From Nodosilinea nodulosa PCC 7104 (lineage in GTDB: Bacteria > Cyanobacteriota > Cyanobacteriia > Phormidesmidales > Phormidesmidaceae): a DNA stretch of 64,000 bases. The stretch spans positions 3,218,540 to 3,282,539 of the forward strand of contig NZ_JH976537.1 in assembly GCF_000309385.1 (NCBI RefSeq). Direction: 5' to 3'. The position numbers were made by a program, and so were the translations under genes. Below are positions 1 through 64,000 of this stretch, piece after piece (position 1 is the first letter of the stretch; each line of letters starts with the position of its first letter). The notes below the pieces were generated by a model. That model made no database searches. It worked only from the letters and a program-made list of their open reading frames with translations, and was not told the origin of the DNA.

Positions 1-170
1 GCAATGCAGCCATACAGTCCGTCGGCGGTGGCCGCCCCCAGCCCCGTCACCAGCCCCATCAGCTGGCCCTGGGTGAGCGACCGGCGAATGCAGAGCAGAC
101 CAATCGGGCCGACCGGGGCCGCGATCGCCAGCCCCAGCCCAATTCCTTTCAGCAATGTCAAACCCTCCAT
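1..170 (-). CDS. LysE/RhtB-family amino-acid exporter, N-terminal part (runs off the window)
   Basis: The first 56 codons of a membrane protein lie here and continue beyond position 1. The N-terminus is hydrophobic and carries APVGPIGLLCIRRSL, the typical first-helix signature of LysE/RhtB exporters, which pump amino acids out of the cell. A GGGGAGGG ribosome-binding sequence precedes the ATG at 170. The gene starts 19 bases after the stop of the Lrp-type regulator on the same strand, so the two probably form one transcript. A regulator next to the exporter it controls is a common arrangement for this family. The substrate cannot be read from this fragment. Confidence 0.8.
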   Translation of the reverse strand, partial: MEGLTLLKGIGLGLAIAAPVGPIGLLCIRRSLTQGQLMGLVTGLGAATADGLYGCI

Positions 171-189
171 AGCCCCTCCCCAGGACTCT

Positions 190-663
190 CTACAAGGACT
201 CGCTCAGGTGATCTAGCGATGGCACCTGGGTCTCTTTCACCGTTGAGAGCACAATCAGCGTGCGGGTTTTGACCACCCCCGCGATCGCCTTCAGCCGTTC
301 GGTGATCAGCGCCTCCAGGGCGCGAGTGTGGCAACAGCGCACCTTGAGCAGGTAGTCGTCGTCGCCCGTAACGTGGTGGCACTCCAAAATTTCGGCACTG
401 GCCTGCACCGCCGCCAAAAACCCCTCCCGATGGCGGGGCTGGTCGAGCGTTACCGAGATAAACGCCGTCAGATCTAGCCCCAGGGCTTCGGCGCTGAGCC
501 GGGCGCTGTAACCGTTGATGATGCCGCGTTCTTCCAGTTTTTTGACGCGATCGGCTGCTGCCGGAGCCGACAGCCCCAGCTGTCCCGCCAGCTCAGCCCA
601 GGTCATGCGCCCCCGCTGGCAGAGCAGCGACAACGTTTTTATATCAAGGTCATCAATCTCCAT
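190..663 (-). CDS. Lrp/AsnC-family transcriptional regulator
   Basis: This 157-residue protein has the two-part Lrp design. An N-terminal winged helix-turn-helix (residues 4-55, with LAGQLGLSAPAAADRVKKLEERG as the DNA-reading helix region) is followed by an alpha-beta RAM domain (about 65-140, with VTGDDDYLLKVRC), which binds amino acids and mediates oligomer formation. Length is normal for the family. It lies directly upstream of a LysE-type exporter on the same strand, so it probably senses an amino acid and controls export. The effector is unknown. Confidence 0.92.
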   Translation of the reverse strand: MEIDDLDIKTLSLLCQRGRMTWAELAGQLGLSAPAAADRVKKLEERGIINGYSARLSAEALGLDLTAFISVTLDQPRHREGFLAAVQASAEILECHHVTGDDDYLLKVRCCHTRALEALITERLKAIAGVVKTRTLIVLSTVKETQVPSLDHLSESL

Positions 664-987
664 TGCCTTACTTTAGAATCTAATTTAGATAATTTACCTT
701 GCAAACTAAACTCTTGAAAAGAACTTGCTAAGGTTTCCTGACCTAGCAGGGCTTTGGCGAGATAAAGTTGGTAGATACTCAGGGACGAGCAGGTTCTCAG
801 CCCAGCCCCGCTCTCGGTCAGGGCGGCGGATCGCACACCATCTACCACGGCTGACCCATCCCGCGCCTCTAACTCCCCTCACTCACTCCCCAATCCAAAA
901 TCGCCAATCCAAAATCCCCCTTCCCCTTTCGCTAGAGAAAATATGTCACCTTAGGAATGGCGATTTTCACTGCTCTGTTGGGAGAGG
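664..987. other. Intergenic region between divergent genes
   Basis: No credible gene is seen. The region should hold the promoter of the Lrp-type gene (leftward) and of the DUF4079 gene (rightward). It contains short degenerate repeats of the type AATCCAAAATC near 893-920, common between cyanobacterial genes. Open frames here lack coding character. Confidence 0.5.
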
Positions 988-1476
988 ATGATGGTTTCTA
1001 CGATTCGCGGCTATTTGCAGCCCATTGCCGATTTCTTTGCCGGGTTTGGCACCCCCGAGCCGATTGTCCACTGGGGCCACCCGCTGATGATGGGCATTGT
1101 GGTGTTTGTCATGGGCAGCTTTACCGCCTATCTGGGCTGGAAGGGCCGCATTGGCGACGACGACCCCCAGAAAAAAGCCGAAAACCGCCACAGCCACAAG
1201 CGTCTGGCCCTGTGGATGTTTACCTTTATTAGCCTGGGCTATACCGGCGGCGTGCTGTCGCTGGTCATGCAGGAAAAAGATATCTTTCAAAGCCCCCACT
1301 TTTGGACGGGCAGCCTGGTGATCATCCTGCTGGCCGTTAACGGGGCGATTTCGCTCACCAAGTTTGGCGGCGGCAAAGCCTCGCTGCGCACGGCCCACGC
1401 CTACCTGGGCAGCGTTGCCCTGGCGGTGATGTTTGTCCACGCCTTTTTGGGTCTGCGCCTGGGCCTGTCGATTTAG
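988..1476 (+). CDS. DUF4079 family membrane protein
   Basis: The 162-residue product has four hydrophobic segments (about residues 29-50, 70-95, 108-125 and 140-160) with conserved histidines (HWGHP at 28-32, HSHKRLALW near 69, RTAHAYLG and FVHAFLG in the last third). This pattern matches the DUF4079 family, common in cyanobacteria and plastid-bearing organisms and of unknown function. The histidine pairs within helices resemble haem-b membrane proteins, which is an inference. Start is ambiguous between the adjacent ATG codons 988 and 991; GGGAGAGG lies immediately upstream. It appears to be a single gene. Confidence 0.82.
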   Translation: MMVSTIRGYLQPIADFFAGFGTPEPIVHWGHPLMMGIVVFVMGSFTAYLGWKGRIGDDDPQKKAENRHSHKRLALWMFTFISLGYTGGVLSLVMQEKDIFQSPHFWTGSLVIILLAVNGAISLTKFGGGKASLRTAHAYLGSVALAVMFVHAFLGLRLGLSI

Positions 1477-1593
1477 GGATTCTGCCTGTGGGGGGCGTGA
1501 TGGGGAGAATGCCTGCATCAGCAGCCGCTACCCTTGGTTACGATAAGGCATACGATGTTGCGCCGGAAGTATTGCGCCGGAAGGACTAGGGCT

Positions 1594-2190
1594 ATGACGT
1601 CCACTCCCCTACAGACTCTGCCTACGGACGATCAACGCGTGGTTTACGCTGGCATTAGCTGGCAGCAGTTTAAGCTCATTCAGGCCGGGTTTGCCCAGTC
1701 GCCGGGGGTGCGGCTGGGCTACTACCACAACACCATTGAGATTCTGATGCCAGGGCGCGACCACGAAATGGTTAGTCGGCTGATCGGTTTTTTGATTGGC
1801 CTATTTTGCCTGGAGAATGCGATCGAATTTGAGCCCACTGGCTCTATGACCCAGGAAAAAGAAGGAGAAGTCTCTGCCCAGGCAGATGAATCTTACTGTT
1901 TTGGTGAGTCAAAACCCATTCCTGACCTGTCTATTGAAGTGGTCTTTACCAGTGGCGGTATGGGCAAGCTCCAGCGCTACCAGGCCCTTGGCGTGCCCGA
2001 AGTGTGGTTTTGGGAAGATGGCGTGTTTAGCCTGCACAGGCTGCGAGGCGATGGGTACGAATCTATCGATCGCAGCGAAATTCCAGAACTCGCAACCCTG
2101 GATATGGCTCTGCTGGGCCGCTGCGTGTTGCTAGCCCAAACGTCTCGCCTGGAAGCCGCCAACGAATTTCGCCAAGGGCTGCGATCCTAA
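1594..2190 (+). CDS. Uma2 family (DUF820) PD-(D/E)xK nuclease-like protein
   Basis: The product (198 residues from ATG 1594) has the Uma2 fold signature: an early WQQFKLI, central Asp in PIPDLSIEVVFTSGG, then GKLQRYQALGVPEVWFWEDG. The family is hugely expanded in cyanobacteria and predicted to be a restriction-like endonuclease, but cellular roles are mostly undetermined. I prefer ATG 1594, with GGAAGGA upstream, over the upstream in-frame codon at 1534. The stretch just before the start contains a repeated GCGCCGGAAG. Downstream, an IS5-type element separates the stop from a hairpin that probably once terminated this gene. Confidence 0.85.
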   Translation: MTSTPLQTLPTDDQRVVYAGISWQQFKLIQAGFAQSPGVRLGYYHNTIEILMPGRDHEMVSRLIGFLIGLFCLENAIEFEPTGSMTQEKEGEVSAQADESYCFGESKPIPDLSIEVVFTSGGMGKLQRYQALGVPEVWFWEDGVFSLHRLRGDGYESIDRSEIPELATLDMALLGRCVLLAQTSRLEAANEFRQGLRS

Positions 2191-2215
2191 AGCCTTTGGT
2201 GCAGGCATCAGCTAA

Positions 2216-3126
2216 GAGGGTGTTTGAAAAGTCGGTCCGTGGGTAAAAAAGCTCACTCCGTGTAAGTTGCAGATAGAAGTCAGCAATGCCGGAGTGAGAC
2301 GATGAGTAAAGACTACCCCAGCAATTTAACCCGTGCCCAATACGAGCTGCTGAGTGACTTGCTGCCTGAGGCCAAACCAGGCGGACGACCCCGCAGCGTG
2401 GATCTGTGGGAGCTGCTCAATGCCATGATGTATCTCCTGGTAGAAGGGTGCCGTTGGCGGGCCTTGCCGGGAGACTTTCCGCCATGGCAGACGGTGTACA
2501 CCTACTTCCGGAACTGGCGCAAGGACGGCACCTGGATCATCATTCATGACCACTTGCGCGAGTGGACTCGGATTGAGCAAGACCGACACCCTCAACCGTC
2601 AGAAGCCGTCATCGATAGTCAGAGCGTGAAAAGCGCGGCCATGGTGCATGAGGCCGTTGGCTATGATGCGGGCAAAAAGATTAAAGGACGTAAACGGTTT
2701 CTGGGCGTCGATACCTTCGGCTTGGTGCTGCGGGTGCTGGTCACCGCCGCCAGTGTGCCGGAGCGTGAGGGGGGTAAGCAACTCCTCAAGCGCGTCAAAG
2801 CGATGGGGCCTGCCATCTCGAGACTGACCATTATTTGGGCGGATGGGGGCTTTGATGGCCCTGCTTTCATGATGTGGGTGATGGATACCTGTCGTTGGAT
2901 TCTCCAAGTCGTGCTGCGACCTCAACAAACTAAAGGGTTCGTGCTGCTCAAGAAACGCTGGGTGGTGGAGCGTACCCTCGGTTGGCTGATGGGGTGCCGA
3001 CGTTTGGTGCGAGATTATGAACTGCTACCCGAAACCTCAGAGACCCTCATCTACCTGGCCATGATCCGTATTATGGTCAGGCGGTTGGCATAATTTTTGA
3101 CCCCTCAGATCTTTTAAAACGTCCTC
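2216..3126 (+). mobile_element. IS5-family insertion sequence, complete, 911 bp
   Basis: The ends are imperfect inverted repeats: GAGGGTGTTTGAAAAGTC at the left and, read inward, GAGGACGTTTTAAAAGATC at the right. The direct repeat TAA flanks it (2213-2215 and 3127-3129). A 3-bp duplication suits the IS1031-like branch of the IS5 family. One intact transposase gene fills the element. The boundaries are read directly from the sequence; the subgroup is inferred. Confidence 0.88.
2302..3093 (+). CDS. IS5-family transposase
   Basis: This 263-residue DDE transposase cuts and joins the ends of the surrounding element. Catalytic positions are visible in order: Asp in VIDSQSVKS (about 106), Asp in IWADGGFDG (about 180) and Glu in WVVERTLGWL (about 223). 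The N-terminal LTRAQYELLSDLLP and GCRWRALPGDFPPWQTVY are typical of the DUF4096-type N-terminus. The frame is intact, so the element may be active. Start ATG 2302 follows GGAGTGAGACG. Confidence 0.93.
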   Translation: MSKDYPSNLTRAQYELLSDLLPEAKPGGRPRSVDLWELLNAMMYLLVEGCRWRALPGDFPPWQTVYTYFRNWRKDGTWIIIHDHLREWTRIEQDRHPQPSEAVIDSQSVKSAAMVHEAVGYDAGKKIKGRKRFLGVDTFGLVLRVLVTAASVPEREGGKQLLKRVKAMGPAISRLTIIWADGGFDGPAFMMWVMDTCRWILQVVLRPQQTKGFVLLKKRWVVERTLGWLMGCRRLVRDYELLPETSETLIYLAMIRIMVRRLA

Positions 3127-3140
3127 TAAGACATATTGAG

Positions 3141-3173
3141 AGCCCCCGCAGAAAGCTATTTTCTGCGGGGGCT
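3141..3173. terminator. Strong hairpin terminator between converging genes
   Basis: Perfect 14-bp arms AGCCCCCGCAGAAA and TTTCTGCGGGGGCT enclose a GCTAT loop. On the plus strand the hairpin is followed by TTTTGCTT. It lies between the Uma2 gene (now 950 bases away because of the IS5 insertion) and the leftward small gene ending at 3179, so it probably served both. Confidence 0.75.
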
Positions 3174-3178
3174 TTTGC

Positions 3179-3388
3179 TTACTCTGCCGCTGGGGCGTAG
3201 CGGCGGGTGTGGATGGCGAGATATTCGCCCTCGCGGCCTGTGGGCATGAGCTTGGACCAGCGATCGGGGTCGGCATAGCCGATGGCACCTAGCTGGTGAA
3301 TGGTGTCGCGCACGGCTCCGTAGTCGCCGATCGCAATCAGGCGCACCAGTTCTTGGTTGCGCACGGGCAGCTGAATTTCATAAGTCAT
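3179..3388 (-). CDS. Small conserved-looking protein of unknown function
   Basis: A 69-residue protein with the order MTYEIQLPVRNQELVRLIAI, GDYGAVRDTIHQLGAIGYAD, then DRWSKLMPTGREGEYLAIHT. It has no signal peptide or membrane segment. The composition and codon use match the GC-rich core genes and AAGGTGAAC precedes the start. The C-terminal EGEYLAIHTRRY resembles short cyanobacterial proteins I have seen annotated as hypothetical, but I cannot assign a function. A strong hairpin lies directly downstream. Confidence 0.7.
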   Translation of the reverse strand: MTYEIQLPVRNQELVRLIAIGDYGAVRDTIHQLGAIGYADPDRWSKLMPTGREGEYLAIHTRRYAPAAE

Positions 3389-3505
3389 GGGTGTTCACCT
3401 TCGGTAAAGAAAACGGGGAACCGCCTAGAGCATCCCGCAAGGGTGCTGTACCGAAGGCTTGACCTAAAATAGGCTCAGGCATTTCGGCTTAGTCACGTTA
3501 AGTCC

Positions 3506-3564
3506 GGAATGATTAGGGTTGTGAGAGAGCTGGTACCTCTCGCACAACCCGCCTAAACCATTCC
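3506..3564. repeat. Imperfect 59-bp inverted repeat in a gene-free stretch
   Basis: Outer arms GGAATG and CATTCC and inner arms GGTTGTGAGAGAG and CTCTCGCACAACC (one mismatch) fold around CTGGTAC. It lies in the 332-base gap (3389-3720) between the small protein and the HEPN gene remnant. No coding signal is seen in the gap, and base composition becomes AT-rich from about 3570 onward, marking the edge of an acquired segment. It could be a small transposable repeat or a transcript hairpin. Confidence 0.5.
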
Positions 3565-3720
3565 CCGCAAGAAATAATGTACTAGATTCACAGCAGATAT
3601 TCAACTGTTTAATGCTTAATAATTAGGTTCTACGGAAAACCAGACATCAACAATGAGACAATAGCAGATAATAGTTTGTCCAACTCCACCTGACAAAGAG
3701 AACTCTCACATTTATTGGCT

Positions 3721-4304
3721 CTAGTTCTCCTTCAGGAAATCAACAAAAGTCGGATCATTCAAGTACTCACTTAATATGGCTCTAATATAAAAATATAGTG
3801 CAAATATCAGCTCTTCAATATTATTTTCATCATCATTCAAATGATCCTTAATATACTTTTCAACTTTCTTGAAGTCACCATGAGCGATACTTGATCTTAA
3901 ATTATAAATACCCTTCAATTTATTCTTTATCTCATTAATATCTTGAGATTTATCGTTCAAATATATCAGCAAACTTGCCTTGAGGCGAAATTGTTTTCCA
4001 ATACTGTCTTCGACATTGAAGCGGTTGAAATCAGGATTATGAGTGAGCAGCAGTTCGATTATGCTTACCAAAACAACCAACTTCGTTTTTACGTCTGCAA
4101 TATCATGGCTGACAATCTTAAGGAGACTCCCTACGTACAAAAGCTTGCTCTTTAACCCAGACTCGAAAGCCTTATCCAGCTTCTTACTAATCAGCCGTAG
4201 ATGTGACTCGATACAGGGCAGAAAGTGCCATCGATGTTCATCTTTGGTAGTTTCAAACTCACGACTGGCCATTCCAAAGTTCAAAAATGCAAGGGGCAAG
4301 GAAC
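3721..4304 (-). pseudogene. C-terminal half of an IS-interrupted HEPN-type protein
   Basis: This fragment encodes about 193 residues, AT-rich and unlike the core genes. Near its end, NLRSSIAHGDF gives the R-x4-H pattern of HEPN domains (often RNases in toxin-antitoxin and defence systems), within a helix-rich context. There is no proper start: the first open codon is a TTG at 4299. When the IS630 element (4307-5485) and one TA are removed, the frame joins exactly to the fragment 5488-6053, giving a 383-residue protein. HEPN assignment rests on the motif and helical context only. Confidence 0.75.
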
Positions 4305-4306
4305 TA

Positions 4307-5485
4307 AGCTGTTAAGCATCTAAACTACATATTAGGGAGTGTATTTTGGTGAGTTATACATGCCAATCAAGAATTACCTAACGGCCGAAGAGAAACAGGA
4401 ATTGCAGAAGCAGCTTAAATTTCATGAGCATCCCGACGTTCGTGAGCGTATTCTAATTCTGCTATTGCGAAATGATGGCAGAAAACAGCAAGAGATTGCA
4501 GACTTTCTAGGTTGCTCCTTAAGGAAAGTAGCCTATTGGTGTGCCCACGGAAATCCAAGTGACTTAGCCAGTTTAACCGATGAACGAATGCATGGGAATT
4601 ATCATAAGGCCACCGATCAATATGTCAACTTATTATTGGATGTCATTGAGAAAGAGCCTCAAGAATTGGGGTACGAATTTGGTCGATGGACGGCGGCTCG
4701 GCTCGCCACATATTTAGAACAAGAAACCGGGATTCAGCTAAGTGGAAGTCAAGTGAGGAGGATTCTCAAGTCAAAAAAGTACGTTTACCTCTGGGCCAAA
4801 TATAGCTTAGAGGAGAAGCAAGATCCAGAGAAGCGAAAACTCTTCAAGGCAAAACTGGAGGAGTATTTAAGAATTACTAAAGAATCCCCAGAGAAGCTCC
4901 AGGTCTGGTTTTGGGATGAATGTGGCTTTAGTTTGAGAGTGACACGTCGAAAGGATTGGGTCAAGAAAGGGACGCGCAAGAAGGTTTCTGGAATTCGACG
5001 GAAAGGACGTATCAATGTGATGGGAGGAATCCGCTATTCGGACAAGAAGCGGTTGGTGGACTTTCTCCCCAAAGGAACCGGTGAAAATTTTTATAAGGTT
5101 CTCAAGAACTTTTACGAGGAGGTTATTTATGACTGGGCTGGCGAGGATAGGAGCGTGAGCGAATTTGAGAAAGACGGGCCTAAGGTTGTGATTATTTTAG
5201 ACAATGCGAGTATTCACAAAAAGGAGGAATTTACAGAGAAGATAAAGTTAGAGATGCCAAATTTAGTTTTGGAGTTTTTACCTGAGTATAGCCCGGACTA
5301 CAATCTGGTCGAATTGGTTTGGCATTCAGCAAAAGAGTTCATCTCAAATCGTTTATTTAAGTCTATTGAAGATCTCGAGGCTCTTATCAATAAGCTTCTC
5401 AATGAAGGAGAACTGGCCATAAATTGGCATCGGAAGGTGAAAAACAAGGGAAGTGCTATTGATGCAATTTAGATGCGCAACAGCT
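4307..5485 (+). mobile_element. IS630-family insertion sequence, complete, 1179 bp
   Basis: Terminal inverted repeats are AGCTGTTAAGCATCTAAAC at the left and AGCTGTTGCGCATCTAAAT read inward from the right. A TA dinucleotide flanks each end (4305-4306 and 5486-5487), the hallmark of IS630/Tc1-mariner insertion. It sits inside a leftward HEPN-type gene. The single transposase frame is intact. Confidence 0.92.
4360..5472 (+). CDS. IS630-family transposase
   Basis: About 370 residues. The N-terminal helix-turn-helix (QQEIADFLGCSLRKVAYW) recognises the element ends. The DDE catalytic core shows Asp in VWFWDECGFSL, Asp in VVIILDNASIHK and Glu in LPEYSPDYNLVELVWH. ATG 4360 with GGTGAG upstream is preferred; a GTG at 4339 would add seven residues. 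The stop lies inside the right inverted repeat. Codon use is AT-rich like its host gene, not like the chromosome core. Confidence 0.93.
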   Translation: MPIKNYLTAEEKQELQKQLKFHEHPDVRERILILLLRNDGRKQQEIADFLGCSLRKVAYWCAHGNPSDLASLTDERMHGNYHKATDQYVNLLLDVIEKEPQELGYEFGRWTAARLATYLEQETGIQLSGSQVRRILKSKKYVYLWAKYSLEEKQDPEKRKLFKAKLEEYLRITKESPEKLQVWFWDECGFSLRVTRRKDWVKKGTRKKVSGIRRKGRINVMGGIRYSDKKRLVDFLPKGTGENFYKVLKNFYEEVIYDWAGEDRSVSEFEKDGPKVVIILDNASIHKKEEFTEKIKLEMPNLVLEFLPEYSPDYNLVELVWHSAKEFISNRLFKSIEDLEALINKLLNEGELAINWHRKVKNKGSAIDAI

Positions 5486-5487
5486 TA

Positions 5488-6053
5488 TTTGCATCTCTGC
5501 CGTTATTGAATTGATGTGAATCAAAATCTAAAACAAATGATTGACCGTAGTAATCTTGATTTTGAGTGTGAATAAAGAGCGACATCAAGTAACTATAGTC
5601 TGCCACAATTTTTGAATTTTTGATTATTGGATTTTGTTCTTCAAGAAGAAAAAAGAGATTTGACTGACCTTCCTTTATAAGCTGATCCGCCCGATGGCGA
5701 AGACCCTCATGCTCCCCTTCGTCATCATACCTGACTACAATCCACATCCTAGCCATAAAGTCATAAATACTATCACGCGAGTAAGATTGATAGTATTTTT
5801 TAACGAAAGGATCTTTTGAGGAAAATCGATCCCGAAAATAATTAATGAACAATTCTAGAGTAACTATATCTTCTTCGCTATAGGGCGGGAAGTTGAATGC
5901 AGAATTCTGCTTGTATGAATTCTCAATGTATTCACGAACTGCTGTAATTTCATCTGGTGTTCGTGGATTGTCAAGATAAGCATTCAACACCTGGGAAATT
6001 GGAATTTTATCAGCTAATGGATAAGCATAAAAAGTCATTAACATGTTCATCAT
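5488..6053 (-). pseudogene. N-terminal half of the IS-interrupted HEPN-type protein
   Basis: This open frame starts at 6053 and its native part runs to 5488. Beyond that it reads five codons into the IS630 end (KLLRI) and stops at 5469. The 189 native residues are helical and charged, with no recognised domain. Removing the IS and one TA makes codons GAT GCA AAT AGT TCC join to the downstream fragment without a frameshift. The 1152-base restored gene includes the stop. Confidence 0.78.
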
Positions 6054-6321
6054 GTTTCGTACTCCAGATTATTTATCTCAGGGTATAGGATGCGTCGTCT
6101 GCTATCGGCAGCTTACAAGTGAAACCCAAACCACTACCTTAACCATCCTGTACTACCTACATCACCCAAACATCCTACTATCACAAGCAAGACAACCAAT
6201 TGTATACAAAATGTACATCTTAAGGTTGTTGAGTTCATGAACATCCAAGCATGATAAGAAATATCAACAAACCTTTTCTAGCAGGCAAGTTCTATCTTGA
6301 ACTCTCTAATCTTCAAAGCAT

Positions 6322-6347
6322 ACTCCATCCTCAATAGGGGATGGAGT
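6322..6347. repeat. Hairpin in the AT-rich gap 6054-6519
   Basis: Arms ACTCCATCC and GGATGGAGT (perfect, 9 bp) enclose eight bases. The surrounding 466-base gap has no credible gene. It must hold the promoter of the interrupted HEPN gene (leftward) and the Uma2 gene (rightward). No T-run follows, so this is not a clear terminator. Confidence 0.45.
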
Positions 6348-6519
6348 TAGGATAGAGGGATGAGAAACCAAATGAATTGTGAGTTTTGGGTTTCAAGCTC
6401 AATCCCTCCTACAACTGTGGTCAAATCACCTGTAATGTAAATTAAATGTTATGGAGTTCAATTGGCGTCTTTGGCAATGTACTCTCTCAAGCTCATAATG
6501 ACAGCGTTCTAACCCATAT

Positions 6520-7113
6520 ATGACCACTGTTCTCAACCTAGACGCACTTACCCGCAGCCTGACCCGTGAGCAGTTTGTGGGACTTTGTCAGAGCAACCCA
6601 GACCTTCAGCTTGAGCGTTCCCGTCAAGGAGAGCTAATCATTGTGAGCCCAGTTGGTGGTGAGAGCGGCAACCGAGAGGCCACCCTAATCACCAAAGTTG
6701 GCATTTGGAACGAGCAAACCCAGCTCGGGTATGTCTTTAGTTCCTCCACCATCTTTAGCCTGCCAGAAGGGGGCGTTGGCGAAGCCAGCTCGGAGAGCTT
6801 TCGCTCTCCTGACGTGGCGTGGGTAGCTAAACCTCGCTGGCAAGCGCTCAGCCCCGCCGAGCGAGAATCGTTTCCGCCCATCTGCCCCGATTTTGTGATT
6901 GAGTTGCGATCGCGTAGCGACAGGCTTCAGCCCCTACAGGCCAAAATGCAGGAATACCTGGATAGTGGCCTTCGCTTAGGCTGGCTGATTAACCCGCAAG
7001 ATCAGCAGGTCGAGATTTACCGCCCCAACCAAGCCGTTGAGCTTGTGCAGTTGCCCGCAACCTTGTCTGGAGAAGCCGTATTGCCAGGATTTGAGCTGGC
7101 CTTGGCAAAATGA
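6520..7113 (+). CDS. Uma2 family (DUF820) PD-(D/E)xK nuclease-like protein
   Basis: This 197-residue product shows the predicted nuclease core: FRSPDVAWV (Asp), FVIELRSRSD (Glu-x-Arg/Lys position), then KMQEYLDSGLRLGWLINP. An extra GVGEASSESF sits between LPEGG and RSPDVAW, where family members usually run straight on. The DNA there (6779-6804) carries inverted arms GCGAAGC and GCTTTCGC, suggesting a small palindromic repeat inserted in frame. It precedes a MazEF pair. Function in cells is unknown. Confidence 0.87.
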   Translation: MTTVLNLDALTRSLTREQFVGLCQSNPDLQLERSRQGELIIVSPVGGESGNREATLITKVGIWNEQTQLGYVFSSSTIFSLPEGGVGEASSESFRSPDVAWVAKPRWQALSPAERESFPPICPDFVIELRSRSDRLQPLQAKMQEYLDSGLRLGWLINPQDQQVEIYRPNQAVELVQLPATLSGEAVLPGFELALAK

Positions 7114-7157
7114 TATACTTTGGATATCCGAGAAGCCTTTTGCGCTGAGATAACCCG

Positions 7158-7400
7158 ATGAAAACTCAGATTGGCCAGTGGGGTAACTCGCTTGCACTAC
7201 GGATTCCCAAATATATCCATGAAGCGCTGCACCTCAAGCTTAATGATGCGGTAGAGTGCTCGGTCGAAGACGGTAAGCTAGTCATCACTCCAGTGCAAGC
7301 TTTACCCGAGATGAGCCTCGACGAGCTTTTGGCCGAAGTCACTGAACCCCCTGAACCAGAGTTCGACTGGGGTGACCCCGCTGGTAACGAGGTTTGGTAG
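7158..7400 (+). CDS. MazE-like (AbrB-fold) antitoxin
   Basis: An 80-residue protein with the swapped-hairpin AbrB/MazE N-terminus (KTQIGQWGNSLALRIPKYI, then DAVECSVEDGKLVITP) and an acidic, probably disordered tail (PPEPEFDWGDPAGNEVW) that would wrap the toxin. Its TAG stop overlaps the GTG start of the next gene by one base, the tight coupling usual for such pairs. It likely neutralises the MazF-type toxin and represses its own promoter. Confidence 0.9.
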   Translation: MKTQIGQWGNSLALRIPKYIHEALHLKLNDAVECSVEDGKLVITPVQALPEMSLDELLAEVTEPPEPEFDWGDPAGNEVW

Positions 7401-7729
7401 TGTACGTTCCCAAGCGCGGTGACTTTATCTGGCTCAGCTTTGATCCTCAAGCTGGGCACGAGCAAATGGGAAATCGCCCGGCGTTGGTGGTGAGCCACGA
7501 TCGCTTTAACGCCAAAATGGGATTTGCCTTCGTGTGCCCGATCAGCAATACCCAACGAAAAAATCCGTTTTATATCCAAATTCCAACCGGCAACCCTGTT
7601 ACTGGGGTAATTATGGCTGACCAACTGCGATCGCTCGACTGTAGAGCCAGAAATGCTCAGCTTATTGCTAACTGCCCAGATCTGTTGCTGCAAGATGTGC
7701 TGCGGCGAATCAAACCAATTTTGTTCTGA
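7400..7729 (+). CDS. MazF-like mRNA interferase toxin (PemK family)
   Basis: About 109 residues. The family signature is seen in order: YVPKRGDFIWLSFDPQAGHEQ, GNRPALVVS, FVCPISN, then TGVIMADQLRSLD. MazF toxins are ribosome-independent RNases that cut mRNA at short sites. The start is taken as GTG 7400 in the TAGTG overlap; the TTG at 7394 in the same frame is less likely. The pair appears intact. Confidence 0.9.
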   Translation: MYVPKRGDFIWLSFDPQAGHEQMGNRPALVVSHDRFNAKMGFAFVCPISNTQRKNPFYIQIPTGNPVTGVIMADQLRSLDCRARNAQLIANCPDLLLQDVLRRIKPILF

Positions 7730-7763
7730 AGCGGTGACGGCAGGTACATAGCAGCGATCTACG

Positions 7764-8222
7764 CTAGGGCTTTTTAGAGCCATGCCGAGTCAAAAAGCGA
7801 TCGAGCTGGTTGGCAAAGGCTTCGGTATCGCGCTGGCTAAACGGTGGCGGCCCGCCGGTTTCTACCCCGCCGCTGCGGAGTTCATCTAAAAAATTGCGCA
7901 TCGACAGGCGCTCGCGAATATTGCCCTGATCGTAAAAGGTACCGCGCGGGTTGAGGGCGTAGGCTCCCTTTGCGATCGCATCCGCCGCCAGAGGAATATC
8001 CGCCGTAACCACCAAATCTCCCGGCTGTAGCTGTTGGGCAATATAGTTGTCGGCCACATCCAGTCCCGATCGCACCTGCACCGCCTCAATATAGTCAGAC
8101 CCTGGAATCTGCAATTCCTGATTGGCCACCAGCGTGGTTTCCACCCGTACTCGCTTAGCGGCCCGAAACAGGATTTCCTTAATCACATTCGGGCAAGCAT
8201 CGGCATCAACCCAGATTTGCAT
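7764..8222 (-). CDS. YaiI/YqxD family protein (DUF188)
   Basis: This 152-residue protein begins [18 protein letters not shown] and carries [17 protein letters not shown] and [12 protein letters not shown], the conserved blocks of the YaiI/YqxD family, which has a PIN-like nuclease fold with aspartates at the site. The activity is not established. It is GC-rich like the core genome and stands between a toxin-antitoxin pair and another antitoxin gene. Confidence 0.92.
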
Positions 8223-8288
8223 CGTTCATGTGCCTCCGCATCACTACCCAGCGCACAACAAAGACTTAAAAGATATTGAGATATTCAA

Positions 8289-8393
8289 TTATGCCTCATC
8301 CACGATGATCAAAATTTGGGCATACAAAGCTGAAGATATTCTAAAATCACAGCCCGCAATTAAAGCATCCATCAGATATGTCGCTAATGACAA
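8289..8393 (-). pseudogene. Remnant of a DUF3368 (PIN-fold) toxin
   Basis: Immediately after the UPF0175 stop, the leftward strand reads VIVISDIS in one frame. It then reads LMDALIAGCDFRISSALYAQI and a few more residues to a TAA at 8289 in the next frame. DUF3368 toxins usually start with a VIVSDTSP-like strand and end with an ALIxxGFxIS.xLY helix, and they normally follow UPF0175 genes. So both termini seem present while the middle of about 100 residues is gone. The assignment is from memory of the family. Confidence 0.55.
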
Positions 8394-8642
8394 TTACAGC
8401 CGCCCCAACGATTGAAGATTCTTCATGTCTAATTCAAAATCTTCAACGTCATAGACATAAAGAGGAATATTTCGTTGTTTTAGAAGCTGGCGAAATGTAC
8501 TAAGCGGCATTTCTGCAAGCTGGCTAGCATAGCCCAAGGTCAAACGGCCCGTTTGAAACAGATGAACAGCAATTTCTTGACGAAACTCACCAGGAGTAAG
8601 CTGAGAGGCTTCTAAAATCTCGTCTGAGATCACAACACTCAT
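8394..8642 (-). CDS. UPF0175 family antitoxin
   Basis: About 82 residues: SVVISDEILEASQLTPGEFRQ, then LFQTGRLTLGYASQLAEMPLSTFRQLLKQRNI, a helix-turn-helix DNA-binding domain typical of UPF0175. Such proteins usually precede a DUF3368 PIN-type toxin and act as its antitoxin and repressor. Here only a toxin remnant follows, so this is probably an orphan antitoxin. The start at 8642 leaves good spacing to GGAAG; an ATG two codons upstream is possible. Confidence 0.85.
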   Translation of the reverse strand: MSVVISDEILEASQLTPGEFRQEIAVHLFQTGRLTLGYASQLAEMPLSTFRQLLKQRNIPLYVYDVEDFELDMKNLQSLGRL

Positions 8643-8703
8643 GGCCATAACTTCCGCTAGCTCACGTAAGTTCAGCCTACCCTAAAAACTATCTACCAAC
8701 CCA

Positions 8704-9696
8704 TTACTCACCCTGCAAGATTTCTTGATAGTCTTCGGCCTTGAGTTTGCGCTCCATCAGCGCTGCGACCGCTTCTTCGGCGGAGATATCGCCCTTGAGT
8801 AGTAGGTATACCTGCTTTGATATAGGTACTGAAATCTGCTCGCGCTGGGCAATATCGTGCAGCACGTAGGCGGTGTTGACCCCCTCAGCGGTGCTGCCCA
8901 GTTCGCCAAGAATCTGCTCTAGAGACTTGCCCTGGGCCAGACCGTAGCCCACCCGGTAGTTGCGGCTGAGCACGCTGGTGCAGGTGGCCAGCATGTCGCC
9001 CAGGCCCGAGAGGCCTAAAAAGGTTTCGGGCTGACCGCCCAGGTGGGTGCCAATCCGCATTACCTCCGGCAGGGCGCGGGTAATTAGGGCCGATCGTGCG
9101 TTTGAGCCCAGCTGTAGCCCTTCGCAGACACCGACCGCGATCGCAATCACGTTCTTCAGCGTGCCGCCCAGCTCGGCCCCCAGGGGATCGGTGCTGCTGT
9201 AGGTGCGAAAGTTCTCGCCCGCAAACACGTGCTGCACGGCCTCGGCGGCGATCTCATTCTCGCAGGCGATCACCGTAGCGGCGGGCAGCCCAGCCTCAAT
9301 TTCCTTCGACAGGTTGGGGCCAGAGAGTACGGCCACCGCATGGTTGGGAAACGCCCGCTGAAAAATCACCGACGGGGTCAGCGTGGTCTCAGGGTCGAGG
9401 CCCTTGGTCGCCGTCACCAGCACCGTGGTTTCGGGAATATTTAGCCCCTTGAGCCGATTGACCAGGTCAGGCACCCCTTTCATGGAAATCGCGGAGAGAA
9501 TCACCTCCGCCCCGTCTACCGCTTCCTCCAGGGAAAGATCGCTTGATCGCGACCACATCTGCACCCGGTGGTCATTGGCATTGGCGATGTGGGCAAGCCC
9601 ACTGCCCCAGGCCCCGGTGCCCAGGATGGTGAGGTTGACCTGGCGATGCTTATAGGCCTCAAAGACCTGATCGAGGGGTTGGGTGGCGGTGGTCAT
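8704..9696 (-). CDS. gpsA: NAD(P)-dependent glycerol-3-phosphate dehydrogenase GpsA
   Basis: The enzyme reduces dihydroxyacetone phosphate to sn-glycerol-3-phosphate for lipid headgroups and, here, probably for glucosylglycerol. The Rossmann motif NLTILGTGAWGSGLAHIA is near residue 22. VTATKGLDPE, LSGPNLSKEI, the catalytic-lysine region GGTLKNVIAIAVG and NARSALITRALPEV follow in order. I choose ATG 9696 (330 residues, normal length); the longer frame upstream reads through a G-rich repeat and gives proline-rich junk. It follows glpD on the same strand, with ggpS further upstream. Confidence 0.95.
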   Translation of the reverse strand: MTTATQPLDQVFEAYKHRQVNLTILGTGAWGSGLAHIANANDHRVQMWSRSSDLSLEEAVDGAEVILSAISMKGVPDLVNRLKGLNIPETTVLVTATKGLDPETTLTPSVIFQRAFPNHAVAVLSGPNLSKEIEAGLPAATVIACENEIAAEAVQHVFAGENFRTYSSTDPLGAELGGTLKNVIAIAVGVCEGLQLGSNARSALITRALPEVMRIGTHLGGQPETFLGLSGLGDMLATCTSVLSRNYRVGYGLAQGKSLEQILGELGSTAEGVNTAYVLHDIAQREQISVPISKQVYLLLKGDISAEEAVAALMERKLKAEDYQEILQGE

Positions 9697-9835
9697 GGTG
9701 GGTGGAAGGGTGGATGGGTATGGGGTGGATGGGTAGAGGGGAGGGTGGGGAGTGATGGAGTGGGAGCGTGGGGGAGATGGGGGGATGAGGGAGATTTGGG
9801 GGGCTTCCTCATCCCCCCATCTCCTCATCTTCCTC
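9697..9835. repeat. G-rich low-complexity spacer
   Basis: Degenerate tandem units of the type GGGTGGA and GGGGGAGAT fill the gap between glpD and gpsA on the plus strand, with a matching C-rich run near 9810. Such tracts are common between cyanobacterial genes. Runs of three or more G could form G-quadruplexes, which is an inference. Confidence 0.6.
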
Positions 9836-9845
9836 ACCTTTCCAA

Positions 9846-11519
9846 TTAGGCGGTTTGCAACGAAGGCACCTCTTGCTCCAGGGCATAGTCAGGGATGCAG
9901 TTCTCGGCCATGAACTTGTGGTAGGCCTGAATATTGCGATCGCACCGTTCCTCGCTCCAGCCGCAGTACTCGCGCAGCACCTCGGCCACCACGGGCAGGG
10001 CGTCAAAGCCGTAGTTTTTGTGCATCGACACGGTGGTGCGGCGGCGCAGAATATCCACAAAGGTGTAGGCCATCTCCTCTTGTACCGCAAAAACGATCTG
10101 AGCTTTGATGTCGTGGGCGTAGTCAACCACAGGCTCAGCCAGGTCGGGGTGCTGATCGATCAGGGCCAGCACCTCCCCTGTGCGCGCACCGTAGATGCCA
10201 ATCAGGTGGTCGAGCACGGCGGCGGCAATGCGATCGCGGTAGCGATCGTGCCACTCGTTCACCCGCGCATCTTCGAGGGAAATCGCCCCCGGCAGCGGGC
10301 GGGTGTGGGTGGGGCAGCTGGGTACAGCCTCGCCCCGGTGCTTAAAGACCGCGTTGACGAACTCTTCGCCCACCTGGCGATGGGTGGTCAGCTTACCGCC
10401 AATCAGCGAAATCAGGTTTTCGGCCCCCTCTTTGCTGTGGTTGTGGAGAATGTGGTCGCGGCTGATGCTGCCCGCCTTTTTGCCCTCGGCATACGGCAGG
10501 GGCCGCACGCCAGCGTAGGTAAAGCGTACATCCTCGCGGGTGAGGTGGGCGGCGGGCAGCACGGCGTTGGTCTCTTGGAGGAGATAGTCAACTTCGTCGT
10601 TGTCGGCCTTGATGTTGTCGAGGGGTCCGTCGTAGCGCTCGTCGGTGGTGCCAATCAAGAACTGCCCCAGCCAGGGAATGATGAAAAAGGGCCGACCGTC
10701 CGACTTGGCCTCGGTGTAGAGGGCCGAGTCGGGGGCACCGGGGAAGGCATCAACGATGATGTGGCTACCCTTGGTGCCGCCAATCTTGCGCCCTTTGCTG
10801 ACGGATGACTCGCTCAGACCGCAAACCGCATCGACCCAGGGACCAGAGGTATTCAGCACCACGGTCTTGTCGTGGGTTTTGACCTCAAAGGTGGTGTCGC
10901 TGAGCATGTCGCGGCAGGTGAGGCTGGTAATGCGGCGATCGCCCACGTGAATGTCTTCGACCTTGGCGTAGTTCAGCGTCGTCGCGCCCGCCTGTTCAGC
11001 ATCGAGAATGTTTTCAAAACAGAGTCGCTCGGCGTGCTCGGCCTGGCCATCGTAGTACTGGGCCGACCCGGCCAAATCATCGGCATCCATGGCGCGAAAC
11101 AGCTGCCGCGTGGTCTTGCGCGACAGCATGCGGTGGTTGGGCAGCGACTTGTCGTAGCTGAGCACGTCGTAGAGTACCATGCCCACCTGAATAATCCGGT
11201 AGCTGCGCGCCCCGTTGCGGTAGATCGGAATCGTCATCTGCAGGGGCTTGGCCAGGTGGGGGGCATTGCGAAGCAGAACTTCGCGCTCGTGGAGCGACTC
11301 GCGCACCAGGTTGAACTCAAAATATTCCAGGTAGCGTAGCCCGCCGTGGATGAGGCGGCTCGACCAGCTGGTGGTGCCCCCGGCAAAGTCATTTTTTTCC
11401 AGCAAAATAGTGCGCAGTCCGCGCAGGGCGGCATCGCGCGCAGTGGCTGCACCGTTGATGCCGCCGCCAATCACGATCAGATCGAAGGGTTGGTTGGAGA
11501 GGGTTTGCAGGTTACGCAT
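9846..11519 (-). CDS. glpD: FAD-dependent glycerol-3-phosphate dehydrogenase GlpD
   Basis: A 557-residue flavoprotein that oxidises glycerol-3-phosphate to dihydroxyacetone phosphate at the membrane and passes electrons to quinone. The FAD-binding DLIVIGGGINGAATARDAALRG is at residues 12-33. TSWSSRLIHGGLRYLEYFEF, GPWVDAV, FIIPWLGQFLIGTTDE and TYAGVRPL follow, with a C-terminal helical domain. ATG 11519 gives the usual N-terminus. Between ggpS and gpsA, it would balance the glycerol-3-phosphate pool that feeds glucosylglycerol synthesis. Confidence 0.95.
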   Translation of the reverse strand: MRNLQTLSNQPFDLIVIGGGINGAATARDAALRGLRTILLEKNDFAGGTTSWSSRLIHGGLRYLEYFEFNLVRESLHEREVLLRNAPHLAKPLQMTIPIYRNGARSYRIIQVGMVLYDVLSYDKSLPNHRMLSRKTTRQLFRAMDADDLAGSAQYYDGQAEHAERLCFENILDAEQAGATTLNYAKVEDIHVGDRRITSLTCRDMLSDTTFEVKTHDKTVVLNTSGPWVDAVCGLSESSVSKGRKIGGTKGSHIIVDAFPGAPDSALYTEAKSDGRPFFIIPWLGQFLIGTTDERYDGPLDNIKADNDEVDYLLQETNAVLPAAHLTREDVRFTYAGVRPLPYAEGKKAGSISRDHILHNHSKEGAENLISLIGGKLTTHRQVGEEFVNAVFKHRGEAVPSCPTHTRPLPGAISLEDARVNEWHDRYRDRIAAAVLDHLIGIYGARTGEVLALIDQHPDLAEPVVDYAHDIKAQIVFAVQEEMAYTFVDILRRRTTVSMHKNYGFDALPVVAEVLREYCGWSEERCDRNIQAYHKFMAENCIPDYALEQEVPSLQTA

Positions 11520-11861
11520 GAATCTCGAGGGTTGGGGTGAACTAGGGGAGCGGGTCGGTAGGCGGGTAATTGACAAGCACAGAAAATTCTTTAGGTCGGC
11601 GGAAATCAGCACTGGTGGGATGCAGCCTGGCCGAGGCTACTCCTGTGCCGGGGGCTCTGGCGTCAGCGTAACGCATCACTTTGAGCGAAGGGCTAGGGCA
11701 AAAGACCTGCCTGACAAGACCCTGCAATTCGGCAGCTGAGCCTTCCTAAAGGCTCAATTCCCCTAGATTCTGAGGGGTTAGGCTATTTTCAATCCCTCTT
11801 GTCATCAGGGGGGGGGGCAGGCAGAAATCTGGCTGAGCGTTTTCTTAAAGAAATCTTCTAC
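11520..11861. other. Intergenic region upstream of glpD
   Basis: No credible gene. It should carry the glpD promoter on the minus strand. A run of ten G lies at 11808-11817. Short open frames here have no coding character. Confidence 0.45.
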
Positions 11862-11900
11862 AAAATAAAAATTCAAATCCCCTAGGTCTCTCCGTAGGGG
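11862..11900 (-). terminator. Probable ggpS terminator
   Basis: On the minus strand, downstream of ggpS, arms CCCCTA and TAGGGG (11879-11884 and 11895-11900) enclose ten bases and are followed by ATTTGAATTTTTATTTTG. Its position and T-rich tail suggest that ggpS and glpD are transcribed separately. Confidence 0.55.
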
Positions 11901-12018
11901 TGCATCAACCATGGTGCTTCTACTCCCTATGGTCAGGTCGGGCTGCCTCAGAGCCTCAATGTTAGGGGTGTCAGGCATAGCCGTGGCACCCCTTGCGCAG
12001 AGAGCCCACATAACAGAA

Positions 12019-13527
12019 CTAGGCGGTGATCAGCTCGGGTTTGGAGGTCTTAATGTCTACCGCATTGGCTTCGCGGAACATGTGGTTGGCCCACTGCTGT
12101 ACGTCGTACCGGGTGATGGCACTGTGCATGTTGGCCATGCGGCGCTTTTGCTCTTCCAGGGGCATATTCAAGGCCATGTCAATGCACTCGTCCATATTCT
12201 TGTCGGAGTAGGGATTGGTGAGCACCGCATCGGGCAGCTCAACCGCAGAGCCGGTGAACTCTGACAGCACCAGCACACCGCTCTCACCGCCGTGGGCCGC
12301 AATGTATTCTTTGGCTACCAGGTTGAGACCGTCGCGCAGGGGCGGAATCCAGGCGATGTCGGCGGTTTTGTACAGCGCCATCAGGTCGTTAAAGGGGATG
12401 GGCTCGGTAAACAGTGAAATCGGGTTCCAGGTCAGGGTCGAGAAGCGACCGTTGATTTGGCCTGCCATTTGCTCAATTTCGCTCTGGGCGGTTTTGTAGA
12501 CCCGCATGCCCGCAGCGGCCTTGACGGCGGTCATAATCAGGTTTACCTTGCCGCGCAGCTCAGGGCGACGCTCCAGCAGGCGCTCATAGCAGAGCAGCAT
12601 TTCCTTTGCGCCTTTGACATAGTCAACCCGACCGGCGGAGACAATTAGCTTGTTGTCGCCGATGTCGTCGCGAATTGCCTTGACGCGGTCCAAAACGGCG
12701 GGGCTGTTCACGGTCTCGTGAATGTAGCCGGGGTTGGTTCCCACCGGGAAGGCGTCGACGTTGACAATGCGGCCTTTGTATTCCAATTTGGCGGTCATCT
12801 CGGGTTCGGCCAGGGCGGTGCCGAAGGGGGTAAAGGCCTCGGGCACGGGCTTGCGCTCCACCAGCTTGACATCGCGCAGGCTGCGGGCCGCCGAGACAAA
12901 GTTCTCGACGTAGCGGGGAATGTGGAAGCCGCACAGGTCGCAGCAGAGCAGGCTGTCTACAATGGCCTCGCGCCAGTGCAGAATGTTGAACACATCGGCG
13001 GCGGGGAAGGGGGTGTGGTGGAAGAAGGCGATCTTCACATTGGGCATTTTTTGCCGAATGTAGAAGGGCGTTAGCCAGAGGTTGTAGTCGTGAATCCAGA
13101 TCAGGGCGTCGTCGGCAGCCTCTTCGCAGGCGGCTTCAGCAAACAGCTTATTGATGTGCTGAAAGTTTTCCCAGTCGGAGCTTTCGTAGGTAAAGTGCTC
13201 GGGGAAAGAGTGCAGAATGGGCCAGATTGCCTCTTTGGCGGTGATGTAGTAAAAGTCTTTGACCCGCTCAGCGCTGAGGGGAATGCGGCGGATGACGGCG
13301 CGATCGCTCCAGCCTTCCATGGTGACTCGCTCGTCAAAGCTCCCCTGCTGGTCTTCGGCGACCTGCTTCCAGGCCACCCAGGTGCTGCTGTCGGCATTGG
13401 CAAAAAAGCTTTTCAGGGTCGGCACAATGCCGTTGGGGCTTTTTTTCTCGCGATAGACGGTTTTGCCGTTTTCAACGACCTCGTCGTAGGGTTCGCGGTG
13501 ATAGAGAATTACTAAAGAGGATTTCAT
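12019..13527 (-). CDS. ggpS: Glucosylglycerol-phosphate synthase GgpS
   Basis: This 502-residue GT20 enzyme makes glucosylglycerol-phosphate from ADP-glucose and glycerol-3-phosphate, the committed step to the salt osmolyte glucosylglycerol. The N-terminal SSLVILYHREPYDEV, KKSPNGIVPTLKSFF, the core HDYNLWLTPFYIRQ, CGFHIPRYVENFV and LDAFPVGTNP-like block (VDAFPVGTNPGYI), and the C-terminal RDGLNLVAKEYI match characterised GgpS rather than trehalose-phosphate synthases. ATG 13527 gives the usual start and length. The phosphatase (GgpP) is not in this window. Confidence 0.95.
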   Translation of the reverse strand: MKSSLVILYHREPYDEVVENGKTVYREKKSPNGIVPTLKSFFANADSSTWVAWKQVAEDQQGSFDERVTMEGWSDRAVIRRIPLSAERVKDFYYITAKEAIWPILHSFPEHFTYESSDWENFQHINKLFAEAACEEAADDALIWIHDYNLWLTPFYIRQKMPNVKIAFFHHTPFPAADVFNILHWREAIVDSLLCCDLCGFHIPRYVENFVSAARSLRDVKLVERKPVPEAFTPFGTALAEPEMTAKLEYKGRIVNVDAFPVGTNPGYIHETVNSPAVLDRVKAIRDDIGDNKLIVSAGRVDYVKGAKEMLLCYERLLERRPELRGKVNLIMTAVKAAAGMRVYKTAQSEIEQMAGQINGRFSTLTWNPISLFTEPIPFNDLMALYKTADIAWIPPLRDGLNLVAKEYIAAHGGESGVLVLSEFTGSAVELPDAVLTNPYSDKNMDECIDMALNMPLEEQKRRMANMHSAITRYDVQQWANHMFREANAVDIKTSKPELITA

Positions 13528-13962
13528 TAGGGCTAGTTGCTCCTGGCTTCTTTGCTTGTGGCAATGGGCGCGGGACGGCTGCTGGGCAAACTCCACACGT
13601 ACTGTTACATTACGCAGCAATTCTATGTATATAGAGCTACGCTGGCATCTACCTAGGGGTATATCCCTATGTCTATAGATAGAGGCCCTGCCGAGATTCT
13701 ATGATCTTTGTGAGGTTTGCCCAAATCACTAGCGCTGGCCCAGACTGCGCAGAGAGTAGTTCAGGGTCCCGGGCCGAGCGCTGCGCAACCCTCTGCATCT
13801 CCCATCCACAACGGGCTTGAGAGGTTGGCTGGCCCCGGTTGCAGCGACGCAAGGCGCAGCGCAATCAGAGTTTTTGAGCAGTTGTTTAGCTAAGTCAGCA
13901 GATACCCACAGTTCGAAGCGGCTTGGTAGGCTAGATTTACTGCTGCCCCTAGCTTTTGCCCC
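13528..13962. other. Divergent promoter region between ggpS and the copper ATPase gene
   Basis: No gene is supported. An imperfect palindrome TAGGGGTATATCCCTA lies at 13654-13669, 127 bases upstream of ggpS, close to the AT-rich stretch TATGTATATAG (13624-13634). This is a plausible operator or promoter zone for salt control of ggpS, but the role is inferred. Confidence 0.45.
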
Positions 13963-16338
13963 ATGCAAGTTCTTTCTGCTCAACCATCCGCCCAAGACAC
14001 AGCATCAGCGCAGTCGTCTAGCCATACGGTAGTGCTCAGCATCAGCGGCATGAAGTGCGCCGGGTGCGTGCGGGCCGTCGAAAGTCGGCTGACTCAGGTA
14101 GAGGGGGTGCGATCGGCCACGGTGAATTTGGTAACTGAAGTAGCGGTGGTTGAGGCCCAGGCCGGGGCCGTGACGGCGGCAGACCTGGCGGAAGCGGTGA
14201 CTCAGGCAGGGTTTAAGGCCACACCGCGAACCAGCGATGGCGATGGCGATGACCTCACCGCCTGGGTCGAGGCCAAGCGGGCAGAGCAGCAGCAGCAGGG
14301 GCGACGGCTGGGACTGGCGATCGCCCTCCTGATCCTCTCCACTATTGGCCACCTGCACCACTTCGGCTGGCTGACAATCCCCATTCTCAGCGACCTCTGG
14401 TTCCACGCCCTGCTGGCTACCGGCACGCTGGCCTTCCCGGCCAGGGAAATTCTGATCGATGGTTGGCAGGGCATTCGCCGGGGTGCCCCCAATATGAATA
14501 CCCTGGTGGCCCTGGGCAGCGGCAGCGCCTATCTGGCCAGCGTGGTGGCGCTGGTGTTCCCAGGGCTGGGCTGGGAGTGCTTTTTTGACGAGCCGGTGAT
14601 GCTGCTGGCGTTTATTTTGCTGGGCCGCACGCTAGAGCAGCGGGCCAGATACCGGGCGGCGGATGCGCTGCGATCGCTGGTCGAACTCCAGCCCGCCGTG
14701 GCCCGGCTGATTTCAAATCCCGCCACCGCTGGGGTGGCCCAAACCGGGGTTGAGGTGCCCGCCCGCTGTCTTCAGGTGGGGGAATGGGTGCAGGTGCTGC
14801 CAGGCGAAAAAATTTCCGCCGACGGCACGTTGGTGACCGGGCAGACCACCGTCGATGAGTCGATGCTGACCGGCGAGTCGATGCCGGTGCTGAAGCAGCC
14901 GGGGGATGGGGTGACGGCGGGCACGGTCAACCAGGGAGGCGCGATCGCAATCCAGGTCACGGGCACCGGCCAAAACACCGTCCTGGCCCAAATGGTGCGC
15001 CTGGTGGAAACCGCCCAGAGCCGCAAGGCCCCGGTTCAGCGCTTGGCAGATCTGATTTCGGGCTACTTCACCTACGGCGTGCTGAGCCTGGCGGTGCTCA
15101 CATTCTTGTTCTGGTACTTCGTCGGCCTGCCCCACTGGCCAGGCGTGATGGACTCAGCCCTGGGCATGGCCCACATGGGCCACACCATGACGGTGACCTC
15201 CTCAACGCTGCTGGTGAGTCTGAAGCTGGCGATCGCGGTCATGGTCGTCGCCTGCCCCTGCGCCCTGGGCCTCGCCACTCCCACCGCCATTCTGGTGGGT
15301 TCAGGGATTGGAGCCGAGCGCGGCCTGCTCCTGCGCGGCGGCGACAGCCTCGAAACCATCCATCACCTCGATACGGTGGTGTTCGACAAAACCGGCACCC
15401 TCACCCAGGGCCAGCCCCAGGTAACGGCGATTCAAGTCCTGGGGGATGAACTCAGCGAAACCGACATTCTGCAACTGGCCGCCACCGTCGAAAGCGGCAC
15501 CCAGCATCCCCTGGCGAAGGCTATTCACCGGGCGGCCACCGAGCGAGAATTAGATCTGCTCCAAGCCGACGAGTTTGATACCCAGCCCGGTTTAGGCGTC
15601 GTCGCCCAAATCACCTGGCGCGATGATGTTCTTCCCTGCGCCCTGGGCAACCAGCTGTGGATGACCCAGCGAGGCATGGTGCTGGATGCCGACGTGCAAG
15701 ACCAGGTTAAAGCTTTGGCGATCGCGGGGCAGACGGTGGTGTATGTGGCGCTGGGCGAAAATATTGTGGGTTTGGTTGCGATCGCAGACCAGCTCCGCCC
15801 CGAAGCCGTCGCCGTAGTTAACAATTTGCAAGCACAAGGGCTACAGGTGCGGGTGCTGACGGGGGATAGCAAAGAGGTGGCGGGGGCGATCGCCACCCAG
15901 CTCAACCTCAACCCCAGCCAGGTCATGGCCGAAGTCTCCCCCCAGGGCAAAGTCGATGCCATTCGCCAGCTCCAGGCCGAAGGCCACACCGTAGCGCTGA
16001 TGGGCGACGGCATTAACGACGCCCCCGCTCTGGCCCAGGCCGATGTGGGCATCAGCCTCCACTCCGGCACCGACATTGCAATGGAAACGGCAGATGTCAT
16101 TCTCATGCAGAACGACCTGACCGGCCTGCTCGAAACCCTCACCCTCAGCCGCGCCACTTTCAACAAAATTCGCCAAAACCTGGCCTGGGCCTTTGCCTAC
16201 AACCTGGTGGCGATCCCGTTGGCGGCGGGGGTGTTGTTGCCTGTCGCTGGGGTCAGCCTCAGCCCCGCAGCAGCGGGTGGCATGATGGCGTTTAGTTCAG
16301 TGGCGGTAGTGGTCAACTCTCTTTTGCTTCGACGCTGA
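13963..16338 (+). CDS. Copper-translocating P1B-type ATPase (CopA/CtaA/PacS type)
   Basis: A 791-residue membrane pump. The N-terminal heavy-metal domain has GMKCAGC (Cys 32 and 35). Next come membrane helices, the actuator TVDESMLTGESMPV, the metal-site helix ACPCALGLATPT (about 428-440), the phosphorylated Asp in VVFDKTGTLTQG (about 474) and GDGINDAPALAQADVG (about 681). The CPC site and a following N-Y/M-S pattern point to Cu(I). Cyanobacteria use such pumps for cytoplasmic export and for supplying thylakoid plastocyanin; sequence alone does not decide which. No copper regulator is adjacent. Confidence 0.95.
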   Translation: MQVLSAQPSAQDTASAQSSSHTVVLSISGMKCAGCVRAVESRLTQVEGVRSATVNLVTEVAVVEAQAGAVTAADLAEAVTQAGFKATPRTSDGDGDDLTAWVEAKRAEQQQQGRRLGLAIALLILSTIGHLHHFGWLTIPILSDLWFHALLATGTLAFPAREILIDGWQGIRRGAPNMNTLVALGSGSAYLASVVALVFPGLGWECFFDEPVMLLAFILLGRTLEQRARYRAADALRSLVELQPAVARLISNPATAGVAQTGVEVPARCLQVGEWVQVLPGEKISADGTLVTGQTTVDESMLTGESMPVLKQPGDGVTAGTVNQGGAIAIQVTGTGQNTVLAQMVRLVETAQSRKAPVQRLADLISGYFTYGVLSLAVLTFLFWYFVGLPHWPGVMDSALGMAHMGHTMTVTSSTLLVSLKLAIAVMVVACPCALGLATPTAILVGSGIGAERGLLLRGGDSLETIHHLDTVVFDKTGTLTQGQPQVTAIQVLGDELSETDILQLAATVESGTQHPLAKAIHRAATERELDLLQADEFDTQPGLGVVAQITWRDDVLPCALGNQLWMTQRGMVLDADVQDQVKALAIAGQTVVYVALGENIVGLVAIADQLRPEAVAVVNNLQAQGLQVRVLTGDSKEVAGAIATQLNLNPSQVMAEVSPQGKVDAIRQLQAEGHTVALMGDGINDAPALAQADVGISLHSGTDIAMETADVILMQNDLTGLLETLTLSRATFNKIRQNLAWAFAYNLVAIPLAAGVLLPVAGVSLSPAAAGGMMAFSSVAVVVNSLLLRR

Positions 16339-16510
16339 TTGCTCAGACAATACAAACAAGCATTGTTTATCTCACGATTTTTTCAAAACATGCAAAACAA
16401 GTTCCCCGTCCTTTTTCAGAGGAGCTTTCGACACCTGTTCATTTTAATAGATCCATACCTCAAGTCAGCATTGTGACCGGAATTTTATACGCCGTTTCTG
16501 GAAGTTCAAA

Positions 16511-17476
16511 ATGGACACAACATCAGATAAGGCAGCATTTTTCATTTGTCATGCATCGGAAGACAAAGAATCCTTTGTTCGCCCTTTGGCAAAATATCTA
16601 CTCAAAAGTGGTGCATCTATTTTTTATGACGAATACAGCATTAAATTGGGAGACAGTCTAACTCAGAAAATAAACGAAGGATTACAAAGCGCAGATTTTG
16701 CAATAATAGTATTAAGTGAAGCATTTTTTCAGAAAAATTGGACACAAGCAGAGCTACAGTCAATATTTAATCTCCATGTGTCATCTAGCTTGCGCCTCAT
16801 CATTATTTACCACGGAATCACAAATGACGACGTAAGAAATATATATCCGCTTCTAGCTGATATATATTCTGCAAATAGCGATAAAGGCATTGAGGAAGTT
16901 GTCAGAAAAATTTTTGAGGACACGAGTTTTAAAAGTGATCTGCAATATATAAGATCAGATACTCCTGCACTAGATGAGGACATCGCAACTGGAGGTCTTC
17001 ATGTCGCGATAAGATTTGAGCTTGGCTATCTGTATGAGAAAAGTATAGACAAGTATATATTTGACATAGGGCGAGAGGATTCTTTTGATAACAGACTTTC
17101 CGTTTTTGTGCAGAATAATAGAGACATCGTTGTTCGCCTATCATCAAATAACGGAGTAGCTGTTTCTCTGTCTGCAAGAGTAAGAGATTTTATCGAAGGT
17201 CCTAAGATTTTATGCTGCGTTGTCTCGCCCACTGAATCGAGTATCTCTTTATTCGTCAATGAGGAAATAGTGTCTGCAATTAGAGATTTACCAAAACCCT
17301 TAATGGCTTCACTTGAACCTAAGGGCGGAATGGTCATCTTTAATAGTTTGGATTTAATTAACCCATGTCCAGCCACTCTTTCATTTTACAGCTATGGTGC
17401 CGCAGTCAATGCAGCTGCATTATCTCGTAGAGTAAATGAGTATTGTGATTCAATCGCACGAGTGCTAGATGATTAA
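16511..17476 (+). CDS. TIR-domain protein with a beta-rich C-terminal domain
   Basis: Residues 7-135 form a TIR domain: AFFICHASEDKESFVRPLA, GASIFYDEYSIKLGDSL, DFAIIVLSEAFFQKNWTQAEL. Glu81, in the WxxxE pattern, is at the catalytic position of NAD-consuming bacterial TIRs. Residues about 160-300 alternate short hydrophobic strands (HVAIRFELGYLYEK, DIVVRLSSNNGVAVSLS, SSISLFVNEEIVSA) and look like a beta-sandwich, perhaps LamG/concanavalin-like. The gene is AT-rich, lacks HIP1 and lies alone, so it was probably acquired. A defence or cell-death role is inferred, since TIR proteins often act this way. GGAAG precedes the ATG. Confidence 0.85.
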   Translation: MDTTSDKAAFFICHASEDKESFVRPLAKYLLKSGASIFYDEYSIKLGDSLTQKINEGLQSADFAIIVLSEAFFQKNWTQAELQSIFNLHVSSSLRLIIIYHGITNDDVRNIYPLLADIYSANSDKGIEEVVRKIFEDTSFKSDLQYIRSDTPALDEDIATGGLHVAIRFELGYLYEKSIDKYIFDIGREDSFDNRLSVFVQNNRDIVVRLSSNNGVAVSLSARVRDFIEGPKILCCVVSPTESSISLFVNEEIVSAIRDLPKPLMASLEPKGGMVIFNSLDLINPCPATLSFYSYGAAVNAAALSRRVNEYCDSIARVLDD

Positions 17477-17608
17477 TGCTAATACCAAAGGCAGAGATAC
17501 CATTCAAAATTTGAGAATTACTCTAAGGATGTAATAATTTAAGATTTTTGCACAATAAGTCATTTGATTGGGCTAGCGTGACAGAGAATGTTATGATCCT
17601 ACCTCTTA

Positions 17609-17701
17609 ATATCAAGTCCGCTTAATCGACCACACTATAGACTCAGGGTGGGCAAGGGTTAGCGGCCTACAATTCTTAGGTTAATTGGCCGGACTTGATA
17701 T
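17609..17701. repeat. 93-bp inverted-repeat element (candidate MITE)
   Basis: Perfect 12-bp ends ATATCAAGTCCG and CGGACTTGATAT, with further imperfect pairing inward (TTAAT), bound 93 bases that hold no gene. It lies in the 573-base stretch after the TIR gene. The structure is typical of a short non-autonomous element, but no clear target duplication is visible. Confidence 0.55.
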
Positions 17702-17742
17702 AACAAGCCATCATTCTTAATTAACAAGCCATCATTCTTAAT
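17701..17742 (+). repeat. Perfect 21-bp tandem duplication
   Basis: Two identical copies of a 21-base unit (17701-17721 and 17722-17742, beginning TAACAAGCCATC) lie head to tail between the inverted-repeat element and a gene remnant. The unit is 7 codons long and keeps the frame of the following remnant open. Confidence 0.9.
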
Positions 17743-17743
17743 T

Positions 17744-17947
17744 CATGAGATTCAGGTTGAGAAAGTTGGCAACTGGAGTTTGTTTAAATTCAGTGACTCC
17801 CTCCAATTGCGAATGGAGGATCTTCCAGACAAGAAAAAAGCGGATCAACTCACGACTGATGAAATTGCCGAGCTAGAAGCGATTGGAGAGTTGGATCACA
17901 TTTTCACCCATATGAATGCCATGCTGGCTGCTCAAGATGCCAATTAG
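17744..17947 (+). pseudogene. 3' remnant of a small cyanobacterial gene
   Basis: The frame reads HEIQVEKVGNWSLFKFSDSL, then MEDLPDKKKADQLTTDEIAE and LEAIGELDHIFTHMNAMLAA to a TAG at 17945. The tail is a charged helical segment of the kind seen in short cyanobacterial proteins (KKADxLTxxExAELExIxELDxIFT). No ATG lies upstream before a stop at 17696; the first Met is at 17813, giving only 44 residues. I read it as a gene that lost its 5' part to the repeats upstream. Function unknown. Confidence 0.5.
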
Positions 17948-18049
17948 TCTTTAAAAAATCTGTTCAATAAAAACCTATATAATGTACGTATTTAATAACT
18001 AGCCGACATGCCTGTAAATCAACTCTAATTCTCATGAGGAACCATTGCC

Positions 18050-18388
18050 ATGTCCCTTGCAATCTTAGCGGAACCTGCCCCGCTCACTGTCAATTCTGAC
18101 GGCGTAGTTCTGATCGGCGGCACGCGCGTGACTTTAGATACCGTCGTTGCTGTATTTAACCGGGGATCTACAGCAGAAGAGATTGTCCATCGCTATCCTT
18201 CTCTAAAGCTTGGCGACGTATACGCGACTATTGCCTACTACCTCAACCATGAGCAAGAAGTAGAAACATACCTCAAGCAACGCCAGCAGCAAGCTGAAGA
18301 AATTCGCCAAATGAACCAGTCGCGGTTTGACCCGCAAGGTTTACGCGATCGCCTACTTGCTCGCAGGCTAGAACAGCAATCCCAATGA
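18050..18388 (+). CDS. DUF433 family antitoxin
   Basis: A 112-residue protein with the DUF433 helix-turn-helix region: VVLIGGTRVTLDTVVAVFNRG, then STAEEIVHRYPSLKLGDVYATIAYYLNHEQEV. DUF433 proteins act as antitoxins next to DUF5615 PIN-like toxins. The stop overlaps the next start (ATGA at 18385-18388). The C-terminal arginine-rich helix (RFDPQGLRDRLLARRLEQ) probably binds the toxin. TGAGGA lies upstream of the ATG. Confidence 0.9.
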   Translation: MSLAILAEPAPLTVNSDGVVLIGGTRVTLDTVVAVFNRGSTAEEIVHRYPSLKLGDVYATIAYYLNHEQEVETYLKQRQQQAEEIRQMNQSRFDPQGLRDRLLARRLEQQSQ

Positions 18389-18732
18389 AGTTGCTAGCCG
18401 ACGAGAACCTCGACAACACAATTGTCAGGGGATTGCTGCGCCGAGACCCCAGCATTGATATTCTTCGCGTACAAGATGTTGGCCTATCAGGTGTAGACGA
18501 CCCTCCTGTGCTGGCCTGGGCTGCGGATAACAATCGTATTTTGCTCACCCATGATGTAGCTACCATCACACGCTACGCCTATGAAAGAGTAGCGACTAAT
18601 CTCCCCATGCCAGGAGTTATTGAAATCCGTACAGATATTGCCATAGGCAAGGCTATTGACGATATTTGTCTGATTTTAGATTGCAGTACAGCAGAGGATT
18701 TAGATGGCCAAATCTACTACATTCCTCTTTGA
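18385..18732 (+). CDS. DUF5615 PIN-like toxin
   Basis: This 115-residue PIN-like domain has the acidic site residues KLLADENLDNTIV (Asp6, Glu7), VGLSGVDDPPVLAWAADNNRILLTHD (Asp, Glu-like positions and THD) typical of DUF5615. PIN proteins are metal-dependent RNases. Translationally coupled to the DUF433 gene, it completes a toxin-antitoxin module. The frame is intact. Confidence 0.9.
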   Translation: MKLLADENLDNTIVRGLLRRDPSIDILRVQDVGLSGVDDPPVLAWAADNNRILLTHDVATITRYAYERVATNLPMPGVIEIRTDIAIGKAIDDICLILDCSTAEDLDGQIYYIPL

Positions 18733-18836
18733 GCCTGATGACAAGAACGGGTCTAAGCAACCTACAAATACACGGAGACGGGGCGTGTGGGGCATAATCG
18801 GGGCATACCTCTTTGCTGGGCCTCGGCCCTTCGTGT

Positions 18837-19196
18837 ATGAAAAAAGCCAGTCCCGCCTCGGGGGAAACCCTCGAACGCCTGAAGCTAACGATTTACCTGG
18901 TTCCTATCTTTGGAGTGGTGCCAGCGGCCTACAGCCTGTGGCAAAAGCAGGGCAGCCGCCAAGAACTCGCCGTCAGTCGGCTGGTGGTGACTCTGGCCTT
19001 GAGCTGGGTGATTGCCTACGGGCTGCTCAGCGCTGGCAGCCATCTGGCACCGGGGCTGTCGCTGCGGCTGCTGATTACCAATACTCTGGTGACTACGGGG
19101 TATACCCTCACTAACCTGGTGCTCATGGTGCGTCTGTTACAGGGAAAATCGGTTAGTCTGCCCGGTTTTAGCCCGTTGAGCAAGCGTTTGCCCTGA
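18837..19196 (+). CDS. Small membrane protein of unknown function
   Basis: From ATG 18837 (119 residues) the protein has three hydrophobic stretches: about residues 17-34 (IYLVPIFGVVPAAYSLW), 46-66 (LVVTLALSWVIAYGLLSAG) and 73-95 (LLITNTLVTTGYTLTNLVLM). The N-terminus is charged and probably cytoplasmic, with a short basic tail. I have seen similar short three-helix proteins in cyanobacteria annotated as hypothetical. The neighbouring cell-wall genes downstream give only weak context. Confidence 0.72.
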   Translation: MKKASPASGETLERLKLTIYLVPIFGVVPAAYSLWQKQGSRQELAVSRLVVTLALSWVIAYGLLSAGSHLAPGLSLRLLITNTLVTTGYTLTNLVLMVRLLQGKSVSLPGFSPLSKRLP

Positions 19197-19418
19197 GGGG
19201 AGTATCTTGGCCTTACACAGCTGGAGCAGTTTGGACTGGCTCCAGAGCCAGCGCCCATCTACTCTGTTTATTAACGTGTTTTGTCAGCTCTGGTTTATAT
19301 TGCGTGGGTTAGCGGCTGAAATTGCTGCTAACATGCAGCTAAAAATTTTGCAGGTCTTTTGCCGATCGAGCCTGCCATCTTTGTAGCGTTCACTATCTAC
19401 TGCCCATCGAGGTTTCTG

Positions 19419-20822
19419 GTGTCCCAACGTAACCCCCAACATCTCAAAGCTCGTTCACCCCAGGGGCATCCTCAAAAAATGCCCGCTCAGCAGCGGCGGC
19501 GCATTCCTCGGGTGTTGGGTATTGGGATTGCCCTGGCCGCAGTGGCCGGAGTATCTGGAGTCGGTGGGGCGCTACTGGCGGTTTCACTGTCGGCGGCACC
19601 ACTCCAGCAGCAGCCGCTCAACGCTCAGGAGTCGGGGGCGTTCAACCAAGAAGCGCCGATTTCATCGACTGGCAACCTGCGTCTGCCGCGCCTGACGCGC
19701 CCGGTCAATATTCTTGTGTTGGGCGTAAAGGTTATTACGACAGATATCAACGATGTACCGCCAGAGCTGAAGGGACTTGGTTACCAGGCCCTCGTGAATT
19801 CCTTTGACGGCCTTTCCGATTCGATGCTGCTGCTGCGGTTTAACCCGCAGACTGAGCAACTGGTGGTGCTGTCGCTGCCCCGCGACACCCGCACCTACGT
19901 GCGCGGTCGGCTGACGAAGCTCAACGAAGCCAATCGCGATGGCGGTCCGGCCCTGGCGGCAGAATCTGTGAGCGATCTCCTGGGTGGGGTGGCGATCGAT
20001 CGCTACGTGCGCATCAATGTCCAGGGGGTTGAGAAGCTGATCGATGCCTTGGGCGGCGTGACGGTCAACGTGCCCCAAGATATGAAGTATCACGATGACA
20101 GCCAGCACCTCTACATCAACCTGAAGGCTGGCGAGCAAAAGCTGGATGGCAACAAGGCGCTCCAGTTTTTGCGCTTCCGCTACGATGCCCAGGGTGATAT
20201 TGGCCGCATTCAGCGGCAGCAAATGTTTATGCGCGCCCTGGCTGAGCAAACGCTCAACCCGGCCACCATTGCCCGACTGCCTAAGATTCTCTCGGTGATT
20301 CAGGCCAACGTCGATACCAATCTCTCTGTGGAAGAGCTGCTGGCCCTGGTGGGATACGGTGCCCAAATCAACCGCTCCAATGTGCAGATGTTAATGCTGC
20401 CGGGCACCTTCAGCCGTCCCCAGGATTTTGCGGCGAGCTACTGGCTGCCCACCTATAACGACATCGACACCATGGTCGATCAGTACTTTGGCTTTGGTAC
20501 CCAGAAGGTAGCCGCCACCAGCGACCCCAGTCGGGTGCGGGTTGCCATTCAAGACAGTACCAATAACCCGGTGGCGGTGCAGGCGCTGACCAAGGCGCTG
20601 CGCGACAGCGGCTACTCCAACGTGTTTGTCGATAAAACGCTGAATGAGCCGCTGCCGATTAGCCGCATCGTGGCCCAGCGGGGCGATGCGGCTACCGCCG
20701 AAATCGTGCACCGGTTTTTGGGCATTGGGGAAGTGCGGGTTGAAAGCACCGGGGCCTTGAGTTCTGACATCACCGTTCAGCTGGGCGAAGACTGGAACCA
20801 GGGCCTGGGCCAGTCGCTCTAG
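19419..20822 (+). CDS. LytR-CpsA-Psr (LCP) family envelope protein
   Basis: About 467 residues. One N-terminal membrane helix (near IGIALAAVAGVSGVGGALLA) anchors an extracytoplasmic LCP domain: NILVLGVKVI, SDSMLLLRFNP, VVLSLPRDTRTYV, NEANRDGGPALAAESVSDLLG, DRYVRINVQGV and LRFRYDAQGDIGRIQRQQMF. A LytR_C domain follows (RVRVAIQDSTNNPVAVQALT). LCP enzymes move glycopolymers from lipid carriers onto the cell wall. The arginine pocket (RDTR, RFR) is present. The GTG at 19419 has GAGG upstream; an ATG at 19479 is the alternative. An amidase gene follows. Confidence 0.9.
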   Translation: MSQRNPQHLKARSPQGHPQKMPAQQRRRIPRVLGIGIALAAVAGVSGVGGALLAVSLSAAPLQQQPLNAQESGAFNQEAPISSTGNLRLPRLTRPVNILVLGVKVITTDINDVPPELKGLGYQALVNSFDGLSDSMLLLRFNPQTEQLVVLSLPRDTRTYVRGRLTKLNEANRDGGPALAAESVSDLLGGVAIDRYVRINVQGVEKLIDALGGVTVNVPQDMKYHDDSQHLYINLKAGEQKLDGNKALQFLRFRYDAQGDIGRIQRQQMFMRALAEQTLNPATIARLPKILSVIQANVDTNLSVEELLALVGYGAQINRSNVQMLMLPGTFSRPQDFAASYWLPTYNDIDTMVDQYFGFGTQKVAATSDPSRVRVAIQDSTNNPVAVQALTKALRDSGYSNVFVDKTLNEPLPISRIVAQRGDAATAEIVHRFLGIGEVRVESTGALSSDITVQLGEDWNQGLGQSL

Positions 20823-20893
20823 CCGCTGCCGGGTTGGGAGAATGCCCCGGGGGGCGTAGACTGGCGGGGTAGCGATCGCATGGGAATACCGCT

Positions 20894-22672
20894 ATGGCGC
20901 AGTGGGTTTGGGGCGCAGCCGCGCTAGCAGGCTTGGGGACGTTGGGCATAAACACTGTAGCCCGAGCCGAGGCACCGCTCCAGGTGGTCTATCCGCCCGA
21001 TGGTCACCAAACTACGGCGGCGCAAATTTTCTTCATTGGTACGGGCGCGGCGGATCAGCCGGTGCTGCTCAATGGCGAACCCATTGAGGGGCGCAGCCCG
21101 TCGGGCAACTTTGCGCCGTCGCGCCCTCTCAAGCTTGGCCCTAACACCTTTACCCTCACCCAGGGCGATCAAACCCTGACGATTACCGTCAACCGCGTCG
21201 CCCCTGGGCCTTCTCTGCCTGACACCCTGGGCTTTGCAGAAGGATCTTTGGTCCCAGCCGTAGATATGACTCGCCAGCCGGGGGATTGGGTCTGCCTGGG
21301 GGCCGTCGCCCCGGCCAACGCCACGGTGACGGCCTCCCTGGCGGGGCAGACCTATAGCCTGCTGCCCCAGGGCGATCGCACCGACCTGCCCCCCAATTCC
21401 GCCGTCCTCACCGACCAGGCCGGCCCCATCGCTACTACTGGCCCCAGCCACTACGAAAGCTGCTTTATGGCCTCCGCCCCCGGCAACCTGGGCCAGCCCA
21501 CCTATCGCCTCACCCAGGGCGGTGCCACGGTGACGGCCCAGGCCCCCGGTGCGGTGAGCATTCTGGATCCCAGCGCGCCCAATGCGATCGCAGTGGTAGA
21601 GGTCACCGCCGCCGCCGGGGTAGCCCGCACCGGCCCCAGCACCGACTATTCACGCCTGACTCCCCTACCCCAGGGCACCCGCGCCAGGGTCACGGGTCGC
21701 GAGGGCGACTGGCTGCGCCTCGACTACGGCGGCTGGATTCGGGCCAGCGAAACCCAGGCGGTAGCGGGAGGCTCGCTGCCGCGATCGCTGATTCGCGGCG
21801 TCACCTCCCGCCAAATCCCCGGCTGGACAGAACTCTACTTTCCCCTCCAGGTGCCCGTGCCCGTCAGCGTTCAGCAAGATACCGACACCTTCACCCTGAC
21901 GCTGTACAACACCGTGCCCCAGACCGACACCATCTCCGTCACCGATGACGCGCTGATTGAGCGACTGGACTGGAACCCCGTGCTGCCCGACCAGGTGCAG
22001 TACCGCATCCACCTCAAAACTCACCAGCAGTGGGGCTACAAGCTGCGCTACGAAGGCACGACCCTGGTGCTATCGCTCCGCCATCCTCCCGCTGTACAGG
22101 CCTCTCGCCCCCTGGCTGGCACCACCATTTTGGTGGACCCCGGCCACGGCGGCGATGAACCCGGCGCTCGCGGCCCCAACGGCACCCCCGAAAAAGACGT
22201 GAATTTGCAAGTGTCTTTGCTGCTAAAAGCCGCCTTAGAAGCGCGAGGGGCGACTGTGATCATGACCCGCACCGACGACAGCACCCTCGGCGTCAACGAT
22301 CGCCCCGCCCAGATTAACCAGGTCGAACCCACCCTGGCCATTAGCATTCACCACAACGCCCTACCCGACAGCGGCGATGCCCAAAATACCGCTGGTATTG
22401 GCACCTTCTGGTTTAATACCCAATCCCACAGCCTGGCCCAGTTTCTCCACGACTACCTGGTAACCCAGCTCCATCGCCCCTCCTACGGCGTGTTCTGGAA
22501 CAACCTCGCCCTCACCCGCCCCCACGTCGCTCCCTCAGTACTCCTAGAGCTAGGCTTCATGACCAACCCTACTGAATTCGAGTGGGTCACGAATCCGCAA
22601 GAGCAGGCGAAATTAGCGGAAACCCTGGCGGAGGGGGTGGAACTGTGGGTGCAGCAGGCGGTGGGGGAGTAG
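20894..22672 (+). CDS. N-acetylmuramoyl-L-alanine amidase (Amidase_3) with SH3 domain
   Basis: A 592-residue exported hydrolase that cuts the peptide from N-acetylmuramic acid. It has an N-terminal signal-like segment ending near ARAEA, Ig-like beta domains, an SH3b domain (about 234-290, GVARTGPSTDYSRL to WLRLDYGGWI), an AMIN-like beta region, and Amidase_3 from about 405. Zinc ligands are visible: ILVDPGHGGDE (His), GTPEKDVN (Glu), SIHHNA (His) and the catalytic Glu in LLELGFMTNP. It follows the LCP gene by 71 bases, suggesting a wall-remodelling unit. Confidence 0.92.
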   Translation: MAQWVWGAAALAGLGTLGINTVARAEAPLQVVYPPDGHQTTAAQIFFIGTGAADQPVLLNGEPIEGRSPSGNFAPSRPLKLGPNTFTLTQGDQTLTITVNRVAPGPSLPDTLGFAEGSLVPAVDMTRQPGDWVCLGAVAPANATVTASLAGQTYSLLPQGDRTDLPPNSAVLTDQAGPIATTGPSHYESCFMASAPGNLGQPTYRLTQGGATVTAQAPGAVSILDPSAPNAIAVVEVTAAAGVARTGPSTDYSRLTPLPQGTRARVTGREGDWLRLDYGGWIRASETQAVAGGSLPRSLIRGVTSRQIPGWTELYFPLQVPVPVSVQQDTDTFTLTLYNTVPQTDTISVTDDALIERLDWNPVLPDQVQYRIHLKTHQQWGYKLRYEGTTLVLSLRHPPAVQASRPLAGTTILVDPGHGGDEPGARGPNGTPEKDVNLQVSLLLKAALEARGATVIMTRTDDSTLGVNDRPAQINQVEPTLAISIHHNALPDSGDAQNTAGIGTFWFNTQSHSLAQFLHDYLVTQLHRPSYGVFWNNLALTRPHVAPSVLLELGFMTNPTEFEWVTNPQEQAKLAETLAEGVELWVQQAVGE

Positions 22673-22790
22673 GGGAGTGGGGGAGTAGGGGCGTTGGGGC
22701 GTGGGGGAGCAGGGGAGATGGGGAGATGGGGAGCAGAGGAGATGGGGAGTAGGGGAGATGGGGGATAAGGGGGGTTAGGGGATGAGTGAG
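22673..22790 (+). repeat. G-rich short tandem repeat tract
   Basis: Heptamer-like units GGGGAGT, GGGGAGA and GGGGAGC repeat with variation directly after the amidase stop. Similar to the tract at 9697-9835. Such tracts are frequent between cyanobacterial genes, and their role is unknown. Confidence 0.7.
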
Positions 22791-22930
22791 AGTTGATGTG
22801 GTGGAAGGATCGAGAGAGCAGGGTTGAGTTTTGCGTATAGGCTGATTTGCAGAACAGGGGTTTAAACCGATGATCAGCTAATCCTTTCCGTGGGGTGAAG
22901 GGCGGCGGAACGCCTTTCTCGACGGGGGTC

Positions 22931-22952
22931 TGGGGCCAGCGAAATGGCCCCA
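22931..22952. repeat. Hairpin in the gap upstream of gltX
   Basis: Arms TGGGGCCA and TGGCCCCA enclose GCGAAA. It lies in the 501-base gap 22673-23173 between the amidase and gltX. Apart from the G-rich tract and this hairpin I see no gene. A TAGAAT box at about 23139 could be the gltX promoter -10. Confidence 0.5.
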
Positions 22953-23173
22953 GCAGCAGATCTGGCCTTTGACAGCGATTGTGCGCCGCTATCCACCCTG
23001 CTAAGAACGGCCTGTTCTACTAGTCGCAAGCAACTCTCCCCGCTGGGCAAACAGCCGTTTGCCGCCCCAAAGCCCAACCCCACCGCCACCGCTCGCGACT
23101 TCACGGCAAAAGAAACCCAATGCGATCGCCCCACCCTCTAGAATAAAAACTTGTCGAGAGTGCAGGAAACCCC

Positions 23174-24613
23174 ATGACCGTCCGCGTTCGCATTGCCCCC
23201 AGCCCCACCGGGAATCTGCACATTGGTACCGCCCGCACCGCCGTATTCAACTGGCTGTTCGCCCGCCACGAAGGGGGCCAGTTCATCCTCCGCATCGAAG
23301 ACACCGACGAAGAGCGCTCCAAGCCAGAATTCACCGAAAACATTCTCTCCGGCCTGCGCTGGCTCGGCATGGATTGGGACGAAGGCCCCTTCTTTCAGTC
23401 CCAGCGGCTCGACCTCTACCGCCAGGCCATCCAAACCCTGCTCGACAAAGGCCGCGCCTACCGCGCCTACGACACCCCCGCCGAACTCGACGCCATGCGC
23501 GAGGCCCAAAAGGCCAAAAACCAGGCCCCCCGCTACGACAACCGCCACCGCGATCTCACGCCCGATCAACAGGCCGATTTTGAAGCCGAAGGCCGCCCCG
23601 CTGTCATTCGCTTCAAAATCGACGACAGCCGCACCATCACCTGGAACGACCTGGTGCGCGGCCCTGTCACCTGGCAGGCCAGCGACCTGGGCGGCGACAT
23701 GGTTGTGGCGCGGGCCTCCTCAGCCAGCACGATTGGCCAACCTCTCTACAATCTGGCCGTAGTGGTCGACGACATCGACATGGCTATCACCCACGTCATT
23801 CGCGGCGAAGACCACATCGCCAACACCGCCAAGCAAATCTTGCTCTACGAGGCGCTGGGGGCTGCGGTGCCCGCCTTTGCCCACACGCCGCTGATTTTGA
23901 ACCAGACGGGCCAAAAGCTCTCGAAGCGCGACGGCGTCACCTCCATTTCCGACTTCCAAAACATGGGCTTTGTCGCCCCCGCCCTGGCCAACTACATGAC
24001 CCTGCTGGGCTGGTCGGCTCCCGACGCCGCCGAGCAGTTCACCCTCGACGAAGCGGCCCAGCAGTTCAGCTTCGATCGCGTCAACAAGGCCGGGGCCAAG
24101 TTCGACTGGGACAAGCTCGACTGGCTCAACAGCCAGTACCTCCACAGCATGGAGCCTGCCGCCCTGCTGAAACTGGCCCAACCCTACCTGAAGAACGCAG
24201 GATATGCCCTGACTGACGCTGACCACAGCTGGCTGCTGCCGCTGGTAGCGCTGCTCGGTCCCAGCCTCACCCGGCTTACGGATATCGTCGAGCAAAGCCG
24301 CTTTTTCTTTACCGAAACCGTTGACTTTACCGACGATGCCAAGGCCCAGGTGCAGCTCGATGGGGTAGCCGCCGTGCTGGAGGGGGTTTTGACCGAGCTG
24401 ACGGAGACATCCCCTGTCACCACCGACGATCTCAAAGCGCTGGTGAACAATGTCACCAAGGCCCAGGGCGTCAAGAAAGGGCTGGTGATGAAATCGATGC
24501 GGGCGGCGCTGATGGGTGCCCTCCAGGGACCAGACCTAATGGACTCGTGGCTAATTCTGCGTCAGCGCGGGTTTGATGTAGCGCGGCTAAAGGGGGCGCT
24601 GGCGCTGACCTGA
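23174..24613 (+). CDS. gltX: Glutamyl-tRNA synthetase
   Basis: A 479-residue class I synthetase that charges tRNA(Glu), needed for translation and for 5-aminolevulinate (haem and chlorophyll) synthesis. The HIGH-type motif lies in [17 protein letters not shown] near residue 7-23, and the KMSKS-type motif in [14 protein letters not shown] near residue 252. [16 protein letters not shown] sits between. The C-terminal anticodon-binding domain ends with [14 protein letters not shown]. Length and start are normal. Confidence 0.97.
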
Positions 24614-24850
24614 GCGCCCTCAACCAGCGCTGCCACCCAGCGCGATCGCGGCCAGCGCCTGGGCTCGGTGTCGCGCACGCCGTAGACAGAGCGGGTTCCG
24701 TCAGCCCCAGCCGCGCCCGCAGGGTGCCCTCATCCCCCCGGCACTTGGGGATCAAGGGGTGTGCTTTGACCATGCCCGCAGTTTCTGCGCGCCTCTAAAC
24801 CCGATAACCCGCTAAAGTAAGCAGTAGGGGAGAAGCTGTGCGCCCGTAGG

Positions 24851-24903
24851 CTAATGGCTCCAAAGCCGTTAATTTAGCCGTGGATTTGCCCAGTCCCACG
24901 GCT
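24851..24903 (+). promoter_or_regulatory. Two hairpins in the long ftsH leader region
   Basis: AATGGCT and AAGCCGTT (24853-24870) and AGCCGTGG with CCACGGCT (24876-24883, 24896-24903) can form successive hairpins in the 470-base gap between gltX and ftsH. They share the GCCGT core, so they may be alternative pairings. No gene is credible in the gap. A role in ftsH expression is an inference. Confidence 0.4.
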
Positions 24904-25031
24904 TACGTTACATTAAGTAAAGATTTATCTCATATTTTCTTTTCCCGACCTGCGGTTTCCCCCGGCCTAGTTCGGCAACGGCCCGTTCTCAGGCAAGGGC
25001 AAGCCCAGGCTCAGGTTCGTTCAACACCCCC

Positions 25032-25050
25032 TTAACGAAGCGTTCGTTAA
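25032..25050. promoter_or_regulatory. Operator-like inverted repeat upstream of ftsH
   Basis: TTAACGAA-GCG-TTCGTTAA is a perfect 8-bp-arm palindrome 34 bases before the ftsH start codon. The symmetry and position suggest a binding site for a dimeric regulator, or a leader hairpin. The cognate protein is not known. Confidence 0.5.
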
Positions 25051-25083
25051 CACTGTGCACGTTAGTCAATAGAGGCCATAGGT

Positions 25084-26970
25084 ATGAAATTTTCGTGGCG
25101 AGTAGCCTTACTGTGGACCCTGCCGCTGCTGGTAATAGGGTTTTTCTTGTGGCAAGGAGCGTTTTCGTCAGCCCCCGCTGACATGGGCCTAAATGCGGCC
25201 AATACCCGCCTCACCTATGGTCGCTTTCTCGACTATCTCGATGCCGGACGCGTGACGGCGGTCGACCTCTACGACGGCGGCAGAACTGCGATCGTAGAAG
25301 CGGTTGACCCCGAGCTAGACAACCGAGTCATGCGCTGGCGGGTTGACCTGCCGGGCAATTCCCCCGACTTAGTCACCCGTCTACGCACCGCCAACATCAG
25401 CCTCGACTCTCACCCGCCTCGCAACGACGGGGCGCTGGTCGGCGCGCTGGGCAACCTCCTGTTTCCGCTGCTGTTGATTGGCGGCCTGTTCTTTTTGTTC
25501 CGCCGCTCCAGCGGTGGCATGGGCGGCCCCGGCCAGGCAATGAATTTTGGCAAGTCCAAGGCTCGCTTCATGATGGAGGCCAAGACCGGCATCATGTTCG
25601 ACGATGTCGCCGGTATTGACGAAGCCAAGGAAGAGCTGGAAGAGGTCGTCACTTTTTTGAAAAAGCCCGAGCGCTTCACCGCCATTGGGGCGCGCATTCC
25701 CAAGGGTGTGCTGCTGGTCGGCCCTCCCGGAACGGGTAAGACTCTGCTGGCCAAGGCGATCGCAGGTGAGGCGGGCGTGCCCTTCTTCAGCATCTCGGGG
25801 TCTGAGTTTGTGGAAATGTTTGTCGGCGTGGGAGCCTCCCGCGTGCGCGACCTGTTCAAGAAAGCCAAGGAAAACGCTCCCTGCATCATCTTTATCGATG
25901 AGATTGACGCCGTCGGTCGGCAGCGGGGTGCGGGTATCGGCGGCGGCAACGACGAGCGCGAGCAAACCCTCAACCAGCTGCTCACCGAAATGGACGGTTT
26001 TGAGGGCAATACCGGCATCATTATCATTGCCGCCACCAACCGGGCCGACGTGCTCGACTCGGCCCTGCTGCGCCCCGGTCGCTTCGACCGCCAGGTGATG
26101 GTAGACCCGCCCGATATCAAGGGCCGCGTCGAAATCCTCGGAGTTCATGCCCGCAACAAGAAGCTGTCGGAAGATATTTCCCTAGAGGCGATCGCCCGCC
26201 GCACCCCCGGCTTTACCGGGGCCGATTTGGCCAACCTGCTCAACGAGGCCGCTATTCTCACCGCCCGCCGCCGCAAAGATGCCATGACCATGGCCGAGGT
26301 GGACGATGCGGTAGACCGCGTCATCGCGGGCATGGAGGGTACGCCCCTGGTGGACAGCAAGAGCAAGCGGCTGATTGCTTACCACGAAATTGGCCACGCT
26401 ATCATCGGCACCCTGGTCAAAGATCACGACCCGGTGCAGAAGGTGACGCTGATTCCTCGCGGCCAGGCCCAGGGGCTGACCTGGTTTACCCCCAGCGAAG
26501 AGCAGATGCTGATTTCTCGCGCTCAAATCCTGGCCAGAATTACCGGCGCCCTGGGCGGCCGCGCGGCGGAAGATGTCATCTTTGGCGATGCGGAAGTGAC
26601 CACAGGGGCAGGCAATGACCTCCAGCAGGTGAGCAACATGGCGCGGCAGATGGTCACCCGCTTCGGCATGTCTGATCTGGGGCCGCTCTCCCTGGAGAGT
26701 TCCCAGGGCGAAGTTTTCCTCGGTCGCGACTGGCTCTCTCGCTCAGAATACTCCGAGGAAGTGTCCTCGCGCATTGATGGGCAGGTGAGACTGATCGTAG
26801 ACAGCTGCTATGAGAACGCCAAGCGCATCATGAACGAAAACCGTGCCCTGGTCGATCGCCTCGTCGATCTGCTGGTGGAGCGCGAAACCATTGACGGTGA
26901 CGAGTTCCGCCAGATTGTTTCTGAGTACACCGTGGTGCCCGACAAGCAGCAGTTTGTACCTCAGCTCTAG
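25084..26970 (+). CDS. ftsH: ATP-dependent zinc metalloprotease FtsH (FtsH2 type)
   Basis: This 628-residue thylakoid or plasma membrane protease degrades damaged proteins, notably photosystem II D1. The N-terminus [20 protein letters not shown] is one membrane helix, followed by a lumenal domain and a second helix near 117-140. AAA motifs: GPPGTGKT (about 213), [13 protein letters not shown] and the SRH arginines in [21 protein letters not shown]. The protease zinc site is HEIGH (about 434-438) with a further Asp in [10 protein letters not shown]. The N-terminus resembles Synechocystis FtsH2 (slr0228), which assembles with FtsH3. Confidence 0.96.
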
Positions 26971-27009
26971 GATGGTTTACTCGGATTCCTGTCCGACCTG
27001 ACTGTAACC

Positions 27010-27040
27010 AAGGCTCGCCCCCAGCGGACGAGCCTTTTTA
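27010..27040 (+). terminator. Rho-independent terminator of ftsH
   Basis: AGGCTCG and CGAGCCT enclose an 11-base loop, and the stem is followed by TTTTTAGCGTTTTT. It lies 40 bases after the ftsH stop and just before the next gene. Confidence 0.85.
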
Positions 27041-27067
27041 GCGTTTTTAGTGATAGAGATATGCTCT

Positions 27068-28144
27068 ATGCCTGGCCCTACGCTCTACATCGCAATTACT
27101 AACCACGGCTTTGGTCACGCTACCCGCGCCGCTTCCGTGGCTGCTGAGGTTAAAGCTCTGCGCCCCGATGTGGATCTGGTGCTGGCCACCACGGCTCCCC
27201 AGTGGCTACTCGATGACTATGTGCTCGCAGCCTATGAATACCGTCCGGTGGCCTTTGACATTGGCGTACTTCAGGCCGATAGCCTGAGTATGGATCTGCC
27301 TGCTACCCTGGCTCAGCTCCAGCAGATTCAGGCCCACCAGGCGGAGACCGTTGCAGCGGAGGCCGCCTACCTGAGGCAGCGGGGGGTAGATCTGGTGCTG
27401 GCCGATATTCCGCCGCTGGCCACGGCGATCGCCCATGCCGCCGATATCCCCTGCTGGATGATGAGCAACTTTGGCTGGGATTTTATCTATCGAGACTTTG
27501 GCTCAGCGTTCACCGCCACTGCCGACTGGATTGGGGCCTGCTTTGGCCAGTGCGATCGCCTCTTTCGCCTCCCCTTTCACGAACCCATGTCCGCCTTCCC
27601 CCAGGTCGAAGATGTGGGCCTGACTGGCGGCACCCCGCGCTACAGGGCCGCAGACCTGACAGCCCGCTGGCATCTCCAGACCCCGCGATCGCGCACGGTT
27701 CTGCTCACCTTTGGCGGGCTGGGGCTAGAGGCTATTCCCTACCACCATTTGGCTAAGTTTCCAGACTGGCAGTTTCTCACCTTTGATCGCGATGCGCCAG
27801 ATTTAGCCAACCTGCTCAAGCTGCCCCGGCGGGGCTTGCGCCCGGTAGATGTCATGCCCCTGTGCGGCCGGATTGTGTCAAAACCGGGATTTAGCACCTT
27901 CTCGGAGGCCTGCCGCCTGGGCGTGCCCATTGTCACTATTCCCCGCGACGACTTTGCCGAAGGTCCTGTGCTGGTTCGCGGCATGCAAAACTACAGCTGG
28001 CACCGAATTGTCAGCCCCGCCGAATTTTTTCAGGGGGAGTGGGAGTTTTTGGCCCAGCCTCTGCACCCGCCGCGTACGACAGATGCGATCGCCCAGCATG
28101 GCAGTGAGCAGATCGCCCAGGCCATCGTTGACTACCTAACCTGA
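27068..28144 (+). CDS. MurG-like GT-B glycosyltransferase, C-terminus altered by an insertion
   Basis: About 358 residues. TLYIAITNHGFGHATRAASVA is the N-terminal sugar-acceptor loop of MurG-like and anthranilate-type UDP-sugar transferases. SKPGFSTFSEACRLGVPIVTIPRDDFAEG is the donor-binding half. The last codons (DYLT, stop) come from an insertion: the stop TGA lies within an IS982-type end starting at 28139. Removing the whole block 28139-30931 would extend the protein with SPQESLPFTRA. ATG 27068 is preferred over a GTG at 27050. The substrate is unknown. Confidence 0.83.
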   Translation: MPGPTLYIAITNHGFGHATRAASVAAEVKALRPDVDLVLATTAPQWLLDDYVLAAYEYRPVAFDIGVLQADSLSMDLPATLAQLQQIQAHQAETVAAEAAYLRQRGVDLVLADIPPLATAIAHAADIPCWMMSNFGWDFIYRDFGSAFTATADWIGACFGQCDRLFRLPFHEPMSAFPQVEDVGLTGGTPRYRAADLTARWHLQTPRSRTVLLTFGGLGLEAIPYHHLAKFPDWQFLTFDRDAPDLANLLKLPRRGLRPVDVMPLCGRIVSKPGFSTFSEACRLGVPIVTIPRDDFAEGPVLVRGMQNYSWHRIVSPAEFFQGEWEFLAQPLHPPRTTDAIAQHGSEQIAQAIVDYLT

Positions 28145-28301
28145 GTTCGGGATAAGAAAAGACCTTGGCAAAGCAGGCCCACTGTCCCCTCCTTGGGAGG
28201 GGTAGGGTGGGTTGTCTAGGCCAGCATGGCAACTCACCCTATCTAGAAGCTTGTATTTTGCCGTAGGTTTAACCCACCCCGCCCTTCGGGCACCCCTCCT
28301 G

Positions 28302-29821
28302 GGAGCTATCCGTTAGGCACAAATATGTCTAAGCGTTACAGGACGGGCATTTGGGGAACCATTTGCGGGAAGATAAAAGCCGTTGTAACCGTCAGCCAAG
28401 CCATGAACGATTGGATGAGCTAAGACATCAATCCCCGTCATTTCCAAGACCTGCGCCACGCAAAACGCCTGCGCAAGATTGTAACGGCACTGAGCCGACA
28501 TCCCACGGCCAGTGTGCCGTTAGCGAGTCAAACCAGTAGCGAAGCGCAGAGCATTTACCGATTTTGGTCAAACCCTACGGTGAGCAGTGAGGCGATTCTC
28601 AACAGTCATAGCGAGGGCACCGTCGCCCGAGCCCGAGGTTGTGAGACGGTGTTGTCGATTCAAGATAGTACCGACTTTGATTTTACGAGTCATCCGCAAA
28701 CCACTGGCCTGGGCTATCTCAATCAAACCCAACAGCAAGGGATCAAAGTTCATAACTGTTTTGCGGTCAGCGGAGCAGGTGAGCCCCTGGGCCTGCTGCA
28801 TCAACACACCTGGGTGCGTGAGGTTCCCCCGGTAAAACAGAAAGACCGCTCGGCTCAAGAGCGACATCAGCATAAACCGATAGAGGAGAAAGAAAGCTAT
28901 CGCTGGCTGACGACGTTGACGGCGGCTGAAGCCAAGGTATCGGAGCAGGTTCAGCTCGTGCAGGTGGCCGACCGGGAAGCGGATATCTTTGAGCTCTTTG
29001 CCCAACCCCGCCAGGTCAATAGCGAGCTCTTGATTCGGGTGAAGACGAATCGCAGCATCAAACAAGCGTGGGGAAAACTATTCATCGCCTTATCTCAAGC
29101 CCCGGTGCTCGGGGAACTCCAGGTTGAGGTTCGGCGGACACCCCAGCGAGAGGCCCGTATCGCGCGGGTGCACCTGCGGGGCTTGCACGTTACTCTGGCG
29201 GTACCGGAGTATTTGGCCCGGCAAAAGCCATCGCTACAGCCCATCGAGCTCAATGCCCTGTGGGTTGAGGAAATCGGTGTCCCGGCTGATGGGGGCAAGC
29301 CGATTTGCTGGAAACTCCTAACCACGTTGCCGTTGGAGAGCTATGCTCAAGCCTGCCAGTATGTGCGGTGGTACAGCTATCGCTGGCTGATCGAGCGGTT
29401 CCATTTCACCCTTAAAAGCGGCTGCACACTCGAAAACTTGCAACTGCAACACCGAGACCGATTGCTCAAAGCACTCGCCACCTACAGCATCGTCGCTTGG
29501 CGACTGATGTCGATGACCTATCAGGCCCGTCTGACTCCAGAGGCCTCCTGCGACGCGATCCTACAGCCCGAGGAGTGGCGGTTGTTGCGTCGTAAATTCG
29601 CCCCAAAAAGCCGTGCTAAAACACCGCCAACAATGCACCAAGCGATGCTCTGGATTGCCCAACTGGGAGGCTTTTTAGCCCGTAAGAGCGATGGTCAACC
29701 GGGTCTTAAAACGTTGTGGCGCGGCTACACCAAGCTCCATTACATGCTAGAAGGGGCTCGCCTTGTGACCAAAACCTAGTCCGCTATGGCATTGGCCGAC
29801 TTTTGCGTAACGGATAGCTCC
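28302..29821 (+). mobile_element. IS4-type (Tn5-like transposase) insertion sequence
   Basis: The ends are inverted copies of GGAGCTATCCGTTA followed by GGCA or CGCA. The similarity continues outward as CCCCTCCT, so true ends may lie up to eight bases further out on each side. I found no flanking direct repeat. It contains one transposase gene with an early stop codon. Confidence 0.75.
28403..29779 (+). pseudogene. IS4-family (Tn5-like) transposase with a stop at codon 7
   Basis: From ATG 28403 the frame reads MNDWMS, TAA at 28421, then DINPRHFQDLRHAKRLRKIV and on without further stops to 29779. The part before the first GTG (28514) is the family's usual N-terminal DNA-binding region (W-x-x-E, LxDxRLxxR, PTASVPLA), so the TAA probably replaced a GAA. 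The catalytic parts are intact: SIQDSTDFDFT, VADREADIFELF and YSYRWLIERFHFTLKSGC. Translation from GTG 28514 would give 421 residues lacking that N-terminus. Confidence 0.8.
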
Positions 29822-29872
29822 AAGGAGGGGACAGCGTTATCCCAAACTGAGATTACCTAACCTGAGTTCGGG

Positions 29873-30751
29873 TTAAGCCGATGGAGGAAGAGCGAAGTCA
29901 AGATTGAGGGAAGGCTTCTTGGGCTGATGGCAGTAGGCAATCAAGCCACAGATGACATTGACCATGAAGTTGGTAGGGCTGCGATGCCTGGAATGCTCAA
30001 TCTGGGAGATGTTCTTGAGCTGGTCAATGACGGTTTCGACAATGGCGCGCTTGCGGGCCAGTAACTTGTCGGTGAGCCGCATCAAGTGGTTTGTCATGTT
30101 GCGCCTGGGTTTGGCAAAGAACTCGATGCCACAGGTCTCAAAGAGGCGTTCTGCCAGTGCTTTGGAGACATAGCCCCGGTCAGCAAAGACCTTGCCATAG
30201 AGGCCTTGAAGCAAGTCACAGGCGGGCTTGCGGTCGTCGGTATTGCCCGGCGTGATTTGGATGTTGAGCAACTCCCCTTGGTCATTAACCACCAGGTGGA
30301 GCTTGAAGCCAAAGAACCAGTCAACTGAGGTTTTGCCCCGAGCCGCCAGGCCGCGAAACACCTTGTGGCGTCGAATCCGACGGTTGTGGCACACCTTGAG
30401 GCTGCTGCTATCGATAAAGCTGATGCCGCTACAAGCGCCAAAACAGTGCTTCAGGTACACGCATAAGGGCAGCAGAGCCGACGGCATCCACTCCACAAAG
30501 CGGTGATAGCTGACCAGGCCAGGAAAGGCCTCTCGCCAGTGCACGCAGACATGCTTGTTGTAGAACGCCTTGAAGTTGCGATAGTGCTGCTGGTGGAAGC
30601 ACACCAAGATTGTCATCACCTCGCTTAAGCTCAGCGATCGCTGGCGCTGACGGTGTTGAACGCCTTCACCCAGCAGCATCTGGTGCCATTTCGGCTCGAA
30701 CTGACAGCAGAAATCATCAATGTGGCAAAACAGCTCTTCTAGACTATCCAT
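29873..30751 (-). CDS. IS982-family transposase
   Basis: A 292-residue DDE enzyme. IS982 traits: [24 protein letters not shown] at the N-terminus, [21 protein letters not shown] (first Asp), [37 protein letters not shown] (second Asp) and [26 protein letters not shown] (Glu). The frame is intact, so the element may still move. Confidence 0.94.
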
Positions 30752-30776
30752 AGGGGGGCCTGCTGAATCATTTACG

Positions 30777-30886
30777 TGATATAGCCATAGTCACGTTGGT
30801 TAGGACATCCAGGAACCCTATGACCGTTCAAACGTTTGAACGGTCATAGGAGACATGTCTTAACCAGACTGGCTACAGCTATATCA
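30777..30886. repeat. 110-bp hairpin repeat with a 34-bp perfect palindrome at its centre
   Basis: Outer arms TGATATAGC and GCTATATCA with further matching inside (GGTTAGGACAT against ATGTCTTAACC) surround a perfect palindrome at 30817-30850 centred on AACGTT. It lies between the IS982 right end and its transposase start. It may be a MITE inserted into the IS or part of the IS promoter region. Confidence 0.75.
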
Positions 30887-30931
30887 GCTTACAGAGCCCC
30901 TCCTTTCCTTATCCCGAACTCAGGTTACCTA

Positions 30932-31253
30932 TCTCCCCAGGAATCTCTACCCTTTACCCGCGCCTGATCCAGTCGCCCTCTGCGGGCGGGCAGCGCTTAG
31001 AAATATAAAAACAGGCTGAGGACGGTGATGGGCTCAGGAATAGATACAGCACCGGAGTTCACGCCCTGGATCACCTGCTTACCACCATGCATGGCACAGG
31101 CATGGGCCAATGGGCGTCAAGGTCCCTGGCAGCTCAAAAGCCGGACGGTCATGGATGAGATCGCTCGATTGGCCCAGCCCGGGGCCAAATTCGCAGGTAT
31201 AGCAGCCCCAGCCATGGCTATGATCACAAACATAGAATGCTCAAGGAGAAGCT
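30932..31253. other. Intergenic region before the beta-propeller gene
   Basis: It begins with the displaced former C-terminal codons of the glycosyltransferase (30932-30967, ending TGA). The rest has no supported gene. A possible frame at 31025-31327 lacks family features. AAGGAGAAG just before 31254 is the ribosome-binding site of the next gene. Confidence 0.5.
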
Positions 31254-32465
31254 GTGATTCGATCCTCTGTAGCGGTGTTCACCACTGGGCTAATGGCGTT
31301 TACCCTGACGGCGGCTCAGGCCGCTGATTTATCCTTTGCTACCCCAGACGGGGTATTTCGCATGGAACCTGCCGGGGGCGATCGCCAAACGCTTTTGCCC
31401 GAGGGCGATCGCACTCTGACGGATCTGGCCTGGTCGAGCGATGGGCAACAGCTGGCAGTGGTGCAAAACTACAGCGAAGTCTACCGCATTGAGCCAGGGG
31501 CCGAGGCGCCACAACTGGTGTTTACCAGCAGTTGCCCGCGCTCCCCCAGCCTCGAACTCCTCTGGCAGCGCGATCGCGACACCCTGGTGATCAAACAGCG
31601 CTGCCCTACTCCCATTCCTGGAGAACTGGGCCAGATCGACCTTTTTCTCAGTACCGCCAGTGGGACTGTAACCCCCCTAGATATCTTGCCTGCGGCCCTA
31701 GAGTCTGACCTGTACTTATCTCCCGATGGCAGCCAAGTTGCCTACGTAACGGGCCAGCATATCTTTGTGGCCGCCCTAGACGGCGGCCGCCCCCGCCGGA
31801 TTACCCAAACCCCAGGCACCTATGCCGCTGCCGGGAGCCCCCTGGCCTGGTCCCCCGATGGCACTCACCTGGCCTTTTACGAGGGAAGCTACCCGCTCCA
31901 GCGCCTCAATGTGGTAAGTGCCGACGGCGGCGATCGCCGCCTGCTCACCCCCGATCCCAACTTTCAGATCTATCGCAGCCGCATCCTGTGGTCCCCCGAC
32001 AGCCGCTACATCGCCTTCTACAAGCCGTTCAACCCTCCTTTTAGCAACCAGGAAGTCATTTCCCTGGTAAACATCAACACTGGCGAAACCCAAATGGTTA
32101 CCCGGCCTGGCTTTTACGATGCCCTCAGCTGGGCTCCCGATAGCCAGCAGTTGGTCTTTGCTTCCGGGGCCCAGGCCGGGCAGCAGACCTTGTTTCGGCT
32201 CAACCTGGTCGATCAGGACTTTACCGCCCTCACGACCCAGCCCTTGCAGAATGTTCTAGACAGCCAGTGGTCCCCGACGGGCGACTGGATCGCCTTCACC
32301 GCCACCCCGCCCGACGACCCCATGGGCAGCCAGGTGCTGTATCGGGTGCACCCCGACGGCAGTCAGCTCGCCCCCCTGACCGGCATCGACGAGTACGTTT
32401 ATCCCTTTGTCTGGGTCCCGGCATCCCTAGCGACTCAGCCTGGCGGGCTAAGCGAAGCTCCCTAG
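31254..32465 (+). CDS. Secreted TolB-like beta-propeller protein
   Basis: A 403-residue protein starting at GTG 31254, with AAGGAGAA ideally placed. A signal peptide (MIRSSVAVFTTGLMAFTLTA, cleavage after AQA) sends it to the periplasm or outside. Five or more PD40/WD40-like blades are visible: LAWSSDGQQLAVV, LAWSPDGTHLAFY, ILWSPDSRYIAFY, LSWAPDSQQLVFA and SQWSPTGDWIAFT. It lacks the N-terminal domain of true TolB, so binding of a partner or envelope polymer is all that can be proposed. Its end overlaps dusA by 18 bases, tail to tail. Confidence 0.85.
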   Translation: MIRSSVAVFTTGLMAFTLTAAQAADLSFATPDGVFRMEPAGGDRQTLLPEGDRTLTDLAWSSDGQQLAVVQNYSEVYRIEPGAEAPQLVFTSSCPRSPSLELLWQRDRDTLVIKQRCPTPIPGELGQIDLFLSTASGTVTPLDILPAALESDLYLSPDGSQVAYVTGQHIFVAALDGGRPRRITQTPGTYAAAGSPLAWSPDGTHLAFYEGSYPLQRLNVVSADGGDRRLLTPDPNFQIYRSRILWSPDSRYIAFYKPFNPPFSNQEVISLVNINTGETQMVTRPGFYDALSWAPDSQQLVFASGAQAGQQTLFRLNLVDQDFTALTTQPLQNVLDSQWSPTGDWIAFTATPPDDPMGSQVLYRVHPDGSQLAPLTGIDEYVYPFVWVPASLATQPGGLSEAP

Positions 32466-33512
32466 CTGGCGCTGCTGGAGCTGGTGCTGAATCTCGCCCT
32501 GACGCTGTACGGCGGCCAGGGCCTCCTGTACCACTGCGGCTCCGGCCTCTGGTTTACAGGATTCCTCGGTTAAAATTTGCTTCCACAGGCGGCTGCCGGG
32601 CTGCCCGGCAAACAGCATCAGCATATGGCGGGTAATTTTATTGAGCTTTAGCCCCTGGCGCACCCAGTGGTCAATATAGGGCAGCATGGCTTCGACCACC
32701 CGCTGACGGCTGAGGGCAGGCTTGCCCGCGGCAAAAAACCGTTGGTCAACGTCTGAGAATAGGTAGGGATGGTCGTAGGCGGCTCGCCCAATCATGACGC
32801 CATCGACCTTTGACAGCTGCTCAGCCACCGATTCTAGGCCCGTAAAGCCGCCGTTGATTTCAATCCACAGGTGCGGAAAGGCCTGCTTGAGGCGGTGCAC
32901 ATCGCCGTAGCGCAGGGGAGGAATGGTGCGGTTGTCCCTGGGGCTTAGCCCCTGGAGCCAGGCCTTGCGGGCGTGGACGGTAAAGTGACGGCAGCCCGTC
33001 TGCGCCACAGTATCGACAAAATTCACCATGTCTTCGTAACGATCTAGCTCGTCTACGCCAATCCGATGTTTGACGCTGACGGGCAGCGCGCTGGCGGCCA
33101 TCATGGCCGCAACGCCTTCGGCGACTCGATCGGGCTGGGTCATCAGACAGGCCCCAAAGTTGCCGCTGCGGACGCGATCGCTGGGGCAGCCCACGTTGAG
33201 GTTAATGGCGTCGTAGCCAAAGTCGGCGGCCACGCGGGCGCAGGTGGCCAGCATCTGCGGATCGTCGCCCCCCACCTGGAGCACCAGGGGAGATTCACTG
33301 GGGGTGAAGCCCAGCAAATGCTCGCGATCGCCGTGTAGAATCGCCTGGGCCGTCACCATTTCGGTGTAGAGCAGTGTCTGCCGAGTAATCTGCCGCATGA
33401 AGTAGCGGTAGTGGCGATCGGTGCGATCCATCATGGGCGCAATGCTGACTGGCACCTCAATGGCCGTCGCTGCTCCAAACGTATTTGCCAAAAGTTGTGT
33501 CGATACGGCCAT
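32448..33512 (-). CDS. dusA: tRNA-dihydrouridine synthase A
   Basis: A 354-residue FMN enzyme reducing uridines in the tRNA D-loop. Signature parts: VSIAPMMDRTDRHYRYFMR, LQVGGDDPQMLA, AINLNVGCPSDRVRSGNFGACLM (catalytic Cys), VSVKHRIGVDELD, HARKAWLQGLSPRDNRTIPPL and IEINGGFTGLESV with MIGRAAYDHPYLF. The DusA-type RTDRHYR and SPRDNR blocks separate it from DusB and DusC. Length is normal. Confidence 0.95.
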   Translation of the reverse strand: MAVSTQLLANTFGAATAIEVPVSIAPMMDRTDRHYRYFMRQITRQTLLYTEMVTAQAILHGDREHLLGFTPSESPLVLQVGGDDPQMLATCARVAADFGYDAINLNVGCPSDRVRSGNFGACLMTQPDRVAEGVAAMMAASALPVSVKHRIGVDELDRYEDMVNFVDTVAQTGCRHFTVHARKAWLQGLSPRDNRTIPPLRYGDVHRLKQAFPHLWIEINGGFTGLESVAEQLSKVDGVMIGRAAYDHPYLFSDVDQRFFAAGKPALSRQRVVEAMLPYIDHWVRQGLKLNKITRHMLMLFAGQPGSRLWKQILTEESCKPEAGAAVVQEALAAVQRQGEIQHQLQQRQLGSFA

Positions 33513-33700
33513 AGAACCGCGCGTTTCGGTGGTCTTTGCCTTCGCAGTTTAGCACTCTAGCTCTGTCTATCCGAAGGCTTATCTATTCTGACCTATAGAT
33601 CTGATAGGTAGGTTTTAGGGCGGTTCTCCACAGCTTTAGACCAGTTTTCTACACTGTGAAACTGCCTGTTTTATTGACATGATTTAGGCATCACTTTCAG

Positions 33701-33997
33701 ATGAATAGCTCCATGAACAATGCGATTGGCTCCTTTTACAACTGGTATAAAGCAACCCTGCGCAATACTAAATACCGCTGGGTTTTAGTTTTAGGAACGT
33801 TGATTTATCTGGTTTCTCCCATCGATATTGCTCCCGACTTTCTGCCCATTATTGGCTGGGTTGACGATGGGCTGCTGGCCACCCTGCTAGTGACTGAGAT
33901 GTCTCAGATTGCTCTGGAGTATCTGAATAAGCGTAAGCAGCCCGGTGCCAGCTCTGCCGATAGCGCTGTTAATCCCATTACCACCGTCGAAATTTAG
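33701..33997 (+). CDS. DUF1232 (YkvA-like) membrane protein
   Basis: This 98-residue protein contains VLVLGTLIYLVSPIDIAPDFLPIIGWVDDGLLATLL, the DUF1232 hallmark (YLxSPIDxxPDFxPxxGxxDD), as one hydrophobic hairpin. The family is widespread; its function is not established. The start could be ATG 33701 or 33713. The following 175 bases hold only a weak hairpin (GGGGATG and CATCCCC near 34050-34075). Confidence 0.9.
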   Translation: MNSSMNNAIGSFYNWYKATLRNTKYRWVLVLGTLIYLVSPIDIAPDFLPIIGWVDDGLLATLLVTEMSQIALEYLNKRKQPGASSADSAVNPITTVEI

Positions 33998-34172
33998 GCT
34001 GGGCTGTTGGCTTTTAGGCGCTTTGCCGTTACACCTATTTTTTTGGAGGGGATGTCGTCACCTGTTGGCATCCCCTTGCCTATGACTGGCAGCAGTCAGG
34101 CGGATCGCGGGAGCTTGCGATAAATTGAAGGCGAATCGATCTGACCTGCCCATTTCCCCAGAGGACTTTCCC

Positions 34173-34550
34173 ATGACTACCGCCACCAACGTCTTGGGCA
34201 CCCCCCTTGCCCCCTGTTGCACCTCGCCCATGACCGGTTTTTACCGCGATGGCTGCTGCAACACCGGGGCTGGGGACATGGGCGTGCACGTGGTATGTGC
34301 CGAGATGACCCCTGAATTTTTGGCGTTTACCAAAGCCCAGGGCAACGATCTCTCTACTCCAGTGCCTGCGTTTCAGTTTCCAGGGCTAAAGCCGGGCGAT
34401 CGCTGGTGTCTGTGTGCCGCTCGCTGGCAAGAGGCCCTAGAGGCTGGGGTTGCCCCGCCAGTAATGCTCGATGGCACCCATGCCGCTGCCGTCGAGCACG
34501 TTTCCCTCTCCGACCTCAAGGCCCACGCTCTAGATGCGCCTGAGAGCTAA
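34173..34550 (+). CDS. DUF2237 family protein
   Basis: 125 residues from ATG 34173, with AGAGGA upstream. The DUF2237 pattern is clear: NVLGTPLAPCC, TGFYRDGCCNTGAGDMGVHVVCAEMT, FLAFTKAQGNDLSTP and GDRWCLCAARWQEALEAG. Conserved cysteines (CC, CC, CLC) suggest metal or thiol chemistry, but no function is proven. The longer frame from 34125 lacks family similarity before this Met. Confidence 0.92.
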   Translation: MTTATNVLGTPLAPCCTSPMTGFYRDGCCNTGAGDMGVHVVCAEMTPEFLAFTKAQGNDLSTPVPAFQFPGLKPGDRWCLCAARWQEALEAGVAPPVMLDGTHAAAVEHVSLSDLKAHALDAPES

Positions 34551-34627
34551 TTTGGGTAACCGACTCCTGGGTAAAAACCAGCCCTGACTCAGGCCTTAAT
34601 TTCAATTTAGGAACTGGGAGTCTCGGC

Positions 34628-34954
34628 TCAGGTCAGCCGCACTGCGGTGCCGCTGGCGGCCACCATCAGCATATTGCCGCCGTTGTTGATTTCGAGCGAT
34701 TCGTAGTCAATATCGACGGCAATGATCGCGTCCGCCCCTAGCTCTTGAGCAGCCTGCATCATTTCTTTAATCGCCGTGTTGCGGGCCTGGCGCAGCGAAT
34801 GCTCGTAAGCCCCCGATCGCCCGCCCACCACATCGCGAATGCCCGCGAAAAAGTCCTTAAAAATGTTGGCGCCTAAAATCGCCTCGCCATTGACAAGACC
34901 GCAGTACTCAGTCACCTGGCGGCCATCGACGTTGGGACCTGTGGTTAAAATCAT
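34628..34954 (-). CDS. YbjQ family (UPF0145/DUF74) protein
   Basis: 108 residues: [51 protein letters not shown], then [29 protein letters not shown]. This is the standard YbjQ architecture, a pentameric alpha-beta protein often labelled heavy-metal-binding, with unproven function. It starts 13 bases after the nadC stop on the same strand, so they probably share a transcript. Confidence 0.93.
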
Positions 34955-34967
34955 GGGTTACCTCCCG

Positions 34968-35861
34968 TTAAACCGCTTTAGAGCTCACAATTTGCATACT
35001 AATATCTAGCCACGGAGCACGGGTAACTGGGGCGCTGGTGGAGATAAAGTCCACCCCCGTCGCGGCCATGGCTCCCAGCGTCTCCAGGGTGATGTTGCCA
35101 GAAGCCTCTATTTTGACCGCTGGCTTTTTCTCGCGGATGCGCGCTACGGCTAGCTTCATCATCTCGGGGGGCATGTTGTCGAGCATGATGACGTCTACCG
35201 GACAGGCGATCGCTTCGTCTACCTCCTCCAGGGAGGTGGTTTCGACCTCCACCGTCATCGGGTAGGGAATAGCCGGCCGAATCTGGGCAACCGCCGCCCG
35301 AATTCCCCCAGCGGCAGCGATATGGTTGTCCTTGATCATCACGGCATCGTCTAGGCCCAGGCGATGGTTGACGGCACCGCCAACTCGGCTGGCATACTTT
35401 TCGAACTGGCGCAGGCCGGGAGTCGTCTTGCGGGTGTCGACCAGCTGCGTCGGGCTGTGGGCCAGTTGCTCGACGTACTGGCGGGTGGCGGTGGCAATGC
35501 CGCTCAGGCGCATGACCAGGTTTAGGGCTACCCGCTCTCCCGTCAGTAGAGCCGCCAAGGTACCGCTAATTTTGGCGATGGTGGTATCTGCGCCGCAGGG
35601 CTCGCCGTCGTCTATGAGCGGTTCAAAGCTGAGCTTGTCGTCAAGCCGCTGAAAGAGGCGACGCGCCATGGGCAGTCCAGCGATCACGCCGGGGGCGCGA
35701 GTCACCCAGAGAGCCTGGCCTGGCTGCTGTACCAAATCTCCCAGCCCGGTTGTGGTCCAATCGCCACGGCCCACATCTTCGTGCAGCCAGGCTTGCAGGT
35801 ACTTATCCAGGCTGCCATCGGGTATGGACATAGAGGGATTGCGGGGAGCGTTGAGCGGCAT
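34968..35861 (-). CDS. nadC: Nicotinate-nucleotide pyrophosphorylase (carboxylating)
   Basis: A 297-residue enzyme converting quinolinate and PRPP to nicotinate mononucleotide in NAD synthesis. Diagnostic parts: LHEDVGRGDWTT, ALNLVMRLSGIATATRQYV, DTRKTTPGLRQFEKYA, GGAVNHRLGLDDAVMIKDNHI, VEVETTSLEEV and EASGNITLETLGAMAATGVDFIS. An internal Met at 35831 could be the real start, since the first ten residues are not conserved. Confidence 0.95.
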   Translation of the reverse strand: MPLNAPRNPSMSIPDGSLDKYLQAWLHEDVGRGDWTTTGLGDLVQQPGQALWVTRAPGVIAGLPMARRLFQRLDDKLSFEPLIDDGEPCGADTTIAKISGTLAALLTGERVALNLVMRLSGIATATRQYVEQLAHSPTQLVDTRKTTPGLRQFEKYASRVGGAVNHRLGLDDAVMIKDNHIAAAGGIRAAVAQIRPAIPYPMTVEVETTSLEEVDEAIACPVDVIMLDNMPPEMMKLAVARIREKKPAVKIEASGNITLETLGAMAATGVDFISTSAPVTRAPWLDISMQIVSSKAV

Positions 35862-36024
35862 AGGGCAAGGTTTTTAGAGATGGCGTTGTGGACTGGCGAT
35901 CGCGGGACACCCCCTCTAAAGTCGCAATTTCTGTCACAGCCAGAAATATTGTGCTACTTTACGGTTAATGCCGCTGTTACGGCAGCTAACTCTACAGATT
36001 TTACCGTGTAGGATTCAGGAGGTG

Positions 36025-36102
36025 ATGCCCATGCAAGAGAGTAGTAAACGTGTGGGTCTTCAGGTTGAGATCAGCCGGCTGTGCGCCGGGGCTGTGCTCT
36101 AG
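36025..36102 (+). CDS. Very short frame with an excellent ribosome-binding site (tentative)
   Basis: AGGAGGTG (36017-36024) is a near-perfect complement of the 16S rRNA tail. It precedes ATG 36025 directly and ATG 36031 at six bases. The frame encodes 25 or 23 residues (MQESSKRVGLQVEISRLCAG and a few more) and ends in TAG. It overlaps a candidate structured RNA, so it may be a leader peptide, a dual-function RNA, or chance. Confidence 0.25.
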   Translation: MPMQESSKRVGLQVEISRLCAGAVL

Positions 36103-36195
36103 CTTCAGTGTTAGTTGCTACGGCAATTAGCTAAGCTCTCGAAGCTGGCTGAGTAGGGTTCCTCCCGGCAGTCAGGTTCAACCTAAGATCCAACT
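36050..36195 (+). ncRNA. Candidate rod-shaped structured RNA (6S-like?)
   Basis: A long-range stem pairs GGTCTTCAGGTTGA (36056-36069) with TCAACCTAAGATCC (about 36178-36191). Inside, GCCGGGG pairs with TCCCGGC, AGCTTC (36101) pairs with GAAGCT (about 36140), and a tip stem TTAGTTGC with GCAATTAG is capped by a UACG tetraloop. This nested rod, some 145 bases long, recalls 6S RNA, which mimics an open promoter. I cannot confirm the family. A GC-rich hairpin follows at 36199. Confidence 0.5.
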
Positions 36196-36198
36196 AGA

Positions 36199-36240
36199 CC
36201 GCCCCTGCTTCGGAAGCTTGTCTTCCCCTGGCAGGGGCGG
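36199..36240 (+). terminator. GC-rich hairpin after the candidate RNA
   Basis: CCGCCCCTGC and GCAGGGGCGG are perfect 10-bp arms with a 22-base loop. No T-run follows directly (ATAGCGTTTAAA), so it may be a 3'-end stabiliser rather than a classical terminator. The rest of the gap 35862-36441 holds no gene. Confidence 0.5.
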
Positions 36241-36441
36241 ATAGCGTTTAAAGGGGCATTGGAAGTGCTTAAACAGGTGATTTAGCCTTGATTTGCCCCT
36301 CAGTATCACGCAATCTCTTTAGAAAAATAGGCTTTTGAGGCAATAGGCGAATCTCAGCGAAGGCCTATCTACGCTTCTGTACAGATATAAGTTTTGATAG
36401 ATGTCAGTAGCATGTGGGGTGTAGCTACTCCCTAGGCATCT

Positions 36442-36723
36442 ATGGCCACTCTCCTCAGCGATCGCGATATTCAAGCTCATCTCAACCAACTCCCCGGCTG
36501 GAGCCTACAGGGCAAAACCATCATCTGCACCCGCACTTTCCAGGATTTCGTTGCCGCCATCAACTTTGTCAACCAGCTGGTCGAGCCTGCCGAAGCCGCT
36601 GGGCACCATCCCGATCTGCAAATTTCCTACAACCGCGTAGTTATCAGCCTCTCCACTCACGACGCTGGGGGGCTAACCGAAAAAGATTTCGCCCTGGCAA
36701 AGACTATCTCCACCCTAGGATAG
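36442..36723 (+). CDS. 4a-hydroxytetrahydrobiopterin (pterin-4a-carbinolamine) dehydratase
   Basis: 93 residues with the family core IICTRTFQDFVAAINFVNQLVEPAEAAGHHPDLQISYNRVVISLSTHDAGGLTEKDF. The three active-site positions are in AAGHHPD (His-His) and STHDAGG (His). It recycles oxidised pterin cofactor. In cyanobacteria it is also suspected to act in photosynthesis-related pathways. ATG 36442 starts MATLLSDRDI. Confidence 0.95.
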   Translation: MATLLSDRDIQAHLNQLPGWSLQGKTIICTRTFQDFVAAINFVNQLVEPAEAAGHHPDLQISYNRVVISLSTHDAGGLTEKDFALAKTISTLG

Positions 36724-36754
36724 ATGCCGAAATTATTACCCTCGCATCCAAGGG

Positions 36755-36782
36755 ACCATATTGGCTTAACCATATTGGCTTA
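36755..36782 (+). repeat. Perfect 14-bp tandem repeat
   Basis: ACCATATTGGCTTA occurs twice head to tail between the pterin dehydratase gene and the first porin. AT-rich sequence with TTAACTAAGTTAATTAA follows, likely within the porin promoter region. Confidence 0.8.
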
Positions 36783-36950
36783 ATGGTGCGTTAACTAAGT
36801 TAATTAAAGCTTCTTCAAAACACCGTCGAGCCTTAAAACGCCTCTCATTCTGCGCCTGTGGGCATCCTCTATTCTCCTGAAGAGGTCAGTTTTGTTACTT
36901 CTGCTACTGAAGTTTCTGACCTTTTTAATGGTGTGAGGAGAAAATACCGA

Positions 36951-38411
36951 ATGGCTAAGTTATTTTGGCAATCACTGCTGGCTGTGCCCGCTGCTCTGGG
37001 TGCGGCTGTGGCTGTTTCTGGCTCTGCGATCGCGGCCGATGCTGCGACCAACGTTCAGGTCAGCAACTTCGATCAAGACTCGGTTCAGCTGGCTCAAATC
37101 ACCAGCGTGTCTGAACTGACCGACGTACTGCCCTCCGATTGGGCCTTCCAGGCATTGCAAAGCCTGGTTGAGAACTATGGTTGTATTCAGGGCTACCCCG
37201 ACCGCACCTTCCGGGGACAGCGCAGCCTGACTCGTTTTGAGTTTGCCGCTGGTCTAAATTCCTGCCTGGATGTGATCGCTACCCTGATTGCCCAGTCCGG
37301 CATCAACCCCGACGACCTGGCGACCATTCGTCGCCTGCAAGAAGAGTTTCAGGCTGAACTGGCTACCCTGCGGGGCCGCGTGGATGCTCTGGAAGCTGAT
37401 ACCGCCACCCTGCGCGCGCAGCAGTTCTCCACCACCACCAAACTGCGTGGTCAGGTCGACTTTCACTTAATTACCCCCATCGACACCATTCCTGGAGAGA
37501 CCAGCACCAGCGTTGCTTCCCGTGCCCGCCTCAACTTCGACTCCAGCTTCACTGGTCGCGATCGCCTGCGCATTCGCTTGCAGTCTCGCGACGGTAACGC
37601 TATCAATCCCTCTGGCCTGCGCGGTTTGGCCAACGGCGGCAGCAGCGACAACTTTAATATTTCGGTTGACGACTTCTACTACAGCTTCCCGGTTGGCAAT
37701 CGCATCAAGGTAACCGCCTCTGCTCGGGGTCTACAGGGTGATGACTGGGTAACCAGCACCATCGTGCCCTTCGATGGCCCCTCGGTGGCCGACGCTGGTG
37801 GCCCTGCCTTCTACGAATCTGGTGGCAGCAGTTCCAATGGCGCTGGAGTGGGCGTCAGCATCGCCTTCACCGACAACCTCGTGTTCGATGCTGGCTACAC
37901 TGCGGGCAACCCCGGCGCTACTAATCCATCGGTGGGTGTGTTTGCTGCCACCAGCCAGAGCTATATTGGTCAGCTCAGCTACCTCAGCGATGGCTTCCTG
38001 GACGCTGCCTTTGCCTACATGCACAACGATCAGTCTGCTATCTTCCAGGGTGGTAACCCCGGTGCTACCGATACCTTTGCTGGCCTTGTCAACCTTGACT
38101 TTGGCAACTTCTTTATTGCCGGTCACGGTGCTTACCAGACCTTCAACGGCGGCAATGACTTCAGCTGGACCGCTGGGGTTGGCTTCAACGACCTCTTTTT
38201 GGAAGGGGCTCAGTTAGGGGTTTATGGTGGTCAACTGCCCCAGCGGACTGGACGAACTGAAAATCCGGTTCTGGTGGAGGGCTACTACCAAATTCCCTTT
38301 AATAAGTTCCTGACCATCACCCCCGCAGTCATTTACGGTGATACTGGCCTAGCTGGTGTCACTGACCAGACCGGGTTCTGGGGCGCCCTGCGGGCTACCT
38401 TCCGGTTCTAG
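36951..38411 (+). CDS. SLH/OprB-type outer-membrane porin, copy 1
   Basis: A 486-residue outer-membrane channel. Signal peptide MAKLFWQSLLAVPAALGAAV to SAIAADA; SLH domain about 55-115 (SDWAFQALQSLVENYGCIQGYPDRTFRGQRSLTRFEFA), which binds wall polymer; a coiled coil near 130-175; then a carbohydrate/iron-type OprB barrel ending in the C-terminal aromatic RATFRF. ATG 36951 follows GTGAGGAGAAAATACCGA, identical to the leader of copy 2. Cyanobacterial homologues have been tied to uptake of inorganic ions, including iron; the cargo here is unknown. Confidence 0.93.
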   Translation: MAKLFWQSLLAVPAALGAAVAVSGSAIAADAATNVQVSNFDQDSVQLAQITSVSELTDVLPSDWAFQALQSLVENYGCIQGYPDRTFRGQRSLTRFEFAAGLNSCLDVIATLIAQSGINPDDLATIRRLQEEFQAELATLRGRVDALEADTATLRAQQFSTTTKLRGQVDFHLITPIDTIPGETSTSVASRARLNFDSSFTGRDRLRIRLQSRDGNAINPSGLRGLANGGSSDNFNISVDDFYYSFPVGNRIKVTASARGLQGDDWVTSTIVPFDGPSVADAGGPAFYESGGSSSNGAGVGVSIAFTDNLVFDAGYTAGNPGATNPSVGVFAATSQSYIGQLSYLSDGFLDAAFAYMHNDQSAIFQGGNPGATDTFAGLVNLDFGNFFIAGHGAYQTFNGGNDFSWTAGVGFNDLFLEGAQLGVYGGQLPQRTGRTENPVLVEGYYQIPFNKFLTITPAVIYGDTGLAGVTDQTGFWGALRATFRF

Positions 38412-38425
38412 CGCTGGGGTTTGCT

Positions 38426-38462
38426 GGGGGCTTTGTAAACGCCTTGGCACCACAAAGCCCCT
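38426..38462 (+). terminator. Hairpin between the tandem porins
   Basis: GGGGCTTTG and CAAAGCCCC form a 9-bp stem 15 bases after the copy 1 stop. No T-run follows, so partial read-through into copy 2 is possible. The gap 38412-38842 has no gene and should carry the copy 2 promoter. Confidence 0.5.
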
Positions 38463-38842
38463 CAGCCTGGAGGCTCTCTACTTCATGTCACACATCACAT
38501 ACATCTATATGGAGCTTGTAGATACAGTCGTAGCTGCCAAGTATTGATCTATGCAATCTTCTCTGATCTCCTCGTACCGTTAATCTGGCGTGTATCCTGG
38601 GAACCTTGGGTTGGCAGTGCTCGTCCTTGAAGCAGTTAGATGAACTCTGGTGACTAAGGCCAAACTCATCTAGCCGACACAGAGCATATCTGCTATTGTT
38701 GGTTTTGGATGTACGTAAGGTTCGCCTACTCTGACTTGTTAGTGGGTCAAGTATGCGCCTTATCGATAGGGATGGTTTCGACCAAACCTGCTGGTAGGTA
38801 CACAAATAAGCCTTGTTATAAGGTGTGAGGAGAAAATACCGA

Positions 38843-40297
38843 ATGGCTAAGTTATTTTGGCAATCACTGCTGGCTGTGCCCGCTGCTCTGGGTGCGGCTG
38901 TGGCTGTTTCTGGCTCTGCGATCGCGGCTGATGCTGCGACCAACGTTCAGGTCAGCAACTTCGATCAAGACTCGGTTCAGCTGGCTCAAATCACCAGCGT
39001 GTCTGAACTGACCGACGTACTGCCCTCCGACTGGGCCTTCCAGGCATTGCAAAGCCTGGTCGAGAACTACGGTTGTATTCAGGGCTACCCCGACCGCACC
39101 TTCCGGGGACAGCGGAGCCTGACTCGTTTTGAGTTTGCCGCCGGTCTAAATTCCTGCCTGGATGTAATCGCTACCCTGATTGCCCAGTCCGGCATCAACC
39201 CCGACGACCTGGCGACCATTCGTCGCCTGCAAGAAGAGTTTCAGGCTGAACTCGCTACCCTGCGGGGCCGCGTGGATGCTCTGGAAGCTGATACCGCCAC
39301 CCTGCGCGCGCAGCAGTTCTCCACCACCACCAAACTGCGTGGTCAGGTTGATATGCACCTGGTTACCCCCATCGACACCATTCCTGGAGAGACCAGCACC
39401 AGCGTTGCCAACCGTGCTCGTTTGAACTTTGACTCCAGCTTCACCGGCAACGATCGCTTGCGCATTCGTTTGCAGGCTCAGAATGGTAATGCAGTAAATC
39501 CTCTGGGCGGCTTGGCTAATGCTGGCGGCAACGACAACTACAACGTTACCGTTGACGACTTCTACTACACCTTCCCCGTCGGCAATCGCGTTACCGTGAC
39601 GGCTGCGGCTCGTGGTCTCCAGGGCGATGACTGGGTGACCAGCACCATCGTGCCCTTCGATGGTCCTTCCGTTGCAGACGCTGGCGGTCCTCAGTTCTAC
39701 GATGTTGGCGGCAGCAGCTCTAATGGTGCTGGTGTTGGCGTCAGTATCGCCTTTACCGACAATCTCGTCCTCGACGCTGGCTATACCGCTGGCAACCCCG
39801 GTGCTAGCGATCCTTCTATCGGTGTGTTTGCTGCCACCAGCCAGAGCTATATTGCTCAGCTCAGCTACCTCAGCGATGGCTTCCTTGACGTCGGTGCTGT
39901 TTATGAGCACAACGACCAGTCTGCCATCTTCCAGGGTGGCGCTGCCGGTGCTACCGACACCTTTGCTGGTTTGATCAACCTTGACTTTGGCAACTTCTTT
40001 ATTGCCGGTCACGGTGCTTACCAGACCTTCAACGGCGGCAACGACTTCAGCTGGACCGCTGGCGTTGGCTTCAACAACTTCCTGGCTGAGGGTACTCAAC
40101 TGGGTGTCTACGGCGGTCAGCTGCCTCAGTTGGTTGGCCGGGACAACAATCCCTTTATCGTTGAAGGTTACTACGAGATTCCCTTCAACCAGTACCTGAC
40201 CATTACCCCTGCGGTAATCTACGGCGACACCAACCTGACTGGTGTTGGCGACCAAACTGGTCTGTGGGGCGCTCTGCGTGCTACCTTCCGTTTCTAG
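38843..40297 (+). CDS. SLH/OprB-type outer-membrane porin, copy 2
   Basis: 484 residues, nearly identical to copy 1 from the signal peptide through the SLH domain and coiled coil (about 175 residues, differing mostly in silent bases), then diverging in barrel loops: MHLVTP for FHLITP, NDNYNVTVDDFYYTFPVGNR for the equivalent stretch, and LTGVGDQTGLWG near the end. It arose by tandem duplication. ATG 38843 has the same ribosome-binding leader. A strong terminator follows, so it ends the unit. Confidence 0.93.
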   Translation: MAKLFWQSLLAVPAALGAAVAVSGSAIAADAATNVQVSNFDQDSVQLAQITSVSELTDVLPSDWAFQALQSLVENYGCIQGYPDRTFRGQRSLTRFEFAAGLNSCLDVIATLIAQSGINPDDLATIRRLQEEFQAELATLRGRVDALEADTATLRAQQFSTTTKLRGQVDMHLVTPIDTIPGETSTSVANRARLNFDSSFTGNDRLRIRLQAQNGNAVNPLGGLANAGGNDNYNVTVDDFYYTFPVGNRVTVTAAARGLQGDDWVTSTIVPFDGPSVADAGGPQFYDVGGSSSNGAGVGVSIAFTDNLVLDAGYTAGNPGASDPSIGVFAATSQSYIAQLSYLSDGFLDVGAVYEHNDQSAIFQGGAAGATDTFAGLINLDFGNFFIAGHGAYQTFNGGNDFSWTAGVGFNNFLAEGTQLGVYGGQLPQLVGRDNNPFIVEGYYEIPFNQYLTITPAVIYGDTNLTGVGDQTGLWGALRATFRF

Positions 40298-40336
40298 GTT
40301 GATGTAGTCACTGTTTCGGGCTAGGTTTTTCTAGCT

Positions 40337-40374
40337 AAAAAAGGCTCTGCCAACATTGGCAGAGCCTTTTTTTG
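40337..40374. terminator. Strong bidirectional terminator
   Basis: AAGGCTCTGCCAA and TTGGCAGAGCCTT form a perfect 13-bp stem with a CA loop, flanked by A-run and T-run (TTTTTTT). It ends the second porin and the oppositely oriented gene that stops at 40377. Confidence 0.93.
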
Positions 40375-40376
40375 TT

Positions 40377-40799
40377 CTACTCTAGGTTGCTCCTGGCTTC
40401 AGTCCACTCCCCCTGGGGTAGCCACCGTCCTGCTAGCGCGGTAACGCGATCGCGCGTCATAGTGTAAATCCAGGCTGTTTCTAGCGGCTGCTGCTGGGCA
40501 TTGTACACCTGGTGGCGATCGCGCTGATACTCGCTGATCTCGGGGCGATCGGGGTAATATTCCTCAAAGGCGTCAATGGGATATAGGCAAGCAGGGGCAG
40601 AAAATGTCAGGAGTGTGCCGTGGACCCAACCAGCTTCAAGGGTCATGGCTGGGTAGCCTAGCGGTAAATGGTAGAGCCGCCCCACAGCCATAGCCGGTTG
40701 AATAGCTATTGTATAGGGCGCGCAAAAATCGGCAAAAGCGCGTTCTCCCGGCTTTAAAGTACCGTAGACAAACAGGTGGCAGGGGGTATTCATAGGCAA
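40377..40799 (-). CDS. Gamma-glutamylcyclotransferase-like (AIG2/GGCT) protein
   Basis: 140 residues with the defining loop HLFVYGTLKPGERAF, then VGRLYHLPLGYPAMTL, VHGTLLTF and the catalytic-Glu region IDAFEEYYPD. Family members cyclise gamma-glutamyl amines or peptides to 5-oxoproline, or are uncharacterised. The start is either 40799 or the second Met at 40793. It is transcribed toward the strong terminator shared with the porin. Confidence 0.88.
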   Translation of the reverse strand: MPMNTPCHLFVYGTLKPGERAFADFCAPYTIAIQPAMAVGRLYHLPLGYPAMTLEAGWVHGTLLTFSAPACLYPIDAFEEYYPDRPEISEYQRDRHQVYNAQQQPLETAWIYTMTRDRVTALAGRWLPQGEWTEARSNLE

Positions 40800-41115
40800 G
40801 ACGACCAGAGCCTTGGCTGGCTAAATATAGCTCCAGTTTGCTTCAAGGCACAAATCGAGCTATTCCCAGCATCTGCCGCCGAGATGGCTGTCTAGCCGAT
40901 TACCCCGTAAAAGCAGCCTAACGCTCAGGCAGCGTCTGCCATAGGCAGTCGGATAGTATTTCCTATGCTATGAATGAAACTTTATAGAAGGTTATTAAAC
41001 TCATCAAAGTTGAAGCTTAAAGGATTTGATCTACGGATACTTCATGGTGGGAAAAGTAAGGTTAATAGAAAGCTGTGCGCTAAACGTTTAAATCACTGCT
41101 CTGGTTGAATGCCCT
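40800..41115. other. Divergent intergenic region
   Basis: No gene is supported. It holds the promoters of the cyclotransferase-like gene (leftward) and the UDP-sugar operon (rightward). AT-rich sequence runs from 40970 to 41110. No clear palindrome was found. Confidence 0.45.
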
Positions 41116-42093
41116 ATGAGAATTCTGGTAACCGGTGGAGCCGGGTTTATTGGCTCCCACTTGATCGATCGCCTGATGGCCGCTGGCAATGAAGTTATCT
41201 GTCTAGATAACTTTTATACAGGCCACCGACACAACCTGCTGCACTGGCTCGACCACCCCTACTTCGAGGTTATTCGCCACGATGTTACCGAGCCTATCCG
41301 GCTTGAGGTTGATCAGATTTACCATCTCGCCTGTCCAGCCTCTCCGGTGCACTATCAGTACAATCCGGTTAAAACGATTAAAACCAACGTGATGGGCACC
41401 CTGAACATGTTGGGGTTGGCCAAACGGGTGAAAGCTCGATTTTTGCTGGCTTCCACCTCTGAGGTCTATGGTGATCCTGAGGTGCATCCCCAGTCTGAAG
41501 AGTATCGGGGCAATGTCAACCCCATCGGTATCCGCAGCTGCTACGACGAAGGTAAGCGCGTTGCCGAAACCCTGTCTTTTGACTACCATCGCCAGAACAA
41601 CGTGGATATTCGAGTGGCCCGTATTTTTAACACCTACGGTCCTCGCATGCTCGAAAACGATGGCCGCGTAGTGAGCAATTTTGTGGTGCAGGCGCTCCAG
41701 GGCAAGCCACTGACGCTCTATGGCACGGGTGCTCAGACCCGCAGCTTTTGCTATGTCTCTGACCTGGTGGAGGGGCTGATACGGCTGATGAATGGTGACT
41801 ACATCGGCCCGGTTAACCTGGGCAACCCCGATGAATATACTATTTTGCAGCTGGCTCAAACGGTGCAGTCGATGGTTAACCCTGACCTTGATCTGGTCTA
41901 TAAGCCGCTGCCTCAGGACGACCCCCAGCGGCGTAAACCCGACATTACCCGCGCTAAAACTTTCCTGGACTGGAGCCCAACGGTGCCGCTACAGGAGGGG
42001 CTCAAGCTCACCATTGAGGACTTTCGCGATCGCTTTAACCAGGCGGGAACAACTGCGGAACTGCCATCGACCGTGAAGGCTGCGTCCAGTTAG
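41116..42093 (+). CDS. UDP-glucuronate decarboxylase (UDP-xylose synthase)
   Basis: A 325-residue short-chain dehydrogenase. [20 protein letters not shown] binds [41 protein letters not shown] and the catalytic [13 protein letters not shown] with YDEGKR (Tyr-x3-Lys) are characteristic of [25 protein letters not shown] and [10 protein letters not shown] support this over epimerases. It turns UDP-glucuronate to UDP-xylose using an internal redox cycle. The next gene makes its substrate, 115 bases downstream. Confidence 0.92.
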
Positions 42094-42208
42094 TGAACGG
42101 CTGGCCCCAGGCGGGCAGTTACCTGGCTGTGTGCCTGGGCTAATGCAGTCGATGCGGATGGGCCTGCAGTTGAGTTATCGATAGTACATAAACTAAGGAG
42201 TATTTTCT

Positions 42209-43597
42209 ATGCGTGTATGTGTGATTGGCACTGGCTATGTGGGTCTAGTCACTGGCGTTTGCCTGGCCCACGTGGGCCACGATGTTGTTTGTATTGACGT
42301 GAACGAGGAAAAGGTAAAGCTCATGCAGTCTGGGCAGTCGCCCATTTTTGAGCCAGGCCTGTCTGAGTTGATGCAGTCATCCATGGCGGCGGGCCACCTA
42401 CAGTTTTCAACCGATTTGAAAGCTGGGGTTGAGCACGGTGACGTTCTCTTTATTGCGGTTGGAACCCCGGCGCTGCCCACGGGGGAAAGCGATACCCGCT
42501 ATGTTGAGGCGGTAGCCAAGGGGATTGGCACTCATCTCAACGGTGGCTACAAAGTCATTGTCAATAAGTCTACGGTGCCCATTGGCTCCGGCGACTGGGT
42601 GCGCATGATTGTGCTGGATGGGGTAGCGGAGCGACAGCTAGCCCCTGTGCCTGCGGGGGGCATCCCTGAAACAGTCCAGTCTGAAGTTGTGGCTGATTTT
42701 GACGTGGTTAGCAACCCGGAATTTTTGCGGGAGGGATCGGCGGTGTACGACACCTTTAACCCCGATCGCATTGTGCTGGGCAGCAACAGCCCCCGCGCCA
42801 TCGCCCTGATGAAAGAGCTCTACACCCCCATCGTTGAGCGACGTTTTGCCGAAGATTCCAGCGCGGCGCCCGTGTCGGTCCTCGTGACAGATCTCAGCTC
42901 GGCAGAAATGGTGAAGTATGCATCTAACGCCTTTTTGGCCACCAAGATTAGCTTTATCAACGAAGTTGCCAATATTTGCGATCGCGTGGGCGCTGATGTC
43001 ACCCAGGTAGCTCAGGGCATTGGTCTTGACTCTCGGATTGGCAAAAAGTTCTTGCAGGCGGGCATCGGCTGGGGTGGATCCTGCTTTCCTAAAGATGTAG
43101 CAGCCTTAATTCATACAGCTGATGACTATGGCTACGAGGCCCAACTGCTGAAGGCGGCTGTAGCCGTCAACAATCGCCAGCGCCAAATTATTCTTGAGAA
43201 ACTTCAGCAGGTGCTCAAGATTCTCAAGGGCAAAACCGTTGGCCTGCTGGGGTTGACTTTTAAGCCCGACACCGATGATATGCGGGATGCACCGTCATTG
43301 ATTTTGATTGAGCAACTCAACCGTTTAGGCGCTAAGGTCAAGGCCTATGACCCAATTGTTTCCCAAAGCGGCCTCCGCCACGGACTCACCGGAGTCATTG
43401 TTGAAACCGATGCGTCGCATTTGTCCGACCACTGCGATGCCCTAGTATTGGTGACCGACTGGCAACAGTTTCAAGACCTTGACTACGCCGATATGGCCCA
43501 GCGCATGCACAGCCCTATCCTGATTGATGGCCGCAATTTTCTAGACCGGGAAACCCTGGTGCGGGCTGGGTTTCAATACCATGGTATTGGCCGATAG
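42209..43597 (+). CDS. ugd: UDP-glucose 6-dehydrogenase
   Basis: A 462-residue enzyme oxidising UDP-glucose twice to UDP-glucuronate with NAD. MRVCVIGTGYVGLVTGVCLAHVGHDV is the Rossmann start. NKSTVPIGSGD, SNPEFLREGSAVYD, KYASNAFLATKISFINEVANI and the catalytic Cys in GIGWGGSCFPKD are present. With the preceding UDP-xylose synthase it supplies UDP-xylose and glucuronate for exopolysaccharide. AAGGAG lies before the ATG. Confidence 0.95.
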   Translation: MRVCVIGTGYVGLVTGVCLAHVGHDVVCIDVNEEKVKLMQSGQSPIFEPGLSELMQSSMAAGHLQFSTDLKAGVEHGDVLFIAVGTPALPTGESDTRYVEAVAKGIGTHLNGGYKVIVNKSTVPIGSGDWVRMIVLDGVAERQLAPVPAGGIPETVQSEVVADFDVVSNPEFLREGSAVYDTFNPDRIVLGSNSPRAIALMKELYTPIVERRFAEDSSAAPVSVLVTDLSSAEMVKYASNAFLATKISFINEVANICDRVGADVTQVAQGIGLDSRIGKKFLQAGIGWGGSCFPKDVAALIHTADDYGYEAQLLKAAVAVNNRQRQIILEKLQQVLKILKGKTVGLLGLTFKPDTDDMRDAPSLILIEQLNRLGAKVKAYDPIVSQSGLRHGLTGVIVETDASHLSDHCDALVLVTDWQQFQDLDYADMAQRMHSPILIDGRNFLDRETLVRAGFQYHGIGR

Positions 43598-43630
43598 GTT
43601 GCCCTAGCCAAAGAGTTTGCCGATTGGATC

Positions 43631-43662
43631 AGCCCTGGAAACCCTAGCGTTTTTCCAGGGCT
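43631..43662 (+). terminator. Terminator-like hairpin after ugd
   Basis: AGCCCTGGAAA and TTTTCCAGGGCT enclose about nine bases, followed by TTAAACTC. It lies 33 bases after the ugd stop and fits an operon end, though the T-run is short. Confidence 0.65.
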
Positions 43663-43829
43663 TTAAACTCCTAGGGCGGTAGACTAAAGGAGTCTGTTTC
43701 CTCAGCTGAGGGCGCTGTCCAGCGAAGGAGCTAAGCCCTCAAGCGGCAGAACGCAGGGCCGATAGAAGCCGCAGACGCAATTGGCGGCAGCTAGCTCAGA
43801 TTCACAATTGTCCATTGATCTGCTTTGTT

Positions 43830-44660
43830 ATGACCTCCTATCAGGCTTCTTCTATTCCTGCCTACGCCCTTGAAGACGAAGCTTGGTGGGTACAGCGGTG
43901 GGTTGAACTACTCAACACCTATCGATTTAAGAAGCGTCTGGAGCGCGGCCGCATTTACGCTCGGGAAGGCCATATTCTGAGCCTAGAGTACAAGGGGTCT
44001 AAGGTAACAGCCCTGGTGCAGGGCACTGCCGAGGAACCCTACAAGCTTTCTATCTGGCTGGATGCCTTTAGCGACGAGGACTGGAACTACGTCATTGACT
44101 CCCTGTCGGAGCAGGCGATTTATTCGGCACAGCTGCTAGCTGGAGAAATGCCGTCAGAAATTGAAGCGGTTTTTACCGCCAACGGGTTGAGCCTGTATCC
44201 CTTTAACCTTTCTGAGGTGCACTCTAAGTGCAGCTGCCCTGACCCCAAGAACCCCTGTAAGCACATTGCGGCCGTCTATTATCAGCTGGGCGATTTTTTC
44301 AGGGAAGATCCATTTGTGCTGTTTCAGCTGCGGGGACGCAGCCGCGACAGCATCCTAGATGCTCTGCGTCAGCGGCGGCAGAGCAGCCCAGTGCCGACGG
44401 AGGTGGCCATTGACGGCGAAGAGGCGGCCGCTGACGCAGACCCAAAATCTATCCCTGGCCACCTTGATCTACAACAATTTTGGGCCTACGCCGAACCGCT
44501 AGACCCAGAGCTAGTGGTGATCACCCCCGCTGAAACCACAGTCCTGGATATACTGGGCAAAATGCCGCTGCCGCCGGAGGATGCACCTATGGTGATGGGC
44601 CATCTGAAGGAGATTTACCAGGCAGTGGCTCAGCAGGCCATGACGCAGGCCCTGGGTTAG
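43830..44660 (+). CDS. SWIM zinc-finger family protein
   Basis: About 276 residues. The SWIM motif is CSCPDPKNPCKHIAAVYY (C-x-C-x7-C-x-H) near residue 138-155. SWIM domains bind DNA or proteins and occur in bacterial SWI/SNF-associated and regulatory proteins. The N-terminal WWVQRWVELLNTYRFKKRLERGRIYAREG is conserved in related cyanobacterial proteins, often found near SNF2-type helicases, though none is adjacent here. ATG 43830 is likely. Its stop overlaps the opposing gene by four bases. Confidence 0.88.
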   Translation: MTSYQASSIPAYALEDEAWWVQRWVELLNTYRFKKRLERGRIYAREGHILSLEYKGSKVTALVQGTAEEPYKLSIWLDAFSDEDWNYVIDSLSEQAIYSAQLLAGEMPSEIEAVFTANGLSLYPFNLSEVHSKCSCPDPKNPCKHIAAVYYQLGDFFREDPFVLFQLRGRSRDSILDALRQRRQSSPVPTEVAIDGEEAAADADPKSIPGHLDLQQFWAYAEPLDPELVVITPAETTVLDILGKMPLPPEDAPMVMGHLKEIYQAVAQQAMTQALG

Positions 44661-45445
44661 GCCGATCGGGTCAGCGATAGCAGCCGTTTGAGGCCGAGCC
44701 AGCCAATGATGGAGAAACCCGCCGACAGCAGCAGACTCGTGACTGAGATACGGACGCCCGATCGCCAGGCCTCAGTTTTTACCCGGCGCTCGGCTTCAGC
44801 CCGACGGGTGCCAATTTGGGCCTCGATTTGCTGCTTGGCCTGGTCGGCCCGCTGCTGTAGAAACTGAGTGAGGCCGTCGGGGTCATCCCGGTATTTTTCG
44901 ATGTCGGGGGGCAGTTGGCCGCTCTGGATGGCCTGGTTAAGTAGGTCTTTGTTTTCGCTTTGCAGGAGTGTTCCCAGCTGACTCTGCTGCTGGCTGAGTT
45001 CAGTGGAGAGCCGCTGCTGGAGTTGGGTGGCGGCGTCACCGGCTTCGGTGCCGACCTGGGCCAGGGCGGTTTGAGTTGAGAGGCGCACAGCGTTGAGGTG
45101 TAGCAGAATCAGCAGCAGATATACCAGCCCCAGCACGCTGGCGAGGGCACAGGCCCAAAAGCGCAGATCGGTGGTCAGGCTCTTTGGCTGGGCCACCCGG
45201 CCAATGGAGCTATCGACCCATAACCCGGCCAGGAGCAGGGCGATGCCGATGAGGGGCACAATGCCGCGATCGACAAATTGGGTGGTAGTGGCCAGCTGCC
45301 ACTGCACGTTGGTGAGGTTGGGCGGAATCAGCAGGATGAGAAAGTCTAGCAGGGCTGACAGAATGGCGATCGCGCCAGCTACCTTGAGAGCGATCGCGGC
45401 TAGGGGAGACGCCACCGGACTGGTAACAGCGGGTTCAGAGGTCAT
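44657..45445 (-). CDS. HpsJ-like membrane protein
   Basis: 262 residues: four predicted membrane helices (about 18-40, 59-78, 92-116 and 235-255) and a long coiled-coil periplasmic or cytoplasmic loop (120-225, STELSQQQSQLGTLLQSENK, then FLQQRADQAKQQIEAQIGTR). This layout matches HpsJ, a hormogonium-polysaccharide factor of filamentous cyanobacteria involved in gliding slime. Recognition is by architecture and resemblance, so moderately sure. No other hps genes are adjacent. Confidence 0.72.
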   Translation of the reverse strand: MTSEPAVTSPVASPLAAIALKVAGAIAILSALLDFLILLIPPNLTNVQWQLATTTQFVDRGIVPLIGIALLLAGLWVDSSIGRVAQPKSLTTDLRFWACALASVLGLVYLLLILLHLNAVRLSTQTALAQVGTEAGDAATQLQQRLSTELSQQQSQLGTLLQSENKDLLNQAIQSGQLPPDIEKYRDDPDGLTQFLQQRADQAKQQIEAQIGTRRAEAERRVKTEAWRSGVRISVTSLLLSAGFSIIGWLGLKRLLSLTRSA

Positions 45446-45580
45446 AGGGTTGGTCGATTGCTACAGATAACCATTCTGCCTCGGCTACGTCAGAAAACCA
45501 CAAAATTGCCACAAAATATTGGGCGCTGCCCGGTGTTGCCCTTGCCCAAAAGAGGCGCTTCAGATTGAATTGCCGCTGGG

Positions 45581-47353
45581 CTAAGATCCGGCGGCGTCTG
45601 CGGCAGGATGCCAGTCCTTAATAGTCCAGGTACTGGCATCCCAGGGGGTAAATTCAACATTGGCGAGGCGGTTGCTGACGGCGTTGGTCATGGCCCGGTG
45701 CACCACTGGAATGACGGCGACGTCTTTGGCCAGTAGCTCATTCATTTGCCGAAAGAGTTCGATGCGGCGATCGGGGTCGAGTTCTTGGGTCGCCTCTTCC
45801 CAGAGGCGATCGTATGCGGGATTGCAGTAGCGGGCGTTGTTGGGCTCCTGCCACTGATTGGCCTGAGACGCAATGTTGGCGCAGGTCCACCAGCCCATGT
45901 AGGTGCTGGGGTCGGGGCTTTCGTTTCCGGTGGAGTAGATCTGCATGTCGGCATAGAAGTGGTTGAGGCTGCGGGTGTCTTTAGGATCGCCGGAAAAAAA
46001 CTCGTCCAGGCGCACCCGCGAAATTTCTACGTCTATGCCCAGTTTTTTAAGACTGTCGCTGACGATCGCCTGGGTTTTTTGGCGCACGGGGTTTACCGCT
46101 GCCTGAAATAACACCTGTAGCGTCACGCCGCCCTTGTCGCGAAGGCCGTCGCCATTGGTATCAACCCAGCCTGCCTGATCCAGCAGCGCTTTGGCCTGCG
46201 CCAGGTCGTAGGTGTAGGTCACCGACTTAGACTGATAGTCGCTGGGGGCTACCAGCAGTTGGGCGGTGGGCTCACCGGCACTGGCGTAGAGTGTTTTGGC
46301 GATCGTGTCGCGATCGATGGCCAGGTTGATCGCTTGGCGCACCCGCAGATCGCTGAAGTAGGGGTGCGGAATTTTAGGGCTAGAGCGCTCCCCATCCTCG
46401 GTGCGGGCAAAGGGGTTGGCAAAGTTGAGCATGATGCGCTCTACCTGAGGGCCAAACAGGTTGGTAACGTGGCCGGTTGCATTGGTTTCCAGCTCGCTGA
46501 GGGCCTCGGCCTCAACCTGTAGATTTTGAGCAAAGTCGGCCTCATTGGTTTGCAACACCTCCCGCGCTGCGGCGTAGGGGGCAAGGCCCCCCAGCAACTC
46601 GACTCGCTCAAAGGCAGGCCGCCCGCCCCAATAGCTGGAGTTGGGCTCGTAAAGGACAGTGCCGCTCTCAAACCCTAGGGCTTTGTAAGGGCCGGTGCCC
46701 ATCGGCTGGAGATTGGCCGGGACCGCCCTGGCGTCGGGGCCGTTGGCCTGCTCAAAGATGTGGCGGGGTAAAATCAGCCCAGTTTGGCCGGTAAAAGGCA
46801 CTGACCAGGCCGCAGTGGGATGGTTAAAGGTGATTTTGACGGTGTAGTTGTCGATCGCCTCAACGCTCTTGACCCCTTCGTAGTATTGGGCCGTAGCTGC
46901 GGCTACCGCCGGATTGTGAATAAGCTCAAAGGTAAAAACCACATCGTCGGCGGTAAAGGGTTTGCCATCGGTCCAGGTGACGTCAGGCCGCAGGGTCCAG
47001 GTGACAGAGGTGCCATCGGCCGCCACGCCGCCGTTTTCTGCGGACGGAATTTCGTCAGCCAAAAAGGGCACCAACTCCCCGGCCTGGTTGTAGCTGGCCA
47101 GTGGTTCGTAGACAATACGAGCCGCCTCGAAGTCTTGGTAGCCGGTGGCCAGATGGGGGTTAAGGGTAACCACAGCTGGGCTGTAGAGCAAGCGCAGAGT
47201 CTGTGGATCGCGCTCTTGCCCCTGGGCAATGGCCTCAGTCTCCGCTGGCGGCGTGGTAGACAGGTTGGTCGATTGGCCGCAGGCAACGGCAATGGCTAAG
47301 GCTATCCCGGCGGCGGCCACCAGGAGTGCAGTGCGAAACCCTGATCTGATCAT
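45581..47353 (-). CDS. Peptide/oligopeptide ABC transporter substrate-binding lipoprotein (SBP_bac_5)
   Basis: 590 residues from ATG 47353. The lipobox IAVAC gives Cys25 as the lipidated residue, so it is anchored on the outer face of the plasma membrane. SBP_bac_5 traits: LRLLYSPAVVTLNPHLATG, TWTLRPDVTWTDGKPFTADDVVFTFE, PMGTGPYKALGFESG, DLRVRQAINLAIDRDTIAKTL and WEEATQELDPDRRIELFRQMNELLAKD. It would deliver peptides to permeases that are not nearby. The 23 residues before this Met in the longer frame look non-native. Confidence 0.92.
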   Translation of the reverse strand: MIRSGFRTALLVAAAGIALAIAVACGQSTNLSTTPPAETEAIAQGQERDPQTLRLLYSPAVVTLNPHLATGYQDFEAARIVYEPLASYNQAGELVPFLADEIPSAENGGVAADGTSVTWTLRPDVTWTDGKPFTADDVVFTFELIHNPAVAAATAQYYEGVKSVEAIDNYTVKITFNHPTAAWSVPFTGQTGLILPRHIFEQANGPDARAVPANLQPMGTGPYKALGFESGTVLYEPNSSYWGGRPAFERVELLGGLAPYAAAREVLQTNEADFAQNLQVEAEALSELETNATGHVTNLFGPQVERIMLNFANPFARTEDGERSSPKIPHPYFSDLRVRQAINLAIDRDTIAKTLYASAGEPTAQLLVAPSDYQSKSVTYTYDLAQAKALLDQAGWVDTNGDGLRDKGGVTLQVLFQAAVNPVRQKTQAIVSDSLKKLGIDVEISRVRLDEFFSGDPKDTRSLNHFYADMQIYSTGNESPDPSTYMGWWTCANIASQANQWQEPNNARYCNPAYDRLWEEATQELDPDRRIELFRQMNELLAKDVAVIPVVHRAMTNAVSNRLANVEFTPWDASTWTIKDWHPAADAAGS

Positions 47354-47628
47354 TAAATTACAGCTATTTAAGCCCAAAAACGACAGTGCTGCAGCGTCAC
47401 CCCCGCACCTCATGGTAGACAATTTAGGTAGTTCTGAGGCTGAGGGGCGATCGCGGCCAGGAGCGACAATCGCGCTCTGCCCCTATGTCTATCAGGGGTG
47501 GCGATCGGATTTCCGGAAATCTACAACCGACCTGGGGCGAGCAGCACCTCGGCTGCCCGTATAGATTGAGTAGATTAGATCGATATAGATCAAATACCGT
47601 GGATTTAGCCACAAAAGCACTGCTGCGC

Positions 47629-48522
47629 CTAGGACACCACCGCTGGCGGCGCGGCCTGGTAGCGGTCGAGGTAGCGGCGATAGCGATGGGGAGCCATGCG
47701 GGCTTTGGCCGACACCATAACCGCAATGTGGCTGGGCTGGACAGCGGCAAAAAACTCGGCCAGCTGTTGGTCACTGAGGGCCTGGGGCTGCCAATACTCG
47801 TGGCACAGGGGGGAGTAGTCATAAAAATGGCTGGCGGCATCGCCGAGCACCTGATCCACAAATACTCCGTAGAGAATATATTCTGACAGGGTTTGAGATC
47901 GGGCCAGGGTTTCAATCCAGGGGCGATCCCAGAGCTGCTCTAGGCGATCGCCCAGGGCTTTGACATGGTTTTGCCGCCAGCTAATCAGATTGCCAATGTA
48001 GTTAGGCCGCGCCACCCCGCTGCGGTAGCCCCCAAGCCCCAGCAGGCGATAGGCCGCTGCATAAAGCGGATCGAAGGCGGGGGTGTAGTACTCTGGCACT
48101 CGAAACAGCCGGGTTTGGCTCCCGTGGGTAAACTGCGCCAGGCTGAAGGGGCGCAGAAACGCCACGTCTGAATCGACAAAAATTGTAGTTGTCTCCGGGG
48201 CGCTTTGGGCGAACGACAGCTTGACCAACTGCTGGACAATCCAGTTGCGGATGGGAGGGGTTTTAAAGCTCAACCAGGCCTTGCGCACCAGAGGGAAGCG
48301 GTGAATCCAGGGCGGCAGGAGCGCCTCAGCAGTCAGAATTTCGGTGCTGGCACTGGCTAGCGATCTAAACTGTGAGTAGTCTCGCTGGTCAACGATAATG
48401 TAGTGCCGTATGGGGGTCTGGCTGAAACGGCGAACGCTTTCTACCAGGAGTTTGCACCGATCGTAGTCGGGCCCGTAGCTGGGGGTGGCAAGGGCGAAGG
48501 CCGGGGGCGCAGGGGAAGGCAT
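47629..48522 (-). CDS. Glycosyltransferase-like protein (DUF6492 type)
   Basis: 297 residues. FALATPSYGPDYDRCKLLVESV at the start and TTTIFVDSDVAFLRPFSL (a DxD sugar-nucleotide motif near residue 110) indicate a GT-A type transferase. The C-terminal YGVFVDQVLGDAASHF and HEYWQP follow the DUF6492 pattern, sometimes found in capsule loci. It is a lone gene here, and substrate and acceptor are unknown. Start ATG 48522 has no strong ribosome-binding sequence. Confidence 0.78.
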   Translation of the reverse strand: MPSPAPPAFALATPSYGPDYDRCKLLVESVRRFSQTPIRHYIIVDQRDYSQFRSLASASTEILTAEALLPPWIHRFPLVRKAWLSFKTPPIRNWIVQQLVKLSFAQSAPETTTIFVDSDVAFLRPFSLAQFTHGSQTRLFRVPEYYTPAFDPLYAAAYRLLGLGGYRSGVARPNYIGNLISWRQNHVKALGDRLEQLWDRPWIETLARSQTLSEYILYGVFVDQVLGDAASHFYDYSPLCHEYWQPQALSDQQLAEFFAAVQPSHIAVMVSAKARMAPHRYRRYLDRYQAAPPAVVS

Positions 48523-48800
48523 TGTGGTGGCTAAAAAAGGGTCGAGACGGGCGGCGATCGCGGGCTAATGCCGGGGGCGAAAAAGGGCTTAATAGGCACT
48601 TTTTTCCCATCTATGACCATATCTAACCCAGAAAAAGGGGAGGTAAAGGATAGACTAAGAGCATAAAACAGCCATGTGTAATCAAACACTCAAGAAATAA
48701 AGTGAATAAATCGGCAAAATTAGCTACTCTTAGGGGTCAACAGCCCCCTTAGCGGTTGAGTATTACGTGTGAGACTACGCGACCAGGATCAGGCAAAATT

Positions 48801-50231
48801 ATGACTGACACTACGGCTTCGAGCGCTTCCCCAGATCCCCAAGACACGCCTCCGCCCACCCCTTTGCAGAATGGTGGCGAGGAGTTCATGGGGCAGCCCT
48901 TTTCTCCGGCGGAGGAGGGTTGGGAGCCGGTGGCGTTGCCTGGTCAGCTGCCCCTGGCCGACTCGTTTGAACCCTTGGTCGCCGCTGATGCCTCTCTGCC
49001 TGCGGCCGCACAGGACCAATTAATGCCTGCGGCGGGGGATGTCGAGGGTGCTGCCGAGCCTGCTCCAGAAAATTTGGTGCAGCTGATTCAAGACCTGAAC
49101 CAGTGCAACGATGCCCTGCTTCTGCGCGTCACCGAGCTGGAAGATGACCTGGAGCGATCGCAGGTCGCTCTCCAGGCTGAGATTGAGCGAACCCAGATTC
49201 AGCCCGGTGGTTTGCCCGTAGAGGCCACGCCTGGGCCAGTGCAGCAGCAGATTGCCCAACTGCTGAGCGAGCTTGACATTGCCAACGACGGTCTGCGGCG
49301 CACCACGATTCACAATGAGACCCTCCAGGCCGAGCTAGAGGTCACCCAGCAGCGCGTTGCCCAGCTCGAGCGCGAGTGCACCCTCTTGCAGCAGCGCTTT
49401 AGCGAAAAAAATACGGCCCTGCACCAGGCCGAAGAAACCTGCCGCGATCTCAAGGCGCGCCTCCACCGTCAGCAGCGCTACACCCTACAGTTCAAGGCAG
49501 CCTTAGAAAAGTGTTTGAACATGGCCGGGTCGCCCCCGGCCAGCTCCGCCGCTGTTCAAGGGCAGCTTTTAGACACCGCTGGTCTGGAGGTTCCAGGTCA
49601 GCCCGTGACCATGCCGCGATCGCAGCAAATTCAGCCCTGGTCGGCGGGGGCGGGGGCCGTGACCGATAACCCCAGCCTCACCCACCTGCTGCGCGGTCTT
49701 CGGGGTGCTGGCCCCGCTCCTGTGTCGGCACAGGCCTCCCCCCCCGATTTGCCCAGGGCTCCAGAGTCAAGGCTAGATCTAGCCGAACAGCTAGCTGCTC
49801 TGTCTCCCAATTCATCGCCTGCCCCGGCTTCCGTCGCCAACCCCGAGCCGACAGCGCTTGACCCGGTTCAGCCCGCGCCAGATCCCTGGCTAGAAGCCCC
49901 GCCTGTGGCCGAACCTGTGGGCGGACCGGCATCCGTCTTTACTGAACCATCTCCCTGGGGCGAACCAATGGCGCCCGTGCAGCCAGTCCCACCGACCGCT
50001 AAAGCCGCGCCGCCTGAGCCACAGCCTACAGCCCAGACCCCTGCCCCGGTTCCTGTGGCTGCGCCCGGTCCGTCGGTGGTGGCCTCCGCTCCGGCACTGC
50101 CCACCTATCTGATGCCCAGCGCTAAGGCATCCCCCTCGCCCCTGGTCTATCCCCTGCGATCGCAGAAAAAAATTAAGTCCATCGCTGCGGTTGAGCTACC
50201 TAGCTTTGGTCGCACCGTACGCCGCCGGTAA
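48801..50231 (+). CDS. Coiled-coil, proline-rich protein of unknown function
   Basis: 476 residues from ATG 48801. An acidic N-terminal linker is followed by coiled coils at about 105-245 (DALLLRVTELEDDLERSQVA, QRVAQLERECTLLQQRFSEK, LKARLHRQQRYTLQFKAALE), then a long Pro/Ala-rich stretch. It ends in a basic tail IKSIAAVELPSFGRTVRRR. The middle and tail resemble proteins I know only as cyanobacterial hypotheticals. No enzymatic motif is seen. It converges on hetR, sharing a terminator zone, so co-regulation is not implied. Confidence 0.8.
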   Translation: MTDTTASSASPDPQDTPPPTPLQNGGEEFMGQPFSPAEEGWEPVALPGQLPLADSFEPLVAADASLPAAAQDQLMPAAGDVEGAAEPAPENLVQLIQDLNQCNDALLLRVTELEDDLERSQVALQAEIERTQIQPGGLPVEATPGPVQQQIAQLLSELDIANDGLRRTTIHNETLQAELEVTQQRVAQLERECTLLQQRFSEKNTALHQAEETCRDLKARLHRQQRYTLQFKAALEKCLNMAGSPPASSAAVQGQLLDTAGLEVPGQPVTMPRSQQIQPWSAGAGAVTDNPSLTHLLRGLRGAGPAPVSAQASPPDLPRAPESRLDLAEQLAALSPNSSPAPASVANPEPTALDPVQPAPDPWLEAPPVAEPVGGPASVFTEPSPWGEPMAPVQPVPPTAKAAPPEPQPTAQTPAPVPVAAPGPSVVASAPALPTYLMPSAKASPSPLVYPLRSQKKIKSIAAVELPSFGRTVRRR

Positions 50232-50263
50232 GGGCGCGCCGTTGATAAAGGCCCGCCCTTACC
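50227..50263 (+). terminator. Hairpin at the end of the coiled-coil protein gene
   Basis: GGTAAGGGCG and CGCCCTTACC form a perfect 10-bp stem with a 17-base loop. The TAA stop codon lies inside the first arm. TGAATTGAATACTC follows, with a weak T content. Confidence 0.7.
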
Positions 50264-50290
50264 TGAATTGAATACTCTAACTTAAACCCG

Positions 50291-50330
50291 GTGGCCCTAC
50301 TTGCTGCTCAACCTAAGCAAATAGGGCCAC
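50291..50330 (-). terminator. hetR terminator hairpin
   Basis: GTGGCCCTACTTGCT and AGCAAATAGGGCCAC form a nearly perfect 15-bp stem with a 10-base loop, 31 bases beyond the hetR stop. On the minus strand it is followed by GGGTTTAAGTTAG. Confidence 0.75.
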
Positions 50331-50360
50331 TGATAGGGTTTGTGCTGAGATAGCCCAGGG

Positions 50361-51314
<954 letters not shown>

Positions 51315-51475
51315 TCAGAACAACAGGCGGCGGCGCAGCCCACGCTGCTAAGGGTGCGAAACCGCTGAAAATCGCCAGAAATAGCAAATACAGCTTAGTC
51401 TAAAAGCCCGATAAGAATATATGGGCCTGTAATTTTAAGATAAATACTTGTGATTTGATAAAGCTTTGTGTTTGA

Positions 51476-51494
51476 TACGGCTACTTTAGCCGTA
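51476..51494. promoter_or_regulatory. Inverted repeat in the hetR upstream region
   Basis: TACGGCTA-CTT-TAGCCGTA is a perfect 8-bp-arm palindrome about 177 bases before the hetR start. The 422-base gap 51300-51721 between patX and hetR is AT-rich here (TTTAAGATAAATACTTG) and otherwise without a gene. It could be a regulator site or the 3' hairpin of the patX transcript. Which protein binds is unknown. Confidence 0.5.
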
Positions 51495-51721
51495 CAGACA
51501 TCAATACAGTCTTACTAAACCCCTGATTCATCTTAAGTGTGACGCAAAAACCGACAAATTTAACCACATCTGTGCACAAATTTGGGCGGTAAATTTGCTG
51601 AGCCAAAGACAGGTCTGGCGCGCGATCGCCCCTAGGGGCAGCTCCCACCTGGAACTGGTGCTCTGGACGCCTGGGGCCGCGCGATTAAGACCGCTGACGG
51701 CAGCCGATAGTCCGGCTACCG

Positions 51722-52036
51722 TTAGGCGGTCTCTGGCTCGGTTATTCTGCCACTGCCACGGTAGGCCAGGGAGCCATGCCAAACGGAAGAAGATCCGGGA
51801 GATTCAGGATCGACCCGACCGCTGCCGCGAAAGCTGAGCCAGTTCGTGATCGCAGGCACTCGGCTGAGCCGACCGCTGCCGCGATCATCCTCGGAACGGC
51901 TAATAGCCTGTAGGCTGTGTGCAGAATGGGAGTGGAGCATGGCAGTTAGCTCCAGAGGTGCGGTAGACAGTAGCAGGCCTAGGCTAACGGCGTAGGCCAG
52001 AGGAGTCATCAGGGAATGGTTGGAGGAAGGGTGCAT
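51722..52036 (-). CDS. patX: PatX-like signal-peptide precursor with three RGSGR motifs
   Basis: 104 residues from 52036 (Met10 at 52009 possible). A hydrophobic segment (about 13-32, LAYAVSLGLLLSTAPLELTA) acts as a signal peptide. RGSGR, the pentapeptide by which PatS/PatX inhibit HetR, occurs at residues 52-56, 70-74 and 93-97, each followed by Leu, Val or Ile and then Ser, Asp or Thr. Codons are identical in the first two copies (CGCGGCAGCGGTCGG) and different in the third (CGTGGCAGTGGCAGA). It lies 422 bases upstream of hetR on the same strand, the known PatX neighbourhood. Processing and export are inferred. Confidence 0.9.
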   Translation of the reverse strand: MHPSSNHSLMTPLAYAVSLGLLLSTAPLELTAMLHSHSAHSLQAISRSEDDRGSGRLSRVPAITNWLSFRGSGRVDPESPGSSSVWHGSLAYRGSGRITEPETA

Positions 52037-52525
52037 AGGGCGTGGCCTTGTTAGCGCTTCTAGTCCTAGTTACAAACCCGCCCACCGTCAGTCAGGAAAA
52101 TCTTTATCCGTAAATCTGCGGATTTCTAAAATTTAGTAGTCCCTAGCACCGATTTACCCTGAAATTGGCGCTGGAAGTAAGAGGCTGGGGCAACGGCTCT
52201 GAAAGGGTTTGAGGCCAGTTGCCAGGGTCCGAAAGTTGGTCGGGCAGGCGGATAGGGGTTTACGCAATCTTCTTAGATCGCAAGTTAAGGGCAGGAACAG
52301 GGAGATTAGGGGCGCTGGATTGATCGGTGTCTGCGATCGCGGAAAAACCCTGGCTGCAATGGTCAGAACTGGATAAACGATCTAATCTATTGAGAATGTG
52401 TTTGTGCAGCGTATTCGCGCCCGCGCAGCTGTGGTTTGCGCAACTGAGTCCAGATCAGAGGTCTGTTCTCCTGACGCACTGCCGTTTGGGATCAGCCTGT
52501 AGCCAATCTTCCTTGAGGTGTAGCC
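52037..52525. other. Divergent promoter region of patX and the aminotransferase gene
   Basis: 489 bases without a supported gene. The AT-rich stretch 52095-52140 includes AAATCTGCGGATTT (52112-52125), arms AAATC and GATTT, about 80 bases upstream of the patX start, a possible promoter or operator. HIP1-containing sequence is near 52335. The frame 52327-52617 is a shadow. Confidence 0.5.
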
Positions 52526-53701
52526 GTGCCCCGATTAGCCCTGGCAAACCGTGTGACCTGTGTAACGCCCTCGATGACCCTGGCGATTTCGGCTCGGGCC
52601 AAGGCGATGAAGGCTGAGGGTTTGCCGGTATGCAGCTTTAGCGCTGGCGAACCCGACTTCGATACCCCAGACCACATCAAGGCGGCGGCAAAAACGGCGC
52701 TCGATCAGGGTAAAACTCGCTATGGTCCGGCGGCGGGTGAACCGGCCCTGCGCCAGGCGATCGCCCAAAAGCTTCAGCACGACAACGGCCTCTGCTACGG
52801 CCCTGAAAACGTGATTGTCACCAACGGCGGCAAGCACTCCCTCTACGGCCTGATGATGGCCCTAATTGAACCCGGCGACGAGGTCATCATCCCCGCTCCC
52901 TACTGGCTGAGCTACCCTGAAATGGTCAAGCTGGCGGGGGGCACGCCCGTGATTGTGCCCACCACCGCTGAGCAAAACTACCGAATTACCCCGGAGCAGC
53001 TGCGCCAGGCGATTACGCCTAAAACCAAGCTGTTTATTCTCAATACCCCATCTAATCCCACGGGGATGGTGTATTCTCCAGCCGAAATTGCCGCCCTGGC
53101 GGCGGTGGTGGTCGAGGCCGATATCTGGGTGGTGTCAGACGAAATTTACGAGAAAATTCTCTACGACGGCGCCACCCATCTGAGCATTGGGGCCGTGTCG
53201 CCGGAGGCGTTTGAGCACACCATTATTAGCAACGGCTTTGCCAAGGCCTACTCGATGACTGGCTGGCGGGTGGGCTACCTGGCTGGACCAACAGACCTGA
53301 TTAAGGCAGTGGCCACGGTGCAGGGGCACAGCACCTCCAATGTGTGCACCTTTGCCCAGTACGGGGCGATCGCCGCCCTGGAAGGCTCCCAAGACTGTGT
53401 CGCCGTAATGGGCCGAGCTTTTGCCGAGCGACGACAGGCTATCATCGACCGCTGCCGCACTATTGGCGGCCTGAGCTGCGGCGAACCCGAGGGAGCCTTT
53501 TATCTCTATATAGATATCAGCGCGCTGGGTGTGCCCTCCCTCGACTTTTGCACCCACCTGCTCGATGAGAAATACGTCGCCGCCATTCCGGGCATAGCCT
53601 TTGGGTCTGAGGGCACCATCCGCATCTCCTACGCCACGGGCATGGAGACCATTCTGGACGGCATGGATCGTCTCGAATCGTTCGTTAAAGCACGTTTGTA
53701 G
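52526..53701 (+). CDS. Aspartate aminotransferase-type class I aminotransferase
   Basis: 391 residues. It moves the amino group between aspartate (or a related donor) and 2-oxoglutarate with PLP. Features: [35 protein letters not shown], the cofactor-contact [52 protein letters not shown] and Lys240 in [16 protein letters not shown] forming the Schiff base. The C-terminal IRISYAT Arg binds the substrate carboxylate. The type-I gamma subfamily is indicated, but aspartate specificity is inferred. GTG start at 52526 with GAGG upstream. Confidence 0.9.
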
Positions 53702-53846
53702 CAACGCCAGGGCAGAGACTGCCCCTACTTTGTCGCGTGTTTTTGCTTTGGCGTCAATTGTGTTTGCTTCGTTAATTGTGATGTCGATGGCTTAGTTTTG
53801 CCTTTGGGCAGGAATACTTAATGCAGCTACCGGTATTACCTGCTAC

Positions 53847-56800
53847 ATGGGGCAACAATTATCTGCCTTGCTAAACCGAAGAATGTTCAGCCGCATTCCG
53901 CTGCGGCTGCTGATAGTGGTGCCTTTTGTAATCCAGGTGTCGGCGGCTGTAGGGCTGACGGGGTGGCTGTCGATGCTCCAGGGACAGCGGGCCGTGAATC
54001 AGGTGGCCAGCCAGCTGCGCACCTCGGTTTCGTACCACATTCAGTACAAGCTCCAGGACTTTTTGGCCACCTCCCATTTAGTCAACCAGCTCAACTTCGA
54101 CGCCATTGCCCTGGGCCAGATTGACCCGACCGACCAGGCCAGTCTGTTTCGCCACTTTATGCAGCAGTCGCGCACGTTTGACCACATCGACTCGATCTTT
54201 TTTGGCAACGCCAACGGCGAGTTTGTGGGCCATACCCGCCTGGGACAGACCTCTCACCAGATCATGCGGGCGGGGCCGTCGCTCGGTAATCAGATTCAGT
54301 TTGCGGAGGTGGATGAGACAACTGGCCAACCCACCACTGTCCTACAGACGACCCCCGGCTGGCAGACTCAAACCCGCCCCTGGTACCGGGCGGCGGTGCA
54401 GGCAGGGGGGCCGGTGTGGGGCGAAATTTTTCCCTATCACGCCTACCCGGTGCTGGCTATTTCTACCTCCAGGCCGGTCTACGACAACAAAGGCAAACTG
54501 GTCGGGGTGTTGGGCAACAACTTCTTTCTCACCCAGATCAGCAGCTTTTTGCGGCAGATGCCCATCAGTGAGCATGGTCAGGCTTTTGTGATGGAACGCT
54601 CTGGGCTGCTGGTGGCCACCTCCAACGATGCCGCCACCTATACGGTGGTAAAGGGCCACCCCCAACGCTCCTATGCGGTCACAAGCCCGGACCCGTCTAT
54701 TCGCGCCAGTGCCCAGCTCCTGCTTAACCAGTCGGGGGGAGACGGCCGCCGCATTGAACCCGAGCAGGCCGAGTTTTGGCTCAACCACGAACGACAGTTT
54801 ATGCAGGTGGCTACCCTCAGCGATGGCTATGGCCTTGACTGGCTGATTGTCGTGATTATGCCCGAAGACGATTTCATGGCCGAGATTAAGGCCAGTCGCC
54901 GCAATACCATTGCTCTGTGTGTGCTGGCGCTGGCCGGCGCGATCGCCTCTGGCCTCTACACCAGCCGCTGGATTACCCGGCCTCTAAGTGCCTTTGACTC
55001 AGCCTCGCGGGCCATTGCCGACGGCGACCTGAACCAGGCCATTGGCCCCATGGGGCTGCAAGAGCTGGAGGGGCTGGCCCAGGCCTTTAACCGCATGGCA
55101 GAGCGGTTGGAGGCGTCGTTTGGGGATCTACAGCAATCTAAAGCTGAGGTAGAGCGTGCTAACACTGAAATTCAGCAGCAAACGGCGTTGTTTCGCCTGA
55201 TGGCTGAAAATATGAGCGATCTGATCTGCCTGCACGACCTGGACGGCACCTATCTCTATGTCAGCCCTTCGGTGGAGTGGCTGCTGGGCTATGCGCCAGA
55301 GGCGCTGTTGGGGCTGCACCCCTGTAGTCTGGTTCATCCTGACGATTTGGCCCAGTGCCAGCGCTATCTGGAGCTGCATACCGATCAGCCGATCTCAGAC
55401 ATCGCCCCGGTGGTTTGCCGGATGCGCCATCACCGGGGCTACTACCTCTGGCTAGAGACGTTCACCCGTCCGATTGTCGACGGCACGGGGGCGGTGGTGC
55501 AGCTTCAGACCGCCTCGCGCAATGTCACCGAGCAGGTGAGAATGCGCCGCCAGCTTGAGCACGATGCCTGCCACGACGGACTGACTGGTCTGCCCAACCG
55601 CAAGCAGCTCCAGGAGCGGTTGGAGGCTTCTCTAACCCAGGCGCGCCAGCGCCTGGGCTATCGCTTTGCCCTGCTGTTTTTAGACATCGACCACTTTAAG
55701 GTGGTGAACGATAGCCTGGGCCACCTGATCGGCGACGAGCTGCTGATGGAGGTGGCTAGTCGGCTCAAGGCCGTGCTGCGACCCGTCGACCTGGCGGTGC
55801 GCCTGGGGGGCGATGAGTTTATTGTGCTGCTGGAGGATGTGGGCCATTTTGAGATGGCCCAGGCCATGGCCGAGCAAATTTTGGAGATGCTGCGCCAGCC
55901 GTTTCAGCTCAGCAGCCACCAGATGTTTGCGACTGTGAGCCTGGGGCTGGTGATGGGCGATGCCAGCTATCAGTCGGCCTCAGAGCTCATTCGCGATGCC
56001 GATACCGCCATGTATCGCGCCAAAGCTAGCGGGCGCGATGGGTATGAGGTGTTTGATCAGGGCATGCACGATCGCGCGATCGCCCGCCTTATCCTCGAAA
56101 CCGAACTGCGCCGCGCCCTACTCGACCATCGCGACGAGTTTGTGCTCTACTACCAGCCTATTGTCGACCTGAAAACCTCAGCGGTCAAAGGCTTTGAGGC
56201 CCTGGTGCGGTGGCAGCACCCAGAGCACGGTCTGGTGATGCCGGGCAGCTTTATTCCGGTAGCCGAAGAAACCGGCCTGATTGTGCCGCTCACCCACTGG
56301 CTGCTGGAGCTGGCCTGTCAGCAGATGGTGGTTTGGCAGCGCATCTACGCTCAGGCCGAGACGCTCACCGTGAGCGTAAACCTATCGGCCTTACAGCTGC
56401 ACAATACCGGACTGCTAGAACAGGTCGATGCGGTGCTCGCCAAGACCGGCCTCTCCCCCGGCAGCCTAGTGCTAGAAATTACGGAGAGCATGCTAATTGA
56501 CAACATTGACGAAACCATTGTCGTGCTCAACGGCCTGCGGCGGCGGGGTATTGCCCTCAGCATTGATGACTTTGGCACGGGCTATTCGTCCCTGAGCTAT
56601 CTGTATCGGTTTCCCATCAACACCCTCAAAATCGATCGCTCCTTTGTCAGCCAGATGGACACCAGCCCCAGCCACGAAAAAATTGTGCACACCATTATCA
56701 ACCTGGGGCGACAGCTCGGCTTTAGGGCGATCGCGGAAGGCATTGAAACCCCTCAACAGGTCAGCACCCTCAAGCGGTTGACCTGTGACTACGGGCAGGG

Positions 56801-56891
56801 GTACTGGTTTGGCAAACCCCAAACCGCCACCGACGTAGAGGCTTGGCTTATGCAGGCCAGTGCCTACTACCGCCCTCACTCGATCAGCTAA
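53847..56891 (+). CDS. Membrane Cache-HAMP-PAS-GGDEF-EAL cyclic-di-GMP enzyme
   Basis: 1014 residues. Order: membrane helix near 17-38; a double Cache sensor outside the membrane (about 45-340, PWYRAAVQAGGPVWGEIFPY); second helix near 352-372; HAMP (about 375-425); PAS (about 448-570); GGDEF (about 580-740) with RLGGDEF; EAL (about 765-1000) with FEALVRW, VNLSALQL, LEITESML, DDFGTGYSS, IDRSFV and AEGIET. Both active-site sets are complete, so it could make and destroy cyclic-di-GMP in response to an external ligand. It may govern motility, but the signal is unknown. Confidence 0.93.
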   Translation: MGQQLSALLNRRMFSRIPLRLLIVVPFVIQVSAAVGLTGWLSMLQGQRAVNQVASQLRTSVSYHIQYKLQDFLATSHLVNQLNFDAIALGQIDPTDQASLFRHFMQQSRTFDHIDSIFFGNANGEFVGHTRLGQTSHQIMRAGPSLGNQIQFAEVDETTGQPTTVLQTTPGWQTQTRPWYRAAVQAGGPVWGEIFPYHAYPVLAISTSRPVYDNKGKLVGVLGNNFFLTQISSFLRQMPISEHGQAFVMERSGLLVATSNDAATYTVVKGHPQRSYAVTSPDPSIRASAQLLLNQSGGDGRRIEPEQAEFWLNHERQFMQVATLSDGYGLDWLIVVIMPEDDFMAEIKASRRNTIALCVLALAGAIASGLYTSRWITRPLSAFDSASRAIADGDLNQAIGPMGLQELEGLAQAFNRMAERLEASFGDLQQSKAEVERANTEIQQQTALFRLMAENMSDLICLHDLDGTYLYVSPSVEWLLGYAPEALLGLHPCSLVHPDDLAQCQRYLELHTDQPISDIAPVVCRMRHHRGYYLWLETFTRPIVDGTGAVVQLQTASRNVTEQVRMRRQLEHDACHDGLTGLPNRKQLQERLEASLTQARQRLGYRFALLFLDIDHFKVVNDSLGHLIGDELLMEVASRLKAVLRPVDLAVRLGGDEFIVLLEDVGHFEMAQAMAEQILEMLRQPFQLSSHQMFATVSLGLVMGDASYQSASELIRDADTAMYRAKASGRDGYEVFDQGMHDRAIARLILETELRRALLDHRDEFVLYYQPIVDLKTSAVKGFEALVRWQHPEHGLVMPGSFIPVAEETGLIVPLTHWLLELACQQMVVWQRIYAQAETLTVSVNLSALQLHNTGLLEQVDAVLAKTGLSPGSLVLEITESMLIDNIDETIVVLNGLRRRGIALSIDDFGTGYSSLSYLYRFPINTLKIDRSFVSQMDTSPSHEKIVHTIINLGRQLGFRAIAEGIETPQQVSTLKRLTCDYGQGYWFGKPQTATDVEAWLMQASAYYRPHSIS

Positions 56892-57099
56892 GCCGACGAT
56901 CTACCCAGCGTTTGGCCTTATAGATGGCCTCCGACCGACTCACCACCCCCGGCACCGCTACGGCACAGCCTGTGTCGTGGGTGGCCCACACTGCATACAG
57001 GGGAATGCCGTTTTCTGTGCTTTGGTCTAGCTCAAGGCAAAAGCCTCGATAGGTGAACGAGAGCACCACGTGGGGGAAATCTGGGTCGGCAAACAGCAT
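56884..57099 (-). CDS. Small conserved-looking protein, unknown
   Basis: 71 residues: MLFADPDFPHVVLSFTYRGF, CLELDQSTENGIPLYAVWATHDTGCAVAVPG, SRSEAIYKAKRWVDRRL. It has a strand-rich middle and an amphipathic C-terminal helix. It ends within the last eight bases of the opposing EAL gene. I recognise no family. Codon use matches core genes and it resembles short cyanobacterial hypotheticals. Confidence 0.65.
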   Translation of the reverse strand: MLFADPDFPHVVLSFTYRGFCLELDQSTENGIPLYAVWATHDTGCAVAVPGVVSRSEAIYKAKRWVDRRLS

Positions 57100-57244
57100 A
57101 GGGTGTTTTCAGCGATAAGGTTTGCGCTCAGGCTCCGGGGCTGGCTTAGACCTTCAACCCTGGGTCTTGTGCCTTGACCTCCAGGGGGCGGCTGCGATCG
57201 CCCCCCGGAGGTTAAAGAGCTACAGCGTTAGCGTAGCCGCCAGC

Positions 57245-57844
57245 CTAGGCTGCAGCGAGGTTGCTGGCGGCAAAATCCCAGTTCACAACGCTTTTGAGAA
57301 AGCTCTCAATGTAGTCAGGGCGCTTGTTTTGGTAGTCAAGGTAGTAGGCGTGCTCCCACACATCCATTGTCAGCAGGGGCACCTGCCCGGCGGTGAGGGG
57401 GTTGTCGGCATTGAGGGTTTTGGTCACCTTGAGGGTGCCGTTGTCGAGCACCAGCCAGGCCCAGCCGCTGCCAAACTGGGTTGCACCAGCCTGCTTAAAC
57501 GCCTCGCTGAATTTGTCAAAGCTGCCGAAGTCAGCATTAATTTTGGTGGCCAGATCGCCACTGGGTAGACCACCGCCATTGGGTTTCATCGACTGCCAGT
57601 AGAAGGTGTGGTTCCAGGCCTGGGCAGCGTTGTTGAAAAGGCCTTGCTGAGAACTGTCGCCAGCGATCGCCCTAATCACGTCCTCAATGGACTGACTGTC
57701 GTGGTCAGTGCCTTTGACTGCATCGTTGTACTTGCTCACGTAGGCAGCATGGTGCTTATCGTGGTGAAACTCGAGCGTGCTTTTGGAGATATAGGGGGCG
57801 AGCGCATCGTAGGCGTAGGGCAGCGCGGGTAGTTCGTAGGCCAT
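57245..57844 (-). CDS. sodB: Iron superoxide dismutase
   Basis: 199 residues from ATG 57844, converting superoxide to peroxide and oxygen. Metal ligands: His in LEFHHDKHHAAYV, His in AQAWNHTFYW, Asp in LLTMDVWEHAYYLDYQN and His in the same block. The residue sequence AGATQFGSGWAWLV and WNHTFYWQSMKPNGGG favour the Fe-type of cyanobacteria over Mn. Cytoplasmic, with no signal peptide. A hydrophobic 11-residue extension in the longer frame is not used. Confidence 0.94.
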   Translation of the reverse strand: MAYELPALPYAYDALAPYISKSTLEFHHDKHHAAYVSKYNDAVKGTDHDSQSIEDVIRAIAGDSSQQGLFNNAAQAWNHTFYWQSMKPNGGGLPSGDLATKINADFGSFDKFSEAFKQAGATQFGSGWAWLVLDNGTLKVTKTLNADNPLTAGQVPLLTMDVWEHAYYLDYQNKRPDYIESFLKSVVNWDFAASNLAAA

Positions 57845-57974
57845 GGGGACTCCTGGGGTAAAAGCCAGTGGCATCATACGGTGTACCCCCTGCTAAAAAC
57901 TATCCCCCTGGGGTGGAGGGGGATAGGCTCAAGCCCTGACCAGGTTAAGATCTGGGCCTAGCGCGGCGATCGAC

Positions 57975-58406
57975 TCAGCCCTGAATCGCCACGAGTTCAA
58001 TGTCAAAAATTAGGGTCTCGCCTGCCAGGGGATGGTTGGCGTCAAGGGTGACATCGGCCTCCGATACATCGGTGACCATGACCGGCACCATCTGGCCCTG
58101 GGGGCCCTGGAGCTGGAGCTGAATGCCAACATCGAGGGGAATATCATCGGGGATTTGGCGGCGCTCGACCACCATCACCATTTCTTCGCGGTGGGGACCG
58201 TAGGCGTTTTCGGCGGCAATTACCTCGGTTTTGGCGTCGCCGGGGGCCATGCCCACGACGGCGGCCTCAAAGCCGGGGATGACTTCGCCGTTGCCGATCG
58301 CAAACTCTAGGGGGGCGCGATCGCGCGATGAGTCAAACACGGTGCCGTCTTCGAGCTTGCCGGTGTAGTGAATCGAAACGCTATCGCCTGTCTTGGCCTG
58401 GGTCAT
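57975..58406 (-). CDS. SlyD-like FKBP-type peptidyl-prolyl isomerase
   Basis: 143 residues. DSVSIHYTGKLEDGTVFDSSRDRAPLEFAIGNGEVIPGFE is the FKBP half. PGDAKTEVIAAENAYGPHREEMVMVV leads to the insert-in-flap (IF) domain, which gives SlyD chaperone activity, and LDANHPLAGETLIFDIEL closes the FKBP fold. Unlike E. coli SlyD it lacks a histidine-rich C-terminal tail, so no nickel role is evident. It sits upstream of an IS4-type insertion. Confidence 0.92.
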   Translation of the reverse strand: MTQAKTGDSVSIHYTGKLEDGTVFDSSRDRAPLEFAIGNGEVIPGFEAAVVGMAPGDAKTEVIAAENAYGPHREEMVMVVERRQIPDDIPLDVGIQLQLQGPQGQMVPVMVTDVSEADVTLDANHPLAGETLIFDIELVAIQG

Positions 58407-58618
58407 AGCACTATCCTTGCGATGAATGGGGCTTTTTGCTTTTCTTTTTTCTTATAGGTCGCAAACGCTAGTCGCAAACTTTCACACTCACGCTAACGGG
58501 CATTTGATGGAACCCCAGCAATACTAGAGATTTTCCTAAGGTTTCGGGCTGTGCGCCCAACCGAGTGCCCCTGCCTCCAGCGCACTTAGATCGTTAAACC
58601 CCTTGGTATGCTGTAACC

Positions 58619-59941
58619 CTTAACGGGTGACAACATACCTAAAGCGCTTGCTGCATCAGGGATAGAGCATAGAAACCTCGCTGAAAATAGCGGTGTTTGT
58701 GGGGTTTGAGTGCTATCAGGTGGCGCGCCCAGTCGGCCCATAATTCCATGGCATAGATCCAGCGATGGCCATAGAGGCCGAGACTAAAATCACTCTGGCG
58801 AGGCGTCTTGTCGTGGTGCTCTTGGATACGCCCAGCATACTGCTCTACCCCGAGGTGTTTCATCTGCTGCCCATACATCGTGGCCCAACTGTAGGCCAAG
58901 GCGATCAGCAACACTAAGGCTAAAAACCGAGAGTCATTCACCTTGGCATTTTCCAGGTGATAGCCGCCCGTCTTGCAATCTTTGAAGAACTGTTCAATGC
59001 CCCAGCGACACCGATAGACCGCTAAGGTTCGTGCCAAGGTAGGCAAATTAGACAAGATATACCAGGGCTCTTTAGGCCCCTTTTGGCGGTACTTTCGCTT
59101 CCAATAGACGGCTAAGTTAAAGGGGCCAAGGCCATCGCCTTTATTGCACAAAATGCCCTGATAAAACCGAGACTGTCCTGGCTGGAAGCCCAGGTCTCTG
59201 AGCACACGGTAGTCGCCTTCAGAATCGGTTTGGAAATGAAGCGCTTTTTTCTGCCGGAGCGCAAAGAACACCCCTCGCTTATCCAACCAGGCCGCCAGTT
59301 TAGGGCTATGGAACTCCCGGTCACCCAGCACGAGCACCGGATAAGACTTGAACAAGGATAGGGCCGTTTTGAGGAGTCGCTGTTGCGTTGTTAGGTCACT
59401 ACTGCCCGTCTGCCCTAACAACTCCCAATAGACGGGTAAGGCGTGAGTCCCCCATACCACGCTGACCATAAAGATATTCCGTCCTCTCCATTCCGTGCGG
59501 TCGATAGCCAGAATCCAATAGCCATATTGATGATGTTTGAGCGTTCTTAGACGGCGGCGTTGGTCGCGGTTCAACCCCCGTCCCGTTTGCACTTGCCGAA
59601 TCCAATACTTGAGCAGTGGAAACCACAGCACCTTGAGGGTAAGTTTTGGCAGCGCTAAAAATCGCTGTAAGTTGCGTTTTCGACTTTGATACTGAATCGG
59701 CTGAGGAAAGACGCTGGCTAACACCGAGAGTTTGACCTGTCGGTGGGCCTGTAGCAATAGCAACAACAGCTGCAAGGTCAAGTACTGGGCTTCACTCAGG
59801 TGGGTGCGAAGGGTGGTTTGGTAGAATGCAGGAAACATATTGATTAGGGGGAGCCGCATTGGGGTTCCCTATTTTTTTGCCCCTCCATTGTCTCAAACCC
59901 TTATACCGTATGATGTTGATGGCCCTTGTCACCCGTTAAGG
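58619..59941 (-). mobile_element. IS4-family insertion sequence, 1323 bp, with 9-bp target duplication
   Basis: Inverted ends CTTAACGGGTGACAA match on both sides, and the 9-bp direct repeat GCTGTAACC flanks it (58610-58618 and 59942-59950). It lies between the FKBP gene and the TIGR02587 gene, with its transposase on the minus strand. It is intact and so probably recent. Confidence 0.93.
58639..59859 (-). CDS. IS4-family transposase
   Basis: 406 residues. The signature Y-x2-R-x3-E-x6-K occurs as YRCRWGIEQFFKDCK. Other DDE residues: ILAIDRTEWRG (Asp) and VLGDREFHSPKLAAWL (Asp). The N-terminus MRLPLINMFPAFYQTTLRTH and the HLIALKPHKHRYFQRGFYALSL tail are typical of the group. The frame is intact. 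Confidence 0.93.
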   Translation of the reverse strand: MRLPLINMFPAFYQTTLRTHLSEAQYLTLQLLLLLLQAHRQVKLSVLASVFPQPIQYQSRKRNLQRFLALPKLTLKVLWFPLLKYWIRQVQTGRGLNRDQRRRLRTLKHHQYGYWILAIDRTEWRGRNIFMVSVVWGTHALPVYWELLGQTGSSDLTTQQRLLKTALSLFKSYPVLVLGDREFHSPKLAAWLDKRGVFFALRQKKALHFQTDSEGDYRVLRDLGFQPGQSRFYQGILCNKGDGLGPFNLAVYWKRKYRQKGPKEPWYILSNLPTLARTLAVYRCRWGIEQFFKDCKTGGYHLENAKVNDSRFLALVLLIALAYSWATMYGQQMKHLGVEQYAGRIQEHHDKTPRQSDFSLGLYGHRWIYAMELWADWARHLIALKPHKHRYFQRGFYALSLMQQAL

Positions 59942-59994
59942 CTGTAACCACAGACAGGTAATGCCCAACCAGCTTATTCCAGAGATCCTTTACC

Positions 59995-60894
59995 ATGGGC
60001 CAGCCCATAGACAGCGTCGGTGATCAGGCTACCCCCAACCCATGGCTGGCAGAGTTTCAGGCTATTTTGCAGGGGGCGGCAGGGGGCTTTTTGTTTGGTA
60101 TTCCGCTGCTGTACACCGTTGAGGTGTGGGCCATTGGCGAGGCCACGAGCCCCCGCTGGCTGCTGCTGGTGCTGGCCACTACCCTGGTGGTGGTAGGCTT
60201 ACTCACCCAGGTCGAAGGGTTTCGCCAAACCCTCACTCTGCAACCCCTAGAGGTCTTTCTAGAAAGCATTGAGGCGGTAGCTATTGGGGTTGTTTGCGCG
60301 ACGCTGGCCCTGGTGCTGCTGCGGCGCATCACCCTGGATACCCCCCTGGCCGAGGGGCTGGGCAAGGTGGTGTTTGAGGCGGTGCCCTTTGCCCTGGGGG
60401 TGGCCCTGGCGAGGTCAACGCTGCAGGGCAATCGGGGGCGCGATCGCCGCACCACCGCTCCCCTATCGCGCCGTCTGGTCTCCCCTACCCTGGCCAATCT
60501 GCGCGATGCCCTGGTCGATTTTGACGCCGCTCTGATTGGCGCGGTGCTGATTGCCTTTAGCATTGCCCCCACCGAGGAAGTGCCGCTGCTGGCCGCTGCC
60601 CTGCCGCCCCTGTGGCTGCTGCTGATTATGGCGGCATCCCTGGGTCTTTCCTACGCGATCGTGTTTGCCTCGGGCTTTACCGATCGCACCGAGCGGCGGC
60701 AGCGGGGGCTGGTGTTTAGCCCCATGACCGAAACCCTGGTGGCCTACCTGGTGGCGCTGCTGGCCTCGGTGACCATGCTGGTGCTGTTTCAGCAGCTCAA
60801 CCCCAGCGACCCCTGGCCTGAGTGGCTGAGAGATGTCTTAGTTTTGGGCCTGCCCGCCTCCATTGGCGGGGCCGCAGGGCGTATCCTGATCTAA
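59995..60894 (+). CDS. TIGR02587 (DUF2391) family membrane protein
   Basis: 299 residues with about seven membrane helices. Diagnostic: ILQGAAGGFLFGIPLLYTVEVW at the start, EVWAIGEATSPRWLL, AIGVVCATLALVLLRRI, SIAPTEEVPLLAAALPPLWLL and FSPMTETLVAYLVALLASVTMLVLFQQ. This family is widespread in cyanobacteria and has no known function. The stop TAA overlaps the next start (TAATG), so the two are co-translated. The family is normally paired with TIGR02588, seen next. Confidence 0.9.
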   Translation: MGQPIDSVGDQATPNPWLAEFQAILQGAAGGFLFGIPLLYTVEVWAIGEATSPRWLLLVLATTLVVVGLLTQVEGFRQTLTLQPLEVFLESIEAVAIGVVCATLALVLLRRITLDTPLAEGLGKVVFEAVPFALGVALARSTLQGNRGRDRRTTAPLSRRLVSPTLANLRDALVDFDAALIGAVLIAFSIAPTEEVPLLAAALPPLWLLLIMAASLGLSYAIVFASGFTDRTERRQRGLVFSPMTETLVAYLVALLASVTMLVLFQQLNPSDPWPEWLRDVLVLGLPASIGGAAGRILI

Positions 60895-61340
60895 TGGATT
60901 TGCCAAATTCTTCCGCCAGTTCAAATTCTGCTCCAGCGACCAGCGAAGCCTCGGGCCGCTTTGCCCAACGCTCTGCCGCCGAGTGGCTGACGTTTGTGGT
61001 GGCCTCCGTGATTTTGCTGGTGCTGGTGGGGCTGATTCTCTTTGATTGGCAGACCAACCAAAATCGCCCGCCCGCCTTTGCGGTGGCGGTTTCTGAGGCG
61101 GTGCGCGTCACCGATGGCCGCTACTACGTGCCCTTTGCCATTACCAATACCGGCGGCCGCATTGCCCGCATGGTGCAGGTGACGGCTGAGCTGCACAGTG
61201 CTGGGGCAGACGATGAAACCGGCGAGCAGCAGATCGACTTTCTCTCGGGCCACGAAACCAAGGCGGGCAGCTTTGTGTTTACCCACGATCCCCAGGGGGG
61301 CGATCTGGTGGTGCGGGTGGCCAGCTATCGGCTACCGTAG
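60894..61340 (+). CDS. TIGR02588 family protein
   Basis: 148 residues. A disordered Ser-rich N-terminus, one membrane helix (AEWLTFVVASVILLVLVGLIL, about 30-50), then a beta-rich outside domain (PPAFAVAVSEAVRVTDGRYYVPFAITNTGG to VTAELHS) ending with GQ-type FLSGHETKAGSFVF. This is the TIGR02588 family, partner of TIGR02587. Translationally coupled by TAATG. The function of the pair is unknown. Confidence 0.9.
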   Translation: MDLPNSSASSNSAPATSEASGRFAQRSAAEWLTFVVASVILLVLVGLILFDWQTNQNRPPAFAVAVSEAVRVTDGRYYVPFAITNTGGRIARMVQVTAELHSAGADDETGEQQIDFLSGHETKAGSFVFTHDPQGGDLVVRVASYRLP

Positions 61341-61393
61341 AATGCTTTGGGGTGGGGCGCAAAGGCATCCCTGTATGGAAATAAGGGGGGTGC

Positions 61394-62326
61394 ATGCTCG
61401 GCTACGTTCTAATTTTGCTGGCAACGGTGTGCTTTGGGGCCCAAAATCTGATTACACGGGTGCTGTTTGTTCCCTCTAACCTGCTGGGGCTGCTGGAGAC
61501 AGGCGGCTTTGTGGAACCGACCCTGCCCAACTCGTTTTTGCTGATGTTTATGCGCATGGCGGTGGGGGTGCCGCTGATGGCCCTGCTGCTGCCGCCGGTA
61601 TATCCTCCCCTGTGGAGCGATCTGCGCCGTCTGAGCTCCCCCAGCTACCGCCGCGAACTCTACCTGGCTCTGGTGGGCGGCGGGCTGATGTTTTCGTACC
61701 TGGCCCTGCTGTACGTAGCGGTGGGGCGAATTGCGGCGGGGATTGCCCTAACGCTGTTTTTCACCTTTCCGGTGTACACGGCTCTGCTGGCCTGGTACTG
61801 GTTTGGCCACCGCCCCAGCCTCAGCCGCTGGGGCATTTTGGCGCTAATTCTGCTGGGCAGCGCCCTGACAATTCCCATGACCGGGGCCGCGATCGAGAGC
61901 TGGCTGGGGGTGGTCTTTGGCCTGGCCTCGGGCGTGGTGTACGCCTTTTACACCGTGATCGCCCAAAAGGCCTTTGAGACCTTTCACCCGGTGCCGTTTA
62001 CGGGCATTAGCTTTGCGGTGACCCTGGTGCTGTCGGCGGGCTGCCTGCTGCTGTGGCCCGGCGATCTGGCGGGGCTGCTGTGGCCCGCGCTGTGGGTGGG
62101 GGGGCTGCTGTCGGCGATCGCGACTCTGACCGGCCACGTGCTCAACAACCTGGGCATTCGCACGGTGGGGGCCACCGCTGCCTCCATGCTCGGGGCCGCC
62201 AACCCGGCCCTGACCGCCGTGCTCGCCTGGGGCCTCCTGCAAGAGCAGCTCTCGCTGGTGCAGGGGCTAGGGGTTCTGCTCGTGACCGTCAGCGTGGGCC
62301 TGCTGAGCCTGACTAAGCCTGCCTAG
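61394..62326 (+). CDS. EamA/DMT-family transporter
   Basis: 310 residues with ten predicted helices in two EamA repeats (about 3-155 and 165-305). The N-terminal repeat has FGAQNLITRVLF and MRMAVGVPLMALL. The second has FGLASGVVYAFYTVIAQKAFE and GATAASMLGAANPALTAVLAWGLLQEQLS, the usual proline-containing signature (xxNPxxxxxLxxxxLxE). It probably exports or imports small metabolites. The substrate cannot be read from sequence. It starts 53 bases after the TIGR02588 gene. Confidence 0.92.
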   Translation: MLGYVLILLATVCFGAQNLITRVLFVPSNLLGLLETGGFVEPTLPNSFLLMFMRMAVGVPLMALLLPPVYPPLWSDLRRLSSPSYRRELYLALVGGGLMFSYLALLYVAVGRIAAGIALTLFFTFPVYTALLAWYWFGHRPSLSRWGILALILLGSALTIPMTGAAIESWLGVVFGLASGVVYAFYTVIAQKAFETFHPVPFTGISFAVTLVLSAGCLLLWPGDLAGLLWPALWVGGLLSAIATLTGHVLNNLGIRTVGATAASMLGAANPALTAVLAWGLLQEQLSLVQGLGVLLVTVSVGLLSLTKPA

Positions 62327-62346
62327 TCGCCCTGTCGCGCGGTCCT

Positions 62347-63387
62347 TTAGCTCGATAAATAGGGCGTATTGAAATCAAACTCCACCAGCGTTTCATCCAC
62401 ATCTAGGGCCAGAAAGTTGTCCAGGGCAATGTAGTACCACCGCAGCGACGAGGCAAGATCTGCCTTCATGGGCTTAAAGCCCAGCGCCGCTGCAAAGGCC
62501 TCCAAGCTGGGATGAATTGTGATGGTATAGATATCGCTGAGATTGGGAAACTCCTGCTGCATGGCGCTCAATGTCGCCTGGGAATCTGCCAAGAACTCAC
62601 ACACATTCGAGTAAGACCAGTACTCGGGTTTGAACTGCCAGGCCCGCACAAACACCACGTAGCAATCTGGATCACCAGACGCTGCCAGCTGAATCGGGTC
62701 GGCATCATTGAGCGTGACCAGATGGAGACTGGCACTCGGGGGGCTGTGAAACATGGCCTCAGAGTCGGGATGGGCGGGATAAAAGGCCGCAAAGCCAACC
62801 GGCGCAGCATCCGTGACCTGCCTCAGCACCCTCAATCCCTGGGGATATTGGGTTGCCCATCGCCGCAGAACCCGGGTGATTTTAAACGATGCACCCTCGG
62901 TGCGCTGGCTGACCCAGCTGTAGCTTTCATCCATAAACGACGCGACGAGGGGGGCATCTCTGCGGGCATCAAAGGCATCTGCCTTGACCTCGGTTGGCTT
63001 GTCAGGCGGGGTCTGAGGCAGAAAGCTGGGCGGAATCTGCAAACTCAACTGAGACGGATAGCCATCGAAGGTCGTTCGTTTTACCAAGTGCTTTCTCACC
63101 AGCTGATTGATCATCAGCCCAGCGGCGCGCTCGCTTCCCCGCGCCTGGTCTGCATAAAACAGATCGGCGGCTTCGCTGTGGGAGCAGGTGAGTTGGTTAA
63201 CCTCTGGGCTGAGGGTCTGGAGCGGACTTTGATCTTTTTGATAGCAGGCATAGGCCCAAAGTCTGACAAAGCAAATAGCCTGCCGCCGCGTCAAGCCAGA
63301 CTGCCCCGTCACCTGATCTACGTAGCGACGCTGAACCTCCGACGGAAACCAATGATTGATCTCTCCAGCGGCGGGAACGGTGGGCAT
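62347..63387 (-). CDS. Protein of unknown function with a winged-helix-like N-terminus and acyltransferase-like C-terminus
   Basis: 346 residues from ATG 63387 with a strong AGGAGGTTG site. Residues about 10-125 are helical (QRRYVDQVTGQSGLTRRQAI and LVRKHLVKRTTFDGYP) and look like a winged helix. Residues about 135-346 alternate strands and helices (ASFKITRVLRRWATQ, VGFAAFYPAHPDSEAMF, LAASGDPDCYVVFVRAWQF, YTITIHPSLEAFAAALGFKPMK), like a GNAT fold. This is by eye, without a motif that proves activity. The longer frame from 63474 is not needed. Confidence 0.7.
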   Translation of the reverse strand: MPTVPAAGEINHWFPSEVQRRYVDQVTGQSGLTRRQAICFVRLWAYACYQKDQSPLQTLSPEVNQLTCSHSEAADLFYADQARGSERAAGLMINQLVRKHLVKRTTFDGYPSQLSLQIPPSFLPQTPPDKPTEVKADAFDARRDAPLVASFMDESYSWVSQRTEGASFKITRVLRRWATQYPQGLRVLRQVTDAAPVGFAAFYPAHPDSEAMFHSPPSASLHLVTLNDADPIQLAASGDPDCYVVFVRAWQFKPEYWSYSNVCEFLADSQATLSAMQQEFPNLSDIYTITIHPSLEAFAAALGFKPMKADLASSLRWYYIALDNFLALDVDETLVEFDFNTPYLSS

Positions 63388-63726
63388 AACAACCTCCTGA
63401 CGGGGCTGAATGGGACAGTAATATTTTTGTGCCCTGATGAAGTAAATTGTGACGCTGCCCGGGGCACACATCAAAAAAACTTCACCCTACTTCACCCCTG
63501 GCTGCTCTGCTTCAGAGACCTGTAGCCCTGATACCGAGACCTTTAGACCCTTGCGGGTTAGTCCTGGCTAGGGACAACGTTTGGCGGCACTGTAGTACCT
63601 AGATTGAGTTGCAGCCCCCTAACCCCTTCCCTGTAGATGTCCCTTTCCTGCAATTCACTGCTGATGCCATTTCACTGTGAGGTCAGAAGGGTGTTTGATT
63701 CTACCAACCCATTTCAGAGTCAGGCT
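63388..63726. other. Divergent intergenic region
   Basis: No gene is supported. It should hold promoters for the leftward unknown gene and the rightward partial gene. No palindrome stands out. Confidence 0.4.
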
Positions 63727-64000
63727 ATGTATAGCCAGTCTTCGTCTAGCCCGATTGCTTCGGTTGACTCAGCTAGTCCTTCGGGACAGGCTGCTTCAAT
63801 TGATTTTTTGTCCGTGCTGTTCGAAACGATGCTAGATCAGTTATTTCCATCGCAGGGCTTACTCCTGCTCAGTCGGTCGGGCCAGGTGGTGCAGAGTAGC
63901 CCTAAAGCCAGGGCGCTCTGCCAGGCTTTGCAAACTGGCACTGCCTTTGCGCCCCGCAAAGCTGGCCGCAAATCTGGCCGTAAATCTGGCTGGAGAGGTC
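63727..64000 (+). CDS. Probable LuxR-type transcriptional regulator, N-terminal part (runs off the window)
   Basis: 91 codons are open from ATG 63727 to the window end. A Ser-rich start is followed by FLSVLFETMLDQLFPSQGLLLLSRSGQVVQSSPKARALCQALQTG, a PAS-like half common in cyanobacterial LuxR-family regulators (xxGLLLLSxxGxIxxxSxxAxxLC). A repeat AGRKSGRKSG comes next. The DNA-binding part lies beyond the window, so the assignment is moderate. Confidence 0.55.
   Translation, partial: MYSQSSSSPIASVDSASPSGQAASIDFLSVLFETMLDQLFPSQGLLLLSRSGQVVQSSPKARALCQALQTGTAFAPRKAGRKSGRKSGWRG

What the first reader, a model, noticed from the sequence alone, without database searches (positions are those of the whole stretch)
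51722..52036. PatX-like precursor with three RGSGR signals upstream of hetR
Read on the minus strand, a 104-residue protein has a signal-peptide-like start and three exact RGSGR pentapeptides (residues 52-56, 70-74, 93-97). Each is preceded by D, F or Y and followed by L, V or I and then S, D or T. The first two copies share all 15 bases and the third uses different codons, so the third is not a fresh copy; it has been kept at the protein level. RGSGR is the PatS/PatX core that binds HetR and blocks it, and hetR is the next gene on this strand. PatX next to hetR is known. A single short precursor offering three equal signal units is the unusual part, and I cannot say from memory whether multi-motif PatX has been reported. 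It would act like a multi-copy pheromone precursor and raise the dose of a lateral inhibitor in a filament.
Basis: partly seen in the sequence, partly recalled or inferred. Interest (0 to 1): 0.95.

Follow-up and report, generated by a model that had tools for sequence, protein, structure and literature searches.

The report
Three-in-one precursor for HetR-blocking signal
Just upstream of the developmental regulator gene hetR, a filamentous cyanobacterium carries a patX gene whose one short protein holds three exact copies of the RGSGR signal, and relatives hold up to nine, so each protein would likely be cut into several inhibitor peptides instead of one.

Summary
A 104-residue ORF (51722-52036, minus strand) has three exact RGSGR motifs and the next gene is hetR. 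It is a patX ortholog: hydrophobic N-terminus, RGSGR core, hetR linkage, and a DIF1-like box (TCCTGA) 61 nt before the start, where 30 of 30 patX loci from a heterocyst-forming family have TCCGGA. Several motifs per protein is the rule in the window's order: 48 of 52 genomes with a hetR-linked patX have two to nine. The 18 linked ORFs of a first survey outside the order, and the 30 heterocyst-former loci, have one each; a later search found hetR-linked multi-motif cases (3, 5, 8) in another family, so amplification arose more than once. In 20 genus members all 15 motif residues are invariant while all 15 codons vary silently. The units are not equal: the residue before RGSGR is mostly acidic in the first and nearly always tyrosine in the last. 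HetR keeps the peptide-binding residues. Most likely the precursor is exported and cut into several XRGSGR hexapeptides that restrain HetR; export, cutting, dose and role are inferred. Published deletions in Leptolyngbya BL0902, whose patX has three motifs by my identification, did not show simple HetR antagonism. The founding PatX paper could not be read.

The parts
51722..52036 (-). patX ORF, 104 aa, three RGSGR motifs
51869..51883 (-). unit 1, RGSGR (preceded by D, followed by L)
51815..51829 (-). unit 2, RGSGR (preceded by F, followed by V)
51746..51760 (-). unit 3, RGSGR (preceded by Y, followed by I)
51944..52009 (-). hydrophobic N-terminal stretch, residues about 10-31, predicted export signal
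   Evidence: Kyte-Doolittle 12-residue maximum 1.96; low-confidence helix 10-46 in the AlphaFold model; no signal-peptide program was available
52092..52097 (-). TCCTGA, DIF1-like box, 61 nt before the start codon
   Evidence: 67 of 69 linked patX ORFs have TCC[GT]GA at 58-65 nt; TCCGGA at 62-63 nt in 30 of 30 heterocyst-former loci; place checked
52067..52072 (-). TAACTA, possible -10 element, 19 bp after the box
   Evidence: read; conserved in the genus alignment; not tested further
50361..51299 (-). hetR, next gene on the strand

Best explanation
This is a patX gene whose product carries three RGSGR units in one polypeptide; it is predicted to be exported and likely cut into three hexapeptides (DRGSGR, FRGSGR, YRGSGR) that would bind HetR and release it from DNA. 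Shown here: the gene, its three units, its hetR linkage, the shared promoter box, purifying selection on every unit, gain of units in separate lineages, and a HetR that keeps the peptide pocket. Inferred: export; cutting on both sides of each unit (in the solved complex N-terminal extension clashes and the free C-terminus sits at Arg223, so an uncut unit should bind poorly); more ligand per precursor; and restraint of HetR in a filament without heterocysts. The residue kept before each unit more likely marks processing than affinity, because published work found that its side chain does not affect HetR binding.
For: Promoter box at one place in one- to nine-motif genes and in heterocyst-formers. 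Motif residues 15 of 15 invariant in 20 of 20 genomes with 15 of 15 codons varying; linkers invariant in 9 of 59 columns. 48 of 52 order genomes with linked patX have two or more motifs. 62 of 72 homologs have exactly three, 7 four, 1 five, 2 two. Separate gain in another family: one clade for all multi-motif rows rejected, p-AU 6.7e-10. Pocket residues R236, E266, E267, D269, D283, D291 kept in 48, 48, 41, 47, 48, 47 of 48 HetRs beside multi-motif PatX. Literature: PatX export, PatP cutting and HRGTGR binding at 88 nM (PMC12756182); XRGSGR hexapeptide tightest, side chain of X without effect (PMC4649674 passages).
Against: No peptide, transcript or cleavage data for this clade. In BL0902, which I identify with a three-motif PatX, the double deletion resembled the patX deletion and not the hetR deletion in two gene groups, and the authors conclude independence from HetR. 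The box is TCCTGA, not the tested TCCGGA. No signal-peptide predictor was run and the start region of this protein has no lysine or arginine before the hydrophobic stretch. PatP was not looked for in this genome. In five Leptothoe-type HetRs and two others E254 is replaced.
Confidence: 0.68

Rival explanations
1. The units feed more than one receptor: PatX peptides act on HetR and also on a HetR-like paralog, so part of the PatX effect does not pass through hetR.
For: The window genome has a HetR-like gene at 49% identity (G000:C1:5006954-5007832) that keeps five of the six pocket residues, with V in place of E254; E254A only raised the Kd to 91 nM (PMC4649674). BL0902 has three hetR-like ORFs and its PatX effect looked HetR-independent. 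Many order members have two or more HetR-type genes, while 77 of 77 genomes outside the order with a match had one at 1e-60.
Against: Leptothoe-type genomes (genus code g7) have the most motifs and in the assessable cases one HetR, so unit number does not follow receptor number. No binding data for the paralog.
Confidence: 0.15
2. The extra units are neutral: tandem duplication adds copies that do not matter, and one unit would do.
For: Near-identical tandem units exist: L020, L022/L023, L038/L039, and P0062 against P0069.
Against: In the genus all three old units are invariant under heavy silent change; only 2 of 72 homologs show a broken unit, both in the middle one. Multi-motif PatX is kept in most of a whole order.
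Confidence: 0.07
3. The intact protein binds HetR as a multivalent tether, without being cut.
For: HetR is a dimer that binds two peptides (PMC4649674), and several units in one chain could bridge sites.
Against: Uncut PatX without its signal did not interact with HetR in a two-hybrid test (PMC12756182 section 8); N-terminal extension lowers affinity and the free C-terminus lies at Arg223.
Confidence: 0.05
4. A PatX-like secreted protein whose repeats serve some other role (for example outside the cell) and not HetR.
For: patX deletion in BL0902 changed 428 genes with effects judged independent of HetR.
Against: Exact RGSGR core, hetR linkage, shared DIF1-like box and kept HetR pocket.
Confidence: 0.05

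Closest known systems
PatX of Anabaena/Nostoc PCC 7120 and other cyanobacteria (Elhai and Khudyakov 2018, not readable here; PMC7761841 and PMC12756182 seen in part)
   Same: Small protein with hydrophobic N-terminus, RG[ST]GR core, DIF1-type box at the same distance, tied to hetR.
   Different: Three units (relatives two to nine) where the heterocyst-former loci read here have one; residues before the core are D, F, Y in place of H; the box is TCCTGA in place of TCCGGA; the host lineage makes no heterocysts (general knowledge of Nodosilinea).
PatS and HetN of Anabaena
   Same: RGSGR core that binds HetR.
   Different: PatS is a very short peptide with the core at its C-terminus, HetN a reductase-like protein with one internal core (both as described in PMC4649674 and PMC7761841 passages); here three internal units in a 104-residue protein with no Pfam domain.
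Rap-Phr (RRNPPA) propeptides with duplicated pheromones (PMC11343458, abstract and passages)
   Same: Works alike: one secreted precursor, several signal units, some identical and some slightly different, up to eight copies reported there.
   Different: No homology shown; the receptor here is HetR, a DNA-binding protein of another fold, and the host is a cyanobacterium.
Yeast alpha-factor precursor (recalled)
   Same: Repeated signal units in one secreted precursor.
   Different: Eukaryotic mating pheromone; no relation claimed.

Membership tests
PatX | RG[ST]GR core | tested here: met
   three exact RGSGR
PatX | hydrophobic N-terminus (feature recalled from the founding abstract) | tested here: met
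   12-residue hydropathy maximum 1.96 at residue 13; 68 of 69 linked ORFs reach 1.6, L047 does not
PatX | DIF1 motif within 69 nt upstream (distance recalled; TCCGGA from PMC7377430) | tested here: inconclusive
   box at 61 nt but TCCTGA, one base off; the same place holds TCC[GT]GA in 67 of 69 and TCCGGA in 30 of 30 heterocyst-former loci
PatX | occurs with hetR | tested here: met
   next gene on the strand
PatX | export and cutting by PatP | not testable with these tools
   known for Nostoc only (PMC12756182); no PatP sequence was at hand to search with
PatX | inhibits HetR | not testable with these tools
   HetR pocket kept; BL0902 deletions speak against a simple form
PatS | very short peptide ending in RGSGR | tested here: not met
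   104 aa, no motif at the C-terminus
HetN | reductase-like protein | tested here: not met
   no Pfam or NCBIfam match
RRNPPA (Rap-Phr) | linked receptor of the RRNPPA kind | tested here: not met
   the linked gene is hetR, PF03574 and PF18460

The most novel reading that the evidence does not exclude
A modular bacterial morphogen precursor: filamentous cyanobacteria repeatedly turned PatX from a one-signal into a many-signal precursor (up to nine), with position-specific units (acid-led first, tyrosine-led last) released as distinct hexapeptides and read by HetR and a HetR-like second receptor, so that unit number and order set the strength and timing of inhibition along a filament.
Probability: 0.25. 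Interest if true: 0.88.

Novelty: new variant of a known kind. Interest (0 to 1): 0.7.

Why it matters
What hetR and patX do in filaments without heterocysts is called a mystery in PMC11298460 (section 14). Precursors with one to nine selected units are a natural dose series for a HetR-directed signal, in a clade with a genetically tractable strain (BL0902). The result also corrects a survey: PMC12756182 (section 14) names Leptolyngbya cf. ectocarpi LEGE 11479 as having hetR but no patX, yet that strain encodes a six-motif PatX (P0081), with the box 62 nt upstream in a genome that carries the identical protein (L275).

Tried and rejected
Rejected: chance; pseudogene (intact frame, selection in 20 genomes); a second good patX in the genome; PatS, HetN and Rap-Phr membership. 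A GGGN5CCC site at 51636 between patX and hetR was set aside because the window holds 37. The AlphaFold model of PatX was low in confidence (mean pLDDT 55.8), so no fold search was run. Looking for HetR hood differences between multi-motif and other HetRs gave one position passing my cut-offs (253, E against mostly D), which I judged uninformative. Twenty stretches of 15.6-20 kb around hetR in family f7 held a PatX-like ORF in 2, one motif each, plus one 26-aa RGTGR ORF that looks spurious; a protein search was used instead. Pfam accession PF28278, precomputed for three homologs, is not in the local library, so its name is unknown to me. Papers: six searches, with six phrases for several RGSGR motifs, found 0 papers; of the rest I saw listings, and passages or sections of the seven papers named by PMC id in this report.

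Full report
WHAT IS THERE. The ORF at 51722-52036 (-) encodes 104 residues with RGSGR at 52-56, 70-74 and 93-97. hetR follows on the same strand at 50361-51299. Where a source names the homologs of the protein, they are hypothetical proteins of Nodosilinea or of strains filed as Leptolyngbya, Phormidium, Spirulina or unnamed cyanobacteria. The window's genome has 6.89 Mb in two contigs and a nifH match over the family cut-off. NCBI places Nodosilinea and Leptothoe in Nodosilineales; I have no tool result for the GTDB name of the order.

CHANCE AND SELECTION. Composition predicts 0.00085 RGSGR per protein; none of 200,000 shuffles had two. In 20 genus members (L002, L003, L007, L009, L010, L011, L013, L016, L133-L144; the more distant L146-L148 were aligned for the promoter but left out here) all 15 motif residues are invariant and all 15 motif codons vary silently. 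Linker columns are invariant in 9 of 59, N-terminal columns in 6 of 30. pN/pS is 0.007 for motifs, 0.51 for linkers, 0.45 for the N-terminus.

SPREAD IN THE ORDER. 63 genomes of the order were searched with HetR. 52 gave a hetR-linked ORF with RG[ST]GR: 4 with one motif, 5 with two, 27 with three (L020 is cut by a contig end), 11 with four, 3 with five, 2 with nine. The other 11: no HetR match in G013, G019, G056; only pieces of hetR in G018, G040, G060, not fetched then; G048 at a contig edge, not fetched; L028 and L053 cut before the patX position; L123 and L124 with only diverged HetR-like genes and no such ORF. Of these, G018 and G013 later showed PatX with five and six motifs (L270, L275). 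Second HetR copies L056 and L057, the window's own paralog L058 and five further paralogs of order genomes (L125-L129) have no such ORF upstream.

OUTSIDE THE ORDER. 77 genomes of the phylum sample outside the order had a HetR match at 1e-60. I fetched 65 of the 77; 17 of 65 had a linked patX (18 ORFs, since L108 has two), each with one motif. In the 80 named loci, 11 more linked patX have one motif each (L156, L166, L177, L179, L181, L191, L198, L199, L202, L203, L208; L156 is the same contig as L062, and their GTDB orders were not checked). Family f7 contains heterocyst-formers: G360 and G163 share contig lengths with Tolypothrix and Desmonostoc records. There 106 of 118 genomes matched a PatX query at E 0.1; the 30 best loci were read and 30 of 30 have one motif. 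The weaker 76 were not read.

EXCEPTIONS AND REPEATED ORIGIN. A six-motif metagenome protein (P0094) matched 18 of 388 genomes of the class. Outside the order it brought hetR-linked PatX with five (L266), eight (L268, the same gene as L284) and three motifs (L272) in family f15, beside f15 genomes with one (L278, L279; L062, L103, L104). L276 (family f49) has four RGTGR with neither box nor hetR in the stretch; L267 has three RGSGR among RASGR copies, TCCGGA at 83 nt and no hetR in the stretch. A Jaaginema protein with three motifs (P0099, E 0.039) is filed under Leptolyngbyales. On a HetR tree of 62 rows (12 near-duplicates taken out by hand) the three f15 multi-motif rows form a clade (support 100/96) apart from the order, and one clade for all multi-motif rows is rejected (p-AU 6.7e-10; the group was named after a first tree). 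The four single-motif genomes inside the order sit in one group with a two-motif genome, so loss and ancestral state cannot be told apart.

UNITS ARE NOT ALIKE. In 140 distinct multi-motif precursors (106 proteins plus 48 loci, repeats removed) the residue before the first motif is D 98, H 16, E 15, Y 5, F 3, N 3; before the last it is Y 125, W 8, F 4, H 2, E 1. The residue after is L, I, V, F or M in 136 of 140 first and 137 of 140 last units. In 22 single-motif ORFs it is H 13, E 4, R 2, D 2, Y 1 before, and R 7 after. Many proteins are close relatives, so these are not independent events. In HetR binding the residue before RGSGR gives only its main-chain amino group (PMC4649674 passages), so I favour a role in processing.

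PROMOTER. TCC[GT]GA begins 58-65 nt before the start in 67 of 69 linked patX ORFs (66 TCCTGA, 1 TCCGGA; exceptions L043 and L055; L020 was left out for lack of a start); every other 8-nt bin from 10 to 153 nt has at most 2. The 30 f7 loci have TCCGGA at 62-63 nt, the DIF1 box of PMC7377430 (passages). So one- and nine-motif genes share one promoter layout, and the ATG at 52036 is favoured over the later start used in some public entries (P0029, P0032, P0042, P0049).

RECEPTOR. By alignment to solved HetR (the offset to Anabaena numbering is mine) the peptide-binding residues of PMC4649674 are R236, E266, E267, D269, D283, D291 here, kept in 48, 48, 41, 47, 48, 47 of the 48 HetRs beside multi-motif PatX, and in 69, 69, 60, 64, 69, 64 of the 69 others. 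The paralog keeps five of six.

MECHANISM AND LIMITS. In Nostoc, PatX is exported, cut by PatP, and its hexapeptide inhibits HetR (PMC12756182, abstract and sections 8, 10, 13-15, 32). Applied here, one precursor would yield three ligands; this step is inferred. Against a simple reading, in Leptolyngbya BL0902 the patX-hetR double deletion resembled the patX deletion and was contrary to the hetR deletion in two gene groups, and the authors conclude that PatX acts largely independently of HetR (PMC11298460 section 14). BL0902 is, by its chromosome length of 4,309,234, the genome G038, whose PatX (L029) has three motifs. The passages I read of that paper do not mention motif number. A second receptor could reconcile this.

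NOVELTY. None of the searches brought a statement of multi-motif PatX; I read passages or sections, not whole texts. The founding PatX paper is not held and may show such sequences, so the architecture may have been seen.

Noticed in passing
G000:C1:5006954-5007832 (L058): A HetR-like paralog at 49% identity in the window's genome keeps five of six peptide-pocket residues (E254 is V); no RG[ST]GR ORF stands upstream of it.
   Followed up: partly
P0081 and L275 (contig of 4,928 bases): Leptolyngbya cf. ectocarpi LEGE 11479, named in PMC12756182 as hetR-positive and patX-negative, encodes a six-motif PatX. In the genome with the identical protein the contig ends 233 nt or so after the gene, so hetR linkage could not be seen.
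   Followed up: partly
L108 (G101, family f11): Two single-motif patX genes in tandem upstream of hetR, each with its own TCCTGA box: another route to more signal.
   Followed up: no
L276 (G557) and L267 (G620): L276 has a four-RGTGR protein without box or hetR nearby; L267 mixes RGSGR with RASGR copies.
   Followed up: no
window 52087-52131, minus strand: A strongly conserved block (AATCCGCAGATTTACGNATAAAGATTTTCCTGACTGA type) stands upstream of patX in the genus, partly an inverted repeat; its binding protein is unknown.
   Followed up: no
P0056, P0061, P0062: Three homologs bear a precomputed Pfam accession, PF28278.1, that the local Pfam library does not return.
   Followed up: partly
G000:C1:2612167-2612979 (L232): A nifH match over the family cut-off: the strain may fix nitrogen although no heterocysts are expected.
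   Followed up: no
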